Below, in pieces: positions 1 to 64,000 of a stretch of DNA of 64,000 nt (position 1 is the first letter of the stretch; every line of letters starts with the position of its first letter). The translations under genes were made by a program, and so were the position numbers. This DNA comes from Actinomycetes bacterium (GTDB lineage Bacteria > Bacillota > Sulfobacillia > Sulfobacillales > JAIMBI01). Where the stretch lies: assembly GCA_023565505.1 (NCBI GenBank), contig JAIMBI010000001.1:62001-126000 (forward strand). The letters run 5' to 3'. The notes below the pieces were generated by a model. That model was not told the DNA's origin. It was given only the letters and a program-made list of their open reading frames with translations, and searched no databases.

Positions 1-1
1 G

Positions 2-730
2 TTGCACCTGGAGATCATCGTGGACCGCCTCCTGCGCGAGTTCAAGGTTCAGGCGAACGTGGGCCGGCCGCAGGTTGCCTACAAGGAGACGATCCGGACG
101 GCGGCGGAGGCCGAGGGCAAGTTCATCCGGCAGACGGGCGGCCGGGGGCAGTACGGGCACGTCTGGCTCCGCGTCGAGCCGTTGGAGCCGGGTCAAGGCT
201 TCGAGTTTGTCAACAAGATTGTCGGAGGGGTCGTCCCGCGGGAGTACATCCCGGCCGTGGAGGCGGGGGTGCGCGAGGCGATGCAGACGGGCGTCCTGGC
301 GGGCTATCCGGTCATCGACGTGCGGGTGACTCTCTTCGACGGGTCCTATCACGAAGTGGACTCGAGCGAGATGGCGTTCAAGATTGCCGGATCGATCGGG
401 TTCAAGAACGCCGCCCAGCGCGCGAATCCGGTGCTGCTGGAGCCGATCATGGCCGTCGAGGTCGTGGTCCCCGAGGAATACATGGGTGATGTGATCGGCG
501 ACCTGAACGCCCGTCGGGGCCGGATCGAGGGCATGGAGCCGCGCGCGGGCGGGTTGCAGGCCATCCGGGGCTTCGTGCCCCTGGCGGAGATGTTCGGGTA
601 CGCGACCGACCTGAGATCCCGCACCCAGGGGCGCGGTACCTACACCATGCAGTTCGCCCGTTACGAGGAGGCCCCCCGGCACGTGGCGGAACAGGTCATG
701 AAGGCACAGGCGGGCAAGGCGGCCCGCTAG
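2..730 (+). CDS. fusA: Elongation factor G, C-terminal part (5' end outside window)
   Basis: This is the last 242 codons of EF-G, the GTPase that moves tRNA and mRNA through the ribosome. The frame is open at the left edge and begins in the HLEIIVDRL segment at the end of domain III. Domain IV ([13 protein letters not shown]) and domain V ([16 protein letters not shown]) follow. The GTPase domain lies outside the window. The stop is 36 bases before tuf, the usual str-operon order. A second, divergent EF-G-like gene is at 46594-48537; this one has the canonical sequence. Confidence 0.97.
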
Positions 731-766
731 GCGGGCGGCGCGCCAGACAGGCAAAGGAGGACGCAG

Positions 767-1969
767 ATGGCTAAGAAGAAGTTCGAGCGCACCAAGCCTC
801 ACGTCAACGTCGGGACGATCGGCCACGTCGACCACGGCAAGACCACGTTGACCGCGGCCATCACGAAGGTGCTCTCGACCCAGGGCAAGGCGGAGTACAC
901 GGCCTACGACCAGATCGACAAGGCGCCGGAGGAGCGCGAGCGGGGGATCACCATCGCGACGGCCCACGTGGAGTACGAGACCGACAAGCGGCACTACGCC
1001 CACGTGGACTGCCCGGGCCACGCCGACTACGTGAAGAACATGATCACCGGGGCGGCCCAGATGGACGGCGCCATCCTCGTCGTATCGGCGGCCGACGGAC
1101 CCATGCCCCAGACGCGGGAGCACATCCTGCTGGCGCGCCAGGTCGGGGTGCCGAACATCGTCGTCTTCCTCAACAAGGCGGACATGGTGGACGACGCCGA
1201 GTTGATGGAGCTGGTGGAGCTCGAGGTGCGGGAGCTCCTGTCGAACTACGAGTTCCCGGGCGACGAGGTCCCGGTGGTGCCCGGATCCGCCTTGAAGGCG
1301 CTCGAGTGCGGCTGCGGGAAGCGGGACTGCCAGTGGTGCGGCAAGATCTGGGATCTCATGGACGCCGTGGACAACTACATCCCGACGCCCGTGCGCGACG
1401 TGGATAAGCCCTTCCTGATGCCCGTGGAGGACACGCACTCCATCACCGGCCGGGGTACCGTGGTGACGGGACGGGTGGAGCGCGGCCAGGTTAAGGTCGG
1501 CGACGAGGTGGAGATCGTCGGGCTGCAGGAGAAGGCCACCAAGACGGTCGTCACCGGTGTGGAGATGTTCCGCAAGACGCTCGACGTCGCCGTCGCCGGG
1601 GACAACATCGGGTGCCTGCTCCGCGGGGTGGACAAGGACGACGTGGAGCGGGGCCAGGTGCTGGCCAAGCCGGGCAGCATCCATCCGCACACCGCGTTCG
1701 AGGCCGAGGTCTACGTCCTCACCAAGGAGGAGGGCGGGCGCCACACACCGTTCTTCAACGGGTACCGGCCGCAGTTCTACTTCCGGACCACGGACGTGAC
1801 GGGCGTGGTGCACCTGCCGGAGGGTATCGAGATGGTCATGCCCGGGGATAACGTCCGGCTCAACGTGGAACTGATCGCGCCCATCGCCATGGAGGAAGGC
1901 CTCCGGTTCGCCATCCGGGAGGGCGGTCGCACGGTCGGCGCGGGCGTCGTGACGGCCATCAAGGCGTAG
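767..1969 (+). CDS. tuf: Elongation factor Tu with a cysteine-rich insertion
   Basis: EF-Tu (400 aa) delivers aminoacyl-tRNA to the ribosome. The GTPase motifs are intact: GHVDHGKT at 19-26, DCPGH at 81-85 and NKAD at 136-139. Domains II and III have the usual sequence and end in [10 protein letters not shown]. An AAAGGAGG site precedes the ATG. After SALKALE, where E. coli has a short loop, this protein carries four cysteines (C181, C183, C188, C191) in the pattern C-x-C-x4-C-x2-C, which could bind metal. I recall similar inserts in some clostridial and thermophilic Bacillota EF-Tu proteins. Confidence 0.98.
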
Positions 1970-1989
1970 GTAGGGGAAGGCGCGTGGCT

Positions 1990-2301
1990 ATGGCCCAGCA
2001 GCAGAAGATCCGGATCCGGCTCAAGGCGTTCGATCACGAGGTGCTGGACCAGTCGGCCCAGCGCATCGTGGAGACGGCGCGGCGCAACGGGGCGGCGGTG
2101 TCCGGGCCCATTCCGCTGCCGACGGAGAAGCGGGTGTACACCGTACTGACCGCCCCCAACGGGGAGAAGGACATCCGGGAGCAGTTCGAACGGCGGATCC
2201 ACAAACGGCTCATCGACATCATGGACCCGAGCCAGAAGACCGTGAACGCGCTCATGCGCCTCGACCTGCCGGCCGGCGTGGACATCGAAATCAAGCTGTA
2301 G
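1990..2301 (+). CDS. rpsJ: 30S ribosomal protein S10
   Basis: S10 (103 aa) is a 30S head protein and also the NusE partner in transcription antitermination. [16 protein letters not shown] and the C-terminal DIEIKL are family signatures. I chose the ATG at 1990 because GGGAAGG ends 9 bases upstream. The in-frame GTG at 1984 is only 3 bases from that site. It is the first gene of the S10 block, 20 bases after tuf, with no visible promoter between them. Confidence 0.97.
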
Positions 2302-2313
2302 GCGGGGATGGGC

Positions 2314-2982
2314 ATGAAGGGCATGATAGGCCAGAAGCTGGGCATGACCCAGATCTTCGATGAGGAAGGGCGGGCGATTCCCGTCACCGTCATCCTGGCC
2401 GAACCCAACCGCGTGGTGCGCAAGCGCACCCTGGAGCGGCACGGCTACGAGGCCGTTCAGCTCGGCGTGGGCTTCATCCGGCCGCATAAGGTCAAGCGCC
2501 CCCAGCTCAAGGAGTTTGAGAAGCTCGGGATGGAGCCCGTCCGGTGGCTGAGGGAGTTCCGCCTGCCCGGCGCCGCCGACCTCAAGGAGGGCGACGTCAT
2601 CCGGGTCGAGGACGCCTTTCAGCCGGGCGATTGGGTCGACGTGACCGGAACCTCGCGGGGCAAGGGGTTCGCCGGCCCGATCAAGCGGTGGGGCTTCCAC
2701 CGTGGCCCCATGAGCCACGGATCGAAGTATCACCGTGGACCGGGATCGCTAAACGCGCGGATGTCCGGGGGCGGCGGCCGCGTCTTCAAGGGCCGCAAGA
2801 TGGCCGGGCACCTCGGCCATGAGCGGGTGACGGTGCTGAAGCTGCGCGTGGAGCGGGTGGATCCGGGCAGGAACCTCCTGCTGGTGCGCGGGGCGGTGCC
2901 CGGGCCACGGCACGGGCTGGTGCTCATCCGGGAATCGGTCAAGCGGCCCCGCGCCGGGGCGGCGGAAGGGAGGCGGCCGTGA
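2314..2982 (+). CDS. rplC: 50S ribosomal protein L3
   Basis: L3 (222 aa from this start) binds 23S rRNA near the peptidyl transferase centre. [15 protein letters not shown] at the N-terminus and the [20 protein letters not shown] loop are diagnostic. Starts at 2308, 2314 and 2323 are all in frame. ATG 2314 gives the family N-terminus and the best distance from GGCGGGG at 2301-2307. The stop overlaps the rplD start by one base (TGATG), which implies translational coupling. Confidence 0.96.
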
Positions 2983-3608
2983 TGCCGAAGGTCACGGTGC
3001 TGAACCTCCAGGGAGAACCGGTCGAGGAGTTGGAGCTGTCCGAACGGGTGTTCGCGGCACCGGTCAACCCCCACCTCCTCCATCAGGCGGTCGTGTTCTA
3101 CCTGCGTAACCAGCGGGCGGGGACGGCGGCCACCAAGACGCGGGGCATGGTGCGGGGCGGCGGCCGCAAGCCGTGGAAGCAGAAGGGGACGGGACGCGCG
3201 CGGCAGGGGAGCATCCGGGCGCCGCAGTGGCGGGGTGGTGGCGTGGTTTTCGGACCCCACCCGCGCGACTACTACGTGCGCTGGCCGCAGAAGATGCGGC
3301 AGGCGGCCATCCGTCAGGCGCTGTCGGCGAAGCTCCAGAGCGGCGAGTTGACCGTGGTGGACTCGCTGGCGCTGCCGGAGATTCGAACCAAGCAGGTCGT
3401 CGGCGCGCTGAAGCGTCTGCGCGCGGAGGACGGGGCGCTGTTCGTGACCCGGGGGCCCGAGCCGAACCTCAAGCTGTCGGCCCGCAACATTCCCCGGGTG
3501 GACACGACGACGGCGAACAGCCTCAACGCGTACACGCTGCTGCGCTATCCGCGGGTCATCCTGGCCAAGGATGCGGTGGCCGCCATCGAGGAGGTGTTCG
3601 GGTCGTGA
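2982..3608 (+). CDS. rplD: 50S ribosomal protein L4
   Basis: L4 (208 aa) lines the exit tunnel. In some bacteria it also represses its own operon. The basic loop [20 protein letters not shown] is the family hallmark and the C-terminus ends [11 protein letters not shown] 2982 is 9 bases after GAAGGGAGG; a GTG three bases upstream is less favoured. The stop overlaps the rplW start by four bases (GTGA). Confidence 0.96.
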
Positions 3609-3889
3609 GGTCCCCGTACGACATCCTCATTCGGCCCATCATCACGGAGGCCAGCACGGACGCCCAGCAGCTCAACAAGTACACCTTCGAGGTGGCGCCG
3701 GACGCGAACAAGATTGAGATCCGGCGGGCGGTGGAGGAGATCTTCAAGGTCCACGTCGTCAAGGTGAACACGCTCTGGCGGCGCGGCAAACCCAAGCGTC
3801 GGGGCCGGATCGTCGGCCGGACGCCGGACCGGAAGAAGGCCATCGTCACGCTCCGTCCCGGCGAGACCATCGAACTGTTCAACCAGTAG
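3605..3889 (+). CDS. rplW: 50S ribosomal protein L23
   Basis: L23 (94 aa) sits at the exit-tunnel mouth and is the docking site for trigger factor and [18 protein letters not shown] at the start and [20 protein letters not shown] identify it. Translation probably begins at the GTG that overlaps the rplD stop, with GAGGAGG about 10 bases upstream. A longer reading frame through rplD in this phase is not meaningful. Confidence 0.95.
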
Positions 3890-3900
3890 GAGGCACGAGC

Positions 3901-4728
3901 ATGCCGGTCCGCAAATTGAAGCCGACCTCTCCCGGCGTGCGGCAGATGACGGTGGCGGACTTCTCCGAGCTCACCAAGAAGGAGCCGGAGAAGAGCCTCC
4001 TCGAGCCGCTGAAGAAGAAGGGCGGCCGGAACGTGCACGGGCGGATCACGGTCCGCCATCGCGGCGGCGGCCACAAGCGCATGTACCGCCGGATCGACTT
4101 CAAGCGGGACAAGGTCGGCATTCCGGCGACGGTCACGGCCATCGAGTACGACCCGAACCGGAGTGCGCGGATCGCCCTGCTGCAGTACGACGACGGCGAG
4201 AAGCGGTACATTTTGGCGCCGCTCGGGCTGAAGGTCGGTGACCGGGTGCAGAGCGGGGAGGGGGCGGAGATCCGTCCGGGCAACGCCCTGCCGCTCAAGG
4301 ACATCCCTGTGGGCACCCTGGTGCACAACATCGAGTTGGAGCCCGGACGGGGCGGCCAGATCGTCCGGGCCGCCGGCACCGCGGCCCAGCTCATGGCCAA
4401 GGAGGAGCGTTACGCGCTGTTGCGCCTGCCATCCGGCGAGCTGCGCCGGGTGTTGGTGCGGTGCAAGGCGACGGTGGGCCAGGTGGGCAACGTCGACCAC
4501 GAGAACATCTCCCTCGGGAAGGCCGGGCGGAGCCGTTGGCTCGGCCGTCGGCCGGCGGTCCGAGGGGTGGCCATGAACCCGATCGACCACCCGCACGGCG
4601 GCGGCGAGGGGAAGGCGCCCATCGGGCGGCCGCATCCGGTGACGCCGTGGGGGAAACCCGCCCTCGGGGTCAAGACGCGGAAGAAGCACAAGCCCTCGGA
4701 CCGGCTCATTGTGCGGCGCCGCAAGTAG
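3901..4728 (+). CDS. rplB: 50S ribosomal protein L2
   Basis: L2 (275 aa) is needed for subunit association and peptidyl transfer. The [17 protein letters not shown] region and the C-terminal [14 protein letters not shown] loop, including the conserved catalytic-centre histidine, are present. TAGGAGGCACGAGC precedes the ATG. The length is normal for the family. Confidence 0.98.
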
Positions 4729-4737
4729 GAGGGGGCC

Positions 4738-5022
4738 ATGGGACGGTCAGTCAAGAAGGGGCCTTTTGTCGAGGCGAGCCTGCTGAAAAAGATCCAGGCC
4801 ATGAACGAGAAGCGGGAGAAGCGCGTCATCCGGACATGGTCACGGGACTCGACCATCATCCCGGAGATGGTGGGGCATACCATCGCGGTGCACAACGGGC
4901 GCCAGCACGTGCCCATCTACATCTCCGAGGAGATGGTGGGGCACAAGCTGGGCGAGTTCGCGCCGACGCGCACGTTCAAGGGACACGGCGACCGGACCGA
5001 GCGGTCGACCGCCCTGAAGTAG
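4738..5022 (+). CDS. rpsS: 30S ribosomal protein S19
   Basis: S19 (94 aa) is in the 30S head and contacts S13 and the A-site t[19 protein letters not shown] and the [17 protein letters not shown] stretch are family signatures. The start follows AGGAGGGGGCC, nine bases after rplB. Confidence 0.97.
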
Positions 5023-5032
5023 GAGGTGCCGC

Positions 5033-5398
5033 ATGAAGGCAGCGACGACGCCGGTTCCCGAGGCGCGGGCCATCGTGCGGGGCGTGCGGATCAGCCCGCG
5101 CAAGGTCCGCATCGTGGTCGACCTGGTCCGCGGCCGGTCGGTCCCGGACGCCTTGGCGGTGCTGCGGCACACCCCCAAGCGGGCGTCGCGGGTCGTGGCC
5201 AAGCTCATCCAGAGCGCGGCGGCCAACGCGGTCAATAACCACGACATGGACGGGCGGGACCTGTACGTGCACGCCATCTGGGTGGACGGAGGGCCCATCA
5301 TGAAGCGGTTCCACCCGCGGGCGCGGGGGCAGTTGTTCCCCATCCTCAAGCGGACCAGCCATGTCACGGTCGTCCTGCGGGAGCGACACGCCCGGTAA
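5033..5398 (+). CDS. rplV: 50S ribosomal protein L22
   Basis: L22 (121 aa) has a long beta-hairpin that reaches into the exit tunnel, where macrolide-resistance changes arise. RISPRKVRIVVDLVRG and the C-terminal GRGQLFPILKRTSHVTVVL region identify it. A leading run (MKAATTPVPEARAI) is slightly longer than in Bacillus. GTAGGAGGTGCCGC precedes the ATG. Confidence 0.96.
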   Translation: MKAATTPVPEARAIVRGVRISPRKVRIVVDLVRGRSVPDALAVLRHTPKRASRVVAKLIQSAAANAVNNHDMDGRDLYVHAIWVDGGPIMKRFHPRARGQLFPILKRTSHVTVVLRERHAR

Positions 5399-5410
5399 GG
5401 GGGGGAGACG

Positions 5411-6082
5411 GTGGGTCAGAAGATACATCCCAAGGGACTACGCCTGGGGATCATCAAGGATTGGGATTCCCGTTGGTACGGGACCCGCAAGACGACGCCG
5501 GCCCTGCTCCTGGAGGATCGGGCGATCCGGCAACACATCAAGAAGAAGCACTACAACGCGGGCATAAGCCGCGTGGAGATCGAGCGCGGGGCGTCCAACC
5601 GGCTCCGCATCACGGTCCACACCGGTAAGCCCGGAATGGTCATCGGCAAGGGCGGCGTGGGCGTCGAAGCCCTGCGCAAGGAGTTGGAGGCGCTGACGAA
5701 AAAGTCGGTGAACCTCAACGTGGTGGAGGTCAAGAACCCCGAGACCGACGCCCAGCTGGTGGCGGAGAGCGTGGCGTCCCAACTGGAGAAGCGCATCTCC
5801 TTCAAGCGGGCCATGAAGCAGGCCGTGCAGCGGGCCATGCGGCAGAACGCCCGGGGCATCAAGGTGGCCGTGGCCGGGCGCCTGGGCGGCGCGGAGATCG
5901 CGCGGCGGGAGTGGACGTGGGAAGGGTCCATTCCGTTGCACACGCTGCGGGCCGACATCGACTACGGATTCGCCGAGGCGCACACGACCTACGGGGTGAT
6001 CGGGGTCAAGGTGTGGATCTACAAGGGCCAGGTGCTGCCGGGACAGGTGCGGCGCCGGCCGGCGGCGGAAGGGAGCCGGTAG
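5411..6082 (+). CDS. rpsC: 30S ribosomal protein S3
   Basis: S3 (223 aa) helps form the mRNA entry channel. It starts with GTG ([14 protein letters not shown]) after GGGGGAGACG. The KH domain with [15 protein letters not shown] and the C-terminal domain ([12 protein letters not shown]) are intact. Confidence 0.97.
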
Positions 6083-6083
6083 C

Positions 6084-6518
6084 ATGCTGGCACCGAAGCG
6101 CGTGAAGTGGCGCAAGCAGCACAAGGGATCCCTCAAAGGCCGGGCGATGAAGGGCAACCGGGTGGTCTTCGGGGAGTACGGCCTGCAGGCCCTGGAGGCG
6201 GCATGGGTGACGGATCGGCAGATCGAGGCGGCCCGTGTCGCACTGACCCGGTACATCCGGCGCGGCGGGAAGGTGTGGATCACCATCTTTCCGGACCGCC
6301 CGATGACCAAGAAGCCCGCGGAGACCCGAATGGGGAGCGGCAAGGGGAGCCCCGAGTACTGGGTGGCGGTAGTCAAGCCGGGGCGGGTGATGTTCGAGCT
6401 GGCCGGTGTCCCCGAAGCCGTGGCGCGTGAGGCGATGCGGCTCGCGTCGCACAAGCTGCCCATCCGGACGCGGTTCATCAAGCGTGAGGAGGCAGGTGAG
6501 GCGGCCCGTGAAGGCTAA
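6084..6518 (+). CDS. rplP: 50S ribosomal protein L16
   Basis: L16 (144 aa) organises the A-site region of the 50S subunit. [15 protein letters not shown] and [19 protein letters not shown] are diagnostic. The end of the gene overlaps the rpmC start, so the two are coupled. Confidence 0.97.
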
Positions 6519-6705
6519 GGAAGTCCGCGAGCTGTCGGACCAGGAGCTTCACGAGAAACTCAAGCAACTCAAGGCCGAGCTGTTCAACCTGCGGTTTCAG
6601 CACGCGACCATGCAGCTCGAGAATCCGATGCGGATCCGGCAGGTCAAGCGGGACATCGCCCGGGTGCACACCATCCTGACCGAGCGCGCCCGGTCGCTGC
6701 GATAG
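6508..6705 (+). CDS. rpmC: 50S ribosomal protein L29
   Basis: L29 (65 aa) lies near the tunnel exit next to L23. [14 protein letters not shown] and [18 protein letters not shown] identify it. Two in-frame GTG codons exist, at 6496 and 6508. I chose 6508 because it gives the family N-terminus and follows a GGTGAGG site by six bases. The gene overlaps rplP by 11 bases. Confidence 0.94.
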
Positions 6706-6714
6706 CAAGGGGGG

Positions 6715-6984
6715 ATGGGTGTGGAACGCCGGTACGGCAATCAGAAGGTGCGGATCGGGCGGGTGGTCAGCGACAAGATGGACAAGACCGTTGTCGTGGC
6801 CGTCGAGCGGCTGGTCGCTCATCCGCTGTACAAGCGCCGGATCCGCCGCACGAAGAAGTTCAAGGCCCACGACGAGCACAACGCCTGCCGGACGGGTGAC
6901 ACGGTCAAAATTGTGGAGACGCGCCCGCTGTCAAAGGAGAAGCGATGGCGGGTGGTCGAGATTTTGAGCCGCGCCGAGCAGTAG
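6715..6984 (+). CDS. rpsQ: 30S ribosomal protein S17
   Basis: S17 (89 aa) is an early 16S rRNA binder. [21 protein letters not shown] is the family core. The purine run AAGGGGGG abuts the ATG at 6715, so the in-frame GTG at 6721, six bases downstream, may be the true start. Confidence 0.95.
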
Positions 6985-7017
6985 GACGACCGGCGCGGCG
7001 GCAAGGAGGACGGCGCC

Positions 7018-7386
7018 GTGATACAGCCTCAGACGCGGCTGACGGTGGCGGACAACACCGGGGCCAAGGAACTGATGTGTATTCGCGTGCTGGGCGGGTC
7101 GTTCCGCCGCTATGGCAACATCGGCGACGTGATCGTCGCGTCGGTCAAGCAGGCGGCGCCCGGCGGCATGGTCAAGAAGGGGGACGTGGTGCGCGCCGTG
7201 GTTGTGCGCACGAAAAGCGGTGTCCGGCGCCCGGATGGGTCCCGGATCCGCTTCGACGACAACGCGGCGGTCATCCTGCGCGACGCCCACGAACCGCGGG
7301 GCACCCGGATCTTCGGGCCGGTGGCACGGGAACTCAGGGACCGCGAGTTCATGAAGATCATCTCACTCGCGCCCGAAGTGCTGTAG
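7018..7386 (+). CDS. rplN: 50S ribosomal protein L14
   Basis: L14 (122 aa) forms an intersubunit bridge. [22 protein letters not shown] is diagnostic and the length is standard. It starts with GTG, eight bases after AAGGAGGA. The C-terminus ends [13 protein letters not shown]. Confidence 0.97.
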
Positions 7387-7407
7387 CCCGTGGAGAGAGG
7401 GGTGGCC

Positions 7408-7719
7408 ATGCGCATCAGGACCGGTGACACGGTCGAGGTCATCGAGGGGAAGGACCGGGGCAAGCGGGGGACGGTCATCCGGGCGCTCCCCAAAGAGAAC
7501 CGGGTGGTCGTGGAGAAGGTCAACCTGGTGAAGAAGCACGTGAGGCCCAACCCTCGCACGATGGAGGGGGGCATCGTGACCCAGGAGGCGCCCATCCATG
7601 TCTCCAACGTGATGATCGTGTGTCCCGCCTGCAAGAAGCGGACGCGCATCGCGATGACCTTTACGGCCGAGGGCAAGAAGCAGAGGACGTGTAAGAAATG
7701 CGGCAAGCCGCTCTCCTAG
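7408..7719 (+). CDS. rplX: 50S ribosomal protein L24 with C-terminal zinc ribbon
   Basis: L24 (103 aa) starts 50S assembly. The KOW domain ([18 protein letters not shown]) is followed by a C-terminal four-cysteine ribbon, C72-x2-C75 and C95-x2-C98. This form is known from clostridial L24 proteins and absent in Bacillus subtilis. The ATG at 7408 follows GAGAGAGGGG by five bases. An upstream in-frame GTG (7390) would add six residues and lacks a site. Confidence 0.95.
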
Positions 7720-7747
7720 CGGCGGGGGAAGGACAGGCGACCGAGGC

Positions 7748-8302
7748 ATGGCGATTGAGTCGGCACTGAAGGAACGGTACGACCGCGAGGTGGCGGACGC
7801 GCTCCAGGAGCGCTTCCACTACAAGAACCGCATGGAGATTCCCCGGCTGGTCAAGGTCGTCGTCAACATGGGTGTCGGCGACGCCGTGGGCAACCCGAAG
7901 CTCTTGGACGCGGCCGTGGCCGACCTCACGGCGATCACGGGGCAGAAGCCGCTCGTGACGCGGGCCAAGCGGTCCGTCGCCTCCTTCAAGGTGCGGGCGG
8001 GCATGCCCATCGGAGCGAAGGTGACCCTCCGGGGCCAGCGCATGTACGACTTCCTGGAGAAGTTGTTCTACGTCGCGCTGCCGCGCGTGCGCGACTTCCG
8101 CGGGCTGTCGCAACGGGGGTTCGACGGGCGCGGCAACTACACCCTGGGGATCCGCGAGCAGCTGATCTTCCCCGAGATCCAGTACGACAAGGTCGAGAAG
8201 GTCCGGGGCATGGACATCACCATCGTCACGTCGGCGAAGACGGACGAAGAGGCCAAGGAACTGCTCACGCGGCTCGGGATGCCGCTCGCCCCCGGCCAGT
8301 AG
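7748..8302 (+). CDS. rplE: 50S ribosomal protein L5
   Basis: L5 (184 aa) binds 5S rRNA and contacts the P-site t[39 protein letters not shown] and [15 protein letters not shown] are family signatures. The start follows a weak GACCGAGGC site. Confidence 0.97.
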
Positions 8303-8341
8303 GCCCGGAGGGACGGCGGTCGGATCCCGGAAGGAGGCACG

Positions 8342-8527
8342 ATGGCCAAAAAGTCGCTTATTGCGAAGGCCAAGCGGACCCCGAAGTACAAGGTCCGCAA
8401 GTATCACCGCTGCCAGATCTGCGGCCGTCCGCACGCCTACATCCGCGATTTCGGCTTGTGCCGGCTCTGCTTCCGTGAGCTGGCGCACCGCGGCGAAATT
8501 CCGGGCGTGAAGAAGGCGAGCTGGTAG
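8342..8527 (+). CDS. rpsZ: 30S ribosomal protein S14, zinc-binding type Z
   Basis: This 61-residue protein is the short zinc-dependent S14. C24-x2-C27 and C40-x2-C43 form the metal site, and the protein ends [22 protein letters not shown] precedes the ATG. I saw no second, zinc-free S14 copy in this window. Confidence 0.97.
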
Positions 8528-8548
8528 GTGAAGGAGGAGGACCGCAAC

Positions 8549-8707
8549 ATGGTGGGCCGCCCTGAGCCGGACGACGGCGGATCGCATCGCGGCGAGGGTC
8601 GGCGTCCCGAGCGGACGCCGGCGGGCATGGCGTCGAAAGGATCCGGCACGCCGCGGGTCGTGTCCGGTCCGGGGGGCCGGAGGGCCTCGGGAAGGAGGGG
8701 ATACTGC
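8549..8707 (+). other. In-frame upstream extension or leader in front of rpsH
   Basis: The 180 bases between rpsZ and the usual rpsH start hold an ATG at 8549 behind a near-perfect site, AAGGAGGAGG at 8531-8540 with eight bases of spacing. It stays open, in frame with rpsH, to the S8 ATG at 8708. That ATG has its own AAGGAGGGG. The 53 extra codons encode a Gly/Arg/Pro-rich, probably disordered stretch with no family resemblance. It could be an alternative N-terminus of S8, a translated leader, or chance. Confidence 0.4.
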
Positions 8708-9100
8708 ATGACCGACCCGATTGCGGATATGTTGACGCGCATCCGGAACGCCAACACCGTATACCGGGATCACGTGGACGTCCCCATGTCCAAGATGAAG
8801 AAAGCCCTGGCTCAGATTCTCAAGGACGAAGGGTTTATCCGGGATTACGAGATCATCGAGGACGGGGTGCGCGGCACCATCCGCATCTACTTGAAGTACG
8901 GCCCGAATCGGGAAAAGGTCATCACGGGCCTCAAGCGCATCTCGAAGCCCGGGCTCAGGGTTTATGCGCCCCACGACAAGCTGCCCCGGGTCCTGGGCGG
9001 CCTGGGGATCGCCGTCATCTCCACCTCGCGGGGCGTGATGACGGACCGCGAGGCGCGACGGCAGCACGTCGGGGGCGAGGTCCTGGCGTACATCTGGTAA
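8708..9100 (+). CDS. rpsH: 30S ribosomal protein S8
   Basis: S8 (130 aa from this start) nucleates the 30S central domain. In E. coli it represses the spc operon. [18 protein letters not shown] at the start and [23 protein letters not shown] near the end are diagnostic. I chose ATG 8708 from the family N-terminus and its AAGGAGGGG site. A second start 159 bases upstream is in frame and equally well equipped. Confidence 0.96.
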
Positions 9101-9199
9101 GGCGGCCCGGAGAGAACCGCAGGCTCCACTCCGGACGGGTCGTCGGGGGACGCGCCCGCCGGTACCGGGAGAACGGGCCGCGACAATGGAGGAGGCAGT

Positions 9200-9745
9200 A
9201 TGTCACGAGTCGGCAAGATGCCCATCGCCGTGCCGGCCGGAGTGACGGTGACCGTCTCGGGGCAGACGGTGGTCGTCTCGGGGCCGAAGGGCCGGCTTGA
9301 GCGCACGCTCAACCCGGAAGTGACGGTCGAGGTGGCCGACGGCGTGGTGCGGGTGAAGCCCGCGCGCGACCCGGAGGAACCGCGGGTGGCGGCCCAGTGG
9401 GGTCTCGGGCGGAGCCTCGTGGCCAACATGGTGGAGGGCGTCTCGAAGGGGTTCGAGCGGACTCTGGAACTCTCCGGCGTCGGCTACCGGGCCAGCAAGC
9501 AGGGCACCGACCTGGTGCTCACGGTGGGATTCTCCCATCCCGTGCGCATCACGCCGGGGCCGGGGCTGGAGATCGACGTGCCGAACCCCACGACGATCGT
9601 GGTGCGGGGCTACGACAAGGAAGCCGTGGGCGCGCTGGCCGCGCGGATCCGGGCTGTCCGGCCCCCCGAGCCGTACAAAGGCAAGGGGATTCACTACGCG
9701 GGGGAACGGATCCGGCGCAAGGTCGGCAAGACCGGCAAGAAGTAG
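9200..9745 (+). CDS. rplF: 50S ribosomal protein L6
   Basis: L6 (181 aa) lies near the sarcin-ricin loop and contacts elongation factors. [15 protein letters not shown] and [19 protein letters not shown] are family signatures. The start follows GGAGGAGGCAGT. The 99 bases upstream hold no other gene. Confidence 0.97.
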
Positions 9746-9756
9746 AGGGTGTAAGA

Positions 9757-10122
9757 GTGTACGCGCGATTTAATCGGAACGCGGCCCGCAAGAAGCGACA
9801 CCTCCGGATCCGGGCGAAGGTCTCGGGGACCCCGGAACGGCCGCGGCTGAACGTGTTCCGGTCCAACCAGCACATCTACGCCCAGGTCATCGACGACGTG
9901 GCCGGCGTCACGTTGGCGGCGGCCAGCACGCTCGAGGAGCCCATCAAAGCGCTGCCGGGCGGGCTCACCGTGGAGAAGGCGGCAGCCGTGGGGCGACTGG
10001 TCGGCGAACGGGCCCGGGCCAAGGGCATCCGGCAGGTGGTCTTCGACCGCGGCGGCTACAAGTATCACGGTCGCGTCAAGGCGCTGGCGGACGGCGCCCG
10101 CGAGGCCGGACTCGAATTCTGA
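9757..10122 (+). CDS. rplR: 50S ribosomal protein L18
   Basis: L18 (121 aa) carries 5S rRNA into the large subunit. [21 protein letters not shown] and [20 protein letters not shown] identify it. The start is GTG (VYARFNRN) behind a weak GAGGGTG site, 11 bases after rplF. Confidence 0.95.
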
Positions 10123-10143
10123 GCGACAGCCGGGAGGGATAGC

Positions 10144-10695
10144 GTGGCGAGGGCGGACGAACCGACGCGGGTGGACCGCGGCGATCGGGGCGAGAAGAGC
10201 GAACTCAAAGAGAAGGTCGTGTCCATAAACCGCGTGGCCAAGGTGGTCAAGGGCGGGCGGCGGTTCAGCTTCAGCGTGGTGGTGGTCGTAGGCGACGGCG
10301 ACGGCCACGTGGGCGCCGGGTTGGGCAAGGCCGCCGAGATTCCCGATGCGATCCGCAAGGGGATCGAGGACGCGAAGAAGCATATGGTCGAAGTGCCGCG
10401 GGTGGGGACGACCATCCCGCACCAGGTGGTCGGCACCTTCGGGGCCGGTCGGGTGCTGCTCAAGCCCGCTTCGCCCGGGACGGGCGTCATCGCCGGGGGC
10501 GCCGTGCGCGCCGTGGTCGAGCTGGCCGGGATCCAGGACATCCTGAGCAAGTCCCTCGGCACGACCAATCCCAACAACGTCGTCCGCGCGACGATGGAAG
10601 GTTTGAAGCAGTTGAAGCACGTGGAGCGGGTCGCCCGACTGCGCGGCAAGTCCGTCGAGGAGCTGGGAGGCAGGCGGTATGGCCGGACGTCTTAA
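10144..10695 (+). CDS. rpsE: 30S ribosomal protein S5
   Basis: S5 (183 aa) is involved in decoding fidelity and mRNA unwinding. The double-stranded-RNA-binding fold core ([20 protein letters not shown]) and [15 protein letters not shown]-like C-terminal segment are present. A GTG start follows CGGGAGGGA. The gene overlaps rpmD by 17 bases. Confidence 0.96.
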
Positions 10696-10891
10696 GATTA
10701 CGCTGGTCAAGAGCCCCATCGGCTACGCGTGGGATCAGCGCGATACCGTGCGGGCCCTGGGCCTCCGGAAGATGTGGCATTCCGTGGTGAAGGCCGACAC
10801 CCCGGACATCCGCGGCATGATCCGCAAGGTCCAGCATCTGGTGCGGGTGGAGCCGTTGCCGGAGTCGCCCGAAGGAGGGCAGGACGCGTGA
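10679..10891 (+). CDS. rpmD: 50S ribosomal protein L30
   Basis: L30 is usually about 60 aa; this one is 70, with a few extra C-terminal residues (PEGGQDA). [20 protein letters not shown] and the [13 protein letters not shown] end are diagnostic. GGGAGG lies eight bases before the ATG, inside rpsE. Confidence 0.95.
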
Positions 10892-11325
10892 GACTGCACG
10901 AACTGAAGCCGGCGCCGGGGTCCAAGACGAAGAAGACCCGGCGCGGTCGGGGCATCGGATCCGGCCTGGGCAAGACCGCCGGGCGCGGACAGAAGGGGCA
11001 GAAGGCGCGTTCAGGGGGCGGAGTCCGTCCGGGCTTCGAAGGGGGCCAGATGCCGCTCGTGCGGCGGCTGCCCAAGCGCGGGTTCAAGAATCCCTTCCGC
11101 GTGGAGTACGAGGTGGTCAACGTCGGGCAGCTCAACATCTTCGAGCCGGGCACGGAGGTGACGCCCGAACTCCTGCGCGCCCGTCGCCTGGTCCGGCGCG
11201 ACCTGCCGGTGAAAATCCTGGGCGAGGGGGAGCTGGATCGGCCGCTCGTCGTCCGGGCGCAGGCCTTCTCGGCCTCGGCGCGGGAGAAGATCGTCGCGGC
11301 GTCGGGTACCGCCGAGGTGATCTGA
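10888..11325 (+). CDS. rplO: 50S ribosomal protein L15
   Basis: L15 (145 aa) is a late-assembly 50S protein. [20 protein letters not shown] and [20 protein letters not shown] identify it. The GTG start overlaps the rpmD stop (GTGA) and follows GAAGGAGGG. Confidence 0.96.
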
Positions 11326-11326
11326 C

Positions 11327-12628
11327 ATGGCCACCCGGGCCAGCCAGGCCGCCAACCTGGTCAACGCGTTCCGCGCCAGCCAACTGGGCCGCCGACTCCT
11401 GGTGACCATCCTGGCCTTGGCGGTCTTCCGGCTGGGAGCGCACGTCGCGCTGCCGGGCGTCGACACGACGGTCATCCAGTCGCTGTTCAACTCGAGCGCC
11501 ACCATCTTCGCCCTGCTGAACCTCTTCTCGGGGGGAGCCACCGCGACGCTGTCCCTGTTCGCGATGAGCATCATCCCCTACATCAACGCGTCCATCATCA
11601 TGCAACTGATGACGGTGGTCATCCCCAAGGTGGAGGAGTGGTCGAAGGAGGGCGAGGAGGGATACCGGCAGATTACCAAGTATACCCGGTGGGGCACGCT
11701 GGTGCTCGGCCTCCTGCAGGCCGGAGGCGTGTCCTACTACCTTTCGCACTACACCTACCAGGGGCGGCCGGCGTTCGTCCACCCCGGCCTCGGCAGCATC
11801 CTCCTCACGACGTTGCTCCTCACCGCGGGGACGGTGCTGCTGATGTGGATCGGGGAGCAGATTACGGACAAGGGCGTCGGTAACGGCATCTCACTGCTGG
11901 TGTTCTTCGGCATCATCTCCCGGCTGCCGTACACGGCCCAGCAGGTCGGCAGCTACCTGGCCGCCGGGGTGACCCCGGTGGCGGCCATCGTGGGGTTCCT
12001 GGCGGCGGCCATCGTCATCGTGGGGGCGGTGGTGTACGTCAACGAGGGTTACCGACGCATCGCCATCCAGTACCCCAAGCGGGTCGTGGGGCGACGGATG
12101 TACCAGGGAGGGACCACCCACCTGCCCATCCGGGTCAACCAGGCCGGCGTCATCCCGGTCATCTTCGCCATCTCGCTCCTCCTGCTGCCGTACACCGTGG
12201 CGCAGTTCGTCAAGCCGGCGTGGCAGACGTGGTTGCAGCAGAACTTCAGCTTCGTGTCCTGGCCGTACATCGTGCTTGAGTTCTTCCTGGTCATCGTCTT
12301 CACGTTCTTCTACACGCAGGTCGTCTTTAAGCCGGACGACATCGCCGACAACCTGAAGAAGGCGGGCGGGTTCATCCCCGGCATCCGGCCGGGTCGGCCG
12401 ACCGCCGAGTTCCTGGCCCGCGTCAGCGGTCGGCTGACCTGGGCCGGAGCCTTGTTCCTGGCCGTCATCTCGGTCCTGCCGAGCTTCGTGGTGATGGTGA
12501 TGCAGATCCCGGTCCTGTACTTCGGGGGCACGTCCCTCCTCATCCTGGTCGGCGTGGCCCTCGACACGTTGAAGCAGATGCAGTCCCACCTCCTCATGAG
12601 GAACTACCAGGGGTTCATGCGCTCGTAG
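11327..12628 (+). CDS. secY: Protein translocase subunit SecY
   Basis: SecY (433 aa) is the ten-helix channel of the Sec translocase in the cytoplasmic membrane. SIIPYINASIIMQLMTVVIP and the GGTTHLPIRVNQAGVIPVIFA region before the plug-proximal helices are conserved. It starts one base after the rplO stop, so it is translated with the ribosomal proteins, as is usual. Confidence 0.97.
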   Translation: MATRASQAANLVNAFRASQLGRRLLVTILALAVFRLGAHVALPGVDTTVIQSLFNSSATIFALLNLFSGGATATLSLFAMSIIPYINASIIMQLMTVVIPKVEEWSKEGEEGYRQITKYTRWGTLVLGLLQAGGVSYYLSHYTYQGRPAFVHPGLGSILLTTLLLTAGTVLLMWIGEQITDKGVGNGISLLVFFGIISRLPYTAQQVGSYLAAGVTPVAAIVGFLAAAIVIVGAVVYVNEGYRRIAIQYPKRVVGRRMYQGGTTHLPIRVNQAGVIPVIFAISLLLLPYTVAQFVKPAWQTWLQQNFSFVSWPYIVLEFFLVIVFTFFYTQVVFKPDDIADNLKKAGGFIPGIRPGRPTAEFLARVSGRLTWAGALFLAVISVLPSFVVMVMQIPVLYFGGTSLLILVGVALDTLKQMQSHLLMRNYQGFMRS

Positions 12629-12672
12629 GCCGGGGGGACGGCGCGGCGCGGACGGAGAAGGGAGCGACACGT

Positions 12673-12723
12673 ATGAGGCATGCGCGGCGGGTGGCGCGCC
12701 CCGTCAGGGGGAGCGCGCGATGA
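12673..12723 (+). CDS. Possible 16-codon arginine-rich leader peptide before adk
   Basis: The ATG follows GAGAAGGGAGCG at a normal distance. The frame encodes MRHARRVARPVRGSAR, with six arginines in 16 residues, and its stop overlaps the adk start (ATGA). Its position between secY and adk and the perfect coupling suggest a translated leader. The arginine codons are AGG and CGN mixtures. Nothing else supports it, and it could be chance. Confidence 0.35.
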   Translation: MRHARRVARPVRGSAR

Positions 12724-13364
12724 ACGTGGTTCTGCTGGGGCCGCCCGGCGCGGGCAAGGGCACGCAGGCGGTCCGGCTGGCGGCACACTTCGGGCTGGCT
12801 CATGTCGCCACCGGCGACCTCTTCCGGCAGAATCTCCGGGAGGGTACGCCGCTGGGCCTGGAGGCCCGGCGGTACATGGATCAGGGGCTCTTGGTGCCCG
12901 ACTCGGTCACGGTCGCGATGGTCGAGGCGCGGATCGATCAACCGGATGCCCAGGCGGGGTTCGTGCTCGACGGGTTCCCGCGGAATCTGGCGCAGGCGGA
13001 AGCCTTGGACCGGATGCTGGCCGGCCGGCACCGCCGGCTGGACCGCGTGCTGGCTTTGGTGGTCGACCGCGAGGCGCTCATCCGGCGCCTGACCGGCCGC
13101 TGGATCTGTCCCTCCTGTCAGGCGACGTACCACGTGGAGTTCAACCCGCCGCGCATCCCGGGCGTCTGTGACCGGTGCGGGACGGGCTTGGTCCAGCGGG
13201 CGGACGATTCGCTGGAGACGGTGACGAAACGCCTGGCGGTCTACGAGGAGGAGACCGCCCCCCTGGTGGCCTTCTACCGGCATCGCGAGATCCTCACGGA
13301 AGTCGACGGGATGGGCGCGGTGAACGACGTGACCGCCCGACTGGTCGGGGTCCTCGGTGGTTGA
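12720..13364 (+). CDS. adk: Adenylate kinase, zinc-lid form
   Basis: Adenylate kinase (214 aa) interconverts ATP+AMP and 2 ADP in the cytoplasm. The P-loop GPPGAGKGT is at residues 7-15 and DGFPRN at 84-89. The lid carries C130-x2-C133 and C150-x2-C153, the structural zinc site typical of Gram-positive long-form enzymes. The ATG overlaps a possible leader stop, and the 3' end overlaps map by eight bases. Confidence 0.97.
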   Translation: MNVVLLGPPGAGKGTQAVRLAAHFGLAHVATGDLFRQNLREGTPLGLEARRYMDQGLLVPDSVTVAMVEARIDQPDAQAGFVLDGFPRNLAQAEALDRMLAGRHRRLDRVLALVVDREALIRRLTGRWICPSCQATYHVEFNPPRIPGVCDRCGTGLVQRADDSLETVTKRLAVYEEETAPLVAFYRHREILTEVDGMGAVNDVTARLVGVLGG

Positions 13365-14133
13365 ACTCAAAAGTCCGGCGGAACGCGAACGGATGCGCGA
13401 GGCGGGCCGGGTGGTGGCCGAGGTGCTGCAGATCCTGGCGGCCGCGGTCCGACCGGGTCTCCCGACGTTGGAGCTGGACCGCCTGGCGGAGCGGGAGATC
13501 CGGCGCCGGGGGGCGCGGCCCGTCTTCAAGGGATATCAGGCGCGCCCGGGCCAGCCCGGATATCCGGCCAGCGTGTGCGTCTCCGTCAACGACGAAGTCG
13601 TGCACGGGATTCCCGGGCCCCGCCGCCTGCGCGAAGGCGACTTGGTCAGCCTGGACCTGGGCGCCGAGGTCGGCGGCCTGATGGGGGACGCCGCCCTGTC
13701 GGTTTTCGTGGGCGCCCCGCCCGACGCGGAGGCCGAACGGCTCTGGCGGGTCACGCGGGAGGCGTTGGACGCGGGGATCCGGGCCGTCCGCGTGGGCGGC
13801 CACATCGGGGACATCGGGGCCGCGGTGCAGCGGGTGGTGGAGGGTGCAGGGTTCTCCGTCGTGCGCGAGTTCGTGGGCCACGGAATCGGGCGGGCCCTAC
13901 ACGAAGACCCCCAGGTGCCGAACTACGGCCTTCCCGGTCGCGGTCCCCGAATCCGGCCGGGCATGGCTCTGGCCATCGAGCCGATGGTGAACGCGGGGGA
14001 CTGGCCCGTCGAGGTGTTGGAGGACGGGTGGACGGCCGTCACCCGCGACGGAAGCCTGTCCTGTCACTTCGAGCATACCGTGTTCGTCGGGGAGGACGGG
14101 GTGGAGGTGCTGACCGCCCTTCCGGAATCTTGA
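13357..14133 (+). CDS. map: Methionine aminopeptidase type I
   Basis: This enzyme (258 aa) removes N-terminal methionine from new proteins. H83 and the metal ligands D100, D111, H175, E208 and E239 are all in place, in the motifs [20 protein letters not shown] and AIEPM. It starts with GTG inside adk. This type lacks the N-terminal zinc-finger or SH3-binding extension. Confidence 0.96.
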
Positions 14134-14315
14134 ACGGGTGTAGTAGAATAAGTGATTGGTCACGCCAGTTGATGGCGTCTCGTACGGTGATCGCTTCGCA
14201 GGGTGTCCGGACGCGGAGGACGTCCGGCCGACCGCGCGCGGGGCGAGGCGCAGGCGGCGGGGCGGCCGGGCCCCGTGCATCGGACGCGCGGCGAGCACGA
14301 AAGGAGGGAGGCGGG
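14134..14315 (+). other. 182-bp spacer with a small hairpin before infA
   Basis: The gap between map and infA is the longest inside the spc/alpha block. It contains a hairpin with a 6-bp stem, ACGCCA/TGGCGT at 14162-14178, and AT-richer sequence (TTGAAC at 14130, TAGAAT at 14144) that hints at a promoter. The hexamers are too close together for a standard sigma-A pair. An open frame in phase with infA runs through it but shows no family resemblance. Confidence 0.3.
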
Positions 14316-14534
14316 ATGGCCAAGGACGACGCCATCGAGGTCGAAGGGACGGTCATCGAGCCGTTGCCCAACGCCATGTTCCGGGTGGAGCTGGCCAACG
14401 GGCACAAAGTGCTGGCGCACGTCTCCGGGAAGATACGGATGCACTTCATCCGGATCCTGCCAGGGGACAAAGTGACAGTGCAGCTGTCACCGTACGATTT
14501 GACCCGCGGCCGCATCACCTACCGGTACAAGTAG
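14316..14534 (+). CDS. infA: Translation initiation factor IF-1
   Basis: IF-1 (72 aa) is an OB-fold protein that blocks the A site during initiation. [18 protein letters not shown] and [15 protein letters not shown] match the family exactly in length and ends. AAAGGAGGGAGGCGGG precedes the ATG. Confidence 0.97.
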
Positions 14535-14567
14535 GGAACGGGGCGGCCGACGGGAGGAGGGACGGCA

Positions 14568-14681
14568 ATGAAGGTCCGAGCGTCGGTCAAGCCGATGTGC
14601 GAGAAATGCAAGGTCATCAAGCGGCACGGCCGTATCCTCGTCATTTGCGAGAATCCGAAGCACAAGCAGGCCCAGGGTTGA
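14568..14681 (+). CDS. rpmJ: 50S ribosomal protein L36
   Basis: L36 is a 37-residue zinc-binding protein of the 50S subunit. [20 protein letters not shown] gives the signature, and C11, C14, C27 and H32 are the zinc ligands. GGGAGGAGGGACGGCA precedes the ATG. It sits between infA and rpsM as expected. Confidence 0.96.
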
Positions 14682-14726
14682 CGGTGAGCGGGGGACGGAG
14701 AGCGAGAGCGACGAAGGAGGGTGGGC

Positions 14727-15098
14727 ATGGCCCGAATCGCCGGGATTGACTTGCCGCGCGACAAGCGGATCGAGGCGGCGCTGCCGTACATCTACGGCAT
14801 CGGTTGGACGACGGCGCGGCGGATCTTGGAGGCCAGCGGGGTGAATCCCGACACGCGGGTCCGCGACCTCACGGAGGAAGAGGTGTCGCGGATTCAGCGG
14901 GTCATCGACCGGGACTACCGGGTCGAAGGGGACCTGCGCCGGGAGGTCCAGCTCAACATCAAGCGGCTCATCGACATCGGGTGCTACCGGGGCCTCCGGC
15001 ATCGGCGCGGGCTGCCGGTGAGGGGTCAGCGGACCAAGACGAACGCGCGGACGCGCAAGGGACCGCGGCGCACTGTCGGCGTCAAGCGCAAGAAGTAG
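14727..15098 (+). CDS. rpsM: 30S ribosomal protein S13
   Basis: S13 (123 aa) contacts the P-site tRNA and the 50S bridge. [16 protein letters not shown] and [19 protein letters not shown] are diagnostic. ATG 14727 follows AAGGAGG by six bases. An in-frame GTG at 14721 abuts the site and is less likely. Confidence 0.97.
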
Positions 15099-15185
15099 CG
15101 GGATTCGCCCGGACGGCGACGGTCGGGGCGCGATGCACAGCCGGGGAGCGAGACAAGAACAGTCCGAGACGGAAGGAGGAGACGG

Positions 15186-15578
15186 ATGCCCACGCGCCGA
15201 GCCGGTAAGACGAAACGGCGGGATCGCCGCCACATCGACCGCGGCATCGCCCACATCCGTTCCACGTTCAACAACACCATTGTCACGATTTCCGACCCGC
15301 AGGGGAACACGCTGGCCTGGTCGTCGGCGGGCCAAGCCGGTTTCAAGGGTTCCCGGAAGAGCACGCCCTTTGCCGCGCAGATGGCGGCGGAGAACGCCGC
15401 CCGCCAGGCGATGGAGTATGGTGTGAGGGAAGTCGAGGTGTTCGTCAAGGGACCGGGGGCCGGCCGGGAAGCCGCAATCCGATCGCTGCAGGCGGCAGGG
15501 CTCGAGGTCAGTCTGATCAAGGACGTGACCCCGATCCCGCACAACGGGTGTCGGCCGCCGAAGCGGCGGCGCGTGTAG
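15186..15578 (+). CDS. rpsK: 30S ribosomal protein S11
   Basis: S11 (130 aa) lies on the 30S platform near the Shine-Dalgarno helix. [20 protein letters not shown] and [15 protein letters not shown] identify it. GGAAGGAGGAGACGG precedes the ATG. The 87 bases upstream show no gene. Confidence 0.97.
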
Positions 15579-15614
15579 GCCCAAGACCGGGGAAAGGGGA
15601 GAGCAAGGCGGATC

Positions 15615-16238
15615 ATGGCGCGTTATACCGGTCCCGTGTGCCGGCTGTGTCGGCGCGAGGGCACCAAGCTTTACCTGAAGGGTGAGAAGTGTTACACCGA
15701 CAAGTGCCCCGTCGTGCGACGGCCGTTCCCGCCGGGGCAGCACGGGCAGGCGCGGCGCAAGCTGTCCGAGTACGGTGTCCAGCTGCGGGAGAAGCAGAAG
15801 CTGCGGCGGACGTACGGCGTGCTCGAAGGGCAGTTCCGGCGCTACCTGGACAAGGCGTCGCGGAAGACCGGCGTCACGGGCACGACCCTGCTCCAGTTGC
15901 TCGAACGGCGGCTCGACAACGTCGTGTACCGCATGGGCTTCGCCTCGTCCCGGGCCGAGGCGCGCCAGCTCGTGCGGCACGGGCATTTCACGGTGAACGG
16001 GCGCAAGGTCGACATCCCGTCCTTTTCGACGCGACCGGGGGACGTCATCGCCGTGCGCGAGTCGAGCCGGGACAAAGGTCGTTTCAAGGAAGTACGCGAG
16101 TCCGCCCCGCGGGGGGTACCGGCCTGGCTCGAGGTGGATCGCCCCGCCCTCAAAGGGACCGTGGTGCGTCTGCCGAGTCGGGAAGAGATCGACGTACCGG
16201 TGCAGGAGCACCTCGTCATCGAGCTGTACTCCCGGTAA
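15615..16238 (+). CDS. rpsD: 30S ribosomal protein S4, zinc-binding form
   Basis: S4 (207 aa) starts 30S assembly. The N-terminus contains C9, C12, C26 and C31, the zinc-binding (C+) version. The S4 RNA-binding domain follows ([21 protein letters not shown]). AAAGGGGAGAGC lies upstream of the ATG. Its place between rpsK and rpoA is the Gram-positive order. Confidence 0.97.
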
Positions 16239-16285
16239 GCGCGTAGGGCGGGAGAAGGGGGGACGTAGCCCTGAGCGGGCTGGTC

Positions 16286-17239
16286 ATGACCGAAATCGAA
16301 AGGCAGAAGCCGGAGATCCGGCGGGTGGACGACGGGAGCCGACCGAACTACGGGGAGTTCGTCGTCGAGCCGCTGGAGCGCGGTTACGGCATCACGCTGG
16401 GCAATTCGCTGAGGCGGGTCCTCCTCTCGTCCCTGCCCGGCAGCGCCGTGACGTCGGTGCGGATCGAAGGCGTGCTGCATGAGTTCTCGGTGGTGCCGGG
16501 GGTCGTGGAGGACACCACCGACATCGTGATCAACATCAAACAGCTGGCGCTCAAGTTGTACGGCGAGGATAGCCGCATCATCCGGATCGAGAAGGACGGC
16601 CCCGGAGTGGTGACGGCGGGCGACATCATCGCGGACGCCGACGTGGAGATCGTCGATCCGAGCCAGGTGATCGCCCACCTCGACGAGGGAGCCCACCTCG
16701 CCATGGAGATGACGGTGGAACGCGGCCGCGGCTACGTGCCGGCCGACAAGAACAAGAAGCCGGACGCCGCGCTCGGGGTGATTCCGGTCGACTCGCTCTT
16801 CAGCCCGGTCCGACGGGTCAACTGGCGCGTCGAGAACACGCGGGTCGGCCACATCACGGACTACGACCGGCTGACCCTGGAGGTCAGCACGAACGGGACC
16901 ATCACCCCCGAGGAGGCCGTCTCCATGGGGGCCAAGATCCTGGCCGACCACCTGCGGCTGTTCATCGACCTGAGCGACATGGCGGACAGCGTGGAGATCG
17001 GCGTTGACCGCGAGGAGGACAAGCGGGACCGGCTCCTGGAGATGCCCATCGAGGAACTCGACCTGTCCGTGCGGTCCTTCAACTGCCTGAAGCGGGCCGG
17101 CATCAACACCGTCGGCGAACTGACCAACAAGACGGACGAGGACATGATGAAGGTCCGCAACCTGGGCAAGAAGTCGCTCGAAGAGGTCAAGGAGAAGCTC
17201 GCCGCGCTCGGCCTGAGCCTCAAGCCGTCGGAGGATTGA
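16286..17239 (+). CDS. rpoA: RNA polymerase subunit alpha
   Basis: Alpha (317 aa) assembles RNA polymerase and contacts activators and UP elements. The N-terminal domain ([20 protein letters not shown]) and the C-terminal domain ([37 protein letters not shown]) are intact. The site before the ATG (GAGCGGG) is weak. Confidence 0.97.
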
Positions 17240-17315
17240 GGGACTCGCCGGCCGTCGCGGCGCGCAGCGGACAGGACGCGGACAGCCGAAACTGCCGAAG
17301 GAGAGACGAAGTGTC

Positions 17316-17657
17316 ATGCCCGGGTTTCGAAAGTTGGGCCGACCGGCCGACCAGCGCCGCGCCATGCTGCGCAATCTGGTGACGTCGTTGTTCCGGTACG
17401 AGCGGATCACCACCACCGAGACGCGGGCCAAGGAGGCGCGGGTCGCGGCGGAGCGGCTGGTCACGCTGGCGAAGCAGGGGGATCTGCACGCCCGGCGGCT
17501 TGCGGCCGCCTACCTGTTGGACGAAGAGGTGCTGCGGAAGTTGTTCGACACGATCGGGCCGCGGTACGCCGACCGGCAAGGCGGCTACACCCGCATCGTG
17601 CGGACGGGTCCACGGCGCGGCGATGCGGCCCCCATGGCGATTCTGGAGTTGGTCTGA
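17316..17657 (+). CDS. rplQ: 50S ribosomal protein L17
   Basis: L17 (113 aa) sits at the 50S exit face. The N-terminus [20 protein letters not shown] and C-terminal [24 protein letters not shown] are family signatures. GAAGGAGAG lies about 12 bases before the ATG. The ECF-transporter genes start nine bases after the stop. Confidence 0.97.
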
Positions 17658-17665
17658 GAGCGGGT

Positions 17666-18439
17666 ATGGCTGCCGTCGTGTTGCAGCACGTGACGGTCGC
17701 CTTCGGCCCTTCCCCGGCACTCGCCGGAATCGACCTGGTGGTCGAGGCCGGCGAGTGCGTTGCGCTTATGGGCGCCAACGGTTCCGGCAAGTCGGTGCTG
17801 CTGCGCGCGGTCGCCGGGGCGGTGCCGCTTGGTGCCGGACGCATCACCGTGCTCGGCCACGCGCCGGGAACGGTCCCCCCCGGGCAGCTCGCCTTCCTGC
17901 CGCAGGACCCCGATGCCGGACTGGTTGGCGTGACCGTCGCCGATCACTTCCGGTTGGGCCGGGGCGGGGAGGATGCCGCGCGGTGGGGGGAGGCGGCCCG
18001 ACGCATGGGCCTGGGCCCCTGGTGGGACCGTCCGGTGGACGTCCTGTCCGGGGGGGAGAAGCAGCGGGTCGCCATGGCCGCGTGGCTGGTCGGGGACGCC
18101 CGGGTCTGGCTGCTCGACGAACCCGCCGCCTGGTTGGATGCCGAGGGCGCCCTTAAGGTGCGTGACGCCGTGGCGGAACTGCGACGGGACGGGGCCACCA
18201 TCCTGTGGGCCACGCACGACCCGGAGGACGCCCGGGAGGCCGATCGGGTCGTCGTACTCGCCGGGGGCCGCATCGTCTGCGATGGGCCGCCGGCGACGGT
18301 CCTGGCGGATCCGCGTCTGGCCGGCTGGGGTATCGAACCGCCGTTCCCGGTGGAGGTGGCGCGGACGCTGCGCCGCCACGGCCGGCCGGCGCCGCTCACG
18401 GCCTCCTGGGAGGCTCTGGGGCAATGGCTCCGGTCCTGA
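17666..18439 (+). CDS. ecfA1: ECF transporter ATPase, first subunit (EcfA1-like)
   Basis: This 257-residue ABC ATPase is the first of a pair that energises vitamin and metal uptake with EcfT and interchangeable S subunits. Walker A GANGSGKS is at 36-43, the signature LSGGE at 127-131 and Walker B VWLLDEP at 147-153. Its place after rplQ is the standard Firmicutes location. No substrate-binding S component is visible nearby, so this is probably the shared group-II module. Walker A has Asn for the usual Gly or Ser at its third position, which is tolerated in the family. Confidence 0.9.
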   Translation: MAAVVLQHVTVAFGPSPALAGIDLVVEAGECVALMGANGSGKSVLLRAVAGAVPLGAGRITVLGHAPGTVPPGQLAFLPQDPDAGLVGVTVADHFRLGRGGEDAARWGEAARRMGLGPWWDRPVDVLSGGEKQRVAMAAWLVGDARVWLLDEPAAWLDAEGALKVRDAVAELRRDGATILWATHDPEDAREADRVVVLAGGRIVCDGPPATVLADPRLAGWGIEPPFPVEVARTLRRHGRPAPLTASWEALGQWLRS

Positions 18440-19155
18440 CCGCCGAAGCCGCGGAAGCCCGGACGCCGGGGGGCACCTTCCGCCTGGGCACGCACACGGT
18501 GGCCGGCCCGGGACTGCTGGCGGTCGTCGGTCCGAACGGGGGTGGGAAATCCACCCTGCTGCATCTTTTGGCCGGGCTGTATCCGTTGGCGGGCGGTCGC
18601 CTCACCCTGAATCCCCCCGACGGGCGGCGCGCCCTGGTGCCGCAACAGCCGGAGTGGCAGCTCAGGGGCCGGACGGTGGCGGAATGCCTGGGTCCGCCCG
18701 GCCCGGAACGGGATGCGGCCGTCGCGGCCCTCGGACTGGGCGGCCTCGAGGCGCGCCATCCCTACCAGCTCTCCGGCGGCGAGCGCCGGCGGGTGGCCCT
18801 GGCCCGGGCCCTGGCGCGCCGGCCAGTGCTCGTGCTGCTCGACGAGCCGACGGCGGGCCTCGACTGGCCGGGGCGCCGGATGGTAGAGACCCTGGTGGCG
18901 CGATGGGCGGAAGAGGCCCTGGTGGTGGTGGCCACCCACGACTGGCCGTGGCTGGGGGCGCTGGGGGCGACCTGCTGGTGGGTGGAGGAGTTCCGGGTCC
19001 AGGCGGCAGGGCGGGTGGACGAGTTCCTGCCCCGCTTGGCGGTGCCGCCGGCGGCGTGGCGTTGGGCCGGCGAACTGGCTCGCCACGGTCTGGCGACGGG
19101 CGCCTGGTGGGATCCGCACCGCTTCGGGGAGGCCCTGGTGAATGCCACCGGGTGA
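18424..19155 (+). CDS. ecfA2: ECF transporter ATPase, second subunit (EcfA2-like)
   Basis: This 243-residue ABC ATPase overlaps the previous gene by 16 bases. Walker A GPNGGGKST is at 36-44, LSGGE at 116-120 and Walker B LVLLDEP at 136-142, followed by the H-loop ATHDW. It is shorter than typical EcfA2 (about 285 aa), and the N-terminal strand region is abbreviated. The role is inferred from the pair and the adjacent EcfT. Confidence 0.87.
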   Translation: MAPVLTAEAAEARTPGGTFRLGTHTVAGPGLLAVVGPNGGGKSTLLHLLAGLYPLAGGRLTLNPPDGRRALVPQQPEWQLRGRTVAECLGPPGPERDAAVAALGLGGLEARHPYQLSGGERRRVALARALARRPVLVLLDEPTAGLDWPGRRMVETLVARWAEEALVVVATHDWPWLGALGATCWWVEEFRVQAAGRVDEFLPRLAVPPAAWRWAGELARHGLATGAWWDPHRFGEALVNATG

Positions 19156-19873
19156 GACCGTGACCCTGGCGCGCCGCAACCCGGAAGCGGCCCTGTGGGC
19201 TCTCGTGGGCTGGTCGGTGGCGGCGTTCCTCGCGCGATGGCCGGTGCTGCTCGGACAGGCCGGGATGCTCGGCCTGCTCTTGGTCCGGTCCGACGTCGAC
19301 CGGCGTCTTCGGACCCTGCGCGCCGGCGTCCGGTATCTCCCTTGGGCCGCCGTCTGGACGGTCTCGAGTTGGTGGGGCTACGGGTTCCGGCCCGGGGAGT
19401 TGATCCCGGCGCTCACTCTGGGGGCGGCGACGGTCCTGGTGGTCGTGGCGTTCGAGCTCGCCCTCGGGGGCTTGGACGTCAGCGGCACCGTCGGCCTGCT
19501 GACGGGGGGCTTGGCCCGCTGGCGGCGATGGGGCGTGCCGGTGGAGGAGATCGGGGTGGTTCTGGCATCGGCCGTCCGGTTCCTCCCCCTGCTCCGGGCG
19601 GAGTGGCGCCATCTCTACGACACGGCGCGCCTCGAGGATCCGCCGCGGGGATTCGGGGCGCGGCTTCGACTCGCGGCCGGCTGTTTCGTGCCGCTCCTGG
19701 TGCGGGGCTTCTGGCGGGCGGACCAGATGGCCATGGTGCTGTGGCTCAAGGGGGCCACCCGGGGCACGGCCGTCGTCCCGCCGCGCTGGACGCGCCGGGA
19801 CGTCGCCGTCGTCGTCGGGGTGGCGGCGGTCGTGATCCTGGCGTGGGGGGTGGGACGGTGGCTCTGGCTTTAA
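19142..19873 (+). CDS. ecfT: ECF transporter transmembrane subunit EcfT-like
   Basis: This 243-residue membrane protein has about five hydrophobic helices (residues 15-45, 60-75, 85-110, 180-195 and 215-240). A cytoplasmic segment around 135-170 would contact the two ATPases. It matches EcfT in size and position, but the usual Ala-Arg-Gly coupling motifs are hard to see. It overlaps both ecfA2 and truA by 14-16 bases, a tight operon. Confidence 0.8.
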   Translation: MPPGETVTLARRNPEAALWALVGWSVAAFLARWPVLLGQAGMLGLLLVRSDVDRRLRTLRAGVRYLPWAAVWTVSSWWGYGFRPGELIPALTLGAATVLVVVAFELALGGLDVSGTVGLLTGGLARWRRWGVPVEEIGVVLASAVRFLPLLRAEWRHLYDTARLEDPPRGFGARLRLAAGCFVPLLVRGFWRADQMAMVLWLKGATRGTAVVPPRWTRRDVAVVVGVAAVVILAWGVGRWLWL

Positions 19874-20589
19874 GGCTGGCTTACGACGGGACGGCGTACT
19901 TCGGATTCCAGCGTCAGAAGGACCGCCCCACCATCCAGGGCACCCTCGAAAAGGTGCTGGCCCGGCTGACCGGCATCGTCGCCCCCGTCGTCGGGGCGGG
20001 CCGGACCGATGCCGGGGTCCATGCGCGCGGCCAGGTGGCGGTGTGGCGCACCGACGCGTGGTCCATCCCCGTCGATCGCGTCCCGGCGGTGCTGAACCGC
20101 CGGCTTCCGCCTGACATCCGGGTGCTGGCGGCCTGGACCGTCCCCGCCACTTTCGACCCCCGCCGGTCGGCCCGATCCAAGACCTACAGCTACACGCTCA
20201 AGCTCGGGGGACCGCCGGATCCCTGGGCCGACCGCCGGGCCTGGGTGGTCGACGAGGCTCCGGACCCGCTGCTCCTGGAACGGGCGGCGCGCCTCTTCGT
20301 AGGCCGGCACGACTTCCGGGCCTTCCGCGGCGAAGGGTCCAGCGCCCGGAGCACGGCGCGCACCGTCTTGGCGGCCCGCTGGGAGATCCGCCCACCCTAC
20401 TGGGTGTTTTGGATAACCGGCGACGGGTTCCTATACCATATGGTACGGCTGATGGTCGGCGCGATGGTCGACGGCGCGCGCCGGGGCACGCTCGAGGCCA
20501 TCGAGCGGGGACTGGACGCACCCCACGCGGGTAAGGTCGGCCGGTTGGCCCCGGCCCACGGCCTCTGCCTGGAGCGGGTCGAGTTCTGA
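19858..20589 (+). CDS. truA: tRNA pseudouridine(38-40) synthase
   Basis: TruA (243 aa) makes pseudouridine in the anticodon arm of many tRNAs. The catalytic aspartate is D51 in GAGRTDAGVHA, and the GFLYHMVRLMVG motif near residue 190 is conserved. The GTG start lies 16 bases inside ecfT. In most Firmicutes rplM and rpsI follow directly; here they are 14.7 kb away. Confidence 0.95.
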   Translation: MALALRLAYDGTAYFGFQRQKDRPTIQGTLEKVLARLTGIVAPVVGAGRTDAGVHARGQVAVWRTDAWSIPVDRVPAVLNRRLPPDIRVLAAWTVPATFDPRRSARSKTYSYTLKLGGPPDPWADRRAWVVDEAPDPLLLERAARLFVGRHDFRAFRGEGSSARSTARTVLAARWEIRPPYWVFWITGDGFLYHMVRLMVGAMVDGARRGTLEAIERGLDAPHAGKVGRLAPAHGLCLERVEF

Positions 20590-20640
20590 GCCGTCGGCGC
20601 CGCCGGCCGACCCAAAGTTGCCGCGGCGGGAGGGACCCAC

Positions 20641-21552
20641 GTGTACCGCGAATGCCTGCTGGCGGTGGCAAGCCGGTCGGCGGTCAGGCGGTTCGTTCTT
20701 CGGCATGCGGCTCTTCTCGGCGTCGACCGCTTCGTCGGCGGGTCGTCTGTCGCCGCCGCCGTCGCCGTGGCCCGCCGCCTCAACCGCCAGGGCGTGGGAG
20801 CCACGTTCGACGTCCTCGGCGAAGACGTCCGCGACCCGGAGGCTGCCGAGCGCGTGCGGGAGACGTACCTGGCCCTGCTGGATGCCGCCGCGGCGGCGGG
20901 CGTCGACGCGCACGTATCCGTCAAACCCTCCGCGGTGGGAGCGGCGTTGTCGGCCGCGACCGCCTACGAGCACCTGGAACGCATCGTGGCGCGGGCTCAG
21001 GCGCGCGACACGTATGTCCGCCTCGACATGGAACACAGCGCCCTCACCGATGTCACCCTGGAGCTGTTTCGCGCGCTCGACGACCGGTTCCCGGGTCGCG
21101 TGGGCACCGTGCTCCAGGCGTATCTCCACCGTACTCCCGCCGACCTGGAGCGGCTCTCCGACCGGCCCCGCCGGTTCCGCATCGTGAAGGGGGCGTACCG
21201 GGAACCCCCCACGGTAGCCTTGCGCCGCCGCCGGGACATCGCCGACGCGTTCTGGCGGTTGGCGACCGGAGCCCTCGCCGCGGGCCACCATGTGGCCGTC
21301 GCCACCCACGACGTGGCGCTCCGCGAACGCGTCCTGGCCTGGATTCGCCTCCGGGACTGCCCCCGCGACCGCTACGAGTGGCAGACCCTGTACGGGGTCG
21401 GCTATGCGGAGCTCCTCCGGCTAGCTTGGGCGGGCGAACCCTGCCGGATATACGTTCCCTTCGGTGAGGATTGGTACGGGTACGTGGTCCGCCGTCTCGC
21501 CGAGCGGCCGGAAAATCTCGCCTTGGTTCTCCGGGCCTGGGTCCGGGGCTGA
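20641..21552 (+). CDS. Proline dehydrogenase
   Basis: This 303-residue protein matches the stand-alone FAD-dependent TIM-barrel proline dehydrogenases that oxidise proline to pyrroline-5-carboxylate. RIVKGAYREP and the C-terminal YVPFGEDWYGYVVRRLAERP are family signatures. The second half of the pathway (P5C dehydrogenase) is not in the window. GGCGGGAGGGACC precedes a GTG start. It is the first gene of the block that separates truA from rplM. Confidence 0.92.
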   Translation: MYRECLLAVASRSAVRRFVLRHAALLGVDRFVGGSSVAAAVAVARRLNRQGVGATFDVLGEDVRDPEAAERVRETYLALLDAAAAAGVDAHVSVKPSAVGAALSAATAYEHLERIVARAQARDTYVRLDMEHSALTDVTLELFRALDDRFPGRVGTVLQAYLHRTPADLERLSDRPRRFRIVKGAYREPPTVALRRRRDIADAFWRLATGALAAGHHVAVATHDVALRERVLAWIRLRDCPRDRYEWQTLYGVGYAELLRLAWAGEPCRIYVPFGEDWYGYVVRRLAERPENLALVLRAWVRG

Positions 21553-21844
21553 GGATGAAGCGGCGTTGCGCGACTCCTTCGCGGGCGGCCTTCGGCCCGG
21601 AGGCCGAAAGCGGCTCGGTTGTCCCGGCCGACCGACGGTGACCGGACGCCCCCGTTCGGCATCCGCGACATCGCCCATCTTCCGCCGGGACCGGCGGACA
21701 GGTCCGTGAAACCGGTTCCCGCGGCCAGTCGGCACGCGTGCGGCGGTCTCGACCCGGGACGTGCGGCCGCCTCCGCCGGGCGGTTGGTGTACACTGGCGG
21801 AGTGCAGACCGGTCCCGGTCCGGAGGGGGGTGACAGCCGCGCCC

Positions 21845-23140
21845 ATGGGGCATGCCGTCGTGGCGGTGACCGTCTTCGCCCTGGTCCTGGCGCTCGTCCT
21901 CTGGCAGCCGCGGGGACTCGGCGTGGGGTGGCCTCCCGCCGTCGGGGCCGTCCTGGTGGTCGTGCTCGGCGTCGTCCCGTTGTCTCGCGTCGAAGACGTC
22001 GTCCGGTTGGTCGGGGACGCCACGCTGGCCTTCGTCGGGATTGTATTGAATTCCCTCGTGCTGGATCATGTCGGCTTTTTCGATTGGGCGGCCTTGCACC
22101 TGCTCCTCAGGGCCAGGGGGGACGGCTGTCGCCTTTTTCTGGGGGCGCTCGGCCTGGGGTCCTTGGTGGCGGCACTCTTCTCGAACGACGGCGCGGCGCT
22201 CATCTTCACCCCCATTCTCTACGAGCAGGCCCGGGCCTTGGGTTGGCCACGGTCGGCCCGGTTCGCCCTGGTGATGGCCGGGGGGTTTGTGGCCGACTTC
22301 ACCTCGACGCCGTTGGTGACGTCCAACTTGGTGAACATCATTGCGGCCGACGACTTCCGGCTCGGATTCGACCGGTACGCGCTGCATCTGGTTCCTGTCG
22401 ACGTCGTCACGGCGGCCGTGACCACGGCGGTCCTCTACGCCGTCTTCCGGCGCGCCCTGCCGGTCCGGTTCGACAATCCCGGCCGCGATCCCGCGTCCGC
22501 CGTTCGTGATCCGGCCCTGTTCCGGTGGGTGTGGCCCGTCCTGGCGCTCATGGTGGTCGGGTTCGTGGCCAGCGAGCCGTTGCGGATTCCGGTGTCCCTG
22601 GTGGTGTCGGCCGCCACGGTGGTGTTGTTGTACCAGGCGCGGCGGAGTCCCGTTCTCAGCGTGCGCCGGGTCGTGCGCGAGGCCCCGTGGCACATCGTCG
22701 CCTTCTCGATTGGCCTGTACGTGGTGGTGTTCGGGCTAAGGGACGCCGGACTGCTCGCGACGCTGACCCGGATCGTGGCAACGGCCGCCCGCGGCCCAGC
22801 CGGGGCGGGCGTGCTGACCGTCGGCGGCTTGACCGGCGGTTTGGCGGCCGGCCTCAACAACCTCCCGGCCATCCTGATGACGGTGCTCGCCATCCACGGT
22901 GCGGGCCTGGGCGCCTCGGCCGCCCGGTTGCTGGCCTATGCCGCCGTCGTGGGGGCGGACGTGGGACCCAAGCTGACCCCGGTGGGTTCCCTGGCGACCT
23001 TGCTGTGGCTGCACGTGCTCGAGCGCCGCGGGATGCGCGTCGGCTGGGGCGAGTACACGCGCGTGGCGGTGGTCGTCACCGTGCCGGTGCTGGCGACGGC
23101 GCTCGCGACGGTGTGGGCCTGGAGTCGCTTGGTGGGCTGA
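21845..23140 (+). CDS. arsB: ArsB-type arsenite efflux membrane protein
   Basis: This 431-residue protein has about eleven membrane helices and matches ArsB segment by segment. Examples are LFSNDGAALIFTPILYEQ, GGFVADFTSTPLVTSNLVNI, APWHIVAFSIGLYVVVFGL and GPKLTPVGSLATLLWLHVL. ArsB exports arsenite or antimonite using the membrane potential, or with an ArsA ATPase. No arsR or arsA is adjacent. I chose ATG 21845, about 14 bases after GGAGGGGGG; an in-frame GTG at 21830 lies too close to that site. The 290 bases upstream hold no gene. Confidence 0.9.
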   Translation: MGHAVVAVTVFALVLALVLWQPRGLGVGWPPAVGAVLVVVLGVVPLSRVEDVVRLVGDATLAFVGIVLNSLVLDHVGFFDWAALHLLLRARGDGCRLFLGALGLGSLVAALFSNDGAALIFTPILYEQARALGWPRSARFALVMAGGFVADFTSTPLVTSNLVNIIAADDFRLGFDRYALHLVPVDVVTAAVTTAVLYAVFRRALPVRFDNPGRDPASAVRDPALFRWVWPVLALMVVGFVASEPLRIPVSLVVSAATVVLLYQARRSPVLSVRRVVREAPWHIVAFSIGLYVVVFGLRDAGLLATLTRIVATAARGPAGAGVLTVGGLTGGLAAGLNNLPAILMTVLAIHGAGLGASAARLLAYAAVVGADVGPKLTPVGSLATLLWLHVLERRGMRVGWGEYTRVAVVVTVPVLATALATVWAWSRLVG

Positions 23141-23528
23141 GCCGTGGGCTTCCGCGGTCCGGACGGCTGCAGCACACCGGCCGACCCAAGGGTGGGGCCG
23201 CTCACCGGCGGCCCGTAGCGCCGGCGGTCAGGCGACGGTGCCGGCGGTCCTCGCCCCGGGGTTGCCGGACTGGCGCGCGAAACTCGAGCCGGGGGCGCGT
23301 CGTCGGCCTGCATCCGCCTCCATCCCACCCTCGCGGCAGGTACTACCGGGAACGCTCGGGCCGACCGGGCCGCGGCGTCCGAACCCGACGGGCCGCCGGG
23401 TCCGCCTTGGGCCGGGATCTCCCCGATGTGGAGCGCGCGCAAGACATGGACGGTGCCGGGCCGGCATACACCTGGGGCGGAGACCTGCCGGCCCGTCAGG
23501 AGGTGGGGCAAGCACGTCCAGCGACAGT
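23141..23528 (+). other. 388-bp gap before the ZIP transporter
   Basis: Several frames stay open here because of the GC content, but none resembles a family. AGGAGGTGGGG at 23500-23508 lies about 20 bases before the TTG I chose for the next gene. I looked for a metal-sensing riboswitch (yybP-ykoY type) and did not see its conserved core. Confidence 0.4.
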
Positions 23529-24257
23529 TTGTGGATCCCCGGCATCATCGCGGGACTGTCCACGCCCTTGGGCGCCACGGTCATGATGGGCCTCCGCCAC
23601 GTGTCGGGGCGGGTCCTGGCCTTCGTCCTGGCCCTGGCGTCGGGGGTCATGATCACCGTGGCCGTTACGGAGCTGATCCCCCGCGGGATCCGACTGGGTG
23701 GGCTCGGTCCGGCGGTGGCGGGGCTGGCGGCCGGAGGCATCGGTATGGTTTTCCTCCGCGCCGGAATCCTGCGTCCCGCGGGGAAGGCCACCCCCTTCGG
23801 GGACGAACGTCTGGGCATCACGGGCGGTCTCATCGCCGTCGCCCTGGCGATCCACGACATCCCCGAGGGTCTGGCGATCACAGCGGGGGACATCGTCAGT
23901 CCGCATGTCGGGCTGCTCATCGCGGCGGCCATTGCGCTGCACAACATTCCCGAAGGGATGAGCATCGCCGCGCCCATGCTGGCGGCGGGAGCCGGCCGCG
24001 GCCGGGTGGCCTTGATCACGGCGGCGGTGGGATGCGTCACCCCCCTTGCCACGTGGGTCGCCACGGGACTGCGGGACGTGCCCGCCGTCTGGGTCGCTGC
24101 CGTCTTGGCTTTCGCGGGGGGCGTGATGCTGACGGTGGTGCTGCAGGACGCTTTGCCGACGGCCGCGCGCGAGGATCCCCGGGTCATCGCGGCCGGCCTC
24201 GCGGCCGGGGGGCTTCTGATGGCCGTGCTGAGCGCTCGGTGGATTCCCGGGGTCTGA
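23529..24257 (+). CDS. ZIP-family metal transporter
   Basis: This 242-residue protein has about eight membrane helices. The two ZIP signature helices carry the metal-binding patterns AIHDIPEGLAI and ALHNIPEGMSIAAP. It probably imports zinc, iron or manganese. The start is uncertain. TTG 23529 gives the usual N-terminus directly before the first helix (WIPGIIAGLSTPLGA), but the nearest ribosome binding site is about 20 bases away. The next gene is convergent. Confidence 0.88.
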   Translation: MWIPGIIAGLSTPLGATVMMGLRHVSGRVLAFVLALASGVMITVAVTELIPRGIRLGGLGPAVAGLAAGGIGMVFLRAGILRPAGKATPFGDERLGITGGLIAVALAIHDIPEGLAITAGDIVSPHVGLLIAAAIALHNIPEGMSIAAPMLAAGAGRGRVALITAAVGCVTPLATWVATGLRDVPAVWVAAVLAFAGGVMLTVVLQDALPTAAREDPRVIAAGLAAGGLLMAVLSARWIPGV

Positions 24258-24275
24258 CGCCCGGGGAGCGGGGCC

Positions 24276-24986
24276 TTACGGTCGGAGCGGGCGGCTTCGC
24301 GCGTAGGCGACGATGCCGCGGGCCAGAGCGGCGGCTTCCTCCTGATGGAACCGGGCCGTGCTGATGCGTCGCGCTTCCTGGGGATTGCTGAGATAGCCGC
24401 CTTCGACGAGGACGGAGGGACGCGACCAGGGAAGCAGCACGAAGAAAGCGCGGCGGTGGATGCCGTCGTCCTGAAGTCCCGTCCCGGCGACGAGGGCCCG
24501 CTGGACGTCCAGGGCCAAGGCCCGCGAGGCGGGCGTAAAATAATACGTCGCGGCCCCGTGGGTGGACGGGCGCCCGCGGGGATCATCGTTCTGGTGGATG
24601 GAGATGAACAGGTTAGCGTGGACCCGAGCCGCCGTGCGCACGCGGGCCATCAAGCCCCGGATGGGGGGCGGGCCGGGGTCGTAGGTCCCGCGGGTGACCA
24701 CGACGGTCGCCCCGTCGGCCCGGAGCAGGTGCGCCAAGCGGACGGCGATGTCCAGCACATTGGCGTCCTCGGCCACGCCGTTGACCCCCGTCGCGCCGGT
24801 ATAGCGACCTGTCCGGGGGTCCCGCCCGTGCCCGGGGTCGACGACGATGACGAACCCCCGCAGGACGGGAGCCCGTTGCGCCGCCGCCGGGGGCGTGGGC
24901 CGCGGCTTGGGATGAGCTTGGCCGCATCCGGCGACGGCGAGCAGGAGACAGGCGGCGGTGACGCCGGAGCGGACGCGACCTCGCAT
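24276..24986 (-). CDS. N-acetylmuramoyl-L-alanine amidase, lipoprotein
   Basis: This 236-residue protein is an Amidase_3-type cell-wall hydrolase that cleaves the lactyl-peptide bond of peptidoglycan. A lipoprotein signal (LLLAVAGC, lipid-attached C21) anchors it outside the membrane. The zinc ligands are in IVVDPGHG, GVAEDANV and FISIHQND, and VEGGYLSNPQEA is near the end. AGGAGGGA lies seven bases before the ATG at 24986. A second amidase of this family, CwlD-like, is at 36155. Confidence 0.9.
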   Translation of the reverse strand: MRGRVRSGVTAACLLLAVAGCGQAHPKPRPTPPAAAQRAPVLRGFVIVVDPGHGRDPRTGRYTGATGVNGVAEDANVLDIAVRLAHLLRADGATVVVTRGTYDPGPPPIRGLMARVRTAARVHANLFISIHQNDDPRGRPSTHGAATYYFTPASRALALDVQRALVAGTGLQDDGIHRRAFFVLLPWSRPSVLVEGGYLSNPQEARRISTARFHQEEAAALARGIVAYARSRPLRP

Positions 24987-25636
24987 CGGGCAATCCCTCC
25001 TGCCGGCAAGCGTGCCACCCACGTCCCGTCTCCATGACGGTGCCGCCTTCCAGCGGCACCGGAACGCGGGGACGGCGCCCGCGGTGCCGGGCGACGAGGG
25101 GCGGTCCTCGCCAGGGCCGCCGGGGTCGCGGCACGGCCACGGCAGGAACGATTCCGGTGGGCGTTTGACGATCGCGGGCTTCCGCGTTGCGATGCGGCAT
25201 CGCCTCGGCCGCGACGGTGGAACGACCCGGGTGTGCCGAGCGGGTCCAGATCGATGACGACCGGTGTCGGGCGGCCATAGCGGCCGGTTCGTTCAACGGT
25301 GCACGGCGCTGCAAATCCCATGGCCGTCGCCCGCCGCTTGCCGCGACCGCAGGTGTCGCGCTCGCTCTGGCACCTGCCGGAGGCCCTCACGGTCGGGCAC
25401 GCGACGGGGCGATGAATTCCTTTCGCGACCAACCCCTCTGCGGAAGGGATCGGCACCGGCAACACCTCGGCCCGTACGCCACGGCAGGGAGGCGGTCGAC
25501 ACCCAGCAGGCCGGCACGGCGCCGCGACGGCGCGGAGAGAGCGTTCCAGAAGGCGTCGGGCGGGTTGGGCGGTCCCGGGTGCGGGTCGCGGTCCGACCGG
25601 CGCCCGGACCGAGTCGGGGCGGCGGGGACGTGCCGC
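24987..25636. other. 650-bp segment without a recognisable gene
   Basis: This stretch lies between two minus-strand genes. Open frames exist on both strands, but all are arginine/proline-rich and resemble no family, as expected of non-coding GC-rich DNA. The only clear structure is a perfect 8-bp inverted repeat at 25039-25060. Confidence 0.5.
25039..25060. repeat. Perfect inverted repeat, 8-bp arms
   Basis: GGTGCCGC and GCGGCACC flank a six-base loop, CTTCCA. No T-run follows on either strand, so it is not a classical terminator. It lies about 50 bases upstream of the minus-strand amidase gene and could be an operator or RNA hairpin. Confidence 0.5.
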
Positions 25637-26491
25637 TCACAGATCCACTCCCGGCGGCGTCGGGTCGGGAACCCAACGGTGCCAGCGGCGGTCCTCGGTG
25701 ATGTTCGGAATCTGCAGCATGGCGAGCTGGTCCCGGGTCAGGGGGAAACCGGGCAGCCGTTCGCCCAGACGGACCAAGCCAGCCAGGGCGCCCAACGGGA
25801 GATGCAGCTTGGGGACGGGGACCGGCCGGCCGATGCTGCGGGCGGCCAGGTCGACCAACTGGTCCAGCGTCAGCCGTTTCGGCCCCCCGATCTCGAACGT
25901 CTGCCCTCGGGCCTCGGGGTCGTCCAGCATCCCCGTCAGGGCCCGGGCCAAGTCTTCCCGGTAGACCGGGTCGAACGGAGCCGAGCCGTCACCGGGAATC
26001 GGCACGACGGGGTTCTTGGCCAGACGCTTCAAGGCGGCGAAGAACTCCGCGCCCCCGCCGAACACGAGGGACGGGCGGACGATGGTCGCCGAGGGACGCT
26101 CCCGGCGCACCCATTCCTCCGCTTCCCATTTGGTCTCGAAGTAGCGGCTTCCGCCGCGGGGGCCGGTGCCGAGGGCCGACAGGTGCACGTACGGCCCGGA
26201 GTGGTCGGCCAGCGCGGCGAGCAACCGACGTGTCGCGTCCACGTGCAGGCGTCGGAAGGTGATGCCCGCGGCTGGTACTTCGCGGATGATACCGACAAGG
26301 TGGATCACGGCGTCGACATCCGCCACGAGCGCCCTGAGATCCGCTGTCAGCAAGTCGGCCGCGACGCCCCGGCTGCCGGGGACGGCGAGGCCGCGCCGCG
26401 ACAGGGCCCGGACCGTGTGCCCCGCGGCGACGAGCACGCGTTGCAGCGCCGTTCCCACATACCCGCCGGCCCCCGTCACGAGGACGCGCAC
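25637..26491 (-). CDS. NAD(P)-binding epimerase-like protein (atypical SDR)
   Basis: This 284-residue protein begins with the dinucleotide-binding motif VLVTGAGGYVGTAL. It continues like the complex-I NDUFA9 or YwnB-type atypical SDRs (HLVGIIREVPAAGITF, RYFETKWEAEEWVR, VRPSLVFGGGAEFF). Such proteins bind NAD(P)H, often without a known reaction. The start is GTG after GGGAGGGAT. It is transcribed divergently from the catabolic genes that start at 26646. Confidence 0.85.
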   Translation of the reverse strand: MRVLVTGAGGYVGTALQRVLVAAGHTVRALSRRGLAVPGSRGVAADLLTADLRALVADVDAVIHLVGIIREVPAAGITFRRLHVDATRRLLAALADHSGPYVHLSALGTGPRGGSRYFETKWEAEEWVRRERPSATIVRPSLVFGGGAEFFAALKRLAKNPVVPIPGDGSAPFDPVYREDLARALTGMLDDPEARGQTFEIGGPKRLTLDQLVDLAARSIGRPVPVPKLHLPLGALAGLVRLGERLPGFPLTRDQLAMLQIPNITEDRRWHRWVPDPTPPGVDL

Positions 26492-26645
26492 GCCCTATCC
26501 CTCCCTCTTCGCTCACTGTACCACCTGCGGGGCGGGAGCGGTCCCGGCCCGTCGGGCACCGACCCGGCCGGGACCTAGCAGGAGTTGCCGCGGCTGGATC
26601 AGAATTCTCAACGAAAGAAGGGAGGGCCTCCTCATCGACGCTTCA

Positions 26646-27425
26646 GTGGTGCACTACGAGACCGACGGCGGCATCGCGACGATCACGCTGGCCCGCGAGG
26701 CGGCGCTCAACGCGATGGACCGCCCGATGCGGCAGGAACTGCGACGGGCGCTGGCCGCCGCGGAAGATCCGACCATCCGGGCCGTCATCCTGACCGGAGC
26801 GGGACGCGCGTTCTCCGTCGGCCAGGACCTGGCCGAGCTCACCCGGGATTACCAGGCGACCGGCCCCCAACTGGCGCGGCTCATCTACGACGAGTGGGCG
26901 CCCCTCGTGCGGGCCGTCCGGGAGTTGCCGAAGCCGGTCATCGCGGCCGTCAACGGGACGGCGGCCGGCGGCGGGTTGTCCCTGGCGCTGGCGTGCGACG
27001 TCCGCCTCGGGGAGCCGCGTACGGCGTTTTTGGCGGCGTTCGTCAACGTCGGATTGGTGCCCGATTCCGGCGCGGCTCACATGCTGGTGCGCATGCTCGG
27101 GCTGTCGCGGGCGATGGCCTTGGTCCTGCGCGGCGAGCCGCTGGCGGCGGCGGACGCGGAGCGGTGGGGTTTGCTGGCCGACGTGGCGCCCGACGTGGAG
27201 ACCATGCGAGCCCGGGCGCGGGCCTGGGCCGAGCGCTTCGCAGCCGGTCCGCCGCTGGCCTACGGGGCGATCAAACGGGTGATGCATGAGGCGGCCGACG
27301 GAGCCTTCGAGCACGTCGTCGACGCGGAAGCCCGGCTGCAGGACGTCCTCGGGCGGAGCGAGGACCACCGGGAGGCGATTGCGGCGTTCCTGGAGAAGCG
27401 ACGGCCGACCTACCGAGGGACTTGA
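26646..27425 (+). CDS. Enoyl-CoA hydratase/isomerase, PaaG-like
   Basis: This 259-residue crotonase-fold protein has the oxyanion segments GRAFSVGQDLAEL and GTAAGGGLSLALACDVR. It carries VGLVPDSGAAHMLVRMLG, where the acidic residue is in the PaaG-type position. It probably hydrates or isomerises an enoyl-CoA. It is the first gene of a + strand catabolic cluster through 30805. The start is uncertain: GTG 26646 gives the usual N-terminus, but the AAGAAGGGAGGG site is 19 bases away. Confidence 0.85.
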   Translation: MVHYETDGGIATITLAREAALNAMDRPMRQELRRALAAAEDPTIRAVILTGAGRAFSVGQDLAELTRDYQATGPQLARLIYDEWAPLVRAVRELPKPVIAAVNGTAAGGGLSLALACDVRLGEPRTAFLAAFVNVGLVPDSGAAHMLVRMLGLSRAMALVLRGEPLAAADAERWGLLADVAPDVETMRARARAWAERFAAGPPLAYGAIKRVMHEAADGAFEHVVDAEARLQDVLGRSEDHREAIAAFLEKRRPTYRGT

Positions 27426-27455
27426 GGCGCGGGGAACCCCCAGAAGACAGGAGGA

Positions 27456-28244
27456 ATGGGCGTGCTGCCACAATCGACCTTCGCCGACCAGGTGGCCATC
27501 GTGACCGGAGGCGGGACGGGGCTCGGCTACGGCATCGCCGAGCGCCTCGGACAGCTCGGCGCGCGCGTGGTGCTGGTCAGCCGGAATCCCGAACATGTCG
27601 AGCCGGCTGCGGAACGTCTCCGGCAACAGGGCATCGAGGCCATCGGCATCCCGACCGATGTCCGCCAGCCCGACCAGGTGGAGCGGATGGTGGAAGAGAC
27701 GATGTCGCGCCTGGGCCGCATTGATCTCCTGGTCAACGGCGCGGCGGGAAACTTCACGGTGGATGCGGAGAAGCTGTCGGTCAACGGGTTCAACGCCGTG
27801 GTCGGCAGCGTCCTGCACGGGACGTTCTACTGCACCCGCGCCTGCGGGTTGAAGATGATTGCGTCCGGGCGGGGGGGACGGATTCTGAACATCGTGGCGA
27901 CCTACGCCTGGACAGGCGGCCCGCGCAATCTGCATTCGGCCGTGGCCAAGGCGGGTGTCGTGACGATGACCCGGACGCTGGCCGTCGAGTGGGCGCGCTA
28001 CAACATCCGCGTCAACGCCATCGCGCCGGGACCGACGGACACCGAGGGGGCCCGCGCCGCCCTGTGGTCGGACCCCGAGATCAGTCGGCGGGTCCTGGGC
28101 CGCATCCCGGTCGGACGGTTCGGGACCGTCGCCGAGGTGGCCAACGCGGCGGCTTATCTGCTGTCTCCCTACGCCGACTTCATCAACGGTGAGGTCCTGG
28201 TCATCGACGGCGGGGAGTGGCTCGGCAAAGGACTGACGTCGTAG
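27456..28244 (+). CDS. SDR oxidoreductase, 2,4-dienoyl-CoA reductase-like
   Basis: This 262-residue short-chain dehydrogenase has TGGGTGLGYGIA for NADP(H), then VNGAAGNF instead of NNAG. The conserved NIVATYAWTGGP, and SAVAKAGV in place of a YxxxK, are typical of FadH/DECR dienoyl-CoA reductases. GACAGGAGGA abuts the ATG, so GTG 27462 may be the actual start. A second protein of the same type is at 61525. Confidence 0.87.
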   Translation: MGVLPQSTFADQVAIVTGGGTGLGYGIAERLGQLGARVVLVSRNPEHVEPAAERLRQQGIEAIGIPTDVRQPDQVERMVEETMSRLGRIDLLVNGAAGNFTVDAEKLSVNGFNAVVGSVLHGTFYCTRACGLKMIASGRGGRILNIVATYAWTGGPRNLHSAVAKAGVVTMTRTLAVEWARYNIRVNAIAPGPTDTEGARAALWSDPEISRRVLGRIPVGRFGTVAEVANAAAYLLSPYADFINGEVLVIDGGEWLGKGLTS

Positions 28245-28298
28245 GTCGGCCCGGCGGCGATGCGGCGGGAGACGGCCTGAAGGGGGCAAGCAAAGGGA

Positions 28299-29162
28299 AT
28301 GAACAAGCTGATGCGCATCGACGAGGTGGTCGACGCCATCCCGCGGGGGGCGACGATCGCCATCGGCGGTTCGTCCCTGTCCCGCAAGCCGATGGCGCTC
28401 GTCCGTGCGCTGGCGGCCCGGGGACAGGGCGATTTCGGACTCATCGTGGATGTCGGGGGTCCCGACGTTGACCTGCTGCTGGGGACCGGGAAAGTCCGGT
28501 CCGTCGTCTACGCGTTCGTCGGCTTCGAGATCATGGGTTTGGCCCCGCATTTCCGGCGGGCCCGGGAGAGCGGAACGGTCGAGTTCCAGGAGTGGACGGA
28601 GTTCACCGTGATGGCGGGACTCGACGCGACCGTCAAGCGTGTGCCGTTCCTGCCGACGCACGTGGGCTTCGGAACGGACGTCCTCACCGTCAACCGGGCG
28701 TTTAAGATCTTCAACGATCCGTTCGAGGGGGAGCCGTTGGTGGCGATACCCGCCTTGAAGCCGGACTTCGCCCTGGTGCACGTCAATCTGGCCGATCCCC
28801 AGGGCAACGGGGTCATCCTCGGCGACGGCCATGTGGACGTCCTTTGCGCCAAGGCCGCCAAGCGCACGGTCCTGTCGGCCGAGCGGATCGTCTCGGCGGA
28901 GGAGCTCCAGCGGTACGGGCGGGACGTGCAGATCCACCGGATCCATGTCGACGGGGTGGTGGAAGCCCCCTGGGGGGCGCACTTCACCGGCTGCGCCCCG
29001 TACTACCGCGCCGATCTCCGCCACGTGCAGGAGTACCTCAACGCCGCCCGCGCACCGGAGAGCTGGCAGCAGTACTGCGAGCGGTACGTGACCGACCGGC
29101 ACCAGGACTACATCCAGGCCCTGGGCGGGCCGGAGACGCTCGTCGGACGGCTGGAAGTCTGA
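28299..29162 (+). CDS. ipdA: CoA-transferase family subunit A, IpdA-like
   Basis: This 287-residue protein closely follows mycobacterial IpdA along its length. Matching segments are RKPMALVRAL, GTGKVRSVVYAFVGFE, KRVPFLPTHVGFG, ILGDGHVDVL in place of the shorter mycobacterial loop, and DGVVEAPWGAHFT. IpdAB is a CoA-transferase-fold hydrolase that opens the last steroid ring in actinobacteria. Here the substrate is unknown and may be another cyclic CoA ester. AAGGGGGCAAAG lies upstream, and ipdB follows after 30 bases. Confidence 0.85.
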   Translation: MNKLMRIDEVVDAIPRGATIAIGGSSLSRKPMALVRALAARGQGDFGLIVDVGGPDVDLLLGTGKVRSVVYAFVGFEIMGLAPHFRRARESGTVEFQEWTEFTVMAGLDATVKRVPFLPTHVGFGTDVLTVNRAFKIFNDPFEGEPLVAIPALKPDFALVHVNLADPQGNGVILGDGHVDVLCAKAAKRTVLSAERIVSAEELQRYGRDVQIHRIHVDGVVEAPWGAHFTGCAPYYRADLRHVQEYLNAARAPESWQQYCERYVTDRHQDYIQALGGPETLVGRLEV

Positions 29163-29192
29163 CGGATCCCGGCCGGGAAAAGGAGGACGCCC

Positions 29193-30044
29193 GTGGACTA
29201 CTCCATCGATGAACTGATTATCACCTGCATGGCGCGCGAGTTGACCGGCGAGGTGCTGGTGAGTTCCGTGACCGCGCTGGGGGCGCTCGCCGCGCATTTG
29301 GCCAAGCGGACCCATGCGCCTGACCTGGCGGTGTTGTCGACGCCGGAATCCGGCATGGAGGTCACGCCCATGCCGACGCTGACCCTGGGGCAGTTCCTGA
29401 CCGACGTGCAGCGCGGCGTCCCGCTCACCATGGAAGACATCTTCGACGCCATCTTCCTCGACCGGTTCCGCATCTGGATCAACCCGGCCCAGATCGACCG
29501 ATACGGCAACGTCAACATCACCGCCATCGGCCCTTGGGAGGCACCCCGCGTGGCGCTCGTGGGCTCGCGCGGCATCCCCGAGGACACGAGCCACCTCTCG
29601 GCCATCTTCTACTACCTGACGAATCATTCGCCGCGGACGGTGGTCGAGCGCGTCGACTTCCGGAGCGGCGCGGGCTTCGGTCCGGAACGGGAGCGGTACC
29701 TCGGCTCCTACGGGGCGCCGACCCGGCTGGTGACGAACCTCGGCGTGTTCGACTGGTCGGGACCGGACCACACCATGCGCGCGGTCTCCCTCCACCCAGG
29801 GATCACGCCCAACATGGTCAAGAACTCCACGGGCTTTCCCATCGACATTCCCGAGGACGTCCCGGTGACGGAGCCACCGTCCCGCAATGACGTGGCCATC
29901 ATCCGGGCGGCCGACCCGCTCGAGGTCCGCAAGCTGGAATTTCTCGCCGGGCGGGAAGCGGCGGAGCGGCTGGTGGAGATCTTCGAGCGGGAACGGCAGG
30001 CGATGCGCGCGGCGGTCTGGCCGAACCGCGCCCGGGAGCGATGA
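29193..30044 (+). CDS. ipdB: CoA-transferase family subunit B, IpdB-like
   Basis: This 283-residue partner of the preceding gene has SSVTALGALAAHLAKRTHAPDL, NPAQIDRYGNVNITAIGPW, and VTNLGVFDWSGPDHTMRAVSLHPG. All are typical of IpdB. A glutamate occurs at the classic CoA-transferase site (STPESGMEV), so a transferase role cannot be excluded. AAAAGGAGG precedes the GTG. Its stop overlaps the next ATG (ATGA). The C-terminus is longer than in mycobacteria. Confidence 0.85.
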   Translation: MDYSIDELIITCMARELTGEVLVSSVTALGALAAHLAKRTHAPDLAVLSTPESGMEVTPMPTLTLGQFLTDVQRGVPLTMEDIFDAIFLDRFRIWINPAQIDRYGNVNITAIGPWEAPRVALVGSRGIPEDTSHLSAIFYYLTNHSPRTVVERVDFRSGAGFGPERERYLGSYGAPTRLVTNLGVFDWSGPDHTMRAVSLHPGITPNMVKNSTGFPIDIPEDVPVTEPPSRNDVAIIRAADPLEVRKLEFLAGREAAERLVEIFERERQAMRAAVWPNRARER

Positions 30045-30805
30045 CGGGGGCGGACGACCTCCGGGGATGCCGGGCGGTCGTGACGGGGGCGGGCCGCGGC
30101 ATCGGCTTTGCCGTGGCCGAGCGTCTGGTGCGGCACGGCGCGCGGGTCGCGGTCCTGGCCCAGCACCGCGAGAGCGCAGAGTCCGCGGCGGCCCGCCTGG
30201 ACGCGTGGGGCGAGGTCTGGCCGCTCTGGGGCGACCTGGCGCAGCGGGAGACCTGCCAGGCGGTGATGGACCAAGCCATCGAGCGGCTCGGCGGCATCGA
30301 CGTGTTGGTCAACAACGCCGGCTGGACCGGCACGTCCGCGTTCCTGCAGGAGGAACAGGCCTACTGGGACCGGGTGGTCGGGGTGAACCTGTGGGCGGTC
30401 ATCTGGACCAGCCGCCGGGCATTGGAGGCCATGGTCGCCGGCGGACGAGGCGGCAGCATCGTCAACGTCGTGTCGGACGCGGGTCGGGTGGGAATGCAGG
30501 GCGAAGCCGTCTATGCGGCGGCGAAGGGCGGGGTCATCGCGCTGACCAAGTCCCTGGCACAGGAGATGGCCCGCCACCACATCCGCGTCAACTGCGTCAG
30601 CCCTGGCCCCACCAACACACGCGTCCTGACCGACAACCTGGGTCAGCACCCGGAACTCATCGACCGCATGATCCGCCGCATCCCGTTGCGTCGGGTGGCC
30701 GAGCCCGAGGACGTGGCGGAGGCCGTGGTGTTCTTGGCCGGACCGCGCGCCCGATACATCACGGGGCAGGTGTTGAGCGTGTCGGGCGGGCTGACGATGG
30801 TGTGA
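30041..30805 (+). CDS. SDR oxidoreductase, BadH-like
   Basis: This 254-residue classical SDR has TGAGRGIG, the triad segment YAAAKGG and CVSPGPTNTRVL. DVLVNNAGWTG, SDAGRVGMQGEAVY and the end ITGQVLSVSGGLTMV resemble BadH, the 2-hydroxycyclohexanecarboxyl-CoA dehydrogenase of alicyclic acid degradation. Coupling to ipdB by four overlapping bases places it in the same pathway. It could also be an ordinary 3-hydroxyacyl-CoA dehydrogenase. Confidence 0.82.
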   Translation: MTGADDLRGCRAVVTGAGRGIGFAVAERLVRHGARVAVLAQHRESAESAAARLDAWGEVWPLWGDLAQRETCQAVMDQAIERLGGIDVLVNNAGWTGTSAFLQEEQAYWDRVVGVNLWAVIWTSRRALEAMVAGGRGGSIVNVVSDAGRVGMQGEAVYAAAKGGVIALTKSLAQEMARHHIRVNCVSPGPTNTRVLTDNLGQHPELIDRMIRRIPLRRVAEPEDVAEAVVFLAGPRARYITGQVLSVSGGLTMV

Positions 30806-30837
30806 GGGTCCCGGGCGGGCGGCCCGCCGACGATGGG

Positions 30838-30897
30838 CCGGACGCCCCTCCCGCGTTGCGCCAGGCGCAATAAAATGAAAAGGGGAACGGGCGTCCC
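30838..30897 (+). promoter_or_regulatory. Nested palindromes with a -10-like box upstream of the zinc-finger/acyl-CoA ligase pair
   Basis: A perfect 15-bp palindrome, TTGCGCC-A-GGCGCAA at 30856-30870, directly abuts TAAAAT (30871-30876), the only AT-rich hexamer in the gap. Around it, GGACGCCC (30839-30846) and GGGCGTCC (30890-30897) form a second, wider inverted repeat. The arrangement looks like an operator over a promoter for the downstream genes. No good -35 hexamer is visible. Confidence 0.45.
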
Positions 30898-30946
30898 CGG
30901 GCCCCGCGGGGGGGGGGACGGTCGGCGGGTACGGGAGGCGAGGCCT

Positions 30947-31375
30947 TTGACGGCGAAGCTGACCACGTATCATCTACGGCGGTACGTCAACGAGTTGGTG
31001 GAGGCGACGGCGCACTCGCCCAGCCTGGCGGAGATGCTGCGGGAGCATCTCGAGGTCGACTACGACCGGCAGACAGCGGAGCCGTACCATGTCTGGTACG
31101 CCGTGCACGACCGCCGCGAGCGGTGGCTCACGCTGGACGTGGTCGACGCCCGTGGCTACCCCAACGACCTGTACCGCCGCGGCCATGCGCTGTTGCGGGT
31201 GGCCGTCAACGGGGCCCTGGCCAGTCCGGAGGACGAGGCGTTCCTGCGCACGGTCTTCGGCGAGCGCCCGTTTCGCACGTGTCGGCGGTGCGGTTACCGG
31301 GCCGCCGACTGGCTTGACTACTACGGCCACCTGAAGCTGGCGCACTGGACCTCGGACGCGCCCGATTCAGCGTGA
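30947..31375 (+). CDS. Hypothetical protein with C-terminal C2H2-type zinc-finger motif
   Basis: I do not recognise the family of this 142-residue protein. The first 110 residues are soluble and charged. The C-terminus has C112-x2-C115-x12-H128-x4-H133, the spacing of a classical zinc finger, an unusual pattern in bacteria. The start is probably TTG 30947, eight bases after GGGAGG. The acyl-CoA ligase gene begins 22 bases downstream, so it may regulate or assist that enzyme. Confidence 0.65.
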   Translation: MTAKLTTYHLRRYVNELVEATAHSPSLAEMLREHLEVDYDRQTAEPYHVWYAVHDRRERWLTLDVVDARGYPNDLYRRGHALLRVAVNGALASPEDEAFLRTVFGERPFRTCRRCGYRAADWLDYYGHLKLAHWTSDAPDSA

Positions 31376-31397
31376 CCGAGATGAGGTGACCCGCGTC

Positions 31398-32921
31398 ATG
31401 CTGACGGTGGGAGAAGCGCTCCGGTCCGCTGCGCGCCGCTACCAGGACAAGACGGCCTTGGTGTTCGGCGCCGGGACAATGACGTTTGCGGAGGTCGACC
31501 GACGGGCCAGCCAGTTCGCGCAGGCCCTCCTCCAGGCCGGCGTCCGGCCGGGCGACCGCGTGGCGCTGTTGCTGCCCAACGGCCTGGAGATGGCCGTGGC
31601 CTATTTCGGCACGGCGCGCGCGGGAGTGGTGGCCGTACCGCTCAACACCCGGTGGGCGCCGGGGGAAATCGCCTTCGCCCTGGCGGATGCCGAGCCTCGG
31701 CTGGTCATCGCGGACGGCGAGTGGGCCACGGCCCTCCCGCCCGGGGCCCCGGTGGTGACGGCGGCCGACTGGGTGCGGCGGGTCGACGCGGCGCCGGCCG
31801 ATGACCCCGCGGTGTCGGTGGCGGAGACGGACCCATGCGTGATCATGTACACCTCGGGGACCACCGGGAAGCCTAAGGGCGCCGTGCGGACGCACCGGTC
31901 CAACGTGATGGTGGCGCTCATCTTGGTCACGGAGCTGGGGCTGTCCGCGGACGACGTGGGCATGGCCCTGCTGCCCATGTTCCACGTGAACTCGATGTGG
32001 TTCGTGACCCTCTCGCTCGCCATCGGCGCCACGTGCGTAATCTATCCCCACCGGACGTTCCATCCCGGCCACGTCATCGAAGAACTCAACCGCCGCCAAG
32101 TGACCTACTCCATGTTCGTGCCCAGCATGCTGACGTTCCTGGCGGACGCGGCGGAGCGGGGCGCCCTCGATCCCACTCACCTCCGCGTGGCCATGACCTC
32201 CTCGGCGCCCCTCGACGAAGCCCTGCGGGACCGCTTGCTGCGGCTGTTCCCCCGGGCCGGCCTCTACGACATCTACGGATCCACGGAGTACGGCGGGGTG
32301 ACGGTCATCCGGCATCGTCCGGGCGGGGCGGTGGGCACCGTCGGATGGCCCGTGTTGGGGCAGCGCATCCGCATTCTGGACGAGGAGGGCCGGGACGTGC
32401 CCCCGGGAGCGGTCGGGGAGGTTTACGTGGAAGGGCCGACCCTCATGCGCGAATACTGGCGGCGTCCCGAGGAGACCGCGGCCGCTTTTCGCGACGGCTT
32501 TCTGACCGTGGGGGACATGGGTTACCTGGACCCCGCCGGCCGGCTGGTCCTGGTCGACCGCAAGCAGGACCGGATCATCGTGGCGGGCGAGAACGTCTAC
32601 CCCACTGAGGTCGAGAACGTGCTGCTGAGCCATCCCGACGTGGCGTTGGCCGCGGTCGTGGGCATCCCCGACGTGCGTCGGGGCGAGATGGTGGTGGCGG
32701 TGGTGGTCCCCCGGGAGGGGGCCACCGTGGACGTCGCCGCGCTGGAGGCCCTCTGCCGGGAGCGGCTCGCGGACTACAAGCGGCCCCGCACCATCGCGGT
32801 GTGGCCGGAACTGCCCCTCGGTCCGGCGGGAAAGGTGGTGCGGCGGGTCGTGCGCGAGCGGTGGCTGGCCCGGTCCGGGTCGGCTCCGGGCACGGTGCCG
32901 CCGGGTGCGCGGCCCGACTAG
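31398..32921 (+). CDS. Acyl-CoA ligase (AMP-binding, FadD-like)
   Basis: This 507-residue adenylate-forming enzyme activates a carboxylic acid with ATP and CoA. The phosphate-binding motif [11 protein letters not shown] is at 151-161. [11 protein letters not shown], the [21 protein letters not shown] hinge region and the catalytic lysine in GPAGKVVRR are all present. ATG 31398 lies eight bases after GAGGTG. Its neighbours suggest a cyclic or medium-chain acid substrate. Its stop overlaps the convergent amidohydrolase by four bases. Confidence 0.9.
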
Positions 32922-34114
32922 CTGTCGGGGGTCGCCGGCCGGGCGATATCGGCGATGCCACGCAGCGCGACGCCCGCCATGACGGCCGCCCCGACGGGCA
33001 GCGCGCGTTCGTCCAGCAGGAACTTGGCCGAGTGGAGGCCGTCGGTGGCCGGCCGGTCCGGGTTGCCCACGCCGACGATGCAGTTGGTCGCCGGGACGCG
33101 TTGGGCAAAGTAGGCGAAGTCCTCGCCGCCCAACGACGGTTCCCGCACGGTGACGGTGCGGGAGGACCCCAACAGCTCGGTCGCCACCTCGCGTGCCCGT
33201 TCGGTCATGCGTTCGTCGCAGTACAGGGCGGGATACCCGTGCGTCACCTCGAGCTCGACCCGGGCCCCGAAGGCCTGGGCCACGGAGGCGGCCAAGCGGC
33301 GGAGGTCCTGCTCCATCCCCTTGCGGCGGCTTTCCCCGAAGGTGCGGATGGTTCCCGTGAGTTCCACGCGATCAGCCAGCACGTTCTCGCGCCAGCCGCC
33401 GTGGATGGTGCCGAACGTCAGGACCGCCGGTTCGGCGGGGTTGGTCATGCGGCTGACCAGGGTCTGCGCGGCCACCACGATCTGGGCCGCCGCCACGACG
33501 GCATCGACGCCGGTGTCCGGATGGGCGCCGTGCCCGCCGCGCCCCAGGACGCGGAGGACGAAATCGTCGATGTTGGCCATGCTGTAGCCGGGTTTGAAGC
33601 CGACGGAGCCCGCCGGCAGGAAGGGATCCGCGTGGACCATCATGGCGGCCCCCACCGCCGGGTCCCTCATCACGCCGGCCTGAATCATGGGCAGCGCGCC
33701 GCCGGGGCCTTCTTCCCCGGGTTGGAAGATCACGACCACCGGCTGCGGCAGTTCGGCCTCGTGAGCCTTGAGCAGGGCCGCGGCGCCCAGGGCGATGGCC
33801 GTATGCCCGTCGTGGCCACAGGCGTGCATGCGGCCGGGGATCTCGCTCTTGAACGGGAGGTCGTTGTCTTCCTCGATCGGCAGGGCGTCCATGTCGGCCC
33901 GAAGCAGGAGCGCCAGACCCGGCCGACCGCGACCCAGGTAGCCTGCCACGCCTGTTTCGGCGAAGCGGCGATGCGGGATGCCGAGCTCGTCCAGAACCCC
34001 CTCGACCAGTCGGGCCGTCTCCTCTGTCTCCAATCCGAGTTCCGGACGCCGGTGAATGGCCCGGCGCCACGCGACCAGCCGATCGGCCAAGGCCTCGGCT
34101 TCACGCAACAGCAT
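32918..34114 (-). CDS. M20D-family amidohydrolase (N-acyl-amino acid/hippurate hydrolase type)
   Basis: This 398-residue zinc-dependent amidohydrolase has [39 protein letters not shown] and [15 protein letters not shown], the family metal and catalytic sites. The [16 protein letters not shown] dimerisation domain follows. It would cleave an N-acylated amino acid, hippurate-like amide or related compound. The second ATG (34114) is better spaced from the GGAGGAG site than that at 34123. A paralogue is at 37966. Confidence 0.9.
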
Positions 34115-34174
34115 GCACCACATCTCCTCCGGTCGAAGTCCAAGGGCCGGGGCCGCGCCCCGGCCGCGGCGGCC

Positions 34175-34984
34175 TCACGCCGAGGCGCCGGTCACCGTGG
34201 CGACGAAGTCCGTGATGAGCCGGGCGAGGGCGGCGGGCGCCTCGACCGGGACGAAATGGCCCGCGGCCTCGACCACGGTGAGACGGGCATCCGCGAGCCG
34301 CGGCAGCAGCGTGGCGGCCAGGAAGTCGCGGGAGAACAGGCCGTCGTGGGCTCCCGCGACGACCAGGGTCGGCACCCGGCATCCGGCCAGCCGATCGGCG
34401 AACGACGCCCGCCGCCAGGTGTCGAGACTCTGCTCGCCGGCCGCCGGCGACGCCGTGGCGGACAAGGTCATCAGTCGGTCGACGACGGCGGTTCCCGGCG
34501 CCACCGACCCCTCGTACAGTTGCCGCAAGACGGCCTTGTCGTGGACGGATCGGCGGAAGGTCTCCACCGCTTCCGGCGGCAGCTCGACCCCGCTGGCCGG
34601 CACGGGCGCGACCAACACCGCAGCGGTAAGCATCTCGGGCCGCTCGGCCATGACGTATTGGACGATGGTGCCGCCCATGGAATGGCCGATCAGCACGGGC
34701 CGATCGAGGCGGGCCGCCTCGATCACCGCGAGGACGTCCCCGGCCAGGGCGGGGAGGTCGTAGCCGGTCGAGGGGCGATCGGAGGCGCCGTTACCGCGGA
34801 GGTCCACCGCCACGGCCCGGTGGCGTGCTCCCAGTGCCGCGATCACATCGTCCCAGATCCCCCCGTGCATGCGGTAGCCGTGGACGAGGACCAGGGCCGG
34901 ATCCGGGCCGGGGTGGTCCCGAAAGGCGATCCGGATACCCTGGTGGTAAGCGAAACGGAAATCGGGCGTCGTCGTATCGACCAT
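34175..34984 (-). CDS. Alpha/beta hydrolase
   Basis: This 269-residue protein has the alpha/beta hydrolase fold with [15 protein letters not shown] for the oxyanion hole, and nucleophile GHSMGG. An aspartate in [12 protein letters not shown] and a histidine in [10 protein letters not shown] complete the triad. The substrate is unknown; esters and lactones are typical. It follows the amidohydrolase on the same strand 60 bases away and may share its transcript. The ribosome binding site is weak. Confidence 0.87.
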
Positions 34985-35171
34985 CCTGGTCCGCGCCCAG
35001 AGGCGCTTTCCTCCCTTCCCGGATACGACACAGCGGTGGCACGACGGTCTCTTCCCATCTTAGCCCCTTCGACCATCTTCGGAAGGATCCCAGCCAGGTT
35101 TTTGACGGGTCCGCCGCCCCGCCAGGGACCCTCCTCCCGGAGCACGGCGCCCCCGCCCCGTCATCCGCGGC

Positions 35172-35201
35172 TTGACAGGGGGTTTGTTTCCTGCGTAGAC
35201 T
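35172..35201 (+). promoter_or_regulatory. Sigma-A promoter of rplM-rpsI
   Basis: TTGACA (35172-35177) and TAGACT (35196-35201) are separated by 18 bases, which makes this one of the best promoters in the window. It lies 60 bases before the rplM start. It gives the two ribosomal genes independent transcription now that they are far from the alpha operon. Confidence 0.85.
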
Positions 35202-35215
35202 ACCTATGTTCGTCA

Positions 35216-35238
35216 GGACGGCGTCTGCCGCCTTGTCC
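35216..35238 (+). promoter_or_regulatory. Leader hairpin before rplM
   Basis: GGAC-GGCG and CGCC-TT-GTCC fold into an 8-bp stem with a two-base bulge and a five-base loop, about eight bases after the expected transcription start. Its position fits an L13-type autoregulatory leader, but I could not compare it with a covariance model. Confidence 0.45.
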
Positions 35239-35260
35239 GGAAGCAGGGGGGAGCGTTGCG

Positions 35261-35695
35261 GTGTCGACGTTCATGGCGCGGCCGCAGGACGTGGTACGGA
35301 AGTGGTATGTCATCGACGCGGCCGGAAAGCCCCTGGGGCGCGTGGCGGCGGTGGCGGCCACGTTGCTGCGGGGGAAGCACAAGCCGATTTATACGCCCCA
35401 TATCGACACCGGCGACCACGTCATCATCGTGAACGCCGAGCGGGTGGTGTTGACCGGCCGCAAACGGCAGCAGAAGATCTACTATCACCATTCGGGGTAT
35501 CCCGGGGGCCTCAAACGGGAGCCCTATTCGAGCTTGATGCAGCGGCGTCCCGAGTTCGTCGTGGAGAAGGCCATCCGGGGCATGCTGCCCAAGAACCGCC
35601 TCGGTCGGGCCATGTTCCGCAAGCTTCGCGTCTATCGGGGGCCCGAGCATCCGCATGCGGGCCAACAGCCCGAGGTCTGGGAGGTCAAGCTCTGA
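35261..35695 (+). CDS. rplM: 50S ribosomal protein L13
   Basis: L13 (144 aa) is an early 50S assembly protein. [37 protein letters not shown] and [17 protein letters not shown] identify it. The GTG at 35261 follows CAGGGGGGAG by eight bases; the in-frame ATG at 35273 would remove four residues. rpsI starts one base after its stop. Confidence 0.96.
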
Positions 35696-35696
35696 G

Positions 35697-36092
35697 ATGG
35701 CGACCGTGATGCAGTTCTGGGGAACGGGCCGACGCAAGAACGCCGTGGCGCGTGTGCGGCTCCTGCCGGGCAGCGGCGTCATCCGGGTCAACGACCGGCC
35801 TTTCGAGGACTACTTCCCGCTGGAATCGCTGCGTGTGCACGTGTTGGAGCCCTTGCGGGCGATTCGCGCGGAAGGGAAGTTCGATGTCCTCGCCCGGGTC
35901 AACGGCGGGGGGATTTCGGGCCAGGCCGGGGCGCTGCGGCATGGCATCGCCCGGGCTCTCATCCGGGCGGATCACAACTTTCGGCCCACCCTGAAGCAGG
36001 GGGGATTCTTGACCCGGGACCCTCGGGTCAAGGAGCGTCGCAAGTACGGGTTGAAGAAGGCCCGCAAGCGGCCGCAGTTCTCCAAGCGCTGA
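35697..36092 (+). CDS. rpsI: 30S ribosomal protein S9
   Basis: S9 (131 aa) ends in the conserved QFSKR tail that touches the P-site t[24 protein letters not shown] and [22 protein letters not shown] are diagnostic. GGGAGG lies 12 bases before the ATG. An intrinsic terminator follows. Confidence 0.97.
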
Positions 36093-36116
36093 CGATTCGA
36101 TTTGGGTCCCGACTTA

Positions 36117-36140
36117 CGCCGCCCCGGGGGGCGGCGTTTT
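36117..36140 (+). terminator. Rho-independent terminator after rpsI
   Basis: CGCCGCCCC pairs with GGGGCGGCG in a perfect GC stem, and TTTT follows. It lies 25 bases after the rpsI stop and immediately before cwlD. It should end the rplM-rpsI transcript, although the T-run is short. Confidence 0.8.
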
Positions 36141-36154
36141 CGCGTGCATGGGGC

Positions 36155-36925
36155 GTGACTGCCGTCCATACCTTCGACCCAGGGGTGACGCCCACGGGAC
36201 GCATGGGGCACCGATGGTGGCCCGCGCTGGTGCTGGCCGTCGCGTTCGCTGCGGCGGCCCGGGCGGGAGGGCCCGCCGCCATGACCGCGACCACACCGGC
36301 CACGCCCTTGGCGGGTCACCTGATGCAAGGGCGGGTGGTCGTCATCGATCCCGGTCACGGCGGATTCGACCCCGGGGCCATCGGCAGGCAGTCCGAAGAA
36401 GCCCGGATCAACCTGCAGATTGCGCTGGCGCTCCGGGACTGGTTCGAGCGGGCCGGCGCGCGGGTGTTGATGACGTGGTCGTCGCCGGCGGACATCCCCC
36501 CGAACCGGAAATACCGTGTCGAGGACCGAGTCCGATGGATCAACGCGACCGACGGCGAGGTGCTCATCGACATCCACTGCAATGCCAGTGCGGGGGCCTG
36601 GGGGCCCCAGGTGTTCTACTGGGACGGGACCCCAAGTCGGTTGCTGGCGGACTACGTCGCCGAGGAACTCCATTACTTCACCCACACTCACCGGGCGGTG
36701 GCCCGGATCGACCAGTACGTCCTCCGCCATGCCCGGATGCCGGCCATCAACGTCGAAGTCGGATTCATCACCAACCCGCGCGAGGAACGGCAGCTCCTGG
36801 ACCCGATGTACCAGCGGGAACTGGCCTGGTACATCTTCGTGGGCACCGAGCGGTGGTTTCTGAGGAGCCACTGGCCCCCGAGCCTCATCAAGGCCGCGCC
36901 GCCGACGGAACTGCTCGTCCGGTGA
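36155..36925 (+). CDS. cwlD: N-acetylmuramoyl-L-alanine amidase, CwlD-like
   Basis: This 256-residue Amidase_3 protein has VVVIDPGHGGFDPGA, an acidic ligand in SEEARINLQ, IDIHCNASA and the end NVEVGFITNPREERQLL. Near residue 17 a signal or membrane segment begins (MGHRWWPALVLAVAFAAAA). CwlD-type enzymes process peptidoglycan, often for spore cortex, and follow rpsI in many spore formers. The start is uncertain between GTG 36155 and ATG 36203, which would begin right at the signal peptide. Confidence 0.88.
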   Translation: MTAVHTFDPGVTPTGRMGHRWWPALVLAVAFAAAARAGGPAAMTATTPATPLAGHLMQGRVVVIDPGHGGFDPGAIGRQSEEARINLQIALALRDWFERAGARVLMTWSSPADIPPNRKYRVEDRVRWINATDGEVLIDIHCNASAGAWGPQVFYWDGTPSRLLADYVAEELHYFTHTHRAVARIDQYVLRHARMPAINVEVGFITNPREERQLLDPMYQRELAWYIFVGTERWFLRSHWPPSLIKAAPPTELLVR

Positions 36926-36941
36926 GGCCTTTGGCGCCGCA

Positions 36942-36947
36942 TATAAT
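36942..36947 (+). promoter_or_regulatory. Consensus -10 box upstream of arginase
   Basis: TATAAT is a perfect -10, 25 bases before the arginase ATG in otherwise GC-rich DNA. No -35 hexamer is visible. TTTGGCGCC and GGGGCGCAAA flank it as an imperfect inverted repeat, so regulated initiation is possible. Confidence 0.55.
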
Positions 36948-36971
36948 AAGGGGCGCAAAGGGGGGGCCGTG

Positions 36972-37871
36972 ATGCAGCCGCGACAGGTACGGATCATCGG
37001 GGTACCGCTGGACCTCGGCGCGGACCGGCGCGGCGTCGACATGGGACCCAGCGCCATTCGGTACGCGGGTCTTCAGGAGCGGCTGCAACGGATCGGCCAC
37101 ACGGTCGTGGACGTGGGGAACGTGCCGGTGCCGGTGCCCGAGAGCCGTCGCCCGCAGTGGCCGCGGTTGAAGTACCTCAACGAGATCGTGAAGGTGAACC
37201 GCATCCTGGCCCGTACGGTCGAACGCGCGCTGGACGAAGGGGCGCTGCCCCTGGTGCTGGGCGGCGACCATGCGCTGGCCATAGGGTCCCTGGCCGGACT
37301 GCTGCGCCGCCATGCGCGCGTCGGCGTGCTCTGGTTCGACGCCCACGGGGACTTCAACACCGATGCCACGACCCCGTCGGGCAACATCCACGGGATGCCC
37401 GTGGCCACGGCGGTCGGGCTGGGACATCCCGCGCTGAAGGCCCCGTTTCGGGATCGGTTCGTCGAGCCGCGCAAGGTCGTCTATGTCGGTGTCCGTACCT
37501 TGGACCCGGGGGAGGCCGAGCTGATGCGGCAAGCCCAGGTCACGGTGTTCACCATGCACGAGGTGGACAAGTACGGGATGCGCGACGTCATCGCCCGGGC
37601 GCTGGACATCGTCGGCGAGGGCACGGACGCGGTGCACGTGAGCTTCGACATCGACTGCGTGGACCCGCTCTATGCACCGGGTTCGGGCACGCCGTACCCC
37701 GGCGGTCTGACGGAGCGCGAGGCCCACCTCGCCTTGGAATTGATCAGCGAGGCCGGCGTCATGACCTCCATGGACATGGTGGAAGTCAATCCGATCCTCG
37801 ACGAACGCAACCGCACCGGCGTCCTGGCGGCCGAACTCATCGCGTCGGCGCTGGGCAAGCGCATCTTCTGA
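36972..37871 (+). CDS. rocF: Arginase
   Basis: Arginase (299 aa) hydrolyses arginine to ornithine and urea. The binuclear manganese site is visible as GGDHALA, WFDAHGDFNT and SFDIDCVDP, with SMDMVEVNP near the end. RRGVDMGPSAIRYAGLQERL closely matches Bacillus RocF. ATG 36972 follows GGGGGG. Together with the proline dehydrogenase it hints at use of arginine and proline. Confidence 0.94.
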   Translation: MQPRQVRIIGVPLDLGADRRGVDMGPSAIRYAGLQERLQRIGHTVVDVGNVPVPVPESRRPQWPRLKYLNEIVKVNRILARTVERALDEGALPLVLGGDHALAIGSLAGLLRRHARVGVLWFDAHGDFNTDATTPSGNIHGMPVATAVGLGHPALKAPFRDRFVEPRKVVYVGVRTLDPGEAELMRQAQVTVFTMHEVDKYGMRDVIARALDIVGEGTDAVHVSFDIDCVDPLYAPGSGTPYPGGLTEREAHLALELISEAGVMTSMDMVEVNPILDERNRTGVLAAELIASALGKRIF

Positions 37872-37965
37872 GGTGATCGTCCCGCCCGAGCGGTCCTCGC
37901 CGCCGGCAGGAGCCGCCGGCCTGGCCGCCGAAGCCCTCGCCGATCATGAGGGAGGGGCGTGCGTG

Positions 37966-39129
37966 ATGGCGGACGATACGTTGGTGCGTTGGCGGCGGGA
38001 CCTGCATCGCATCCCGGAACTGGGTCACCAGGAGTACCAGACGGCCGACTACCTCGAACGGGTGTTGCGGGACGAACTCGGCCTGGTGCCGCGTCGGCTC
38101 ACGGCCACGGGGTTGGTGGCGGACATCGACGGACGCGGGGGGGCCGGGCCCACCCTGGTCGTGCGGGCCGACATGGACGGATTGCCGCTGGCGGAGGAGA
38201 GCGGGGAACCGTTCGCGTCGGAGCATCCGGGCGTGATGCACGCGTGCGGGCACGACGCCCACATGGCCATCGCCCTCGGTCTCGGAGCCCGGCTGGTCCG
38301 GGACCCCGGATTCCCCGGCCGTGTCCGTCTCCTCTTCCAGCCGTCCGAGGAGGTCGTGCCGGGCGGTGCGCTGGACATGATCGCCGCCGGCGCCTTGGAG
38401 GACGCCGCCGGGGTCCTGGGTCTGCACGTGTGGGCCGAGATGCCCGTGGGGGTCGCCGGGCTGGCCGCCGGCCCCGTGACGGCCAACGCCGACCGGTTCC
38501 AGATCATCGTCCAGGGCCGGGGCGGCCATGGTTCCGAACCCCAGCGGACCCAAGACGCGGCCCTCATCGCCGCCGAGACGGTGGTGGCCCTGCAGAGCAT
38601 CGTCAGCCGACGTCTGGATCCCCAGGAGCCGGCAGTCGTGACCGTGGGGATCATCCGGGCCGGATCGGCGTTCAACATCATCGCCGACCGGGCGGAACTG
38701 TACGGCACGGTCAGGACCTTCTCGCCGGAGGCGCGGCGCCTGGTCGAGGCGGCCATCGGGCAGATTGCGGAACACACCGCCGCGATGCACGGGGCCCAGG
38801 CCGAGTACACGTACTGGCCGGGCTATCCCGCCGTGGTCAACCATCCCGCCGTGGTCCGGCATTGGCGGGAGGCCCTCGAAGGCGTGGTCACCGTGGTGGA
38901 CATCCGGCCCACCATGGTCGGCGAGGACTACGCCTACTACCTCCAGCACCGGCCAGGGGCCTTCCTGTACCTGGGCGCGCGCCCGGAGGGCGGTGATCCC
39001 GCTCCGCACCACTCACCCCGCTTCCGCCTCCACGAGGCCGCTCTCCCGTTGGGTGTCGCCGTGTTGGAGCGGGGGGTCCGGGTGTTTCTGGCCCGCCCCG
39101 AGCTGCTTCGCGGACCGGCGGGCGGCTAG
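37966..39129 (+). CDS. M20D-family amidohydrolase, second copy
   Basis: This 387-residue enzyme is a paralogue of the one at 32918. HRIPELGHQEYQTADYL, VVRADMDGLPLAEE, HACGHDAHMAIALG and FQPSEEVVPGGALDMI are the catalytic segments. It likely hydrolyses N-acyl amino acids or indole-acetyl conjugates. ATG 37966 follows GGGAGGGG. An extended open frame upstream is not coding-like. It follows arginase by 94 bases and may be co-transcribed. Confidence 0.9.
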   Translation: MADDTLVRWRRDLHRIPELGHQEYQTADYLERVLRDELGLVPRRLTATGLVADIDGRGGAGPTLVVRADMDGLPLAEESGEPFASEHPGVMHACGHDAHMAIALGLGARLVRDPGFPGRVRLLFQPSEEVVPGGALDMIAAGALEDAAGVLGLHVWAEMPVGVAGLAAGPVTANADRFQIIVQGRGGHGSEPQRTQDAALIAAETVVALQSIVSRRLDPQEPAVVTVGIIRAGSAFNIIADRAELYGTVRTFSPEARRLVEAAIGQIAEHTAAMHGAQAEYTYWPGYPAVVNHPAVVRHWREALEGVVTVVDIRPTMVGEDYAYYLQHRPGAFLYLGARPEGGDPAPHHSPRFRLHEAALPLGVAVLERGVRVFLARPELLRGPAGG

Positions 39130-39130
39130 C

Positions 39131-40240
39131 CTAGGCACCGTTGGACCCGAGCGTCAGGGCGAAGTGCTGCGGCACCACCTCGATCCAGGTGGGACCGGGG
39201 GCGAAGGCGGCGGGCTGGCCGTTGTCGAGGTAGAAGCGCGTGGGCTGGCCGGACCCGTCGCTCACCCAGGTGCCGCGGGCGAAGCGGTGGCCGAGGAAGA
39301 GCAGGCATCGGCCTTGCCCGTCGGTCTGGACCTGGATCCAACGGTCGTTGACGTTGGCGTCGGCCAGGTCGAGCGACTCGTTGGTGTACTGGATGACGAC
39401 GTTCGCGGCCGTCACGGGCCGGTTCGAGCCGGGGTCCATGACCGGCAGCAGGGCGGGATCCCGGCAGTCGGGACAGGCCACGTAGCGCACCCAGTCCTGC
39501 CCGGCGGCGTTCCAGCGCCATTGTTCCACGGTGTTGCGGGCGTTCCAGGTCATCGTGATGCGCGTGTAGGGGGGTGTGCCGGGGCCGTTGTCGGCGGCGA
39601 AGGACCATGGCGCGCTGACGGGGGGGTTGCCCCAGGTCGTGGCCGCTGCCTGCATCAACCGGGCGACATCGGTGAACAGGTTGTGCGGGGCGGCCCGGCT
39701 GGCGGAACGCCAGTACAGGCCGGGATCCCGGGTGATGGCGTCCATGTCGTGGATGCCTTGCGCGACGATCTGGGCGTTGGCGGGGCTGGAACCCCCGGCG
39801 TGGGCGTACGCGGCGTTCCACGCCCGCACCCAGTCGACGAAGTAGGGACGCGCCGACCGCACCGGGCCCACGACCGCCGGCGCCCGGCCGTAATACAAAG
39901 CCATGAAGCGACTGTAGTAGAAGTTCTCCGTATACGCCTCGTAGACGACGTCGGCGGCACCGAGACCGTATTGGGGCCGGCCGTATTCGGAGTTCTCGAT
40001 CATCACGGCGACCAACGGCCCATGGCGGGGCGCAACCTGCCCGGTCAGCGGATCACGACGACCCTGCGGGTTCGGGGGCGGCGGGGTGGGGCCGGCGGCG
40101 GGCGGCGGCGTGGGGTGCGGCACCGCGGCGGTCCCGCACCCTGCCAGACCGACGGCCATCGCCAGGGTGGCCGAACCCACCAGGATCCGCCAGCGCTTGA
40201 ATCGGGAAGACGACGGGGTGGGACGGGCGGCTGGGCGCAC
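39131..40240 (-). CDS. DUF3048 (YerB-like) lipoprotein
   Basis: This 369-residue secreted lipoprotein has the signal ATLAMAVGLAGC with lipid cysteine C35. A Pro-rich linker (PTPPPPNPQG) and the DUF3048 domain follow (VMIENSEYGRPQYGLGAADVVYEA, ALYYGRAPAVVGPVRSARPYF). The biochemical role is unknown; related proteins are extracytoplasmic in Bacillota. The GTG start lies four bases after the GGGAGGAAG site. It is convergent with the amidohydrolase, one base apart. Confidence 0.85.
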   Translation of the reverse strand: MRPAARPTPSSSRFKRWRILVGSATLAMAVGLAGCGTAAVPHPTPPPAAGPTPPPPNPQGRRDPLTGQVAPRHGPLVAVMIENSEYGRPQYGLGAADVVYEAYTENFYYSRFMALYYGRAPAVVGPVRSARPYFVDWVRAWNAAYAHAGGSSPANAQIVAQGIHDMDAITRDPGLYWRSASRAAPHNLFTDVARLMQAAATTWGNPPVSAPWSFAADNGPGTPPYTRITMTWNARNTVEQWRWNAAGQDWVRYVACPDCRDPALLPVMDPGSNRPVTAANVVIQYTNESLDLADANVNDRWIQVQTDGQGRCLLFLGHRFARGTWVSDGSGQPTRFYLDNGQPAAFAPGPTWIEVVPQHFALTLGSNGA

Positions 40241-40406
40241 CGACCTTCCTCCCTTCGGGGAGCATTCGGCCCGGTCGACCACGGGCCCGAGCCGGGCGGG
40301 ACGGGAGCGGCGGCGCCCCGAGGGGAAGGCCGGTCGCGGCGGTCTCCGGCTCCACGTACACCGCCCGGATCGTACCACACCGGGTCGGTTGGACCATCGC
40401 AAGGAT

Positions 40407-40435
40407 TTGCTTTTCGCCCCGGGCGGCCGTATTCT
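40407..40435 (+). promoter_or_regulatory. Promoter of the Fur-family gene
   Basis: TTGCTT (40407-40412) and TATTCT (40430-40435) are separated by 17 bases. The start of transcription should be near 40442, at the edge of a palindrome. Confidence 0.65.
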
Positions 40436-40442
40436 GTCAGGG

Positions 40443-40459
40443 AACCGGTGAGAACGGTT
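40443..40459 (+). promoter_or_regulatory. Palindrome at the start site of the fur promoter
   Basis: AACCG-N7-CGGTT is a perfect 17-bp dyad placed at the predicted +1. It differs from the AT-rich Fur/PerR box of Bacillus but is in the right position for self-repression by the regulator encoded downstream. Confidence 0.45.
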
Positions 40460-40490
40460 GATAATCCGACGGGTTCAACGGGTGGTGTCG

Positions 40491-40943
40491 ATGGTGCAGC
40501 TGGCCCGCGTCTACCGCAAGCTCGAACAAGGGTCCTTCCGGATCACGCCGCAGCGCGACCTGGTGGTCCGGACCTTTGCCAACCACCCGGGGGAACATCT
40601 CTCCGCCGAAGACGTCCAGCGTCTCATCCAGAGCGAGGCGCGCGTCGCCGTCGGCCTGGCTACCGTCTACCGGACCATCGAGTTGTTGCATCAGCTGGGC
40701 ATCCTGCAACGGATCAACTTCGGCGACGGCCGGTCGCGCTACGAGCTAAACCAGGAGGAGGTCCACCGCCACCACCACATGGTGTGCATCCGCTGCGGGC
40801 AGGTGGAGGAATTCACGGAGGACCTCCTGGACGACCTGGAGGGCCGGATCCTGGCCGAAAAAGGGTTCCAGGTGGTTGACCACGAGCTGAAGTTTTACGG
40901 GATCTGCCGGCTGTGCGGGAGAAACGGGGGGGATGGGCCGTGA
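40491..40943 (+). CDS. Fur-family transcriptional regulator
   Basis: This 150-residue regulator has a winged helix (RITPQRDLVVRTFANHPGEHLSAEDV, VGLATVYRTIELL) and a metal-binding dimerisation domain (HRHHHMVCIRCGQVEEF). Paired CIRC and CRLC motifs form the structural zinc site. The sensory metal or signal (iron, zinc, manganese or peroxide) cannot be told from sequence. ATG 40491 is chosen from the family N-terminus; its ribosome binding site is weak. The stop overlaps the next GTG start by four bases, so the regulator and the ArsC-like gene are translationally coupled. Confidence 0.9.
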   Translation: MVQLARVYRKLEQGSFRITPQRDLVVRTFANHPGEHLSAEDVQRLIQSEARVAVGLATVYRTIELLHQLGILQRINFGDGRSRYELNQEEVHRHHHMVCIRCGQVEEFTEDLLDDLEGRILAEKGFQVVDHELKFYGICRLCGRNGGDGP

Positions 40944-41299
40944 GCCGGGAGGTCCGCTACTACGGCTATCGTCGCTGAACCACCAGTCAACGGGCGAAAG
41001 CGTGGCTTTCGCAGAGAGGCGTCCCGTTCGACGAGCGGGATCTGGTGGAACACCCCTTGGACGAGGGTGAGATCCGGGAGTTGGCCGGTCGGGTCGGCGG
41101 CGTGGGGGACCTGGTGTCCCGGCGGAGCCCCGCCTACCGGATTCACCGCGAGGCCGGGCTGACGGACGACGATCCGCGGTGGTTCGCGATCCTGGCGCGG
41201 GAGCCGCGTCTGGTGCGGCGCCCCATCCTCGAAACCGATCGCGGCGTGGCGGTGGGGTTCGATCCCGACCGGTGGGCGGCCTTGTTAGCCGGGGAGTGA
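40940..41299 (+). CDS. ArsC/Spx-family protein with in-frame TGA at the catalytic cysteine: likely selenoprotein
   Basis: Read through one TGA (40976-40978), this frame gives a 119-residue protein of the arsenate-reductase/Spx family at full normal length. The N-terminus reads YYGYRR-U13-TTSQRAKAWLSQRG. It aligns with Cys homologues of the pattern Y-x-x-C-x-x-C-x-x-A-x-x-W-L, so the TGA is exactly the catalytic cysteine and the second Cys is Ser16. The rest, LVSRRSPAYR, RRPILETDRGVAVGF, is typical. A conventional call would give only an 84-residue fragment from GTG 41045. GGGGGGATGGGCC precedes the GTG start, which overlaps the fur stop. A stem-loop follows the TGA. A disrupted pseudogene is the alternative. 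Confidence 0.78.
40994..41012 (+). promoter_or_regulatory. Bacterial SECIS-like stem-loop after the in-frame TGA
   Basis: GCGAAAGC and GCTTTCGC form a perfect 8-bp stem closed by the loop GTG. The stem begins 15 bases after the TGA, and the first loop G is 24 bases after it. From memory, bacterial SECIS elements need a loop G about 16-37 bases after UGA on a stable upper stem, which this satisfies. SelB binding is an inference. Confidence 0.65.
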
Positions 41300-42514
41300 C
41301 GCGGGCGACCGGCCGACGCCGGCGGGGACCCGGAGGCCGGCGACGGCCCACAAGAGCCCCGTGAGGCCCAGGAAAGCCAGGCCCGCCCCATATCCGCCCG
41401 TCAGGTCGCGGAGCACGCCGATGGCCAACGGGCCGATGACCGCGCCGCCGTAGCCGACGGTGAGGAGCAGCCCCGCGTCCCGGCCCACGCGCTCGGGCGG
41501 GGAGAGCACGGCCGGGGCGGCCATGTCGACGGTGAGGACCAGCGCCGACATCGCCCCGACCACGAAGGTCCACAGAAACGCACCCGTGGGCCAGAGCCAG
41601 AGTCCGAACCCGGCCGCCGCAGCCGCCAAACCGGCTACGACGATGGGCCGACGGAAGCCTCCCCAGCGACGGGTGAGCGGGGGGGCCATGAGTCCGCCGG
41701 GGACCGACCCTACGGAGACCACGCTGGCCACCAGGGTGGCGGCGGCCAAATGCCAGCCGGTCGCCAGGAAGTAACTGGGCAACCAGGTGGCCAAGCCGTA
41801 GAACATGGCGCTTTGGGCCGCGAAGGTGACCATGAACGGCACCATGCCGGGCATCGGACGGGTGGGGGCGCGGTGCGCCGAGACCTGGGGCGCCGCCTCC
41901 GGCTCCGGCACGCGGATGAGTTCCCACCCCGCGGCCGCCAGGACCCCCAGGACGGCCCACTCGAGAAAGACGCCGCGCCAGCCCAGGGGCCCGGCCAGCG
42001 GCAGCAGGACCGGGACGGACAGGGCCGAGCCGAACAAGCCGCCGAGGACCAAGCCGTTGGCATAGACCGTGGTCGCCTGCGTGGCCCGGGCCCGCGCCAC
42101 GGCCTGGGCCACGCGCGCCAGAGCCGGCTGGGCGATTCCGATGGCCGCTCCGAGGAGGGCGACCGCGCCCAGGAGCACGGGTGCTCCGGTGGCCGCGGCG
42201 CGGACGGCCCCGCCGACGACGGTGGCCAGTTGCGACAGCGCCAGCACGCGCCGCGCGCCCAGGCGGTCCGCCAAGGCGCCACCTGGCAGGGAGAGCACGG
42301 CCATCAGCAAGAGGGGTAACGCGGTCAGGAGACCGGCCACGGTGGCGTCGAGGTGGAGCGCCGGCCGCATCAACGGCAAGACGGCGCCCGTCGCGACGAG
42401 CGGAGCCCGCAGGTTCACGGCGGTCAGCCACGACATGGACAGGGGACCCAGGGTCCGACGGTTCAACCACCCGCCCGTGCCCGCCGCGGGGACGTCATCC
42501 ACTTGCCTTGCCAT
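41285..42514 (-). CDS. MFS transporter, CynX/NimT-like
   Basis: This 409-residue protein has twelve hydrophobic helices and the MFS loop motif GGALADRLGARRVLAL between helices 2 and 3. Sequence around LSPPERVGRDAGLLLTVGYGGAVIGPLAIGVLRDLTG resembles the cyanate-transporter subgroup (CynX). The substrate is unknown. ATG 42514 follows GAGGAGGCGGC. The 3' end overlaps the ArsC-like gene by 15 bases, convergently. Confidence 0.87.
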   Translation of the reverse strand: MARQVDDVPAAGTGGWLNRRTLGPLSMSWLTAVNLRAPLVATGAVLPLMRPALHLDATVAGLLTALPLLLMAVLSLPGGALADRLGARRVLALSQLATVVGGAVRAAATGAPVLLGAVALLGAAIGIAQPALARVAQAVARARATQATTVYANGLVLGGLFGSALSVPVLLPLAGPLGWRGVFLEWAVLGVLAAAGWELIRVPEPEAAPQVSAHRAPTRPMPGMVPFMVTFAAQSAMFYGLATWLPSYFLATGWHLAAATLVASVVSVGSVPGGLMAPPLTRRWGGFRRPIVVAGLAAAAAGFGLWLWPTGAFLWTFVVGAMSALVLTVDMAAPAVLSPPERVGRDAGLLLTVGYGGAVIGPLAIGVLRDLTGGYGAGLAFLGLTGLLWAVAGLRVPAGVGRSPASLPG

Positions 42515-42635
42515 GCCGCCTCCTCGTCCGGTCACCGTCCGGTTCCGTGTCCTCTAGGATACCACGGGAAGGGCCCCGCGGCCGGCGAAGGTGGCGTGGC
42601 CGCGGGTTGCCGCGGAGCAAAACGGCGTGTTGGTT

Positions 42636-42641
42636 TATAAT
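42636..42641 (+). promoter_or_regulatory. Consensus -10 box upstream of moaA
   Basis: TATAAT lies 65 bases before the moaA ATG, in the only AT-rich part of the gap. The -35 region is not recognisable. I looked for a molybdenum-cofactor riboswitch in the 64 bases that follow and saw none. Confidence 0.5.
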
Positions 42642-42705
42642 GAGGCATCCGGCGAACGAAGAGTGGCCGGACCGGGGCGGGTCAGGGCGGAAAGGGGGCG
42701 GGACG

Positions 42706-43725
42706 ATGGCCGTGGAGCCCGTCGCGCCGGGCACGGGGACCGGGGAAGTGCTGATCGACCGGTACGGGCGCGTGGCCCGGAAGCTGCGCGTGTCGTTGAC
42801 GGACCGGTGCAACTTCCGCTGTGTCTACTGCATGCCGGAGCATGTGACGTTCATGCCGAGCGACGAACTGTTGACCGCGGACGAAATCGTCCGGATCGTC
42901 GGCGTCTTCGCCCGCCTCGGCGTGGAAAAAGTCCGCCTGACCGGGGGCGAACCCCTGCTCCGGCCCGAAGTGGTCGACATCACCCGGCGGATCAAGGCGA
43001 TCCCCGGTATTCGCACGGTGTCGCTCACCACCAACGGCGTGCGGTTGCCTCAGCTTGCCGCACCGCTCAAGGCGGCCGGCCTGGACGGCGTCAACGTGAG
43101 TCTCGACAGCCTGGATGCCGGTCGCTTCCGGCTGCTGGCGCGGCGCGACCAACTCGAGGCCGTGCTGGAGGGCATCCGCGCGGCGCGGGCGGCCGGGCTC
43201 GATCCGGTGAAGGTGAACTGCGTCGTCATGCGCGGCGTGAACGACGAGGAGATCCCGGCGTTCCTCCGGTGGGCCGCCGAGGAGGATCTCGTCGTGCGCT
43301 TCATCGAGTTCATGCCCCTCGACGCGGACAACATCTGGGAGCGGCGGCGGGTGGTGACGCTCGCAGAGATCCTCCAGCGGGCGGAGACCCTCGGCGCTGT
43401 CGAACCCGTGGCCGAGGACCCGACCAGCCCCGCCCGCCTGTTCCGCGTGCGCGGCCTGGGGGTCACGTTCGGGGTGATCGCGTCCGTGTCCCGGCCGTTC
43501 TGCGCGGCCTGCGACCGGGTGCGGCTCACGGCCGAAGGCCGGGTCCGCAACTGCCTGTTCGCGACCACGGAGACGGACCTGCGGGATCTCGTCCGCCGCG
43601 GCGCCTCCGACGACGAGCTGGCCGCCGTCGTCCGCGACGCCGTCTGGAGCAAGTGGGCGGGCCACCTCATCAACCGCCCGGGCTTTGTCAAGCCCGAGCG
43701 CACCATGCACCGGATCGGCGGGTAG
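42706..43725 (+). CDS. moaA: GTP 3',8-cyclase MoaA
   Basis: MoaA (339 aa) is a radical-SAM enzyme that starts molybdopterin synthesis from GTP. The SAM cluster cysteines are C35-x3-C39-x2-C42, and TGGEPLLRPEV follows. The second cluster lies in FCAACDRVRL and NCLF. The essential C-terminal Gly-Gly is present (RIGG). AAAGGGGGCGGGACG precedes the ATG. No other moa or moe gene is in the window. A cofactor gene near a predicted selenoprotein fits an organism with Mo/Se enzymes. Confidence 0.95.
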   Translation: MAVEPVAPGTGTGEVLIDRYGRVARKLRVSLTDRCNFRCVYCMPEHVTFMPSDELLTADEIVRIVGVFARLGVEKVRLTGGEPLLRPEVVDITRRIKAIPGIRTVSLTTNGVRLPQLAAPLKAAGLDGVNVSLDSLDAGRFRLLARRDQLEAVLEGIRAARAAGLDPVKVNCVVMRGVNDEEIPAFLRWAAEEDLVVRFIEFMPLDADNIWERRRVVTLAEILQRAETLGAVEPVAEDPTSPARLFRVRGLGVTFGVIASVSRPFCAACDRVRLTAEGRVRNCLFATTETDLRDLVRRGASDDELAAVVRDAVWSKWAGHLINRPGFVKPERTMHRIGG

Positions 43726-43729
43726 CCGT

Positions 43730-44578
43730 CTACAGGCCCGCCTGGGTGTGGGTCAGCATGTCGCGGTACTGCGTCAGGCTCTCCGCCCGGTCGGGATCCG
43801 ACGCCGTGTAGTGCTGGATGAGGATCGTCAGCATCCGGACCAACATGAACCGCGTCGGTGTCGGGCTGAGGTAGGCCGGGTGGAAGCCGAAGCCGTTGTT
43901 CATCAGGAACTGCACGCAGTCGCCCCGCGTCAGCAGCTGGCCCCCGTGGAAGGGGTCAATGAACAGACTGTCGTTGTACTGCAGCAGGAAGTGGCCCGGC
44001 ATGCCGATGCCCACCACCGGGATGCGCAACCGCCGGGCGAGCAGCAGATAGACCGTGGACAGGCTGATCGGGATGCCGAGGCGCCGGTCCAGCACCCGGT
44101 TCAGGTAGCAGTTGTCGGGGTCGTAGTAGTTCTCCTCGTTGCCCCGGAAGCCCAGTTCGTCGAACAGGTACTGGTTGATCCGGTCGATGACCTCGCGGCC
44201 CCGCGGCATGGGCGTCAGGCGGGCCTTCAGGGTCTCGGCCATGTCGTCTAGCATCGCCCGGTAGTACGCCCGGTTGATGTTCGGGTAGGCCGACTCGGCA
44301 ATCAGGAAGGCCCCTTCTTCCAGGTCCAGCCACGCCGAGGGCAGGGCGGCAAAGCTGCGGAAGCGCTCGCCGAGTTCGTCGAGCCGCAGGGTCTCCAGAA
44401 TGCCGTAGACCCTGGTCCGAACGTGCGGATCAGCCGCTTGGCGCGAAGCCTCGAGGAAAGGTCGGGCCTGGTGGCGAGCCTCCAGCAGGGTCTTGCGGGC
44501 GATGGCCGCCGTCTTGATGTCGTCGTCCCCCAGCAGCACGATGAGCGCCTTGATTTCCCCGTCGGTGAGCGGTCTCAT
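43730..44578 (-). CDS. SirB1/transglutaminase-like protein
   Basis: This 282-residue cytoplasmic protein has the SirB1 core: LEEGAFLIAESAYPNINRA, ELGFRGNEENYYDPDNCYLNRVLDRRLGIPISLS, and GIGMPGHFLLQY. The function of the family is unclear; members resemble transglutaminases and often carry TPR repeats. GGGGGAGACTC precedes ATG 44578. It is convergent with moaA. Confidence 0.85.
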   Translation of the reverse strand: MRPLTDGEIKALIVLLGDDDIKTAAIARKTLLEARHQARPFLEASRQAADPHVRTRVYGILETLRLDELGERFRSFAALPSAWLDLEEGAFLIAESAYPNINRAYYRAMLDDMAETLKARLTPMPRGREVIDRINQYLFDELGFRGNEENYYDPDNCYLNRVLDRRLGIPISLSTVYLLLARRLRIPVVGIGMPGHFLLQYNDSLFIDPFHGGQLLTRGDCVQFLMNNGFGFHPAYLSPTPTRFMLVRMLTILIQHYTASDPDRAESLTQYRDMLTHTQAGL

Positions 44579-44665
44579 GAGTCTCCCCCTTGCCCCGACT
44601 GCGCTGCGTCCCTCACCCTGCGCCGACCGCCGTCGCGGCGGTGGCTGTCCGTCCGGCTTCCTGTC

Positions 44666-44698
44666 ATCCATTATATGGATTACCTGCGGACGAAGTCA
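44666..44698 (-). promoter_or_regulatory. Promoter with palindrome over the -10 of the SirB1-like gene
   Basis: On the minus strand TATAAT (44670-44675) lies inside a perfect dyad, ATCCAT-N3-ATGGAT (44666-44680). A weak -35 match, TGACTT, is 17 bases upstream (44693-44698). An operator directly over the -10 would give strong repression. Confidence 0.5.
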
Positions 44699-44799
44699 CG
44701 TCGACCACGGCCTCTCGCGATGCCTCGCATTTCGCGGCCGACCGGGGGAGATCCTGCCGGGTGCCGCGGGCCAATTGTTGGCGGCTCAGCGGTCGGGAC

Positions 44800-45204
44800 T
44801 CAGACGCCCCAGAGGCCGGTCATGGTGGCGCGGGCCAACAGCCCGAAGGTGAAGAACCAGAGGACGGCCAGGATCACGGGCTCGTTGAACCGTCCGTAGT
44901 CGGCCTCGAGGGTGGACCGGAGGCCGGCTCCCGGCCTGAGCCCGCGTCCGAGGGCGAGCACGACCAGGACGACGCCGCCGTACACGTAGTGCAGGAGACT
45001 GGCGGCGCGCGCCCCCGTGAGGTACAAGGCTACGCCGAGGACCGCCTGGAACAGCATGAGGCGTTCGAAGTGGGCGGCCCCGCGCCAGAAGCGGTCGGAG
45101 AGGTGGCCGCGCGGGCGGTCCAAAAGCGCGAGGACACCCAGCACCAACGCGCCGGCCAGCAGCAGGATCGCCGTGACCAGATGGATGTCCTGCACCACCG
45201 CCAC
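44800..45204 (-). CDS. Four-helix membrane protein of unknown function
   Basis: This 134-residue protein has four hydrophobic helices (about 8-28, 46-66, 68-88 and 108-130) and charged loops with HLSDRFWRGAAHFERL between the first two. Histidines H8, H45 and H71 near membrane ends could bind haem or metal, but I do not recognise the family. The start is GTG, close to GGGAGGCGGAAAAGG. It is followed on the same strand, after 221 bases, by the SirB1-like gene. Confidence 0.7.
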   Translation of the reverse strand: MAVVQDIHLVTAILLLAGALVLGVLALLDRPRGHLSDRFWRGAAHFERLMLFQAVLGVALYLTGARAASLLHYVYGGVVLVVLALGRGLRPGAGLRSTLEADYGRFNEPVILAVLWFFTFGLLARATMTGLWGV

Positions 45205-45396
45205 CCTTTTCCGCCTCCCGGTCGCGCCTCTTGCGGTTCACGGACCCGTCTTAGTGATACGGGATCCCCGCTCGCTTGGCAACAGGACCCGACGTCTGCA
45301 GACGGCCGGCCCGCCGGCAGGAATTCGTGCGCCGCTCCGCCAAGACTGGCAGGGAATGCCGCGGGCAGCGGATGGTCCGGGGAGGAATCGCATGCC

Positions 45397-46500
45397 ATGG
45401 TGACGGACGTCGTTGTGGTGGGCGGTGGGATCGTGGGACTCACGGCCGCGTTGAGGCTCCGCCAGGAGGGCTTGGACGTCACGGTCCTGGACGCGGGGGG
45501 ACCCGGGGCGGGGGCCTCGCCCCAGGCGGCGGGCGTGCTGGCGCCGCTTCTGGACCAGGCGAAGCCGGAACCGCTGCTGGCGATGCTCATCGACGCCGCG
45601 GCCCGGTGGCCCCGCTGGCTGGAGGAGTGGGACGACGCCGGAACGGCGCCCACGTTGCGCCATGGAGTGCTGGTGGTGGCGGAGACCGCCTTCCACCTGA
45701 CCGAATTGCGGCAGTTGGAGCGGCTGGCTCAGGCGGTGGACAAGGACGCCCGCCTCCTCGACGCGGCCCAGGTCCGCCAGGCGGTGCCCGGTACGGCCGC
45801 TTCGGTCCAGGGCGGGCTCTTCTATCCCGGCGCGGCGTGGCTGGACGCCCGTTCGCTCTACCGGTCCCTCGTCGCGCGCTGCCTCGCCGCGGGCGTCCGC
45901 ATCCGCTGGGGCACGCCCGCGGTGGGTTTCGAGCGGCGCGGCACCCGGGTGCGCGGGGTCCGGCTCATGGGCGAGATCGTGCCCGGCGGCGCCGTGATCC
46001 TGGCCGCCGGCGCGTGGAGCGGACTGTTGCTCGCCTCGGTCGGGGGGCGGCTTCCGATCGTGCCGGTGCGAGGGATCCTGGCGGAGATCGAGGGAGTGCC
46101 GGTTCCGCCCTGGCCGGTGTTCGGCCGGACGCACCACGTGGTGCCGCGACCCGACGGCACGGTCCTGGTCGGCGGCGTGGAAGAACAGGCGGGGTTTGCC
46201 GCCCACGTGACGACGCGGGCGCTCCGGCGGGTTCTTGAGGGTCAGGATCTCTACCCGCCGCTGGCGGACGGCGTGATCCGCGGCCAGGGAGCCGGCCTGC
46301 GTCCGCGGACGCCGGACGGGCTGCCCTGCCTCGGCTGGTGGCCGGGCCTCGACGGCCTGTTCGTCGCAGCCGGGCACTTCCGGAACGGGATCCTGCTGGC
46401 CCCGCTGACGGCGGAGATCGTGGCGGCGGCCGTGACCGGCGCCGAGGTGCCGATGGACCTGGGCCCGTTCCGGCCCCACCGGTTCGAGGAGGCTCCGTAA
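45397..46500 (+). CDS. thiO: Glycine oxidase ThiO-like
   Basis: This 367-residue FAD-dependent oxidase has VVVVGGGIVGLTAALRL at the N-terminus. GAWSG, HHVVPRPDGTVLVGGVEEQAGF and GHFRNGILLAPLTAE near the end match ThiO, which makes iminoglycine for thiamin thiazole synthesis. Related D-amino acid oxidases cannot be excluded, because no other thi gene is near. GGGGAGGA precedes the ATG. I saw no TPP riboswitch upstream. Confidence 0.87.
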   Translation: MVTDVVVVGGGIVGLTAALRLRQEGLDVTVLDAGGPGAGASPQAAGVLAPLLDQAKPEPLLAMLIDAAARWPRWLEEWDDAGTAPTLRHGVLVVAETAFHLTELRQLERLAQAVDKDARLLDAAQVRQAVPGTAASVQGGLFYPGAAWLDARSLYRSLVARCLAAGVRIRWGTPAVGFERRGTRVRGVRLMGEIVPGGAVILAAGAWSGLLLASVGGRLPIVPVRGILAEIEGVPVPPWPVFGRTHHVVPRPDGTVLVGGVEEQAGFAAHVTTRALRRVLEGQDLYPPLADGVIRGQGAGLRPRTPDGLPCLGWWPGLDGLFVAAGHFRNGILLAPLTAEIVAAAVTGAEVPMDLGPFRPHRFEEAP

Positions 46501-46593
46501 GCCGAGCCGACAATTTCCCGCCACGGCAGGATCCCTTCCGTCATCGGCGAACTCTTCCGACAACGAGCGCCGCCGAAGCGGGAGGGATCCACG

Positions 46594-48537
46594 ATGCAGG
46601 AGGATCGGCCGCGGGCCATCGGGTTTTTCGGACATCACGGCGTGGGCAAGACCACCCTGTTGGACACGCTGGCGCACCGCCTGGGCGTCGTCGACCGCCC
46701 GGGCCGGGTCGACGCGGGCACGTCGCTGTTGGACAGCGAGCCGGAGTCGGTCGAGCACCGGCTCACCGCCGTCCTGGGCGTCCTCACGGTACGACACGAA
46801 GGCGTGCGCTACCATCTGGTCGACGCGCCCGGCTACCTCGAGTTGGTGGCCGACCGCGAGGCCGCCCTCGCGGCGGTTGAGACGGCCGTGGTCGTGGTGG
46901 ATGCGGCCGCCGGCCTCGAGGTGGGGGCGGAGCAGGCTCTCGACCGCGCCCAATCCCTCGGGCGTGCCCTCATGATCATCGTCAATCGTCTGGACCGGCC
47001 CAACGCCCGCTTCTTCGCCGTCCTGGAGCAGGTGCGGGCACGTCTCGGCGCCGCCGTCGTCCCCGCCGCCGTGCCGGACGCCGAAGGGCCCGGCTTCGGT
47101 CGCGTCGCGAGCCTGCTCGGGACCGATCCGGTCGCCGGGGCCGAATCGTGGTACGACGCCTTGACCGACCTCGCGGCCGAGAGCGACGACGCCGTCCTGG
47201 AGCGCTACCTGGACGGCCAGCCCCTGTCCGCGGAGGAACGGCTGGCCGGACTGGCCGCGGCGTTTAGGGCGCGCCGGTGGGTTCCCGTCCTGCCGATGGC
47301 GGGGCTGAGCGGCGTCGGCCTCGACGTCCTGCTGACCTGCCTGCCGCTCTGTCCGCCGCTGAATCCCGGGCCCGGCACGCGGGCGCTGGTGTTCAAGACC
47401 CGGACCGATCCCTTCGTCGGGCGGCTGTCCTATCTCAAGGTGCTCGCCGGGACCATTCGGTCGGACGACGTGCTCACCAACAGCCGGACGGGACAGGGGG
47501 AGAAGCTGGGGACGCTTTTGCAGCTGGTGGGCAGCCGCCAGACCCCCGTCGACCGGTTGGAGGCCGGCGACATCGGTGCCGTGGCCAAGACCGAGCTGCG
47601 CACGGGCGACAGCCTGCTCGCGGACGACGCCTCCCCCGCCGATCCGCCGGTCTGCCCCGAACCCCGGTTTGCCCAGGTCGTGATTCCGGCCGGGCGGGTC
47701 GACGAGGACAAGGTGGGTCCGGCCCTGGGCCGTCTTCTGGAGGAGGATCCGGGACTTCGGGTGGAACACGAAGGCAGCGCGTTGCTGGTGGTCGGCCAGG
47801 GGGAGTTCCACCTGCAGCTGGTGGTCGAACGGCTCAAGCGGAAGTTCGGCGTCACGGTAAGTCTGGCCAACCCCCCCATCCCGTACCGGGAGACCATCCG
47901 GGCCAAGGCCAAGGCCGAGGGCAAGCACAAGAAGCAGACGGGAGGGCACGGTCAGTACGGCCACGTGTGGCTGGAGATCGAGCCGCTCGAGCCGGGGGCG
48001 TTCGAGTTCGTGGACCGGATCTTCGGAGGCGTGGTGCCGCAACAGTACCGCCCGGCCGTCGAGAAGGGGATTCGGGAGGCCATGGCCGAGGGCGTGCTGG
48101 CCGGCTACCCGGTCACCGGGGTCCGCGCCGTGTTGGTCGACGGCTCCTACCACCCCGTCGACTCGTCGGAGCTGGCTTTCAAGATTGCCGGGGCATTGGC
48201 GTTCAAGAAGGCCGTGGAACAGGCGCGGCCGGTCCTGCTCGAACCCATCGGGCGACTTGAGGTTGCGGTGCCCCGGACCCTGACCGGCGACGTCATCGGG
48301 GATTTGAATCGGCGCCGGGCCCATGTGCTGGGGGTGGACAGCCAGGGAGCGGAGGACGTGATTCACGCCGAGGTGCCGCTGGCCGAGGTGCAGCGATACG
48401 CGGTGGACCTCCGGGCGTTGAGCCAGGGTCGCGGACGGTTTGAGTTGGCTTTCGACCACTACCAGGAGGCTCCGCCCGCGGTGGCCCAGAAGGTGACCCA
48501 GGCCCGCCAGGGCACGGGGGTGACGCCGCACGCCTGA
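46594..48537 (+). CDS. EF-G-like translation factor (FusA2 family)
   Basis: This 647-residue protein has all EF-G domains but is shorter than the real EF-G (about 690 aa). The P-loop is GHHGVGKT (13-20). The switch-II motif reads DAPGY (77-81), with Tyr where EF-G has the catalytic His. The guanine motif is NRLD (131-134), not NKxD. Domains IV and V closely match the fusA fragment at the start of the window ([20 protein letters not shown]). Such paralogues are known in actinobacteria and Bacillota, with no settled function. GCGGGAGGGATCC precedes the ATG. Confidence 0.9.
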   Translation: MQEDRPRAIGFFGHHGVGKTTLLDTLAHRLGVVDRPGRVDAGTSLLDSEPESVEHRLTAVLGVLTVRHEGVRYHLVDAPGYLELVADREAALAAVETAVVVVDAAAGLEVGAEQALDRAQSLGRALMIIVNRLDRPNARFFAVLEQVRARLGAAVVPAAVPDAEGPGFGRVASLLGTDPVAGAESWYDALTDLAAESDDAVLERYLDGQPLSAEERLAGLAAAFRARRWVPVLPMAGLSGVGLDVLLTCLPLCPPLNPGPGTRALVFKTRTDPFVGRLSYLKVLAGTIRSDDVLTNSRTGQGEKLGTLLQLVGSRQTPVDRLEAGDIGAVAKTELRTGDSLLADDASPADPPVCPEPRFAQVVIPAGRVDEDKVGPALGRLLEEDPGLRVEHEGSALLVVGQGEFHLQLVVERLKRKFGVTVSLANPPIPYRETIRAKAKAEGKHKKQTGGHGQYGHVWLEIEPLEPGAFEFVDRIFGGVVPQQYRPAVEKGIREAMAEGVLAGYPVTGVRAVLVDGSYHPVDSSELAFKIAGALAFKKAVEQARPVLLEPIGRLEVAVPRTLTGDVIGDLNRRRAHVLGVDSQGAEDVIHAEVPLAEVQRYAVDLRALSQGRGRFELAFDHYQEAPPAVAQKVTQARQGTGVTPHA

Positions 48538-48699
48538 GGGGGCGGGCCTCCCCACGGACCGCCGAATTGTGATAGACTGGCCCACTAGAATGGTGCGGAC
48601 CGGTCGGAGCGACGACCGCACCGGTCGGGGAGCGGACGCGGGCAGGGCCGACGTCCAGGCGATCGCCGGGCCGTCCTGAGGGCACGCGGGAGGTTGACA

Positions 48700-49257
48700 T
48701 TGGAGCAGTTGCTGGCGGCGCTGGCTCAACTGGCGCGCCTCACCGTCGGGGCCCCGCCGGCGCAACTGATGGTGGGCTACCTTCTGGGCAACGCCGAGCG
48801 GGTGCGGTTCGTCAGCCGCATCCGCAGTGACGCCGAACTGGCGATGAGCTTTGGCGTCCATCGCCGTATCGAGGTTCCCATCGTGCCCTGGCAAGGGTTC
48901 ATCCGGGGAGTGCCCATCCCCGACCCCTTGCTGTGGATCGATGCCGCTCGCCCGTACCGCACGGCGCCCATCGCCGTGCGCGTCCTGACGGACGACCGGA
49001 CGCTGACGGAACTGCTCCGGACCCAGATGGACCCGGCGGAACAGCGCGAGCGCCGACGGGACCTCGAGGCCCGCATCGAGCAGCTCCGCCAGGAAGTTGA
49101 CCGCACCCTCGACATCTACGGCGAGTTGAGGCGCCTCATGGCGGAGCCCGGCGAACACGATCCGAACCTGCCGCACTTCTACCGGTTGGCCCAACAGCAG
49201 ATGGGCCAGTTGGGCGAGGAATTGGCCCGGCTCAAGGAGCGGCTGGAGGAGGCGTGA
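48700..49257 (+). CDS. Hypothetical protein with C-terminal coiled coil
   Basis: I do not recognise this 185-residue protein. The first 110 residues are a compact mixed domain. Residues 110-185 are rich in Arg, Glu and Leu and likely form a coiled coil (EQRERRRDLEARIEQLRQEV, GELARLKERLEEA-like end). The TTG at 48700 lies six bases after GCGGGAGG; another TTG at 48694 is too close. It sits before hom but 55 bases apart. Confidence 0.7.
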   Translation: MEQLLAALAQLARLTVGAPPAQLMVGYLLGNAERVRFVSRIRSDAELAMSFGVHRRIEVPIVPWQGFIRGVPIPDPLLWIDAARPYRTAPIAVRVLTDDRTLTELLRTQMDPAEQRERRRDLEARIEQLRQEVDRTLDIYGELRRLMAEPGEHDPNLPHFYRLAQQQMGQLGEELARLKERLEEA

Positions 49258-49312
49258 ATCCGGGCCGTCGGCCGCAGGCGGCGTCAGCCGACGGGAAGGG
49301 AACGGGCAGCAC

Positions 49313-50581
49313 TTGAAGATTGGACTCATGGGGCTGGGCACGGTCGGCCGGGCCTTCCTGCGGGCCTTGGCCGAAAACCGTGACGACATCGGTCGAAGGC
49401 TGGCCGAACCGCTGGAGGTCACCCGCATCCTGGTGCGGGATCCGGCGCGGCATCCGGAGGAACGCCACCGGTTGACCACGGATGCGCGGGACATCCTGGA
49501 CGACCCCGAGATCTCGGTCGTGGTCGAGGTGATGGGCGGCCGGGAGCCCGCCCGCACGTACATGCTGGAGGCGCTCCGCCGCGGCAAGTCGGTGGTGACG
49601 GCGAACAAGGAGGTCCTCGCGTACGCCGGCCCGGAGCTGTGGGCGGCGGCGGAAGCAGGCCAAGCGGACCTGCGTTTCGAGGCGAGCGTGGGCGGCGGCA
49701 TCCCGGTGGTGCAGGGACTGACACAGGGCTTGGCGGCGGACCGGGTGCGGTCGGTCGTCGGCATTGTCAACGGGACCACCAACTACATCCTGACCCGCAT
49801 GACCGACGAAGGGTCTTCGTTCGAGCAGGCGCTGGCGGCGGCCCAGGCCGCCGGCTATGCCGAGGCGGACCCCACGGACGACTTGGACGGCCACGACGCC
49901 GCCCGCAAAATCGCCATCCTCGCCTCCATCGCCTTCGGCGCCCACGTGAGCCCGGACGACGTGGCCGTCGAGGGCATCCGGCACGTGACCGCCGAGGACA
50001 TCCGCTACGGCCAGGGGCAAGGCTGGCGGCTCAAGGTCGTGGCCAGTGCCCGCCTGGAGGCCGACGGACTCCTGCTGCGGGTCGGCCCCGCCTTCCTGCC
50101 GCAGGATCATCCCCTGGCGGGCGTCTCCGGGGCCTACAACGCGATCCTGGTCGAAGGGGAACCGGTCGGGCAGGTCATGTTCTTCGGCCCCGGGGCCGGG
50201 GGAGGTCCTACGGCCAGTGCGGTGCTCGGCGACGTGATCGAGATCGCCTGGGGCCGTCACCAAGGCGTGTCGGCGCCGCGGCCGGTGCGGTATCGGCCCT
50301 GTCCCCTGAAGGACCCGGCCACGGACGAACTCGCCGCCTACTGGCGCCTCGACGTGGTGGATCGGCCCGGGACCTTGGCTCAGGTGGCCCAGGCGCTCTC
50401 GGAGGCGTCGGTGAGCCTGCGATCCGTCGAACAGCGACCCAAGCCGGACGGTCGCGCGACGCTGTTGTTGGTGACGCACCGGTGCCGGGAAGGGGCCCTG
50501 CGCCAGGCGGTGGCCAACACCGGGCGGCTTCCCGTAGTCCTGTCGATGGGTCCCCCAATCCGCGTCGAGGGAGTGGACTAG
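49313..50581 (+). CDS. hom: Homoserine dehydrogenase
   Basis: This 422-residue enzyme reduces aspartate semialdehyde to homoserine. GLMGLGTVGRAFL binds NAD(P)H, TANKEVLA and GGGIPVVQGL line the active site, and GIVNGTTNYILTRM and ADPTDDLDGHDAARK are family signatures. A C-terminal ACT domain (VVDRPGTLAQVAQALSEASVSL) suggests feedback control by threonine. It starts with TTG after AAGGGAACGGG. hom, thrC, thrB and lysC form one operon. Confidence 0.95.
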   Translation: MKIGLMGLGTVGRAFLRALAENRDDIGRRLAEPLEVTRILVRDPARHPEERHRLTTDARDILDDPEISVVVEVMGGREPARTYMLEALRRGKSVVTANKEVLAYAGPELWAAAEAGQADLRFEASVGGGIPVVQGLTQGLAADRVRSVVGIVNGTTNYILTRMTDEGSSFEQALAAAQAAGYAEADPTDDLDGHDAARKIAILASIAFGAHVSPDDVAVEGIRHVTAEDIRYGQGQGWRLKVVASARLEADGLLLRVGPAFLPQDHPLAGVSGAYNAILVEGEPVGQVMFFGPGAGGGPTASAVLGDVIEIAWGRHQGVSAPRPVRYRPCPLKDPATDELAAYWRLDVVDRPGTLAQVAQALSEASVSLRSVEQRPKPDGRATLLLVTHRCREGALRQAVANTGRLPVVLSMGPPIRVEGVD

Positions 50582-50583
50582 TC

Positions 50584-51642
50584 TTGTGGCCGGGCGTCAT
50601 CGAACGGTATCGCGCGTGGTTGCCGGTATCGGAGCACACGCCGGTGGTGACCCTGCGTGAGGGTAACACCCCGCTGGTCGAGGCTCCGGGGTTGCTGGGC
50701 CGCGGCAAGACCTTGTGGCTCAAGTTCGAGGGGCTCAACCCCACGGGTTCGTTCAAGGATCGGGGCATGACGCTGGCCGTGAGCAAGGCCAAGGAAGCCG
50801 GCGCCCGCACCGTCATCTGTGCCTCCACCGGCAACACCTCGGCAGCGGCGGCGGCCTACGCGGCCCGGGCGGGCATGACCTGCGTGGTGGTCATCCCGGA
50901 CGGCCGCATCGCCGTCGGCAAACTGGCGCAGGCGCTGGCCCACGGCGCCCGGGTGGTGGCGCTGGCGGGCAACTTCGACGAGGCGCTGGCCCACGTCCGG
51001 GCGCTGGCCGAGCAGCACCCCGCCCTGGCGCTGGTCAACTCCGTCAACCCCTTCCGCCTGGAAGGCCAGAAGACCGCCGCCTTCGAGATCGTCGACGCGC
51101 TGGGCCATGCCCCGACGCACCTCGCCCTGCCGGTGGGCAACGCAGGCAACATTACCGCCTACGGGATGGGATTCCGGGCCTACCGGGACGCCGGCCGCAT
51201 CCCCGCCTTGCCCCGGCTGCTCGGATTCCAGGCGGCCGGGGCCGCTCCCCTGGTCCTGGGGCATCCGGTCGAGCATCCCGAAACGGTGGCGACCGCGATC
51301 CGCATCGGCCGACCGGCCAGCGGCGAGCGCGCCCTCGCGGCGGTGGCGGAGTCGGGGGGTCGGGTCGAGGCGGTGACCGACGCGGAGATCCTCGATGCCT
51401 ACCGGCGGCTTGCCACCACGGTGGGCATCCTGGCCGAACCGGCGTCCTGTGCGGCCGTCGCCGGCGTCTTGAAGCTCGAGCGGGAGGGGTACTTTGCCGC
51501 GGGGGACGAGGTGGTGGTGGTTCTGACCGGTCATGGCCTCAAGGACCCCGACACGGCCCGTGCGGTGTCCGGGGTCGAGCCCATCCGGGCGTCCAGCCGC
51601 GCGGAGATCGAGGCGCTCCTCGAGTTGGCGACGCCGTCGTGA
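50584..51642 (+). CDS. thrC: Threonine synthase
   Basis: This 352-residue PLP enzyme makes threonine from phosphohomoserine. The PLP lysine is K58 in PTGSFKDRGM. ASTGNTSAAAAAYAARAGM and LPVGNAGNITAYGMGF bind the phosphate. It begins with TTG 50584, two bases after the hom stop, behind GAGGGAG. Length and layout fit the short Gram-positive type. Confidence 0.94.
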   Translation: MWPGVIERYRAWLPVSEHTPVVTLREGNTPLVEAPGLLGRGKTLWLKFEGLNPTGSFKDRGMTLAVSKAKEAGARTVICASTGNTSAAAAAYAARAGMTCVVVIPDGRIAVGKLAQALAHGARVVALAGNFDEALAHVRALAEQHPALALVNSVNPFRLEGQKTAAFEIVDALGHAPTHLALPVGNAGNITAYGMGFRAYRDAGRIPALPRLLGFQAAGAAPLVLGHPVEHPETVATAIRIGRPASGERALAAVAESGGRVEAVTDAEILDAYRRLATTVGILAEPASCAAVAGVLKLEREGYFAAGDEVVVVLTGHGLKDPDTARAVSGVEPIRASSRAEIEALLELATPS

Positions 51643-52553
51643 TCCGCGTCAGCGTGCCCGCCACCAGTGCCAACCTCGGGCCGGGGCTCGACGCGTTCGG
51701 GCTGGCGTTGGACCTGTGGAACCGCTTCGAGCTGGCGCCCGCCGCCGGGGCATCGGCCGTGACGGTGGAAGGGGTCGACGCCGACCGGGTTCCCGTCAGG
51801 CCCGACGCGAATCCGGTCCTCCTGGCGGCTGAGGCGGTCTTCCGCTACAAAGGCCGCCCGGCGCCCGCCCTGACGGTGCACATCACGAGCCGCATCCCCA
51901 TCGGCCGTGGACTCGGTTCCAGCGCGACCGCGGTGCTCGCCGGGGCCTTGGCGGCGGATCACCTGACGGGCGGCGGGCTGGGTCCGGACGAGATCCTGAA
52001 TCTGACGGCGGGGATTGAAGGGCACGCCGACAATCTCAGTGCGGCCCTGCTGGGCGGCATGGCCCTGGTCTATCACGGCACGGCGGGCTACCATGCCGTG
52101 GCGCTGCCGCATCCCGACGGCCTGGTCGCCGTGGTGGCGATCCCCGAGCAGCCGCTGGCCACCAAGGCGGCACGGGCCCGGCTGCCCGAGGCGGTGCCGC
52201 TGGCCGACGCGACCTTCAACGTGGCGCGGGCCTCCCTGCTGGTCGCGGGTCTCATGCTGAACCGGCTCGAGTGGCTCCGGGAGGGGTGCCGGGACCGGTT
52301 GCACCAGCCCTACCGGGCGGCGCTGGTGCCCGGTTTCGAGGCGGCCGTGGGTGCCGCCCTCGACGCGGGGGCGGTGGCGGCGAGTCTGTCCGGATCCGGA
52401 TCGTCCGTCCTGGCCCTGGCCCGCCGGGCGGAGGCCGAATCGGTCCGGGCGGCCGTCGAAACAGCGTGGCGGCGACTGGAGATCCCGGCCCGCGTGGTGG
52501 TGCTGGACATCTCGGGAGCCGGAGCGCGGGTGGAGGGATGCGACAAGCCATGA
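51639..52553 (+). CDS. thrB: Homoserine kinase
   Basis: This 304-residue GHMP-family kinase phosphorylates homoserine. VPATSANLGPGLDAFGLAL, the ATP loop PIGRGLGSSATAV and LSGSGSSVLALA are its three motifs. The GTG start overlaps the thrC stop (GTGA), and the end overlaps the lysC start. Confidence 0.94.
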   Translation: MIRVSVPATSANLGPGLDAFGLALDLWNRFELAPAAGASAVTVEGVDADRVPVRPDANPVLLAAEAVFRYKGRPAPALTVHITSRIPIGRGLGSSATAVLAGALAADHLTGGGLGPDEILNLTAGIEGHADNLSAALLGGMALVYHGTAGYHAVALPHPDGLVAVVAIPEQPLATKAARARLPEAVPLADATFNVARASLLVAGLMLNRLEWLREGCRDRLHQPYRAALVPGFEAAVGAALDAGAVAASLSGSGSSVLALARRAEAESVRAAVETAWRRLEIPARVVVLDISGAGARVEGCDKP

Positions 52554-53776
52554 GCATCGTGGTGCAGAAATTCGGCGGCACGTCGGTCGCCGACGTGGAG
52601 CGGATCAAGCGGGTGGCGGGCCGGGTCGCCGCCACGGTGCGGGCGGGCCACCAAGTGGTGGTCGTGGTTTCGGCCATGGGGCACACCACGGACGAACTGG
52701 TGGACTTGGCTGCGGCCATCTCCTCCCGTCCGGATCCCCAGACCATGGACGTGCTGCTGGCCACCGGCGAGCAGGTGTCCATCGCGCTGGTCGCCTTGGC
52801 GCTGATGGAACTGGGGATCCGGGCGCGGGCGCTCTTGGGCGGCGAGGCGGGCATCCGCACCGACGGCGTGCACCAGCGGGCCCGGGTGGTCGCGGTCGAC
52901 CCAGAACCCCTCAATACCTGGCTGGCCCGGGGGGTCACACCGGTGGTGGCGGGGTTTCAAGGCGTCGCCCCGGACGGGACCATCACCACGCTCGGGCGTG
53001 GCGGTTCCGATCTGACCGCGGTGGCGCTCGCCGCCGCCGTGCGGGCCGATGCCTGCGAGATCTACAGCGACGTGGCGGGCATCTATACCGCAGACCCGCG
53101 CATCGTACCGCGGGTCCGCAAGCTGGCCGTGGTGTCCTACGAGGAGATGATGGAGCTGTCCAGTCTGGGGGCGCAGGTGCTGCAGGGGCGGGCGGTCGAC
53201 TACGCCCGGGCCCACGGCGTCACCATCCACGCGCGCTCGACGTTCGAGGACGGCCCGGGCACTCTCATCACGGAGCAGGCGAAGGAGGCGGGGGCGATGG
53301 AGCGGGGACAGGTCGTGACGGGTGTGGCCTACGACGGGCAGGTGGCAAAGATCTGCCTCATCGGGGTGCCGGATCGCCCGGGCGTGGCGTCCCGCATCTT
53401 CTCCGAGCTCGGCCGGCACAACATCAACGTCGACATGATCGTCCAGAGCGTGGACCGAAACCAGGTGACGGATCTGTGCTTCACGGTCCAGCGCGCGGAC
53501 CTGACCCGGGCGCTCGACCTGGCCCGAGAGGTAGCGTCCGCCGTCGGCGCGGCGGGGGTCAGCGCGGACGAGAACGTCGCCAAGGTGTCGGCCGTCGGCG
53601 CGGGGATGGCGGACCATCCCGGGGTGGCGGCGACGATGTTCGCCGCGTTGGCGGAACGGAAGATCAACATCCAGATGATCAGCACGTCGGAGATTAAGAT
53701 CTCGTGCCTGGTGGACGCGGAGCACGGCCACGAGGCCGTGCGGGCCATCCACGAGGCGTTCGGGCTGGGCGAATAA
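52550..53776 (+). CDS. lysC: Aspartate kinase
   Basis: Aspartokinase (408 aa) starts lysine, threonine and methionine synthesis. VVQKFGGTSVADVERIK, TLGRGGSDLTAVALAAA and YSDVAGIYTADPR form the kinase domain. Two ACT domains follow (GVPDRPGVASRIFSEL, GMADHPGVAATMFAAL), which usually bind lysine or threonine. ATG 52550 lies 12 bases after GGAGGG, overlapping thrB. A rarer arrangement puts lysC last in the operon. An internal beta-subunit start is possible but not visible. Confidence 0.95.
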   Translation: MSIVVQKFGGTSVADVERIKRVAGRVAATVRAGHQVVVVVSAMGHTTDELVDLAAAISSRPDPQTMDVLLATGEQVSIALVALALMELGIRARALLGGEAGIRTDGVHQRARVVAVDPEPLNTWLARGVTPVVAGFQGVAPDGTITTLGRGGSDLTAVALAAAVRADACEIYSDVAGIYTADPRIVPRVRKLAVVSYEEMMELSSLGAQVLQGRAVDYARAHGVTIHARSTFEDGPGTLITEQAKEAGAMERGQVVTGVAYDGQVAKICLIGVPDRPGVASRIFSELGRHNINVDMIVQSVDRNQVTDLCFTVQRADLTRALDLAREVASAVGAAGVSADENVAKVSAVGAGMADHPGVAATMFAALAERKINIQMISTSEIKISCLVDAEHGHEAVRAIHEAFGLGE

Positions 53777-53786
53777 GGCGCGGGCC

Positions 53787-54881
53787 GTGCGCACCGGGAC
53801 GGCGACCCTGCCGCTTCACGACGGCCGGTGCCCGCCCTGGCTCTTCCGGCGGATGGCGTCCCTGGCGGGGGCGGTCGCAGAAGCCATCGTGGAGGAATTC
53901 TCGCCCGCCACGCTGCTTGAGCGCTTGGCGGATCCCGGTTGGTTCCAGGCGTTCGGGGCGGTGCTGGGCTTCGACTGGCATTCGTCGGGCCTCACCACGG
54001 TGACGGCCGCGGCGCTGAAGGCGGGCCTCGCCGCGCGCAGCCGGGACCTTGGGGTGTACGTGGCCGGCGGCAAGGGGGCCCACGCCCGCCGGACGCCGGC
54101 CGAGATCCGGGGCGCGGCGGAGAGCGGGTGGCTCCGCGTGGATCCCGAACCGCTGGTGGCGACGTCGCGACTGGTCGCCAAGGTCGACAACGCGGCGGTT
54201 CAGGACGGCTACCAGCTCTACCATCATGTCTTCGTGTTCACCGCCGCGGGTGCGTGGGCCGTCATCCAGCAAGGGATGCCGGCGGCGGCAGGCGGCACCA
54301 TGGCCCGGCGCTACCACTGGTTGTCGGACCGGGTGGCGGACCCGGTGGTGGAACCCCACACGGGGATCGTAGGCGATGTCGCCGTCGTCCCCGAGGTGCT
54401 GGACCTGACCGCGGGCGCTTCCGCGGCCGTCCGCGCCGCGACCCCGCGCCTCCTGCGGGAGGTGCCCCGGGCCGAGGTCAGCCGGGGTCTGGCCACGCTG
54501 CGGGACGGCGACTGGGCCTACGCGGTGGGACATGCCATCCCCGGAGCGGACGTCCTGGACCGTCTGCTCCTCAGGTTGTACGACCGTCCTCCGGAGGACT
54601 TCCGGGACCTCCTGCTGACGGACGGCGTGGGCCCGAAGAGCCTCAGGGCGCTCGTCATGCTGGCGGAGATGATCTACGGCGTCCGCGCCGCGCGCACCGA
54701 CCCGGTGCGGTACAGCTTCGCCCACGGCGGCAAGGACGGCCACCCTTATCCGGTGGACCGGACCCGCTACGACCAGAGCATCGACGTGCTGGAGCGGGCG
54801 CTGGAACGGGCCCGCCGCGGGCAGCCCGACGCCCTCGCCGCGCTCCGTCGGCTGGCCCGCTGGCGGACCGCCTCCGGCTAG
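53787..54881 (+). CDS. DUF763 family protein
   Basis: This 364-residue protein matches DUF763, which is most common in thermophilic archaea and bacteria. RTGTATLPLHDGRCPPWLFRRMASLAGA and VLGFDWHSSGLTTVTAAALK are typical, as is the helix-hairpin-helix-like DGVGPKSLRALVMLAEMIYG. The function is unknown; nucleic-acid binding is suggested by the hairpin motif. The GTG start has a weak site and lies 10 bases after lysC. Confidence 0.85.
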   Translation: MRTGTATLPLHDGRCPPWLFRRMASLAGAVAEAIVEEFSPATLLERLADPGWFQAFGAVLGFDWHSSGLTTVTAAALKAGLAARSRDLGVYVAGGKGAHARRTPAEIRGAAESGWLRVDPEPLVATSRLVAKVDNAAVQDGYQLYHHVFVFTAAGAWAVIQQGMPAAAGGTMARRYHWLSDRVADPVVEPHTGIVGDVAVVPEVLDLTAGASAAVRAATPRLLREVPRAEVSRGLATLRDGDWAYAVGHAIPGADVLDRLLLRLYDRPPEDFRDLLLTDGVGPKSLRALVMLAEMIYGVRAARTDPVRYSFAHGGKDGHPYPVDRTRYDQSIDVLERALERARRGQPDALAALRRLARWRTASG

Positions 54882-54935
54882 TCGACCACCCGCCCGGTCA
54901 TACTAGGACCAGCGTGCCGGGCGGAGGGATGCGCA

Positions 54936-55058
54936 ATGTTCGGCTTTCGCCACCTGAGCCTCACGGTCATCGTGCTCATTGCGACGGCCGTGGTGGCCAT
55001 CCTGCTCGGCCTGTTCTTCCTTTCCTTCCTCGTGGCGCCGCGGGTCTTTCCCGGCTAG
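54936..55058 (+). CDS. 40-residue single-helix membrane peptide
   Basis: The peptide MFGFRHLSLTVIVLIA..., 40 residues, is almost one long hydrophobic helix (residues 8-33) ending VAPRVFPG. GGCGGAGGGATGCGCA gives good spacing to the ATG. It is probably a small membrane protein of unknown role. The region upstream has CATACT as a possible -10. Confidence 0.6.
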   Translation: MFGFRHLSLTVIVLIATAVVAILLGLFFLSFLVAPRVFPG

Positions 55059-55074
55059 GCGGGCCGGGACCGGG

Positions 55075-55881
55075 TCACGGCGCGCTGTCCACGAGCGGGA
55101 GTGTCAGCGTCGGAGCGGGCACGACGTGGTCGGGGCGCGCCGGCACGACGCCGGTGCCGACGGCGAAGAACTCGATGACGTGGCTGCCCCAGCCGTGGCT
55201 CCGTTCTTGGATGCGGACGGCCACGATCCCTTCGGCGCCAAGTTCGGCGGCCTCCGCCTGCATCCGCTCCATGGCCAGCTCGCGGGCGTCGTACAGGGCT
55301 TGGGTGAAGTTGGTCATCTCCACGTTCTGCCCGAGCGTGCGCAAAGCCTGGCCCAACGTCTGATGCGCCACGTGGTAGACGCAGTTGCCCATCACCAACC
55401 CGACGGGCCGATAGCCGGTTTGGAGGAGCGTCCAGAAGTCCTGGCCGGACAGGTCGCTGGTGAAGGGCCGACCGTGCGCGGGGCGATGACTCTCGCCGAG
55501 GGCCCGCACCGCCGTGCCGATGGCCATGAATTCCGCCAGGGACGGTCCCCATTCGTAGCGATTGACCTCCAGACGGACCCCGATGACGCCGTCGGCGCCG
55601 AGGGCGTCGGCCTCCTCCTCCATGCGGCTCATGGCCAGTTCCCGCGCGTGGTACATCGCCTGGGTGAGCACGGTCATCTCCTCGTTGCCGCGGAACATCT
55701 GGGACTGGTAGCCGATGTGGTAGATGGAGCTGCCGACGACCAGCCCCAGCGGCTCGAAGCCGGCTTCCCGGACGAGCAGGAACTCATTGACGGTCAAATC
55801 CGACGTCCAGAGACGGCCGCCCGGGCTCATCCGGTTCAAACGGTCGAGGGCGTGGCGCGGCAGGTCCGACGGCTGGTTCAC
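55075..55881 (-). CDS. YbjQ/UPF0145-type protein with two tandem domains
   Basis: This 268-residue protein contains two copies of the YbjQ-like domain. Residues about 25-120 have FEPLGLVVGSSIYHIGYQ and MYHARELAMSRMEEEADALGADGVIGV. Residues about 135-230 have YRPVGLVMGNCVYHVAHQ and LYDARELAMERMQAEAAELGAEGIVAV. The family is described as pentameric and possibly heavy-metal-binding, with no proven function. The GTG start follows GGAGGAG by six bases. It is the last of three minus-strand genes in a likely operon. Confidence 0.82.
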   Translation of the reverse strand: MNQPSDLPRHALDRLNRMSPGGRLWTSDLTVNEFLLVREAGFEPLGLVVGSSIYHIGYQSQMFRGNEEMTVLTQAMYHARELAMSRMEEEADALGADGVIGVRLEVNRYEWGPSLAEFMAIGTAVRALGESHRPAHGRPFTSDLSGQDFWTLLQTGYRPVGLVMGNCVYHVAHQTLGQALRTLGQNVEMTNFTQALYDARELAMERMQAEAAELGAEGIVAVRIQERSHGWGSHVIEFFAVGTGVVPARPDHVVPAPTLTLPLVDSAP

Positions 55882-55925
55882 GCGTCTCTCCTCCATTCGC
55901 GGGGTCGAGGGCCGTGACCGCTCGG

Positions 55926-56879
55926 TCACGGCCGAAGGTCGGTGGGCGCCGGGTCCCGGAGGGGCAGCAGCGGCTCCACGGGCGGGGGGGCGCCGGCGCC
56001 CGCGAACCGCCCGATCGCCGTTCCGACCACCGTCAGGTGCAGAATGTGATCCGTAAACGTGGCGGTCACCCCGTACGGACCCCAGGTGTCGACGGCGGGT
56101 CGCTCGACTTCCACCTCGTCGACCGCCATCGACCAACGGGCGCCGAGTACGCCGTCGGCTCCCACCTCCCGGGCCTGCTGCCGCATCCGGACCACCACCG
56201 CGTCCCGGGCCGCATAGATCCCGCGCGACAGGTCGGTCACCTCCTGGTTGGCCCAGGATGCCTCCGTCCAGGCGGCACTGGCCGTGGTCATGATGTAGTA
56301 GGCGGTCGAGGCCGCCACGACGGTCAGGGGAACGTAGCCGGCCGCGAAGAGACGGTAGGCGTCGGTGGCGGAGATGTTGCCCAGGAAGAGTTGCGGCGGA
56401 CGCGGTTGCCCTTCGAAGACGACAGCGGTGCCCGTGAGCTGGAAGACGATGACGCCGTTGCCCCAATCGGGCCGGGTTTCGGTCACCGTGACGGCGACGA
56501 CGCCGTGGGCCCCCAGCCGGTCCGCCTCGGCCCGGAGCCGCTCCACGGCCAGATCGCGGGCGCCCGTCAACGCACGTGTCAGCGGGACGATCTCGCCGTT
56601 CTGCCAGGCTCCGTAAACCCACTGGCTGCTCCAACTCGGTCGGACGACTGCGGATCCCATGACCTGACCGACCGGGCGGAGTGCGAGATGCCGTGCCGCG
56701 GCGAAGCCGGGGACCGCCAGCGTGCTGGTCCACGGCAACGCGCCGGACCGTTGCCGATCCAGACGGGCCTCGACCGGCGGCGGCAGCCCGCCGGCCTCGA
56801 GGGCCCCGAGGATCGCCTCCTGGCGCGCCCGTTGTTCACTATTCGGGTCGGGAGGCCGACGGCGGCGGAACCAGCGCAT
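55926..56879 (-). CDS. Second YbjQ-like tandem protein
   Basis: This 317-residue protein also has two YbjQ-like halves. One has ALTGARDLAVERLRAEADRLGAHGVVAVTV; the other has GIYAARDAVVVRMRQQAREVGADGVLGARW. They diverge more than the pair next door. An N-terminal linker of about 45 residues (RRRRPPDPNSEQRARQEA) precedes them. ATG 56879 follows GGGAAAGGGGG. The function is unknown. Confidence 0.78.
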   Translation of the reverse strand: MRWFRRRRPPDPNSEQRARQEAILGALEAGGLPPPVEARLDRQRSGALPWTSTLAVPGFAAARHLALRPVGQVMGSAVVRPSWSSQWVYGAWQNGEIVPLTRALTGARDLAVERLRAEADRLGAHGVVAVTVTETRPDWGNGVIVFQLTGTAVVFEGQPRPPQLFLGNISATDAYRLFAAGYVPLTVVAASTAYYIMTTASAAWTEASWANQEVTDLSRGIYAARDAVVVRMRQQAREVGADGVLGARWSMAVDEVEVERPAVDTWGPYGVTATFTDHILHLTVVGTAIGRFAGAGAPPPVEPLLPLRDPAPTDLRP

Positions 56880-56898
56880 GGGCGCCCCCTTTCCCGCG

Positions 56899-57285
56899 TC
56901 ACGATTCACCCGCGGTGAGAAAACGCTCCAGGCGGAGCCGCGTCTCTTCGCGTCGCTCCGCCTCGCGCCACAACGCACGGACGAGGGCGTCGAGCCATTC
57001 GGGGAACGGCACCCGCTCGGTCTTCAGCACGATGCCCCGGACCACCCGGGCCACCTCGTACGTGTCGTGTCCGCCCTCGTTCCGGTAACGGTACGCCGTG
57101 TCGTCCAAGGTGACCACCAGTTCGGCCAGCGGTCGCCGCCCGAAGAGTCCGGCCCGCTTGACGTCCACGGTACCCGGAGGCAGGGCCGCGGCCAGCTTCC
57201 CGGCCAGCACCTCGTGGAACGTCGCCAGATCCCGGCTGGCGGCGCGTACGGCGGCTGCCAGCGCGTCGAAGGACCATTCGGCCAT
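56899..57285 (-). CDS. Hypothetical 128-residue protein, first gene of the YbjQ cluster
   Basis: I do not recognise this soluble mixed alpha/beta protein. The middle reads KRAGLFGRRPLAELVVTLDD and [33 protein letters not shown] precedes the ATG. It lies 19 bases upstream of the second YbjQ-like gene and shares its transcript, judging by a TATAAT 51 bases before its start. Confidence 0.7.
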   Translation of the reverse strand: MAEWSFDALAAAVRAASRDLATFHEVLAGKLAAALPPGTVDVKRAGLFGRRPLAELVVTLDDTAYRYRNEGGHDTYEVARVVRGIVLKTERVPFPEWLDALVRALWREAERREETRLRLERFLTAGES

Positions 57286-57335
57286 ACTGCCACCCCTTCC
57301 GCCCCGGCCCGGCCGGCGGTGGGCCGTTTGGCGCC

Positions 57336-57341
57336 ATTATA
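57336..57341 (-). promoter_or_regulatory. Consensus -10 box of the YbjQ cluster
   Basis: On the minus strand TATAAT sits 51 bases before the 128-residue gene in GC-rich surroundings. No -35 hexamer is visible. Confidence 0.5.
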
Positions 57342-57393
57342 GCGCGCGGCGGGCCGGTCGGCCCGCCGGGGGCGTTCCGCGATCCGCGGCCCG

Positions 57394-58527
57394 CTAAGGG
57401 AGGGCGGAGACGGCCTGGCGCCGTTCGGCGGAGCGGACCGCCCGTGCCAGCCACGCGGCGATGTCCGGGTGATCGATGAGAAACGCGTCGTGGCCGAGGG
57501 GTGACTCGATGAGCGTGAAGTCCGCCCGGCCGCCCCCTTGCCGGATGAGATCCGCGAGGCGCGCGATGTCGGCGGGCTCGAAGAGCCAGTCGGTCGAGAT
57601 GGCCGCCAGGTGCACCTCGGCCTGGATACCCCGGCCCGGCTCGCGGCCGGCCCACAGATCGAAGAGATCCATCGCCCGGCTGAGCGTCAGGTAGCTCCAG
57701 GCGTTGAAGCGGGCCGCCAGCTTGTCGCCCTGGTAGCGGAGATACGACTCGATGGCGAACCGCGGCCCGTAGTCCGCCTGCAGCAGGTCGCACCCGGGTT
57801 GGACGGTGCGCCCGAACCGGGTCGCGAAGTGAATCGCCGAGCGGTAGCTCAGCATGGCGAGCATCCGGGCCGTGCGCATGCCGCCCACCGGATCGTCGTG
57901 CTTGAGCCCGAGCAGGAGCGCCTCCCGTTGAACCGCGTTCAGCCCGATCCCCATCGCAGAGAGCCGGTCGGTCGCCCCGATGGCGGCGACGGCGCGCACC
58001 CGGTCCGGAAACAGCGCCGCCCACTCTAAGGCCTGCATGCCGCCCAGGGATCCGCCGGCGGTGAGCAGCAGGCGCTCGACGCCCAGGGCCCGCAGGGCGG
58101 CCTCCTGCACCCGCACCATGTCGCGGACCGTGACGAGGGGGAAGGCCAAGCCCCACGGCTCGCCCGTGGGGCCGGGCGAGCCCGGCCCCGTCGTGCCGGC
58201 CACCCCGCCCAGTACATTGGTGCAGATCACCCAGTATCGGTTGGTGTCCAGGGCGCGTCCCGGACCGACGTAGACGTCCCACCAGCCCGGTCGGTCGTCC
58301 GGTCCGTGTCGGGCCGCATGCGCGTCGCCGGTGAGCGCATGGCAGATCAGGACGGCGCGCTCCGGGTCGGGCGGCCCCCAGGATTCCACGGCGACCGTGA
58401 TCGGTCCCAGTTCGACTCCGCATTCCAGCCGGAGCGGCTCGTCCTCGAACAGGGTCAGACGGGCACGGCGGACCGGCACACGCGGCGACGTGTCGTTGAG
58501 CTGGGCCAGGGGACGGGTCACCGCCAC
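57394..58527 (-). CDS. metX: Homoserine O-acetyltransferase
   Basis: MetX (377 aa from this start) acylates homoserine for methionine synthesis. VLICHALTGDAHAA, NRYWVICTNVLGG, the nucleophile in GGSLGGMQALEW and GHDAFLIDH carry the catalytic apparatus. The start is GTG 58527, six bases after GGAGGG, or ATG 58533 next to that site. Whether it uses acetyl- or succinyl-CoA is not settled. A SAM-I riboswitch and terminator lie directly upstream. Homoserine comes from the hom operon at 49313. Confidence 0.94.
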   Translation of the reverse strand: MAVTRPLAQLNDTSPRVPVRRARLTLFEDEPLRLECGVELGPITVAVESWGPPDPERAVLICHALTGDAHAARHGPDDRPGWWDVYVGPGRALDTNRYWVICTNVLGGVAGTTGPGSPGPTGEPWGLAFPLVTVRDMVRVQEAALRALGVERLLLTAGGSLGGMQALEWAALFPDRVRAVAAIGATDRLSAMGIGLNAVQREALLLGLKHDDPVGGMRTARMLAMLSYRSAIHFATRFGRTVQPGCDLLQADYGPRFAIESYLRYQGDKLAARFNAWSYLTLSRAMDLFDLWAGREPGRGIQAEVHLAAISTDWLFEPADIARLADLIRQGGGRADFTLIESPLGHDAFLIDHPDIAAWLARAVRSAERRQAVSALP

Positions 58528-58565
58528 GAGCATCCCTCCGTTGGGGCGGCGTCTGCCGCCGGGAC

Positions 58566-58598
58566 AAAAAAACATCGTCGTGCGATAAGCAGACGATG
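58566..58598 (-). terminator. Intrinsic terminator of the metX SAM riboswitch
   Basis: On the minus strand CATCGTC and GACGATG pair around a loop that contains GCTTATC, and seven Ts follow. The loop segment GCTTATC (58584-58590) can pair with GATAAGC at the 3' side of the aptamer (58613-58619). That gives the expected antiterminator alternative. Confidence 0.92.
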
Positions 58599-58612
58599 CC
58601 GAGCCTTCATCC

Positions 58613-58712
58613 GCTTATCTCTCAGCCTTGCGGCTGCAGGAGTTGGCACCTTCAGCGTGTCGCTGGGTTGCCGGGCTTCATCGGGCCAGTCCCTCCGCCA
58701 CTCTGGATAACC
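58613..58712 (-). ncRNA. SAM-I (S-box) riboswitch upstream of metX
   Basis: Read on the minus strand the conserved core is present in order: AGAGTGGCGGAGGGACTGGC, CCGATGAAGCCCGGCAACC, GGTGCCAACTCCTGCAGC and GAGAGATAAG. The P1 ends are GGTTATCC and GATAAG. S-adenosylmethionine binding should favour the terminator at 58566-58598 and stop metX transcription. Confidence 0.95.
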
Positions 58713-58756
58713 GAACGGCTATTCAGTTGGAAATCCCGGCTGGGATGTCGTAATCA

Positions 58757-58785
58757 AGTAAACGGGATCTCCGGGGGGGTGTCAA
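58757..58785 (-). promoter_or_regulatory. Sigma-A promoter of the metX riboswitch transcript
   Basis: On the minus strand TTGACA (58780-58785) is perfect. A 17-base spacer separates it from TTTACT (58757-58762). Transcription would start about 40 bases before the aptamer. Confidence 0.75.
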
Positions 58786-58878
58786 GAGGCGGCTCCGAAT
58801 GCCCGGGAAATGCCAGGGGCGGCGCTGACGGCGTGTCACGATGGTCCTCCTCTGCGGGGCGCCGTCGTTCGAAGGCAT

Positions 58879-58907
58879 TTGTCGCCGACTGCGGAGACGG
58901 GTACGAT
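58879..58907 (+). promoter_or_regulatory. Promoter of the 83-residue protein gene
   Basis: TTGTCG (58879-58884) and TACGAT (58902-58907) are 17 bases apart, about 35 bases before the ATG at 58943. The match is moderate. Confidence 0.5.
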
Positions 58908-58942
58908 CGTAGCGCCGTCACCCGAGGCAGGGAGGGAAGGGC

Positions 58943-59194
58943 ATGCGGATCCGCGTCGTACAACCCGAACGGCCGTCGGCGGACCCGCGCCGGCTCGTGT
59001 TCCGCGTCGAGTGGGACGGCGAGGCGTGGGCGGTCGTCCGGGAGTTCGTGGGGGAACGGACGGCCATGCTGAACGGATTCGGCCAGTTGGTGGCCCGCCT
59101 GGGGATCGCGGACCGCCCGGAGGTGGTCGACCGTCTGCGGGACATCTTCCTGACCGGCGGCTACGACTCGCTGCCGCAGGACGTGGAGTGGTGA
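58943..59194 (+). CDS. Hypothetical 83-residue protein
   Basis: I do not recognise this small soluble protein. It has an N-terminal RIRVVQPERPSADPRRLVFR and an acidic end YDSLPQDVEW. It has no cysteine, helix-turn-helix or membrane segment. GGCAGGGAGGGAAGGGC gives a strong start. It is a single-gene unit between metX and the cysK operon, both on the other strand. Confidence 0.65.
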   Translation: MRIRVVQPERPSADPRRLVFRVEWDGEAWAVVREFVGERTAMLNGFGQLVARLGIADRPEVVDRLRDIFLTGGYDSLPQDVEW

Positions 59195-59306
59195 GGCCCC
59201 GCCGGGCCGGGCGTCCCCTCGCTTCCCCACCGTGGCGTTTCCCGTCCGGGGCCGGGCCGGCGGCCATGCGTCGTGGCGCCGCGGCTCGGCGCACGCCCGG
59301 GCCGCT

Positions 59307-59762
59307 TCAGATGCCGGCCCCGTCCTGGCACAGCATGCCCACGCGCAGCGTCGGCCGACTGGGGGAGAAGATGAGCTCCTGGTCCGAGGCGACGTGAGCC
59401 AGGGTCACGGCACCCAGGGTCGCGTCCCAGCAGACTTCCAGCGAACGCCACAGTTCCGGCCGCACGCACTCGTGGCACTGCCCGTCCTCGCAGTCGCAAA
59501 GCGTGAGCGGACCCTGCAGGACCCGCATGACCTCGGCGATGGAGACCGCCGCCGGAGAGCGGGCCAGCACATAGCCGCCGCGGGTGCCGCGCTGGCTGCG
59601 GATCAGTTTGGCCCGTCGGAGCGGCAACAGGACCTGCTCGAGGTACTTCTCGGACGTGCCCAGTTCTTCCGCCAGGGCCTTGGCCGACAGCGGGCCGGTC
59701 CCGGCCCGGGCCAGGACCACGAGACATCGGAGTCCCGTCTTGAAAGCGGTGGTCAACCCCAC
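59307..59762 (-). CDS. Rrf2-family regulator (CymR/IscR type)
   Basis: This 151-residue regulator has the Rrf2 winged helix (SAKALAEELGTSEKYLEQVLLPLRRAKLIRSQRGTRGGYVLA). Four cysteines follow, C89, C91, C96 and C99 (CDCEDGQCHEC), which could hold an Fe-S cluster. Adjacent cysK recalls CymR, which senses cysteine through CysK in Bacillus. The GTG start follows GAGGAGGA and lies six bases after cysK, so it is autoregulated if it controls the operon promoter. Confidence 0.88.
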   Translation of the reverse strand: MGLTTAFKTGLRCLVVLARAGTGPLSAKALAEELGTSEKYLEQVLLPLRRAKLIRSQRGTRGGYVLARSPAAVSIAEVMRVLQGPLTLCDCEDGQCHECVRPELWRSLEVCWDATLGAVTLAHVASDQELIFSPSRPTLRVGMLCQDGAGI

Positions 59763-59768
59763 GACAAC

Positions 59769-60716
59769 TCAGTCCTCCTCGAAGAGCGGCGTTGAGAGAT
59801 AACGTTCCGCATGGTCCGGCAGGACGACCACCGCCACCGGATGGGTACCGGCCGGCGGGGGCGCCAGGCTGGCGTAGGCGGCCGCCACCGCGGCGCCGCT
59901 GGAGATGCCGACCAGGAGTCCTTCCTCCCGCATCAGGCGGCGGGCCGTTCGGAGCGCCTCCTGACCCGGGACCGCGACAATGTCGTCGACGACGGCCAGG
60001 TCGAGGACGGGCGGAACGAAGCCCGCCCCGATCCCCTGGATGACGTGAGGCCCCGGCGCGCCGCCCGACAGGACGGGGGATTCGGCCGGCTCCACCGCGA
60101 TGACCCGGACGGTGGGTCGGCGAGCCTTCAGCAGCCGGCCTACACCGGTCACGGTCCCACCCGTCCCCACGCCCGCGATGAACGCGTCGACCTGGCCACC
60201 GGTGTCGGCCCAGATTTCCTCGGCGGTGGTGGTGAAGTGGATCCGCGGGTTGGCCGGGTTTTCGAACTGGTGGAGGATCACCGCCCCCGGCGTCGCGTCG
60301 CGGATGGCTTCAGCCTTGGCGATAGCCCCCCGCATCCCCTCGGACCCCGGCGTGAGGACCACCTCGGCGCCGAGCGCCTTCAGGATGAAGCGGCGTTCCA
60401 CGCTCACCGTTTCGGGCATCGTGACCACGCACCGGTACCCGCGGGCGGCCGCCACCATGGCGAGTCCGATCCCCGTATTCCCGGAGGTCGGCTCGACGAT
60501 GGTGCCTCCCGGCCGGAGCACGCCGTCGGCCTCGGCTGCCTCCACCATGGCTAGCGCGATGCGATCCTTGACGCTGCCGCCCGGATTCTTGGCCTCCCAC
60601 TTGCCGTACACGCGCCAGCCGGTGGCCTCGGAGACCGCCCGCAGGCGAATCAGCGGGGTACGCCCGATGAGTTCCAGGACGGACGCGTAGGCGGTCGGCT
60701 CCCCGGGGCGACTCAT
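59769..60716 (-). CDS. cysK: O-acetylserine sulfhydrylase (cysteine synthase)
   Basis: CysK (315 aa) makes cysteine from O-acetylserine and sulfide. The PLP lysine is K50 in [28 protein letters not shown] and [10 protein letters not shown] bind the cofactor phosphate, and [11 protein letters not shown] completes the site. The ATG overlaps the osmC-like stop by two bases. CysM-type enzymes cannot be ruled out. Confidence 0.94.
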
Positions 60717-61150
60717 GCCGCGCCCCAGCTTTCGTCCAAAACGACGCCGGCGGCCTCGAAGAGACGATGGACGGGGCAGCGCCGCCCCACCTCGGCACGC
60801 AGGGCGGCCACCTGGGCGTCGGTCAGGTCGCCTTCGGCCGTCACGCGCACGGACACGGTGCGGAAGTGCGGCGGGACGTCGGGGGCCCCCATCATCCCGC
60901 GGGGGTCGAGCGAGCCTTCCACGACGAACGTCAGGCGCCGCAGGTCCAGGTTCATCTCGCGGGCGACCATCCGGGCGACGACGTTCATGCAACCGGCGAG
61001 GGCTGCCAAGAGCGTCTCCAGGGGATTCGGCGCCGCGGGGCTCGCGGGTTGGCGGCGCTCGGTGGTGACAAAGCGGACGCCGTCTTCGACGCGATGCTCC
61101 GCGGTCATGTCGGACGCCGTGCTGGAGACCGAAAACGTCAGGAGAGCCAT
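60713..61150 (-). CDS. OsmC/Ohr-family protein
   Basis: This 145-residue OsmC-fold protein has the two reactive cysteines C54 ([14 protein letters not shown]) and C125 ([12 protein letters not shown]). The family reduces organic hydroperoxides. AGGGAAGGG precedes ATG 61150. It is the first gene of an operon with cysK and the Rrf2 regulator. OsmC-like proteins next to cysteine genes suggest redox or sulfur-stress control. Confidence 0.9.
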
Positions 61151-61187
61151 CGTGTCCCTTCCCTGCCTTTCCGGAGACGTAATAATC

Positions 61188-61225
61188 CCTAGTTGTACTC
61201 TAGGAAATTGGGTCATGTCGGTCAA
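61188..61225 (-). promoter_or_regulatory. Sigma-A promoter with palindromic operator for osmC-cysK-rrf2
   Basis: On the minus strand TTGACC (61220-61225) and TAGAGT (61197-61202) are separated by 17 bases. The -10 lies inside a perfect dyad, CCTAG-N7-CTAGG (61188-61204), the likely binding site of the Rrf2 regulator encoded in the operon. Occupation would block RNA polymerase. Confidence 0.75.
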
Positions 61226-61524
61226 GGGCGGCGAGGATGGTCGCACCGGTTGACGTCCGCCGCCTCGCGGTCCCGGGGCGGCGGGGGTCGGCGGAGAGGC
61301 CCGCCGTTCGTGGCGGCCCCGGCGTCCGGGAGGCGGCGGCCCCGGGACCATCCGTACGGGTCGCGCCGGGCGTCGGGGGAGAGGTTGGGCCGGACCCCCC
61401 GGCAGGATCTGATGCGACCGAACCGGAACAGAGAGCGTGGGGCCGGCGGCGGACCCTCGGGGGACGGCGACCGCCGGCGCGCGGGACACGACGCATGGGG
61501 CACCGACGGGGAGGGGGAGGACGG
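61226..61524 (+). other. 300-bp gap between divergent operons
   Basis: This stretch separates the osmC promoter from the SDR gene. An open frame in phase with the SDR passes through but is Arg/Pro/Gly-rich and unlike any family. I see no convincing promoter for the SDR gene in it. Confidence 0.4.
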
Positions 61525-62391
61525 ATGTTTTCCGGCCCTGTGCTAAAAGGCAAGGTGATCTTGGTGACCGGCGGCGGTACGGGATTGGGCAAGGCCATGG
61601 CCCGGCGCTTCGGGGAGCTCGGGGCGCGCCTGGCCCTGGTAGGCCGTCGCGAAGCGGTGCTGCGGCAGACGGCCGAGGAGTTCGGCCGCGCGGGGATCGA
61701 GACCTACGTGCGGCCGCTCGACGTCCGTGAACCGGAACGGGTGGCGGAGACCGTGGATGCCGTCTGGGAGCATTACGGCCGACTCGACGTGCTGGTGAAC
61801 AACGCCGCCGGGAACTTCATCAGTCCCTTCGAGCGGCTTTCCCCCCGGGCGGTGGACGCGGTGGTCAACATCGTGTTGCACGGCACGCTGTACTGCACCC
61901 TCGAAGCGGGGAAGCGGTGGATTGCCCGGCGGCACCCGGGCACCGTGCTCAACATCGTCGCCACCTACGCCTGGACGGGTTCGGGATATGTGGTGCCCTC
62001 CGCGGTGGCCAAGGCGGGCGTGCTCGCGGCGACCCGATCCCTGGCCGTCGAGTGGGCCCCCTACGGGATCCGCCACGTGGCCATCGCACCGGGTCCGTTC
62101 CCGACGGAGGGGGCGTGGGCCCGACTGGCCCCCACGCCGGAACTGGCGCAGCACTTGGAAGGGGGCGTCCCGCTGGGCCGGGTGGGGCGACCGGAAGAAC
62201 TGGCGAACCTCGCCGCCTACCTGGTCTCCGACTACGCGGCGTTCATCAACGGCGAGGTCGTCACCATAGACGGCGGGGCGTGGCTGAACGACGTCGGCTT
62301 CAACCCCCTGCGGCGCCTGACGCCGGAGGACTGGGACCGGATCCGCGAGCTGACGCGGCGCCCGACCTCGGGCGGGGAGGCGCCGGCGTGA
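61525..62391 (+). CDS. SDR oxidoreductase, 2,4-dienoyl-CoA reductase-like (second copy)
   Basis: This 288-residue protein is a paralogue of the one at 27456: TGGGTGLGKAMA, NNAAGNF, NIVATYAWTGSG, SAVAKAGVLAATRSLAVEWA and INGEVVTIDGGAWLN. It likely reduces a dienoyl-CoA or oxidises a hydroxyacyl-CoA. The C-terminal 25 residues (RRLTPEDWDRIRELTRRP) are an extension. GGGGAGGACGG precedes the ATG. The stop overlaps the start of the acyl-CoA dehydrogenase. Confidence 0.87.
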   Translation: MFSGPVLKGKVILVTGGGTGLGKAMARRFGELGARLALVGRREAVLRQTAEEFGRAGIETYVRPLDVREPERVAETVDAVWEHYGRLDVLVNNAAGNFISPFERLSPRAVDAVVNIVLHGTLYCTLEAGKRWIARRHPGTVLNIVATYAWTGSGYVVPSAVAKAGVLAATRSLAVEWAPYGIRHVAIAPGPFPTEGAWARLAPTPELAQHLEGGVPLGRVGRPEELANLAAYLVSDYAAFINGEVVTIDGGAWLNDVGFNPLRRLTPEDWDRIRELTRRPTSGGEAPA

Positions 62392-63539
62392 GCCGCGCCT
62401 ACTGGACCGCCGAGCACGAGCGCTTTCGGGACGTGTTGCGCGCCTTCCTGGACCGCGAGGCGCGGCCGTACTACGACACCTGGGAAGCGGAGCGGGAGGT
62501 GCCCCGCTCGTTTTGGCAAAGACTCGGGAAGCAGGGGTACCTCTGCCCGGAAGTGCCGCCTGAATACGGGGGGGCCGGGGCGGACTTCGGCTACGCCGTG
62601 GCCATCATCGAGGAACTGGAGCGGGTCGGGTCCGGCCTGGCGGGGATCAGTCTGCACAACGACATCGTGGTGCCGTATCTGCTGGCGTACGGGACCGAGG
62701 AGCAGAAGCGTCGCTGGTTGCCCGGCTGCGTGACGGGGGAAACCATCACCGCGGTGGCGATGACGGAGCCGGGCGCGGGGTCTGACTTGGCCGGGATCCG
62801 GACCGTCGCGCGGCGCGCGGGCGAGCACTACGTGGTCAACGGGCAGAAGACCTTCATCACCAACGGGATCCTGGCCGACCTGGTCGTCGTCGTGGTGCGC
62901 ACCGATCCCGATGCCGAGCCGCACCGGGGACTGAGCCTGCTGGTCGTCGAGCGCGACACCCCCGGGTTCACCCGGGGGCGCAAGCTCAGAAAGATCGGGC
63001 AGCACAGCCAGGACACGGCCGAGTTGTTCTTCAGCGACGCCCGGGTCCCGGTCGGGAATTTGCTCGGCCGGGAAGGCCAGGGGTTCCGGTACCTGATGGA
63101 GCGCCTCGTACAGGAACGCCTGGTGGTCGCGATCGGGGCGCAGGTGGCGGCCGAGGTCATGCTGGAAGACACCCTGGCCTACGTCAAGACGCGGACGGCG
63201 TTCGGCCGGCCCATCGGGGCGTTCCAACACGTCGCCTTCACGCTGGCGGAAGTCGCCACCGAGGTGCGCCTCGGCCGCACGTTCGTGGACGACTTGATCG
63301 GCCGCTACATGGCGGGCGACGATCTGGTGACGGAGGTCTCCATGGCCAAATGGTGGGTCACCGACATGGCCAAGCGGGTCGCCTCCCGGTGCCTGCAACT
63401 GCACGGCGGCTACGGGTACATGGAGGAGTTCCCCATCGCCCGACGCTATCGGGACGTCGCGGTGACCTCCATCTATGCCGGCACCAACGAAATCATGAAG
63501 ACCATCATCGCGCGCCGGATGGGGCTGGGCGAACGGTAG
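62388..63539 (+). CDS. Acyl-CoA dehydrogenase
   Basis: This 383-residue flavoprotein dehydrogenates acyl-CoA esters. AMTEPGAGSDLAGIRTVA and the YVVNGQKTFITNG strand bind FAD and substrate. RTAFGRPIGAFQHVAF, LQLHGGYGYMEEFPIARRYRD and YAGTNEIMKTIIAR are the other signatures. The catalytic base is the conserved Glu in YAGTNE. The GTG start overlaps the SDR stop (GTGA). It pairs with the SDR as a beta-oxidation unit. Confidence 0.94.
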   Translation: MSRAYWTAEHERFRDVLRAFLDREARPYYDTWEAEREVPRSFWQRLGKQGYLCPEVPPEYGGAGADFGYAVAIIEELERVGSGLAGISLHNDIVVPYLLAYGTEEQKRRWLPGCVTGETITAVAMTEPGAGSDLAGIRTVARRAGEHYVVNGQKTFITNGILADLVVVVVRTDPDAEPHRGLSLLVVERDTPGFTRGRKLRKIGQHSQDTAELFFSDARVPVGNLLGREGQGFRYLMERLVQERLVVAIGAQVAAEVMLEDTLAYVKTRTAFGRPIGAFQHVAFTLAEVATEVRLGRTFVDDLIGRYMAGDDLVTEVSMAKWWVTDMAKRVASRCLQLHGGYGYMEEFPIARRYRDVAVTSIYAGTNEIMKTIIARRMGLGER

Positions 63540-63582
63540 GGGCCGGCGGCACGCGGTGGGCGTGGGGGAGGAGACGACGGCG

Positions 63583-64000
63583 GTGGGGCCCATCGCGTTC
63601 CTGATGGTCCTGGCGGCCGGGGCAGCCCTGCCCGGCGCGGTGGCCCGGGCCGTCGCCCTCCGGGAACTCCGCCGCCTGGGGTCGCTGACCTCCTCCGGGG
63701 CGGGGGAACGGCTGTACCGCACGACCCAGGTCTTCCGGTTCGGTGGCGGGGTCTACTTGGTCGCCGGCGGCGCGGCGGCCCTCGACTACCTGTCCGGGGT
63801 CCGCTGGCCCGGCACGTCCATGCCGGCCTTGGTGGGGATCCTCGCCGTGGGCGCCCTCATCTGGCTCGGCGGGGTCCTGCTGGGGATTCAAGCGGGGTTG
63901 TACCCCTGGGTCAAGGCGGTCCGCGGGCTCGAGGCGTCGCTGGGCGAGCAGCTCACACCGGCCATGGTGTTCCTGGTGGTGGCCGTGGTGCCCAACTTGG
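63583..64000 (+). CDS. Membrane protein, 3' end outside window
   Basis: The first 139 codons of a membrane protein are visible. Hydrophobic helices lie at about 3-25, 60-75, 85-105 and 125-139, with a basic loop (RELRRLGSLTSSGAGERLYR) between the first two. I do not recognise the family. GTG 63583 follows GAGGAG by nine bases; an in-frame GTG at 63562 has a poorer site. The frame runs off the right edge. Confidence 0.6.
   Translation, partial: MGPIAFLMVLAAGAALPGAVARAVALRELRRLGSLTSSGAGERLYRTTQVFRFGGGVYLVAGGAAALDYLSGVRWPGTSMPALVGILAVGALIWLGGVLLGIQAGLYPWVKAVRGLEASLGEQLTPAMVFLVVAVVPNL

Follow-up and report, generated by a model that had tools for sequence, protein, structure and literature searches.

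The gene that follows fur in the 64,000-nucleotide stretch of DNA analysed here (hereafter, the window) very probably directs the insertion of selenocysteine (Sec) at codon 13 of a protein with the ArsC/Spx fold, encoded together with a Fur-family regulator. The conservation of the in-frame TGA in all 36 homologues found in the order of Bacillota to which this genome belongs, the presence of the Sec machinery, a hairpin past the UGA and the adjacency of fur identify a selenoprotein and not a pseudogene, and on this evidence, drawn from sequence, we regard the Sec reading as close to certain. What the protein does is a matter of weaker claims, which are graded below.

Reading frame and conservation of the UGA codon

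Two consecutive genes on the forward strand define the locus. The gene for the Fur-family regulator (fur, 40458..40943) encodes 161 aa from a TTG codon, with an internal ATG at 40491 as alternative start, and its product matches PF01475 at 126.6 bits; its best NCBIfam match is the Fur model NF051892 (164.4 bits, under the model cut-off of 220). The gene for the Sec-containing ArsC/Spx-fold protein (40940..41299) encodes 119 aa between a GTG start and a TGA stop, and its start overlaps the fur stop in a shared GTGA (40940-40943). Reading of 40940-41299 confirmed the original prediction that a 119-residue frame is broken only by a TGA at codon 13 (40976..40978, forward strand), which is the sole internal TGA of the frame. 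The alignment with the family places this codon on the catalytic Cys of ArsC/Spx-fold proteins, within the motif Y10-R-R-U13-T-T-S16-Q-R-A19-K-A21-W22-L23. As had also been proposed, the flanking motif residues are intact and the second Cys, at position +3 from the Sec, is replaced by Ser. The codons that end fur (40941-40943) and the Sec gene itself (41297..41299) are TGA as well, showing that TGA remains a stop in this genome. The predicted loss of the first 35 codons to a gene caller is likewise seen in the table-11 open reading frame list, whose sole entry in this frame is the 84-aa remainder at 41045..41299 (forward strand) in place of the real gene. The AlphaFold model of the full-length protein has a mean pLDDT of 96.2. 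A promoter and terminator scan of 40300-41500, of low power in a genome with 70% GC, found neither, and a tRNA scan of the window found no tRNA gene, the tRNA-Sec gene lying on another contig.

Conservation was assessed in 41 genomes, comprising the genome of the window and 40 relatives from the same family and order. A homologue was found in 36 of them, the genome of the window included, and the proteins of the 35 relatives are 38-54% identical. In every one of the 36 the redox Cys position is occupied by an in-frame TGA, which a script placed on the catalytic site preceding the A-x-A-W-L motif, and no Cys form occurs among the 36 homologues found in the order. One relative (G002) yielded a row with two TGAs, the second of which is the gene's own stop. 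Frames were extracted for 30 of the 36 homologues, whereas 26 entered the protein alignment and 32 the phylogenetic tree; all 30 have a clean start and stop and no further stop between them. In nine hand-chosen pairs of close homologues, dN/dS ranges from 0.06 to 0.25, indicating purifying selection. The conserved TGA across most of the order hence argues that the gene is real, even though ordinary gene finders shorten it.

A search with PF03960 retrieved the same 36 genomes, each with a single match above cut-off. One additional genome (G019) gave a match below cut-off, which was rejected as a homologue because no motif surrounds it and which looks like a chance hit. Eight weaker second matches to the homologue were listed across the genomes, and each of the two that were examined is a frame that has its own TGA: a glutaredoxin-like UxxC frame in the genome of the window (contig C40) and a divergent Spx-like UxxC frame in G028 (contig C7 of that genome). 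The single PF03960 match above cut-off per genome speaks against a Cys paralogue able to replace the Sec copy, as does, in the two genomes concerned, the TGA carried by both of the weaker matches examined; in the genomes with the other six weaker matches such a paralogue may exist.

Selenocysteine machinery and the downstream hairpin

The window is part of a contig (C7) of a 3.12 Mb draft genome that is 97.6% complete and has a listed contamination of 6.62%. The four genes proposed as a check on the Sec reading, selA, selB, selC and selD, are all present in that same genome: SelA scores 561 bits (cut-off 268), SelB 357 bits (cut-off 242) and SelD 367 bits (cut-off 125), and tRNA-Sec, with a TCA anticodon according to ARAGORN, scores 74.3 bits against a gathering cut-off of 47, with a weaker second match also above cut-off (50.5 bits, contig C48). 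The selD gene itself contains one in-frame TGA, at G-U-G-C-K, followed 17 nt past the UGA by a hairpin with a 3-nt GGC loop, the energy of which, computed with our own script, falls just short of the published threshold (-7.4 versus -7.5 kcal/mol). The Sel genes and the window lie on separate contigs of the draft. Contamination is for this reason a caveat, and one that the relatives answer: in a single-contig genome of the order (G017), the Sec gene, SelB, SelA and tRNA-Sec are found together, and the encoded Sec protein is identical to that of Sulfobacillus thermotolerans Kr1 (loci L029 and L062).

Across the 41 genomes, SelB is found above cut-off in 37, and the Sec gene is present in 35 of these 37 versus one of the four genomes without SelB (Fisher p 0.004, or 0.016 when restricted to genomes at least 90% complete; both values ignore kinship, and the counts were typed from the homologue and SelB search results). 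The two genomes of genus g12 (G018 and G026) are without SelB and SelA above cut-off and without the gene in any form. Two others, G007 (the sole genome of family f2) and G039, have SelB and no homologue. The remaining case is G015, a genome 96% complete with an intact UGA gene and SelA and with no SelB above cut-off, in which no tRNA-Sec scored above cut-off among the 150 of 309 candidates that were scored; missing sequence in the draft is a likely reason for the lack of SelB and tRNA-Sec.

The original prediction proposed a search for a SECIS element around the UGA, and a SECIS-like hairpin is present at 40994..41012 on the forward strand. Its 8-bp stem pairs 40994-41001 with 41005-41012 around a GUG loop (41002-41004), it lies 23 nt past the UGA and its energy is -10.1 kcal/mol. 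These values fit the published rule for bacterial SECIS elements, which specifies a loop of 3-9 nt with a G in its first two positions, a stem of at least 4 bp, a distance of 16-37 nt past the UGA and an energy of -7.5 kcal/mol or lower (PMC13188914). With the rule applied through our own implementation, which considers contiguous stems, and with shuffles generated by an in-house routine intended to preserve dinucleotides, 24 of the 36 homologues of the order fit, versus 9.7% of their shuffles; the other 12 miss it through a short contiguous stem or mismatches in the stem. Outside the order, where 47 loci served as control (16 with U and 31 with Cys; one Cys row, L078, was omitted), the rule is satisfied by one of the 31 Cys homologues (7.5% of their shuffles) and by seven of the 16 U homologues of other phyla (7.4% of their shuffles), seven more of which narrowly miss, their 7-bp stem lying at 22 nt with energies of -6.3 to -6.6 kcal/mol.

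The gap-free 51-nt alignment that begins at the TGA in all 36 homologues, in which the stem occupies columns 19-26 and 30-37, points to selection on this structure. The GUG loop is invariant, and standard pairs fill 81.6% of the 288 cells of the stem, versus 74.3% in shuffles and 30-44% when the partners are slid by 1-3 positions. Two-sided changes amount to 19 cells versus 5.5 in shuffles and the covariation score to 0.239 versus 0.118, and for neither statistic did any of 500 shuffles reach the observed value, although kinship can inflate both. Counted by pair, two-sided changes affect three, which is not unusual, as 274 of 500 shuffles reach that value. RNAalifold predicts the upper six pairs, and the two pairs at the base of the stem form in just 17 of the 36 sequences. 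Codon choice within the stem region is constrained in the same sense when compared with fur at 34 of the loci: the Ala21 codon is GCG in 36 of 36 sequences versus 38.6% of Ala codons in fur, the Leu23 codon is CTC or CTT in 35 of 36 versus 23.6%, and Arg20, where present, is encoded by CGA in 25 of 28 versus 15%. Taken at the level of the alignment, these patterns indicate that the hairpin is maintained through compensatory and synonymous changes. The folding energy of the 51-nt region of the window is in itself unremarkable (MFE z-score of -0.14, with 77 of 200 shuffles folding as well), and the case for the hairpin hence comes from its covariation, its constant distance from the UGA and the constraint on codons.

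Two accounts of the interrupted frame dispense with Sec altogether. Were the TGA a chance nonsense mutation or a sequencing error, only the 84-aa fragment, or nothing at all, would be made, and the call of a table-11 gene finder, which sees only the fragment from 41045, together with the unexceptional energy of the hairpin region, would be in line with it. All 36 homologues, however, carry the TGA at this very site, and no random stops were seen in the relatives; dN/dS stays below 0.26 in all nine pairs, and the synonymous constraint and covariation past the TGA, in genomes endowed with Sec machinery, are not what a decaying gene predicts, so that the probability of a pseudogene or sequencing error is practically negligible and we treat it as ruled out. 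The alternative of readthrough without Sec, by which leaky decoding or a recoded tRNA would read the TGA as Trp, Cys or another residue, accommodates a frame that stays open past a TGA that is its sole interruption. Reassignment of TGA is nonetheless ruled out by the use of TGA to terminate both fur and the Sec gene, and the wider alternative of non-Sec decoding is very improbable, given that the codon falls on the family's catalytic Cys in alignments, that SelB and a tRNA-Sec reading UCA are present alongside a SelD that has its own UGA followed by a hairpin, and that such readthrough leaves a hairpin at fixed distance unexplained. The proposal of a Sec residue at this position is upheld.

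The fur neighbour and distribution beyond the order

The association with fur is a conserved feature of the Sec gene within the order. In 34 of the 36 homologues fur lies immediately upstream, its stop being separated from the UGA codon by 10-106 nt; the two exceptions (L019 and L022, genus g11) have instead a GGDEF/EAL-type gene upstream, the type being assigned by eye from the translation. A set of 15 loci from the order (L059-L073), several of which end near the gene, allowed the neighbours of the Sec gene in the window to be traced: Fur was found in 14 of the 15, the amidohydrolase 2-3 kb upstream in seven, the minus-strand gene that precedes fur in two, the MoaA-like gene in one and the MFS gene in none. 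Fur is hence more constant than the other neighbours of the Sec gene. Outside the order, a tblastn search with the window Fur at E ≤1e-4 found no Fur in the available flanks of 65 loci, a search through which a distant Fur could escape, and none was found at E ≤1e-3 in seven loci from the same phylum (L142-L148), where the upstream flank of L142 spans 394 bases. The pairing of fur with the Sec gene therefore looks like a property of this order.

Homologues as such extend well beyond it. A contig scan returned at least 80 loci, among which Sulfobacillus thermotolerans Kr1, S. acidophilus AMDSBA3 and S. benefaciens AMDSBA4 represent the order, and TGA forms occur beyond the order in Chloroflexota (Dehalococcoidia, SAR202) and in a Syntrophaceae bin. 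Of the 80 listed loci, 63 were translated: 31 have TGA, the order accounting for 15 of these, and 32 have Cys; the ratio is no census of the two forms, since one of the two search patterns requires Cys and the loci are those among the matches listed, and the loci from the order partly duplicate genomes of the 41-genome set. Within the same phylum, an eye count over 398 genomes searched gave a TGA in 40 of 119 matching genomes, three of them in the order, with at most 11 candidates scored per genome and the TGA position checked in five genomes outside the order. One of the phylum loci (L142) has a 19-nt hairpin identical to that of the window. In a tree of 73 sequences, the 32 genes from the order form one group (support 80/84) that has no Cys member and that broadly tracks families and genera, with few columns available for deeper forks. 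Elsewhere in that tree, one Chloroflexota Cys sequence is nested in a Sec group.

Fold, active-site chemistry and likely function

Profile searches place the window protein in the ArsC/Spx fold and, within it, nearest to the Spx models. With the TGA read as Cys, the protein matches PF03960 (ArsC) at 45 bits (cut-off 24). Its best NCBIfam match is TIGR01617 (Spx/MgsR), which it just misses (68.7 bits versus a cut-off of 75.05) and which matches all 26 aligned members (best E 7.4e-26), whereas the models of true Spx are missed widely (NF002459, 50.3 versus 123; NF009885, 32.1 versus 152), as are those for arsenate reductase (TIGR00014, 26.6 versus 106.05) and the "ArsC family reductase" (NF008107, 26 versus 121). 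The ArsC-related selenoprotein model NF041106 (ArsC_rel_Se_1) gives 16.8 bits for the window protein against a cut-off of 85 and no match at E ≤0.001 in its genome; weak similarity to it is seen in 26 of 26 members at E ≤1, with a best E of 7e-11, and, as an E of 9.2e-10 corresponds to 39.1 bits, even the best member lies far under 85. By these profiles, the fur-linked subfamily appears to sit nearest the Spx models and far below the NF041106 cut-off.

Structural comparison gives a similar picture. The best solved chains by sequence profile are those of Spx (81.5 bits), and Spx also has the best Foldseek E-value, including the complex with the alpha-CTD (1z3e, TM 0.80). TM-scores as high are obtained with YffB (0.79-0.82) and with a Vibrio cholerae structure labelled arsenate reductase (3f0i, 0.83, the highest), and when hits are ordered by Foldseek E-value those to E. 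coli ArsC take places 19-25 (TM 0.63-0.72). The modelled fold by itself does not decide between Spx, YffB and arsenate reductase. YffB (PA3664, 1rw1), an ArsC-family reductase, shares the fold (TM 0.79/0.82) and the length class (114 aa), and has Cys where the window protein has Sec. The Spx of B. subtilis (1z3e, 3gfk, 7f75) is longer than the 119-aa window protein, these chains having 131-132 residues and the S. mutans chain 3l78 having 120, and in the alignment its C10 is replaced by Sec, its C13 by Ser in the window and by Ser or Ala in 13 of 36 homologues, and its K62 by Pro. Among the Spx residues with roles in alpha-CTD or promoter functions (PMC2801614; that of R92 being partly inferred), G52, R60 and R92 correspond in the window protein to G54, R62 and R94; across the 26 aligned members, the first of these columns is G in 23, the second K or R in 25 and the third R in every one. 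K62, the K62E substitution of which impairs activation (PMC2801614), aligns with P64, a Pro in 25 of 26 members.

The residue at +3 varies within the order, with Cys in 23 of the 36 homologues, Ser in nine and Ala in four. The 13 homologues with Ser or Ala, the window protein among them, have no Cys at all, and Sec is their only Sec/Cys residue. An internal disulfide or selenylsulfide of the Spx C10-C13 type is consequently impossible in these proteins, and their Sec must act alone, with an external thiol taking part in a selenenic or mixed selenylsulfide step; the 23 UxxC members could form a selenylsulfide. Bacillithiol is an unlikely thiol partner, as the bacillithiol synthase BshC was found in none of the 41 genomes. 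The 26 aligned members share 22 invariant columns, including that of R94, an Arg in the R-P loop.

These features can be assembled into a working model. A two-gene unit would comprise fur followed by the ArsC/Spx-fold selenoprotein gene, and SelB and tRNA-Sec(UCA) would decode the UGA of codon 13 as Sec under the guidance of the hairpin. Sited where helix 1 begins and close to the R-P loop Arg that is invariant, the selenolate may attack oxidised thiols or a low-molecular-weight disulfide, after which an external thiol, thioredoxin or glutaredoxin system would regenerate it, and co-production with Fur would tie redox repair or sensing to iron control. On the fold and the active-site chemistry, we give about an even chance to a monoselenol (one-site) glutaredoxin-like reductase or sensor.

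Two more specific functions must be weighed against the one-site enzyme or sensor. As an Spx-like partner of RNA polymerase, the Sec protein would form with Fur a joint pair for iron and redox control, a possibility that is the main alternative, though clearly less likely than the one-site enzyme or sensor. It agrees with the TIGR01617, profile and Foldseek results, with the residues in the G52, R60 and R92 columns and with the fact that the Sec protein is the only PF03960 match above cut-off in these genomes. In Staphylococcus aureus under disulfide stress, the Spx switch is linked to Fe(II) supply, and its loss in the presence of diamide leads to Fe(II) depletion and raised expression of Fur-regulon genes (PMC12822559); an Spx-Fur pairing would hence be sensible, but this proves nothing for the order studied here. 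The Pro at the K62 position, the wide miss of the true-Spx models, the equally high TM-scores of YffB and 3f0i and the 13 homologues in which no internal switch bond can form stand against it, and the fuller version, in which a partner of this kind is the main Spx-type protein of the order, is encoded with fur and is switched by a single Sec without any Cys, giving selenium supply and redox state a direct input into iron and stress control, is rather unlikely. An ArsC-type reductase of arsenate or another oxyanion would suit metal-rich acidic habitats. Sulfobacillus, which belongs to the order, is known from mine and bioleaching sites. The ArsC Pfam domain and the top TM-score of 3f0i speak for such an enzyme, as does the naming of Sec relatives in metagenomic surveys (PMC1088965, PMC2398784), but arsenate reduction is unsupported by TIGR00014, E. 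coli ArsC ranks low among the structural matches, the gene adjoins fur and no ars gene was recognised among the five window proteins profiled, all of which make it distinctly improbable. The original description of the protein as a reductase is less supported in the sense of an arsenate reductase, Spx supplying the top-scoring models and solved sequences.

Several consequences follow from the Sec reading, whichever function applies. Table-11 calling shortens the gene here and, through the same TGA, in most genomes of the order that contains Sulfobacillus, and selenoprotein annotation gains a clear subfamily that NF041106 misses. The order also offers a natural experiment on the purpose of Sec, with the selenol kept where the second thiol is dispensable. 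If the protein is a reductase, selenium would be tied to iron control through the conserved fur neighbour. If it is Spx-like, it would be, to our knowledge, the first selenium-switched transcription regulator.

Sec-containing ArsC-like proteins have been known since 2005, and the original prediction was right to recall them from metagenome surveys. A Sec "arsenate reductase" was described from the Sargasso Sea on the basis of 14 UxxS sequences with a SECIS-like hairpin past the UGA (PMC1088965), the Global Ocean Sampling data yielded 77 sequences of a UxxS family (ArsC 1) and 42 of a UxxC family (ArsC 2, cd03032) (PMC2398784), and Desulfotalea psychrophila is credited with an ArsC-like selenoprotein (PMC1794560). 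Families of this kind appear as predicted ones in a 2022 review (PMC9312934), and a 2026 review likewise includes them (PMC13188914). Among the titles and abstracts returned by searches of open-access papers, none concerned a selenoprotein paired with Sulfobacillus, Spx or the ferric uptake regulator. NF041106, named for an "ArsC family (seleno)protein", resembles the subfamily in being ArsC-related and in allowing Sec, and the window protein misses its cut-off. The marine metagenomic and Desulfotalea sets share with it the ArsC family and a Sec in a UxxS or UxxC motif, as judged from motif and domain names, and no Fur partner is mentioned in the accessible parts of those reports. In contrast to those sets, the order examined here has one vertically inherited gene per genome, adjacent to fur and with Cys, Ser or Ala at +3. 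What appears to be new is hence a fur-linked subfamily, nearest to Spx, in which Sec is the sole chalcogen residue in a third of the members.

Constancy of the selenocysteine codon within the order

Across the single orthologous set recovered from the Sulfobacillales (n = 36), the selenocysteine (Sec) codon of the ArsC/Spx-fold gene is constant in 36/36 homologues, while the resolving residue, at position +3 after Sec, varies, being Cys in 23 sequences, Ser in nine and Ala in four. Two loci of genus g11 (L019 in genome G028 and L022 in G016) retain the Sec gene, with a GGDEF/EAL-type gene replacing fur upstream of it. A second, divergent Spx-like frame, also carrying TGA in its UxxC motif, was observed in G028 (L149, G028:C7:31480-32180).

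In the draft genome G015 (96% complete; L040, L057), the UGA-containing gene is intact and SelA is present. No match to SelB exceeded the cut-off in this assembly, and no tRNA-Sec above the cut-off was found among the 150 of 309 candidates scored, a pattern attributable either to an assembly gap or to a recent loss of Sec decoding.

Other elements of the same genome

In the genome harboring the window, the SelD gene (L049, G000:C41:15678-16604) contains an in-frame TGA, followed 17 nt 3′ by a hairpin with a GGC loop. Another contig carries, on its minus strand, a frame resembling glutaredoxin whose UxxC motif contains TGA (L150, G000:C40, ~62359-62466); this frame yields weak matches to Uxx-star/NrdH-like models and likely represents a third selenoprotein of this genome. 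The window itself includes a SAM riboswitch (S box, RF00162) at 58612-58713 on the minus strand (90.7 bits).

Relatives outside the order

In the tree of 73 sequences, a Chloroflexota Cys form (L104, 2308-2634) is nested in a Sec group, suggesting a possible Sec-to-Cys change. An ArsC-like sequence from a record titled Flavobacteriales (L101) is nearly identical to that of a Dehalococcoidia locus (L094), and its contig was probably mis-binned. A relative from the same phylum (L142, 395-727) carries a 19-nt hairpin sequence identical to the SECIS-like hairpin of the window, and no Fur match occurs in the short flank compared; the hairpin may therefore be older than the linkage to fur.
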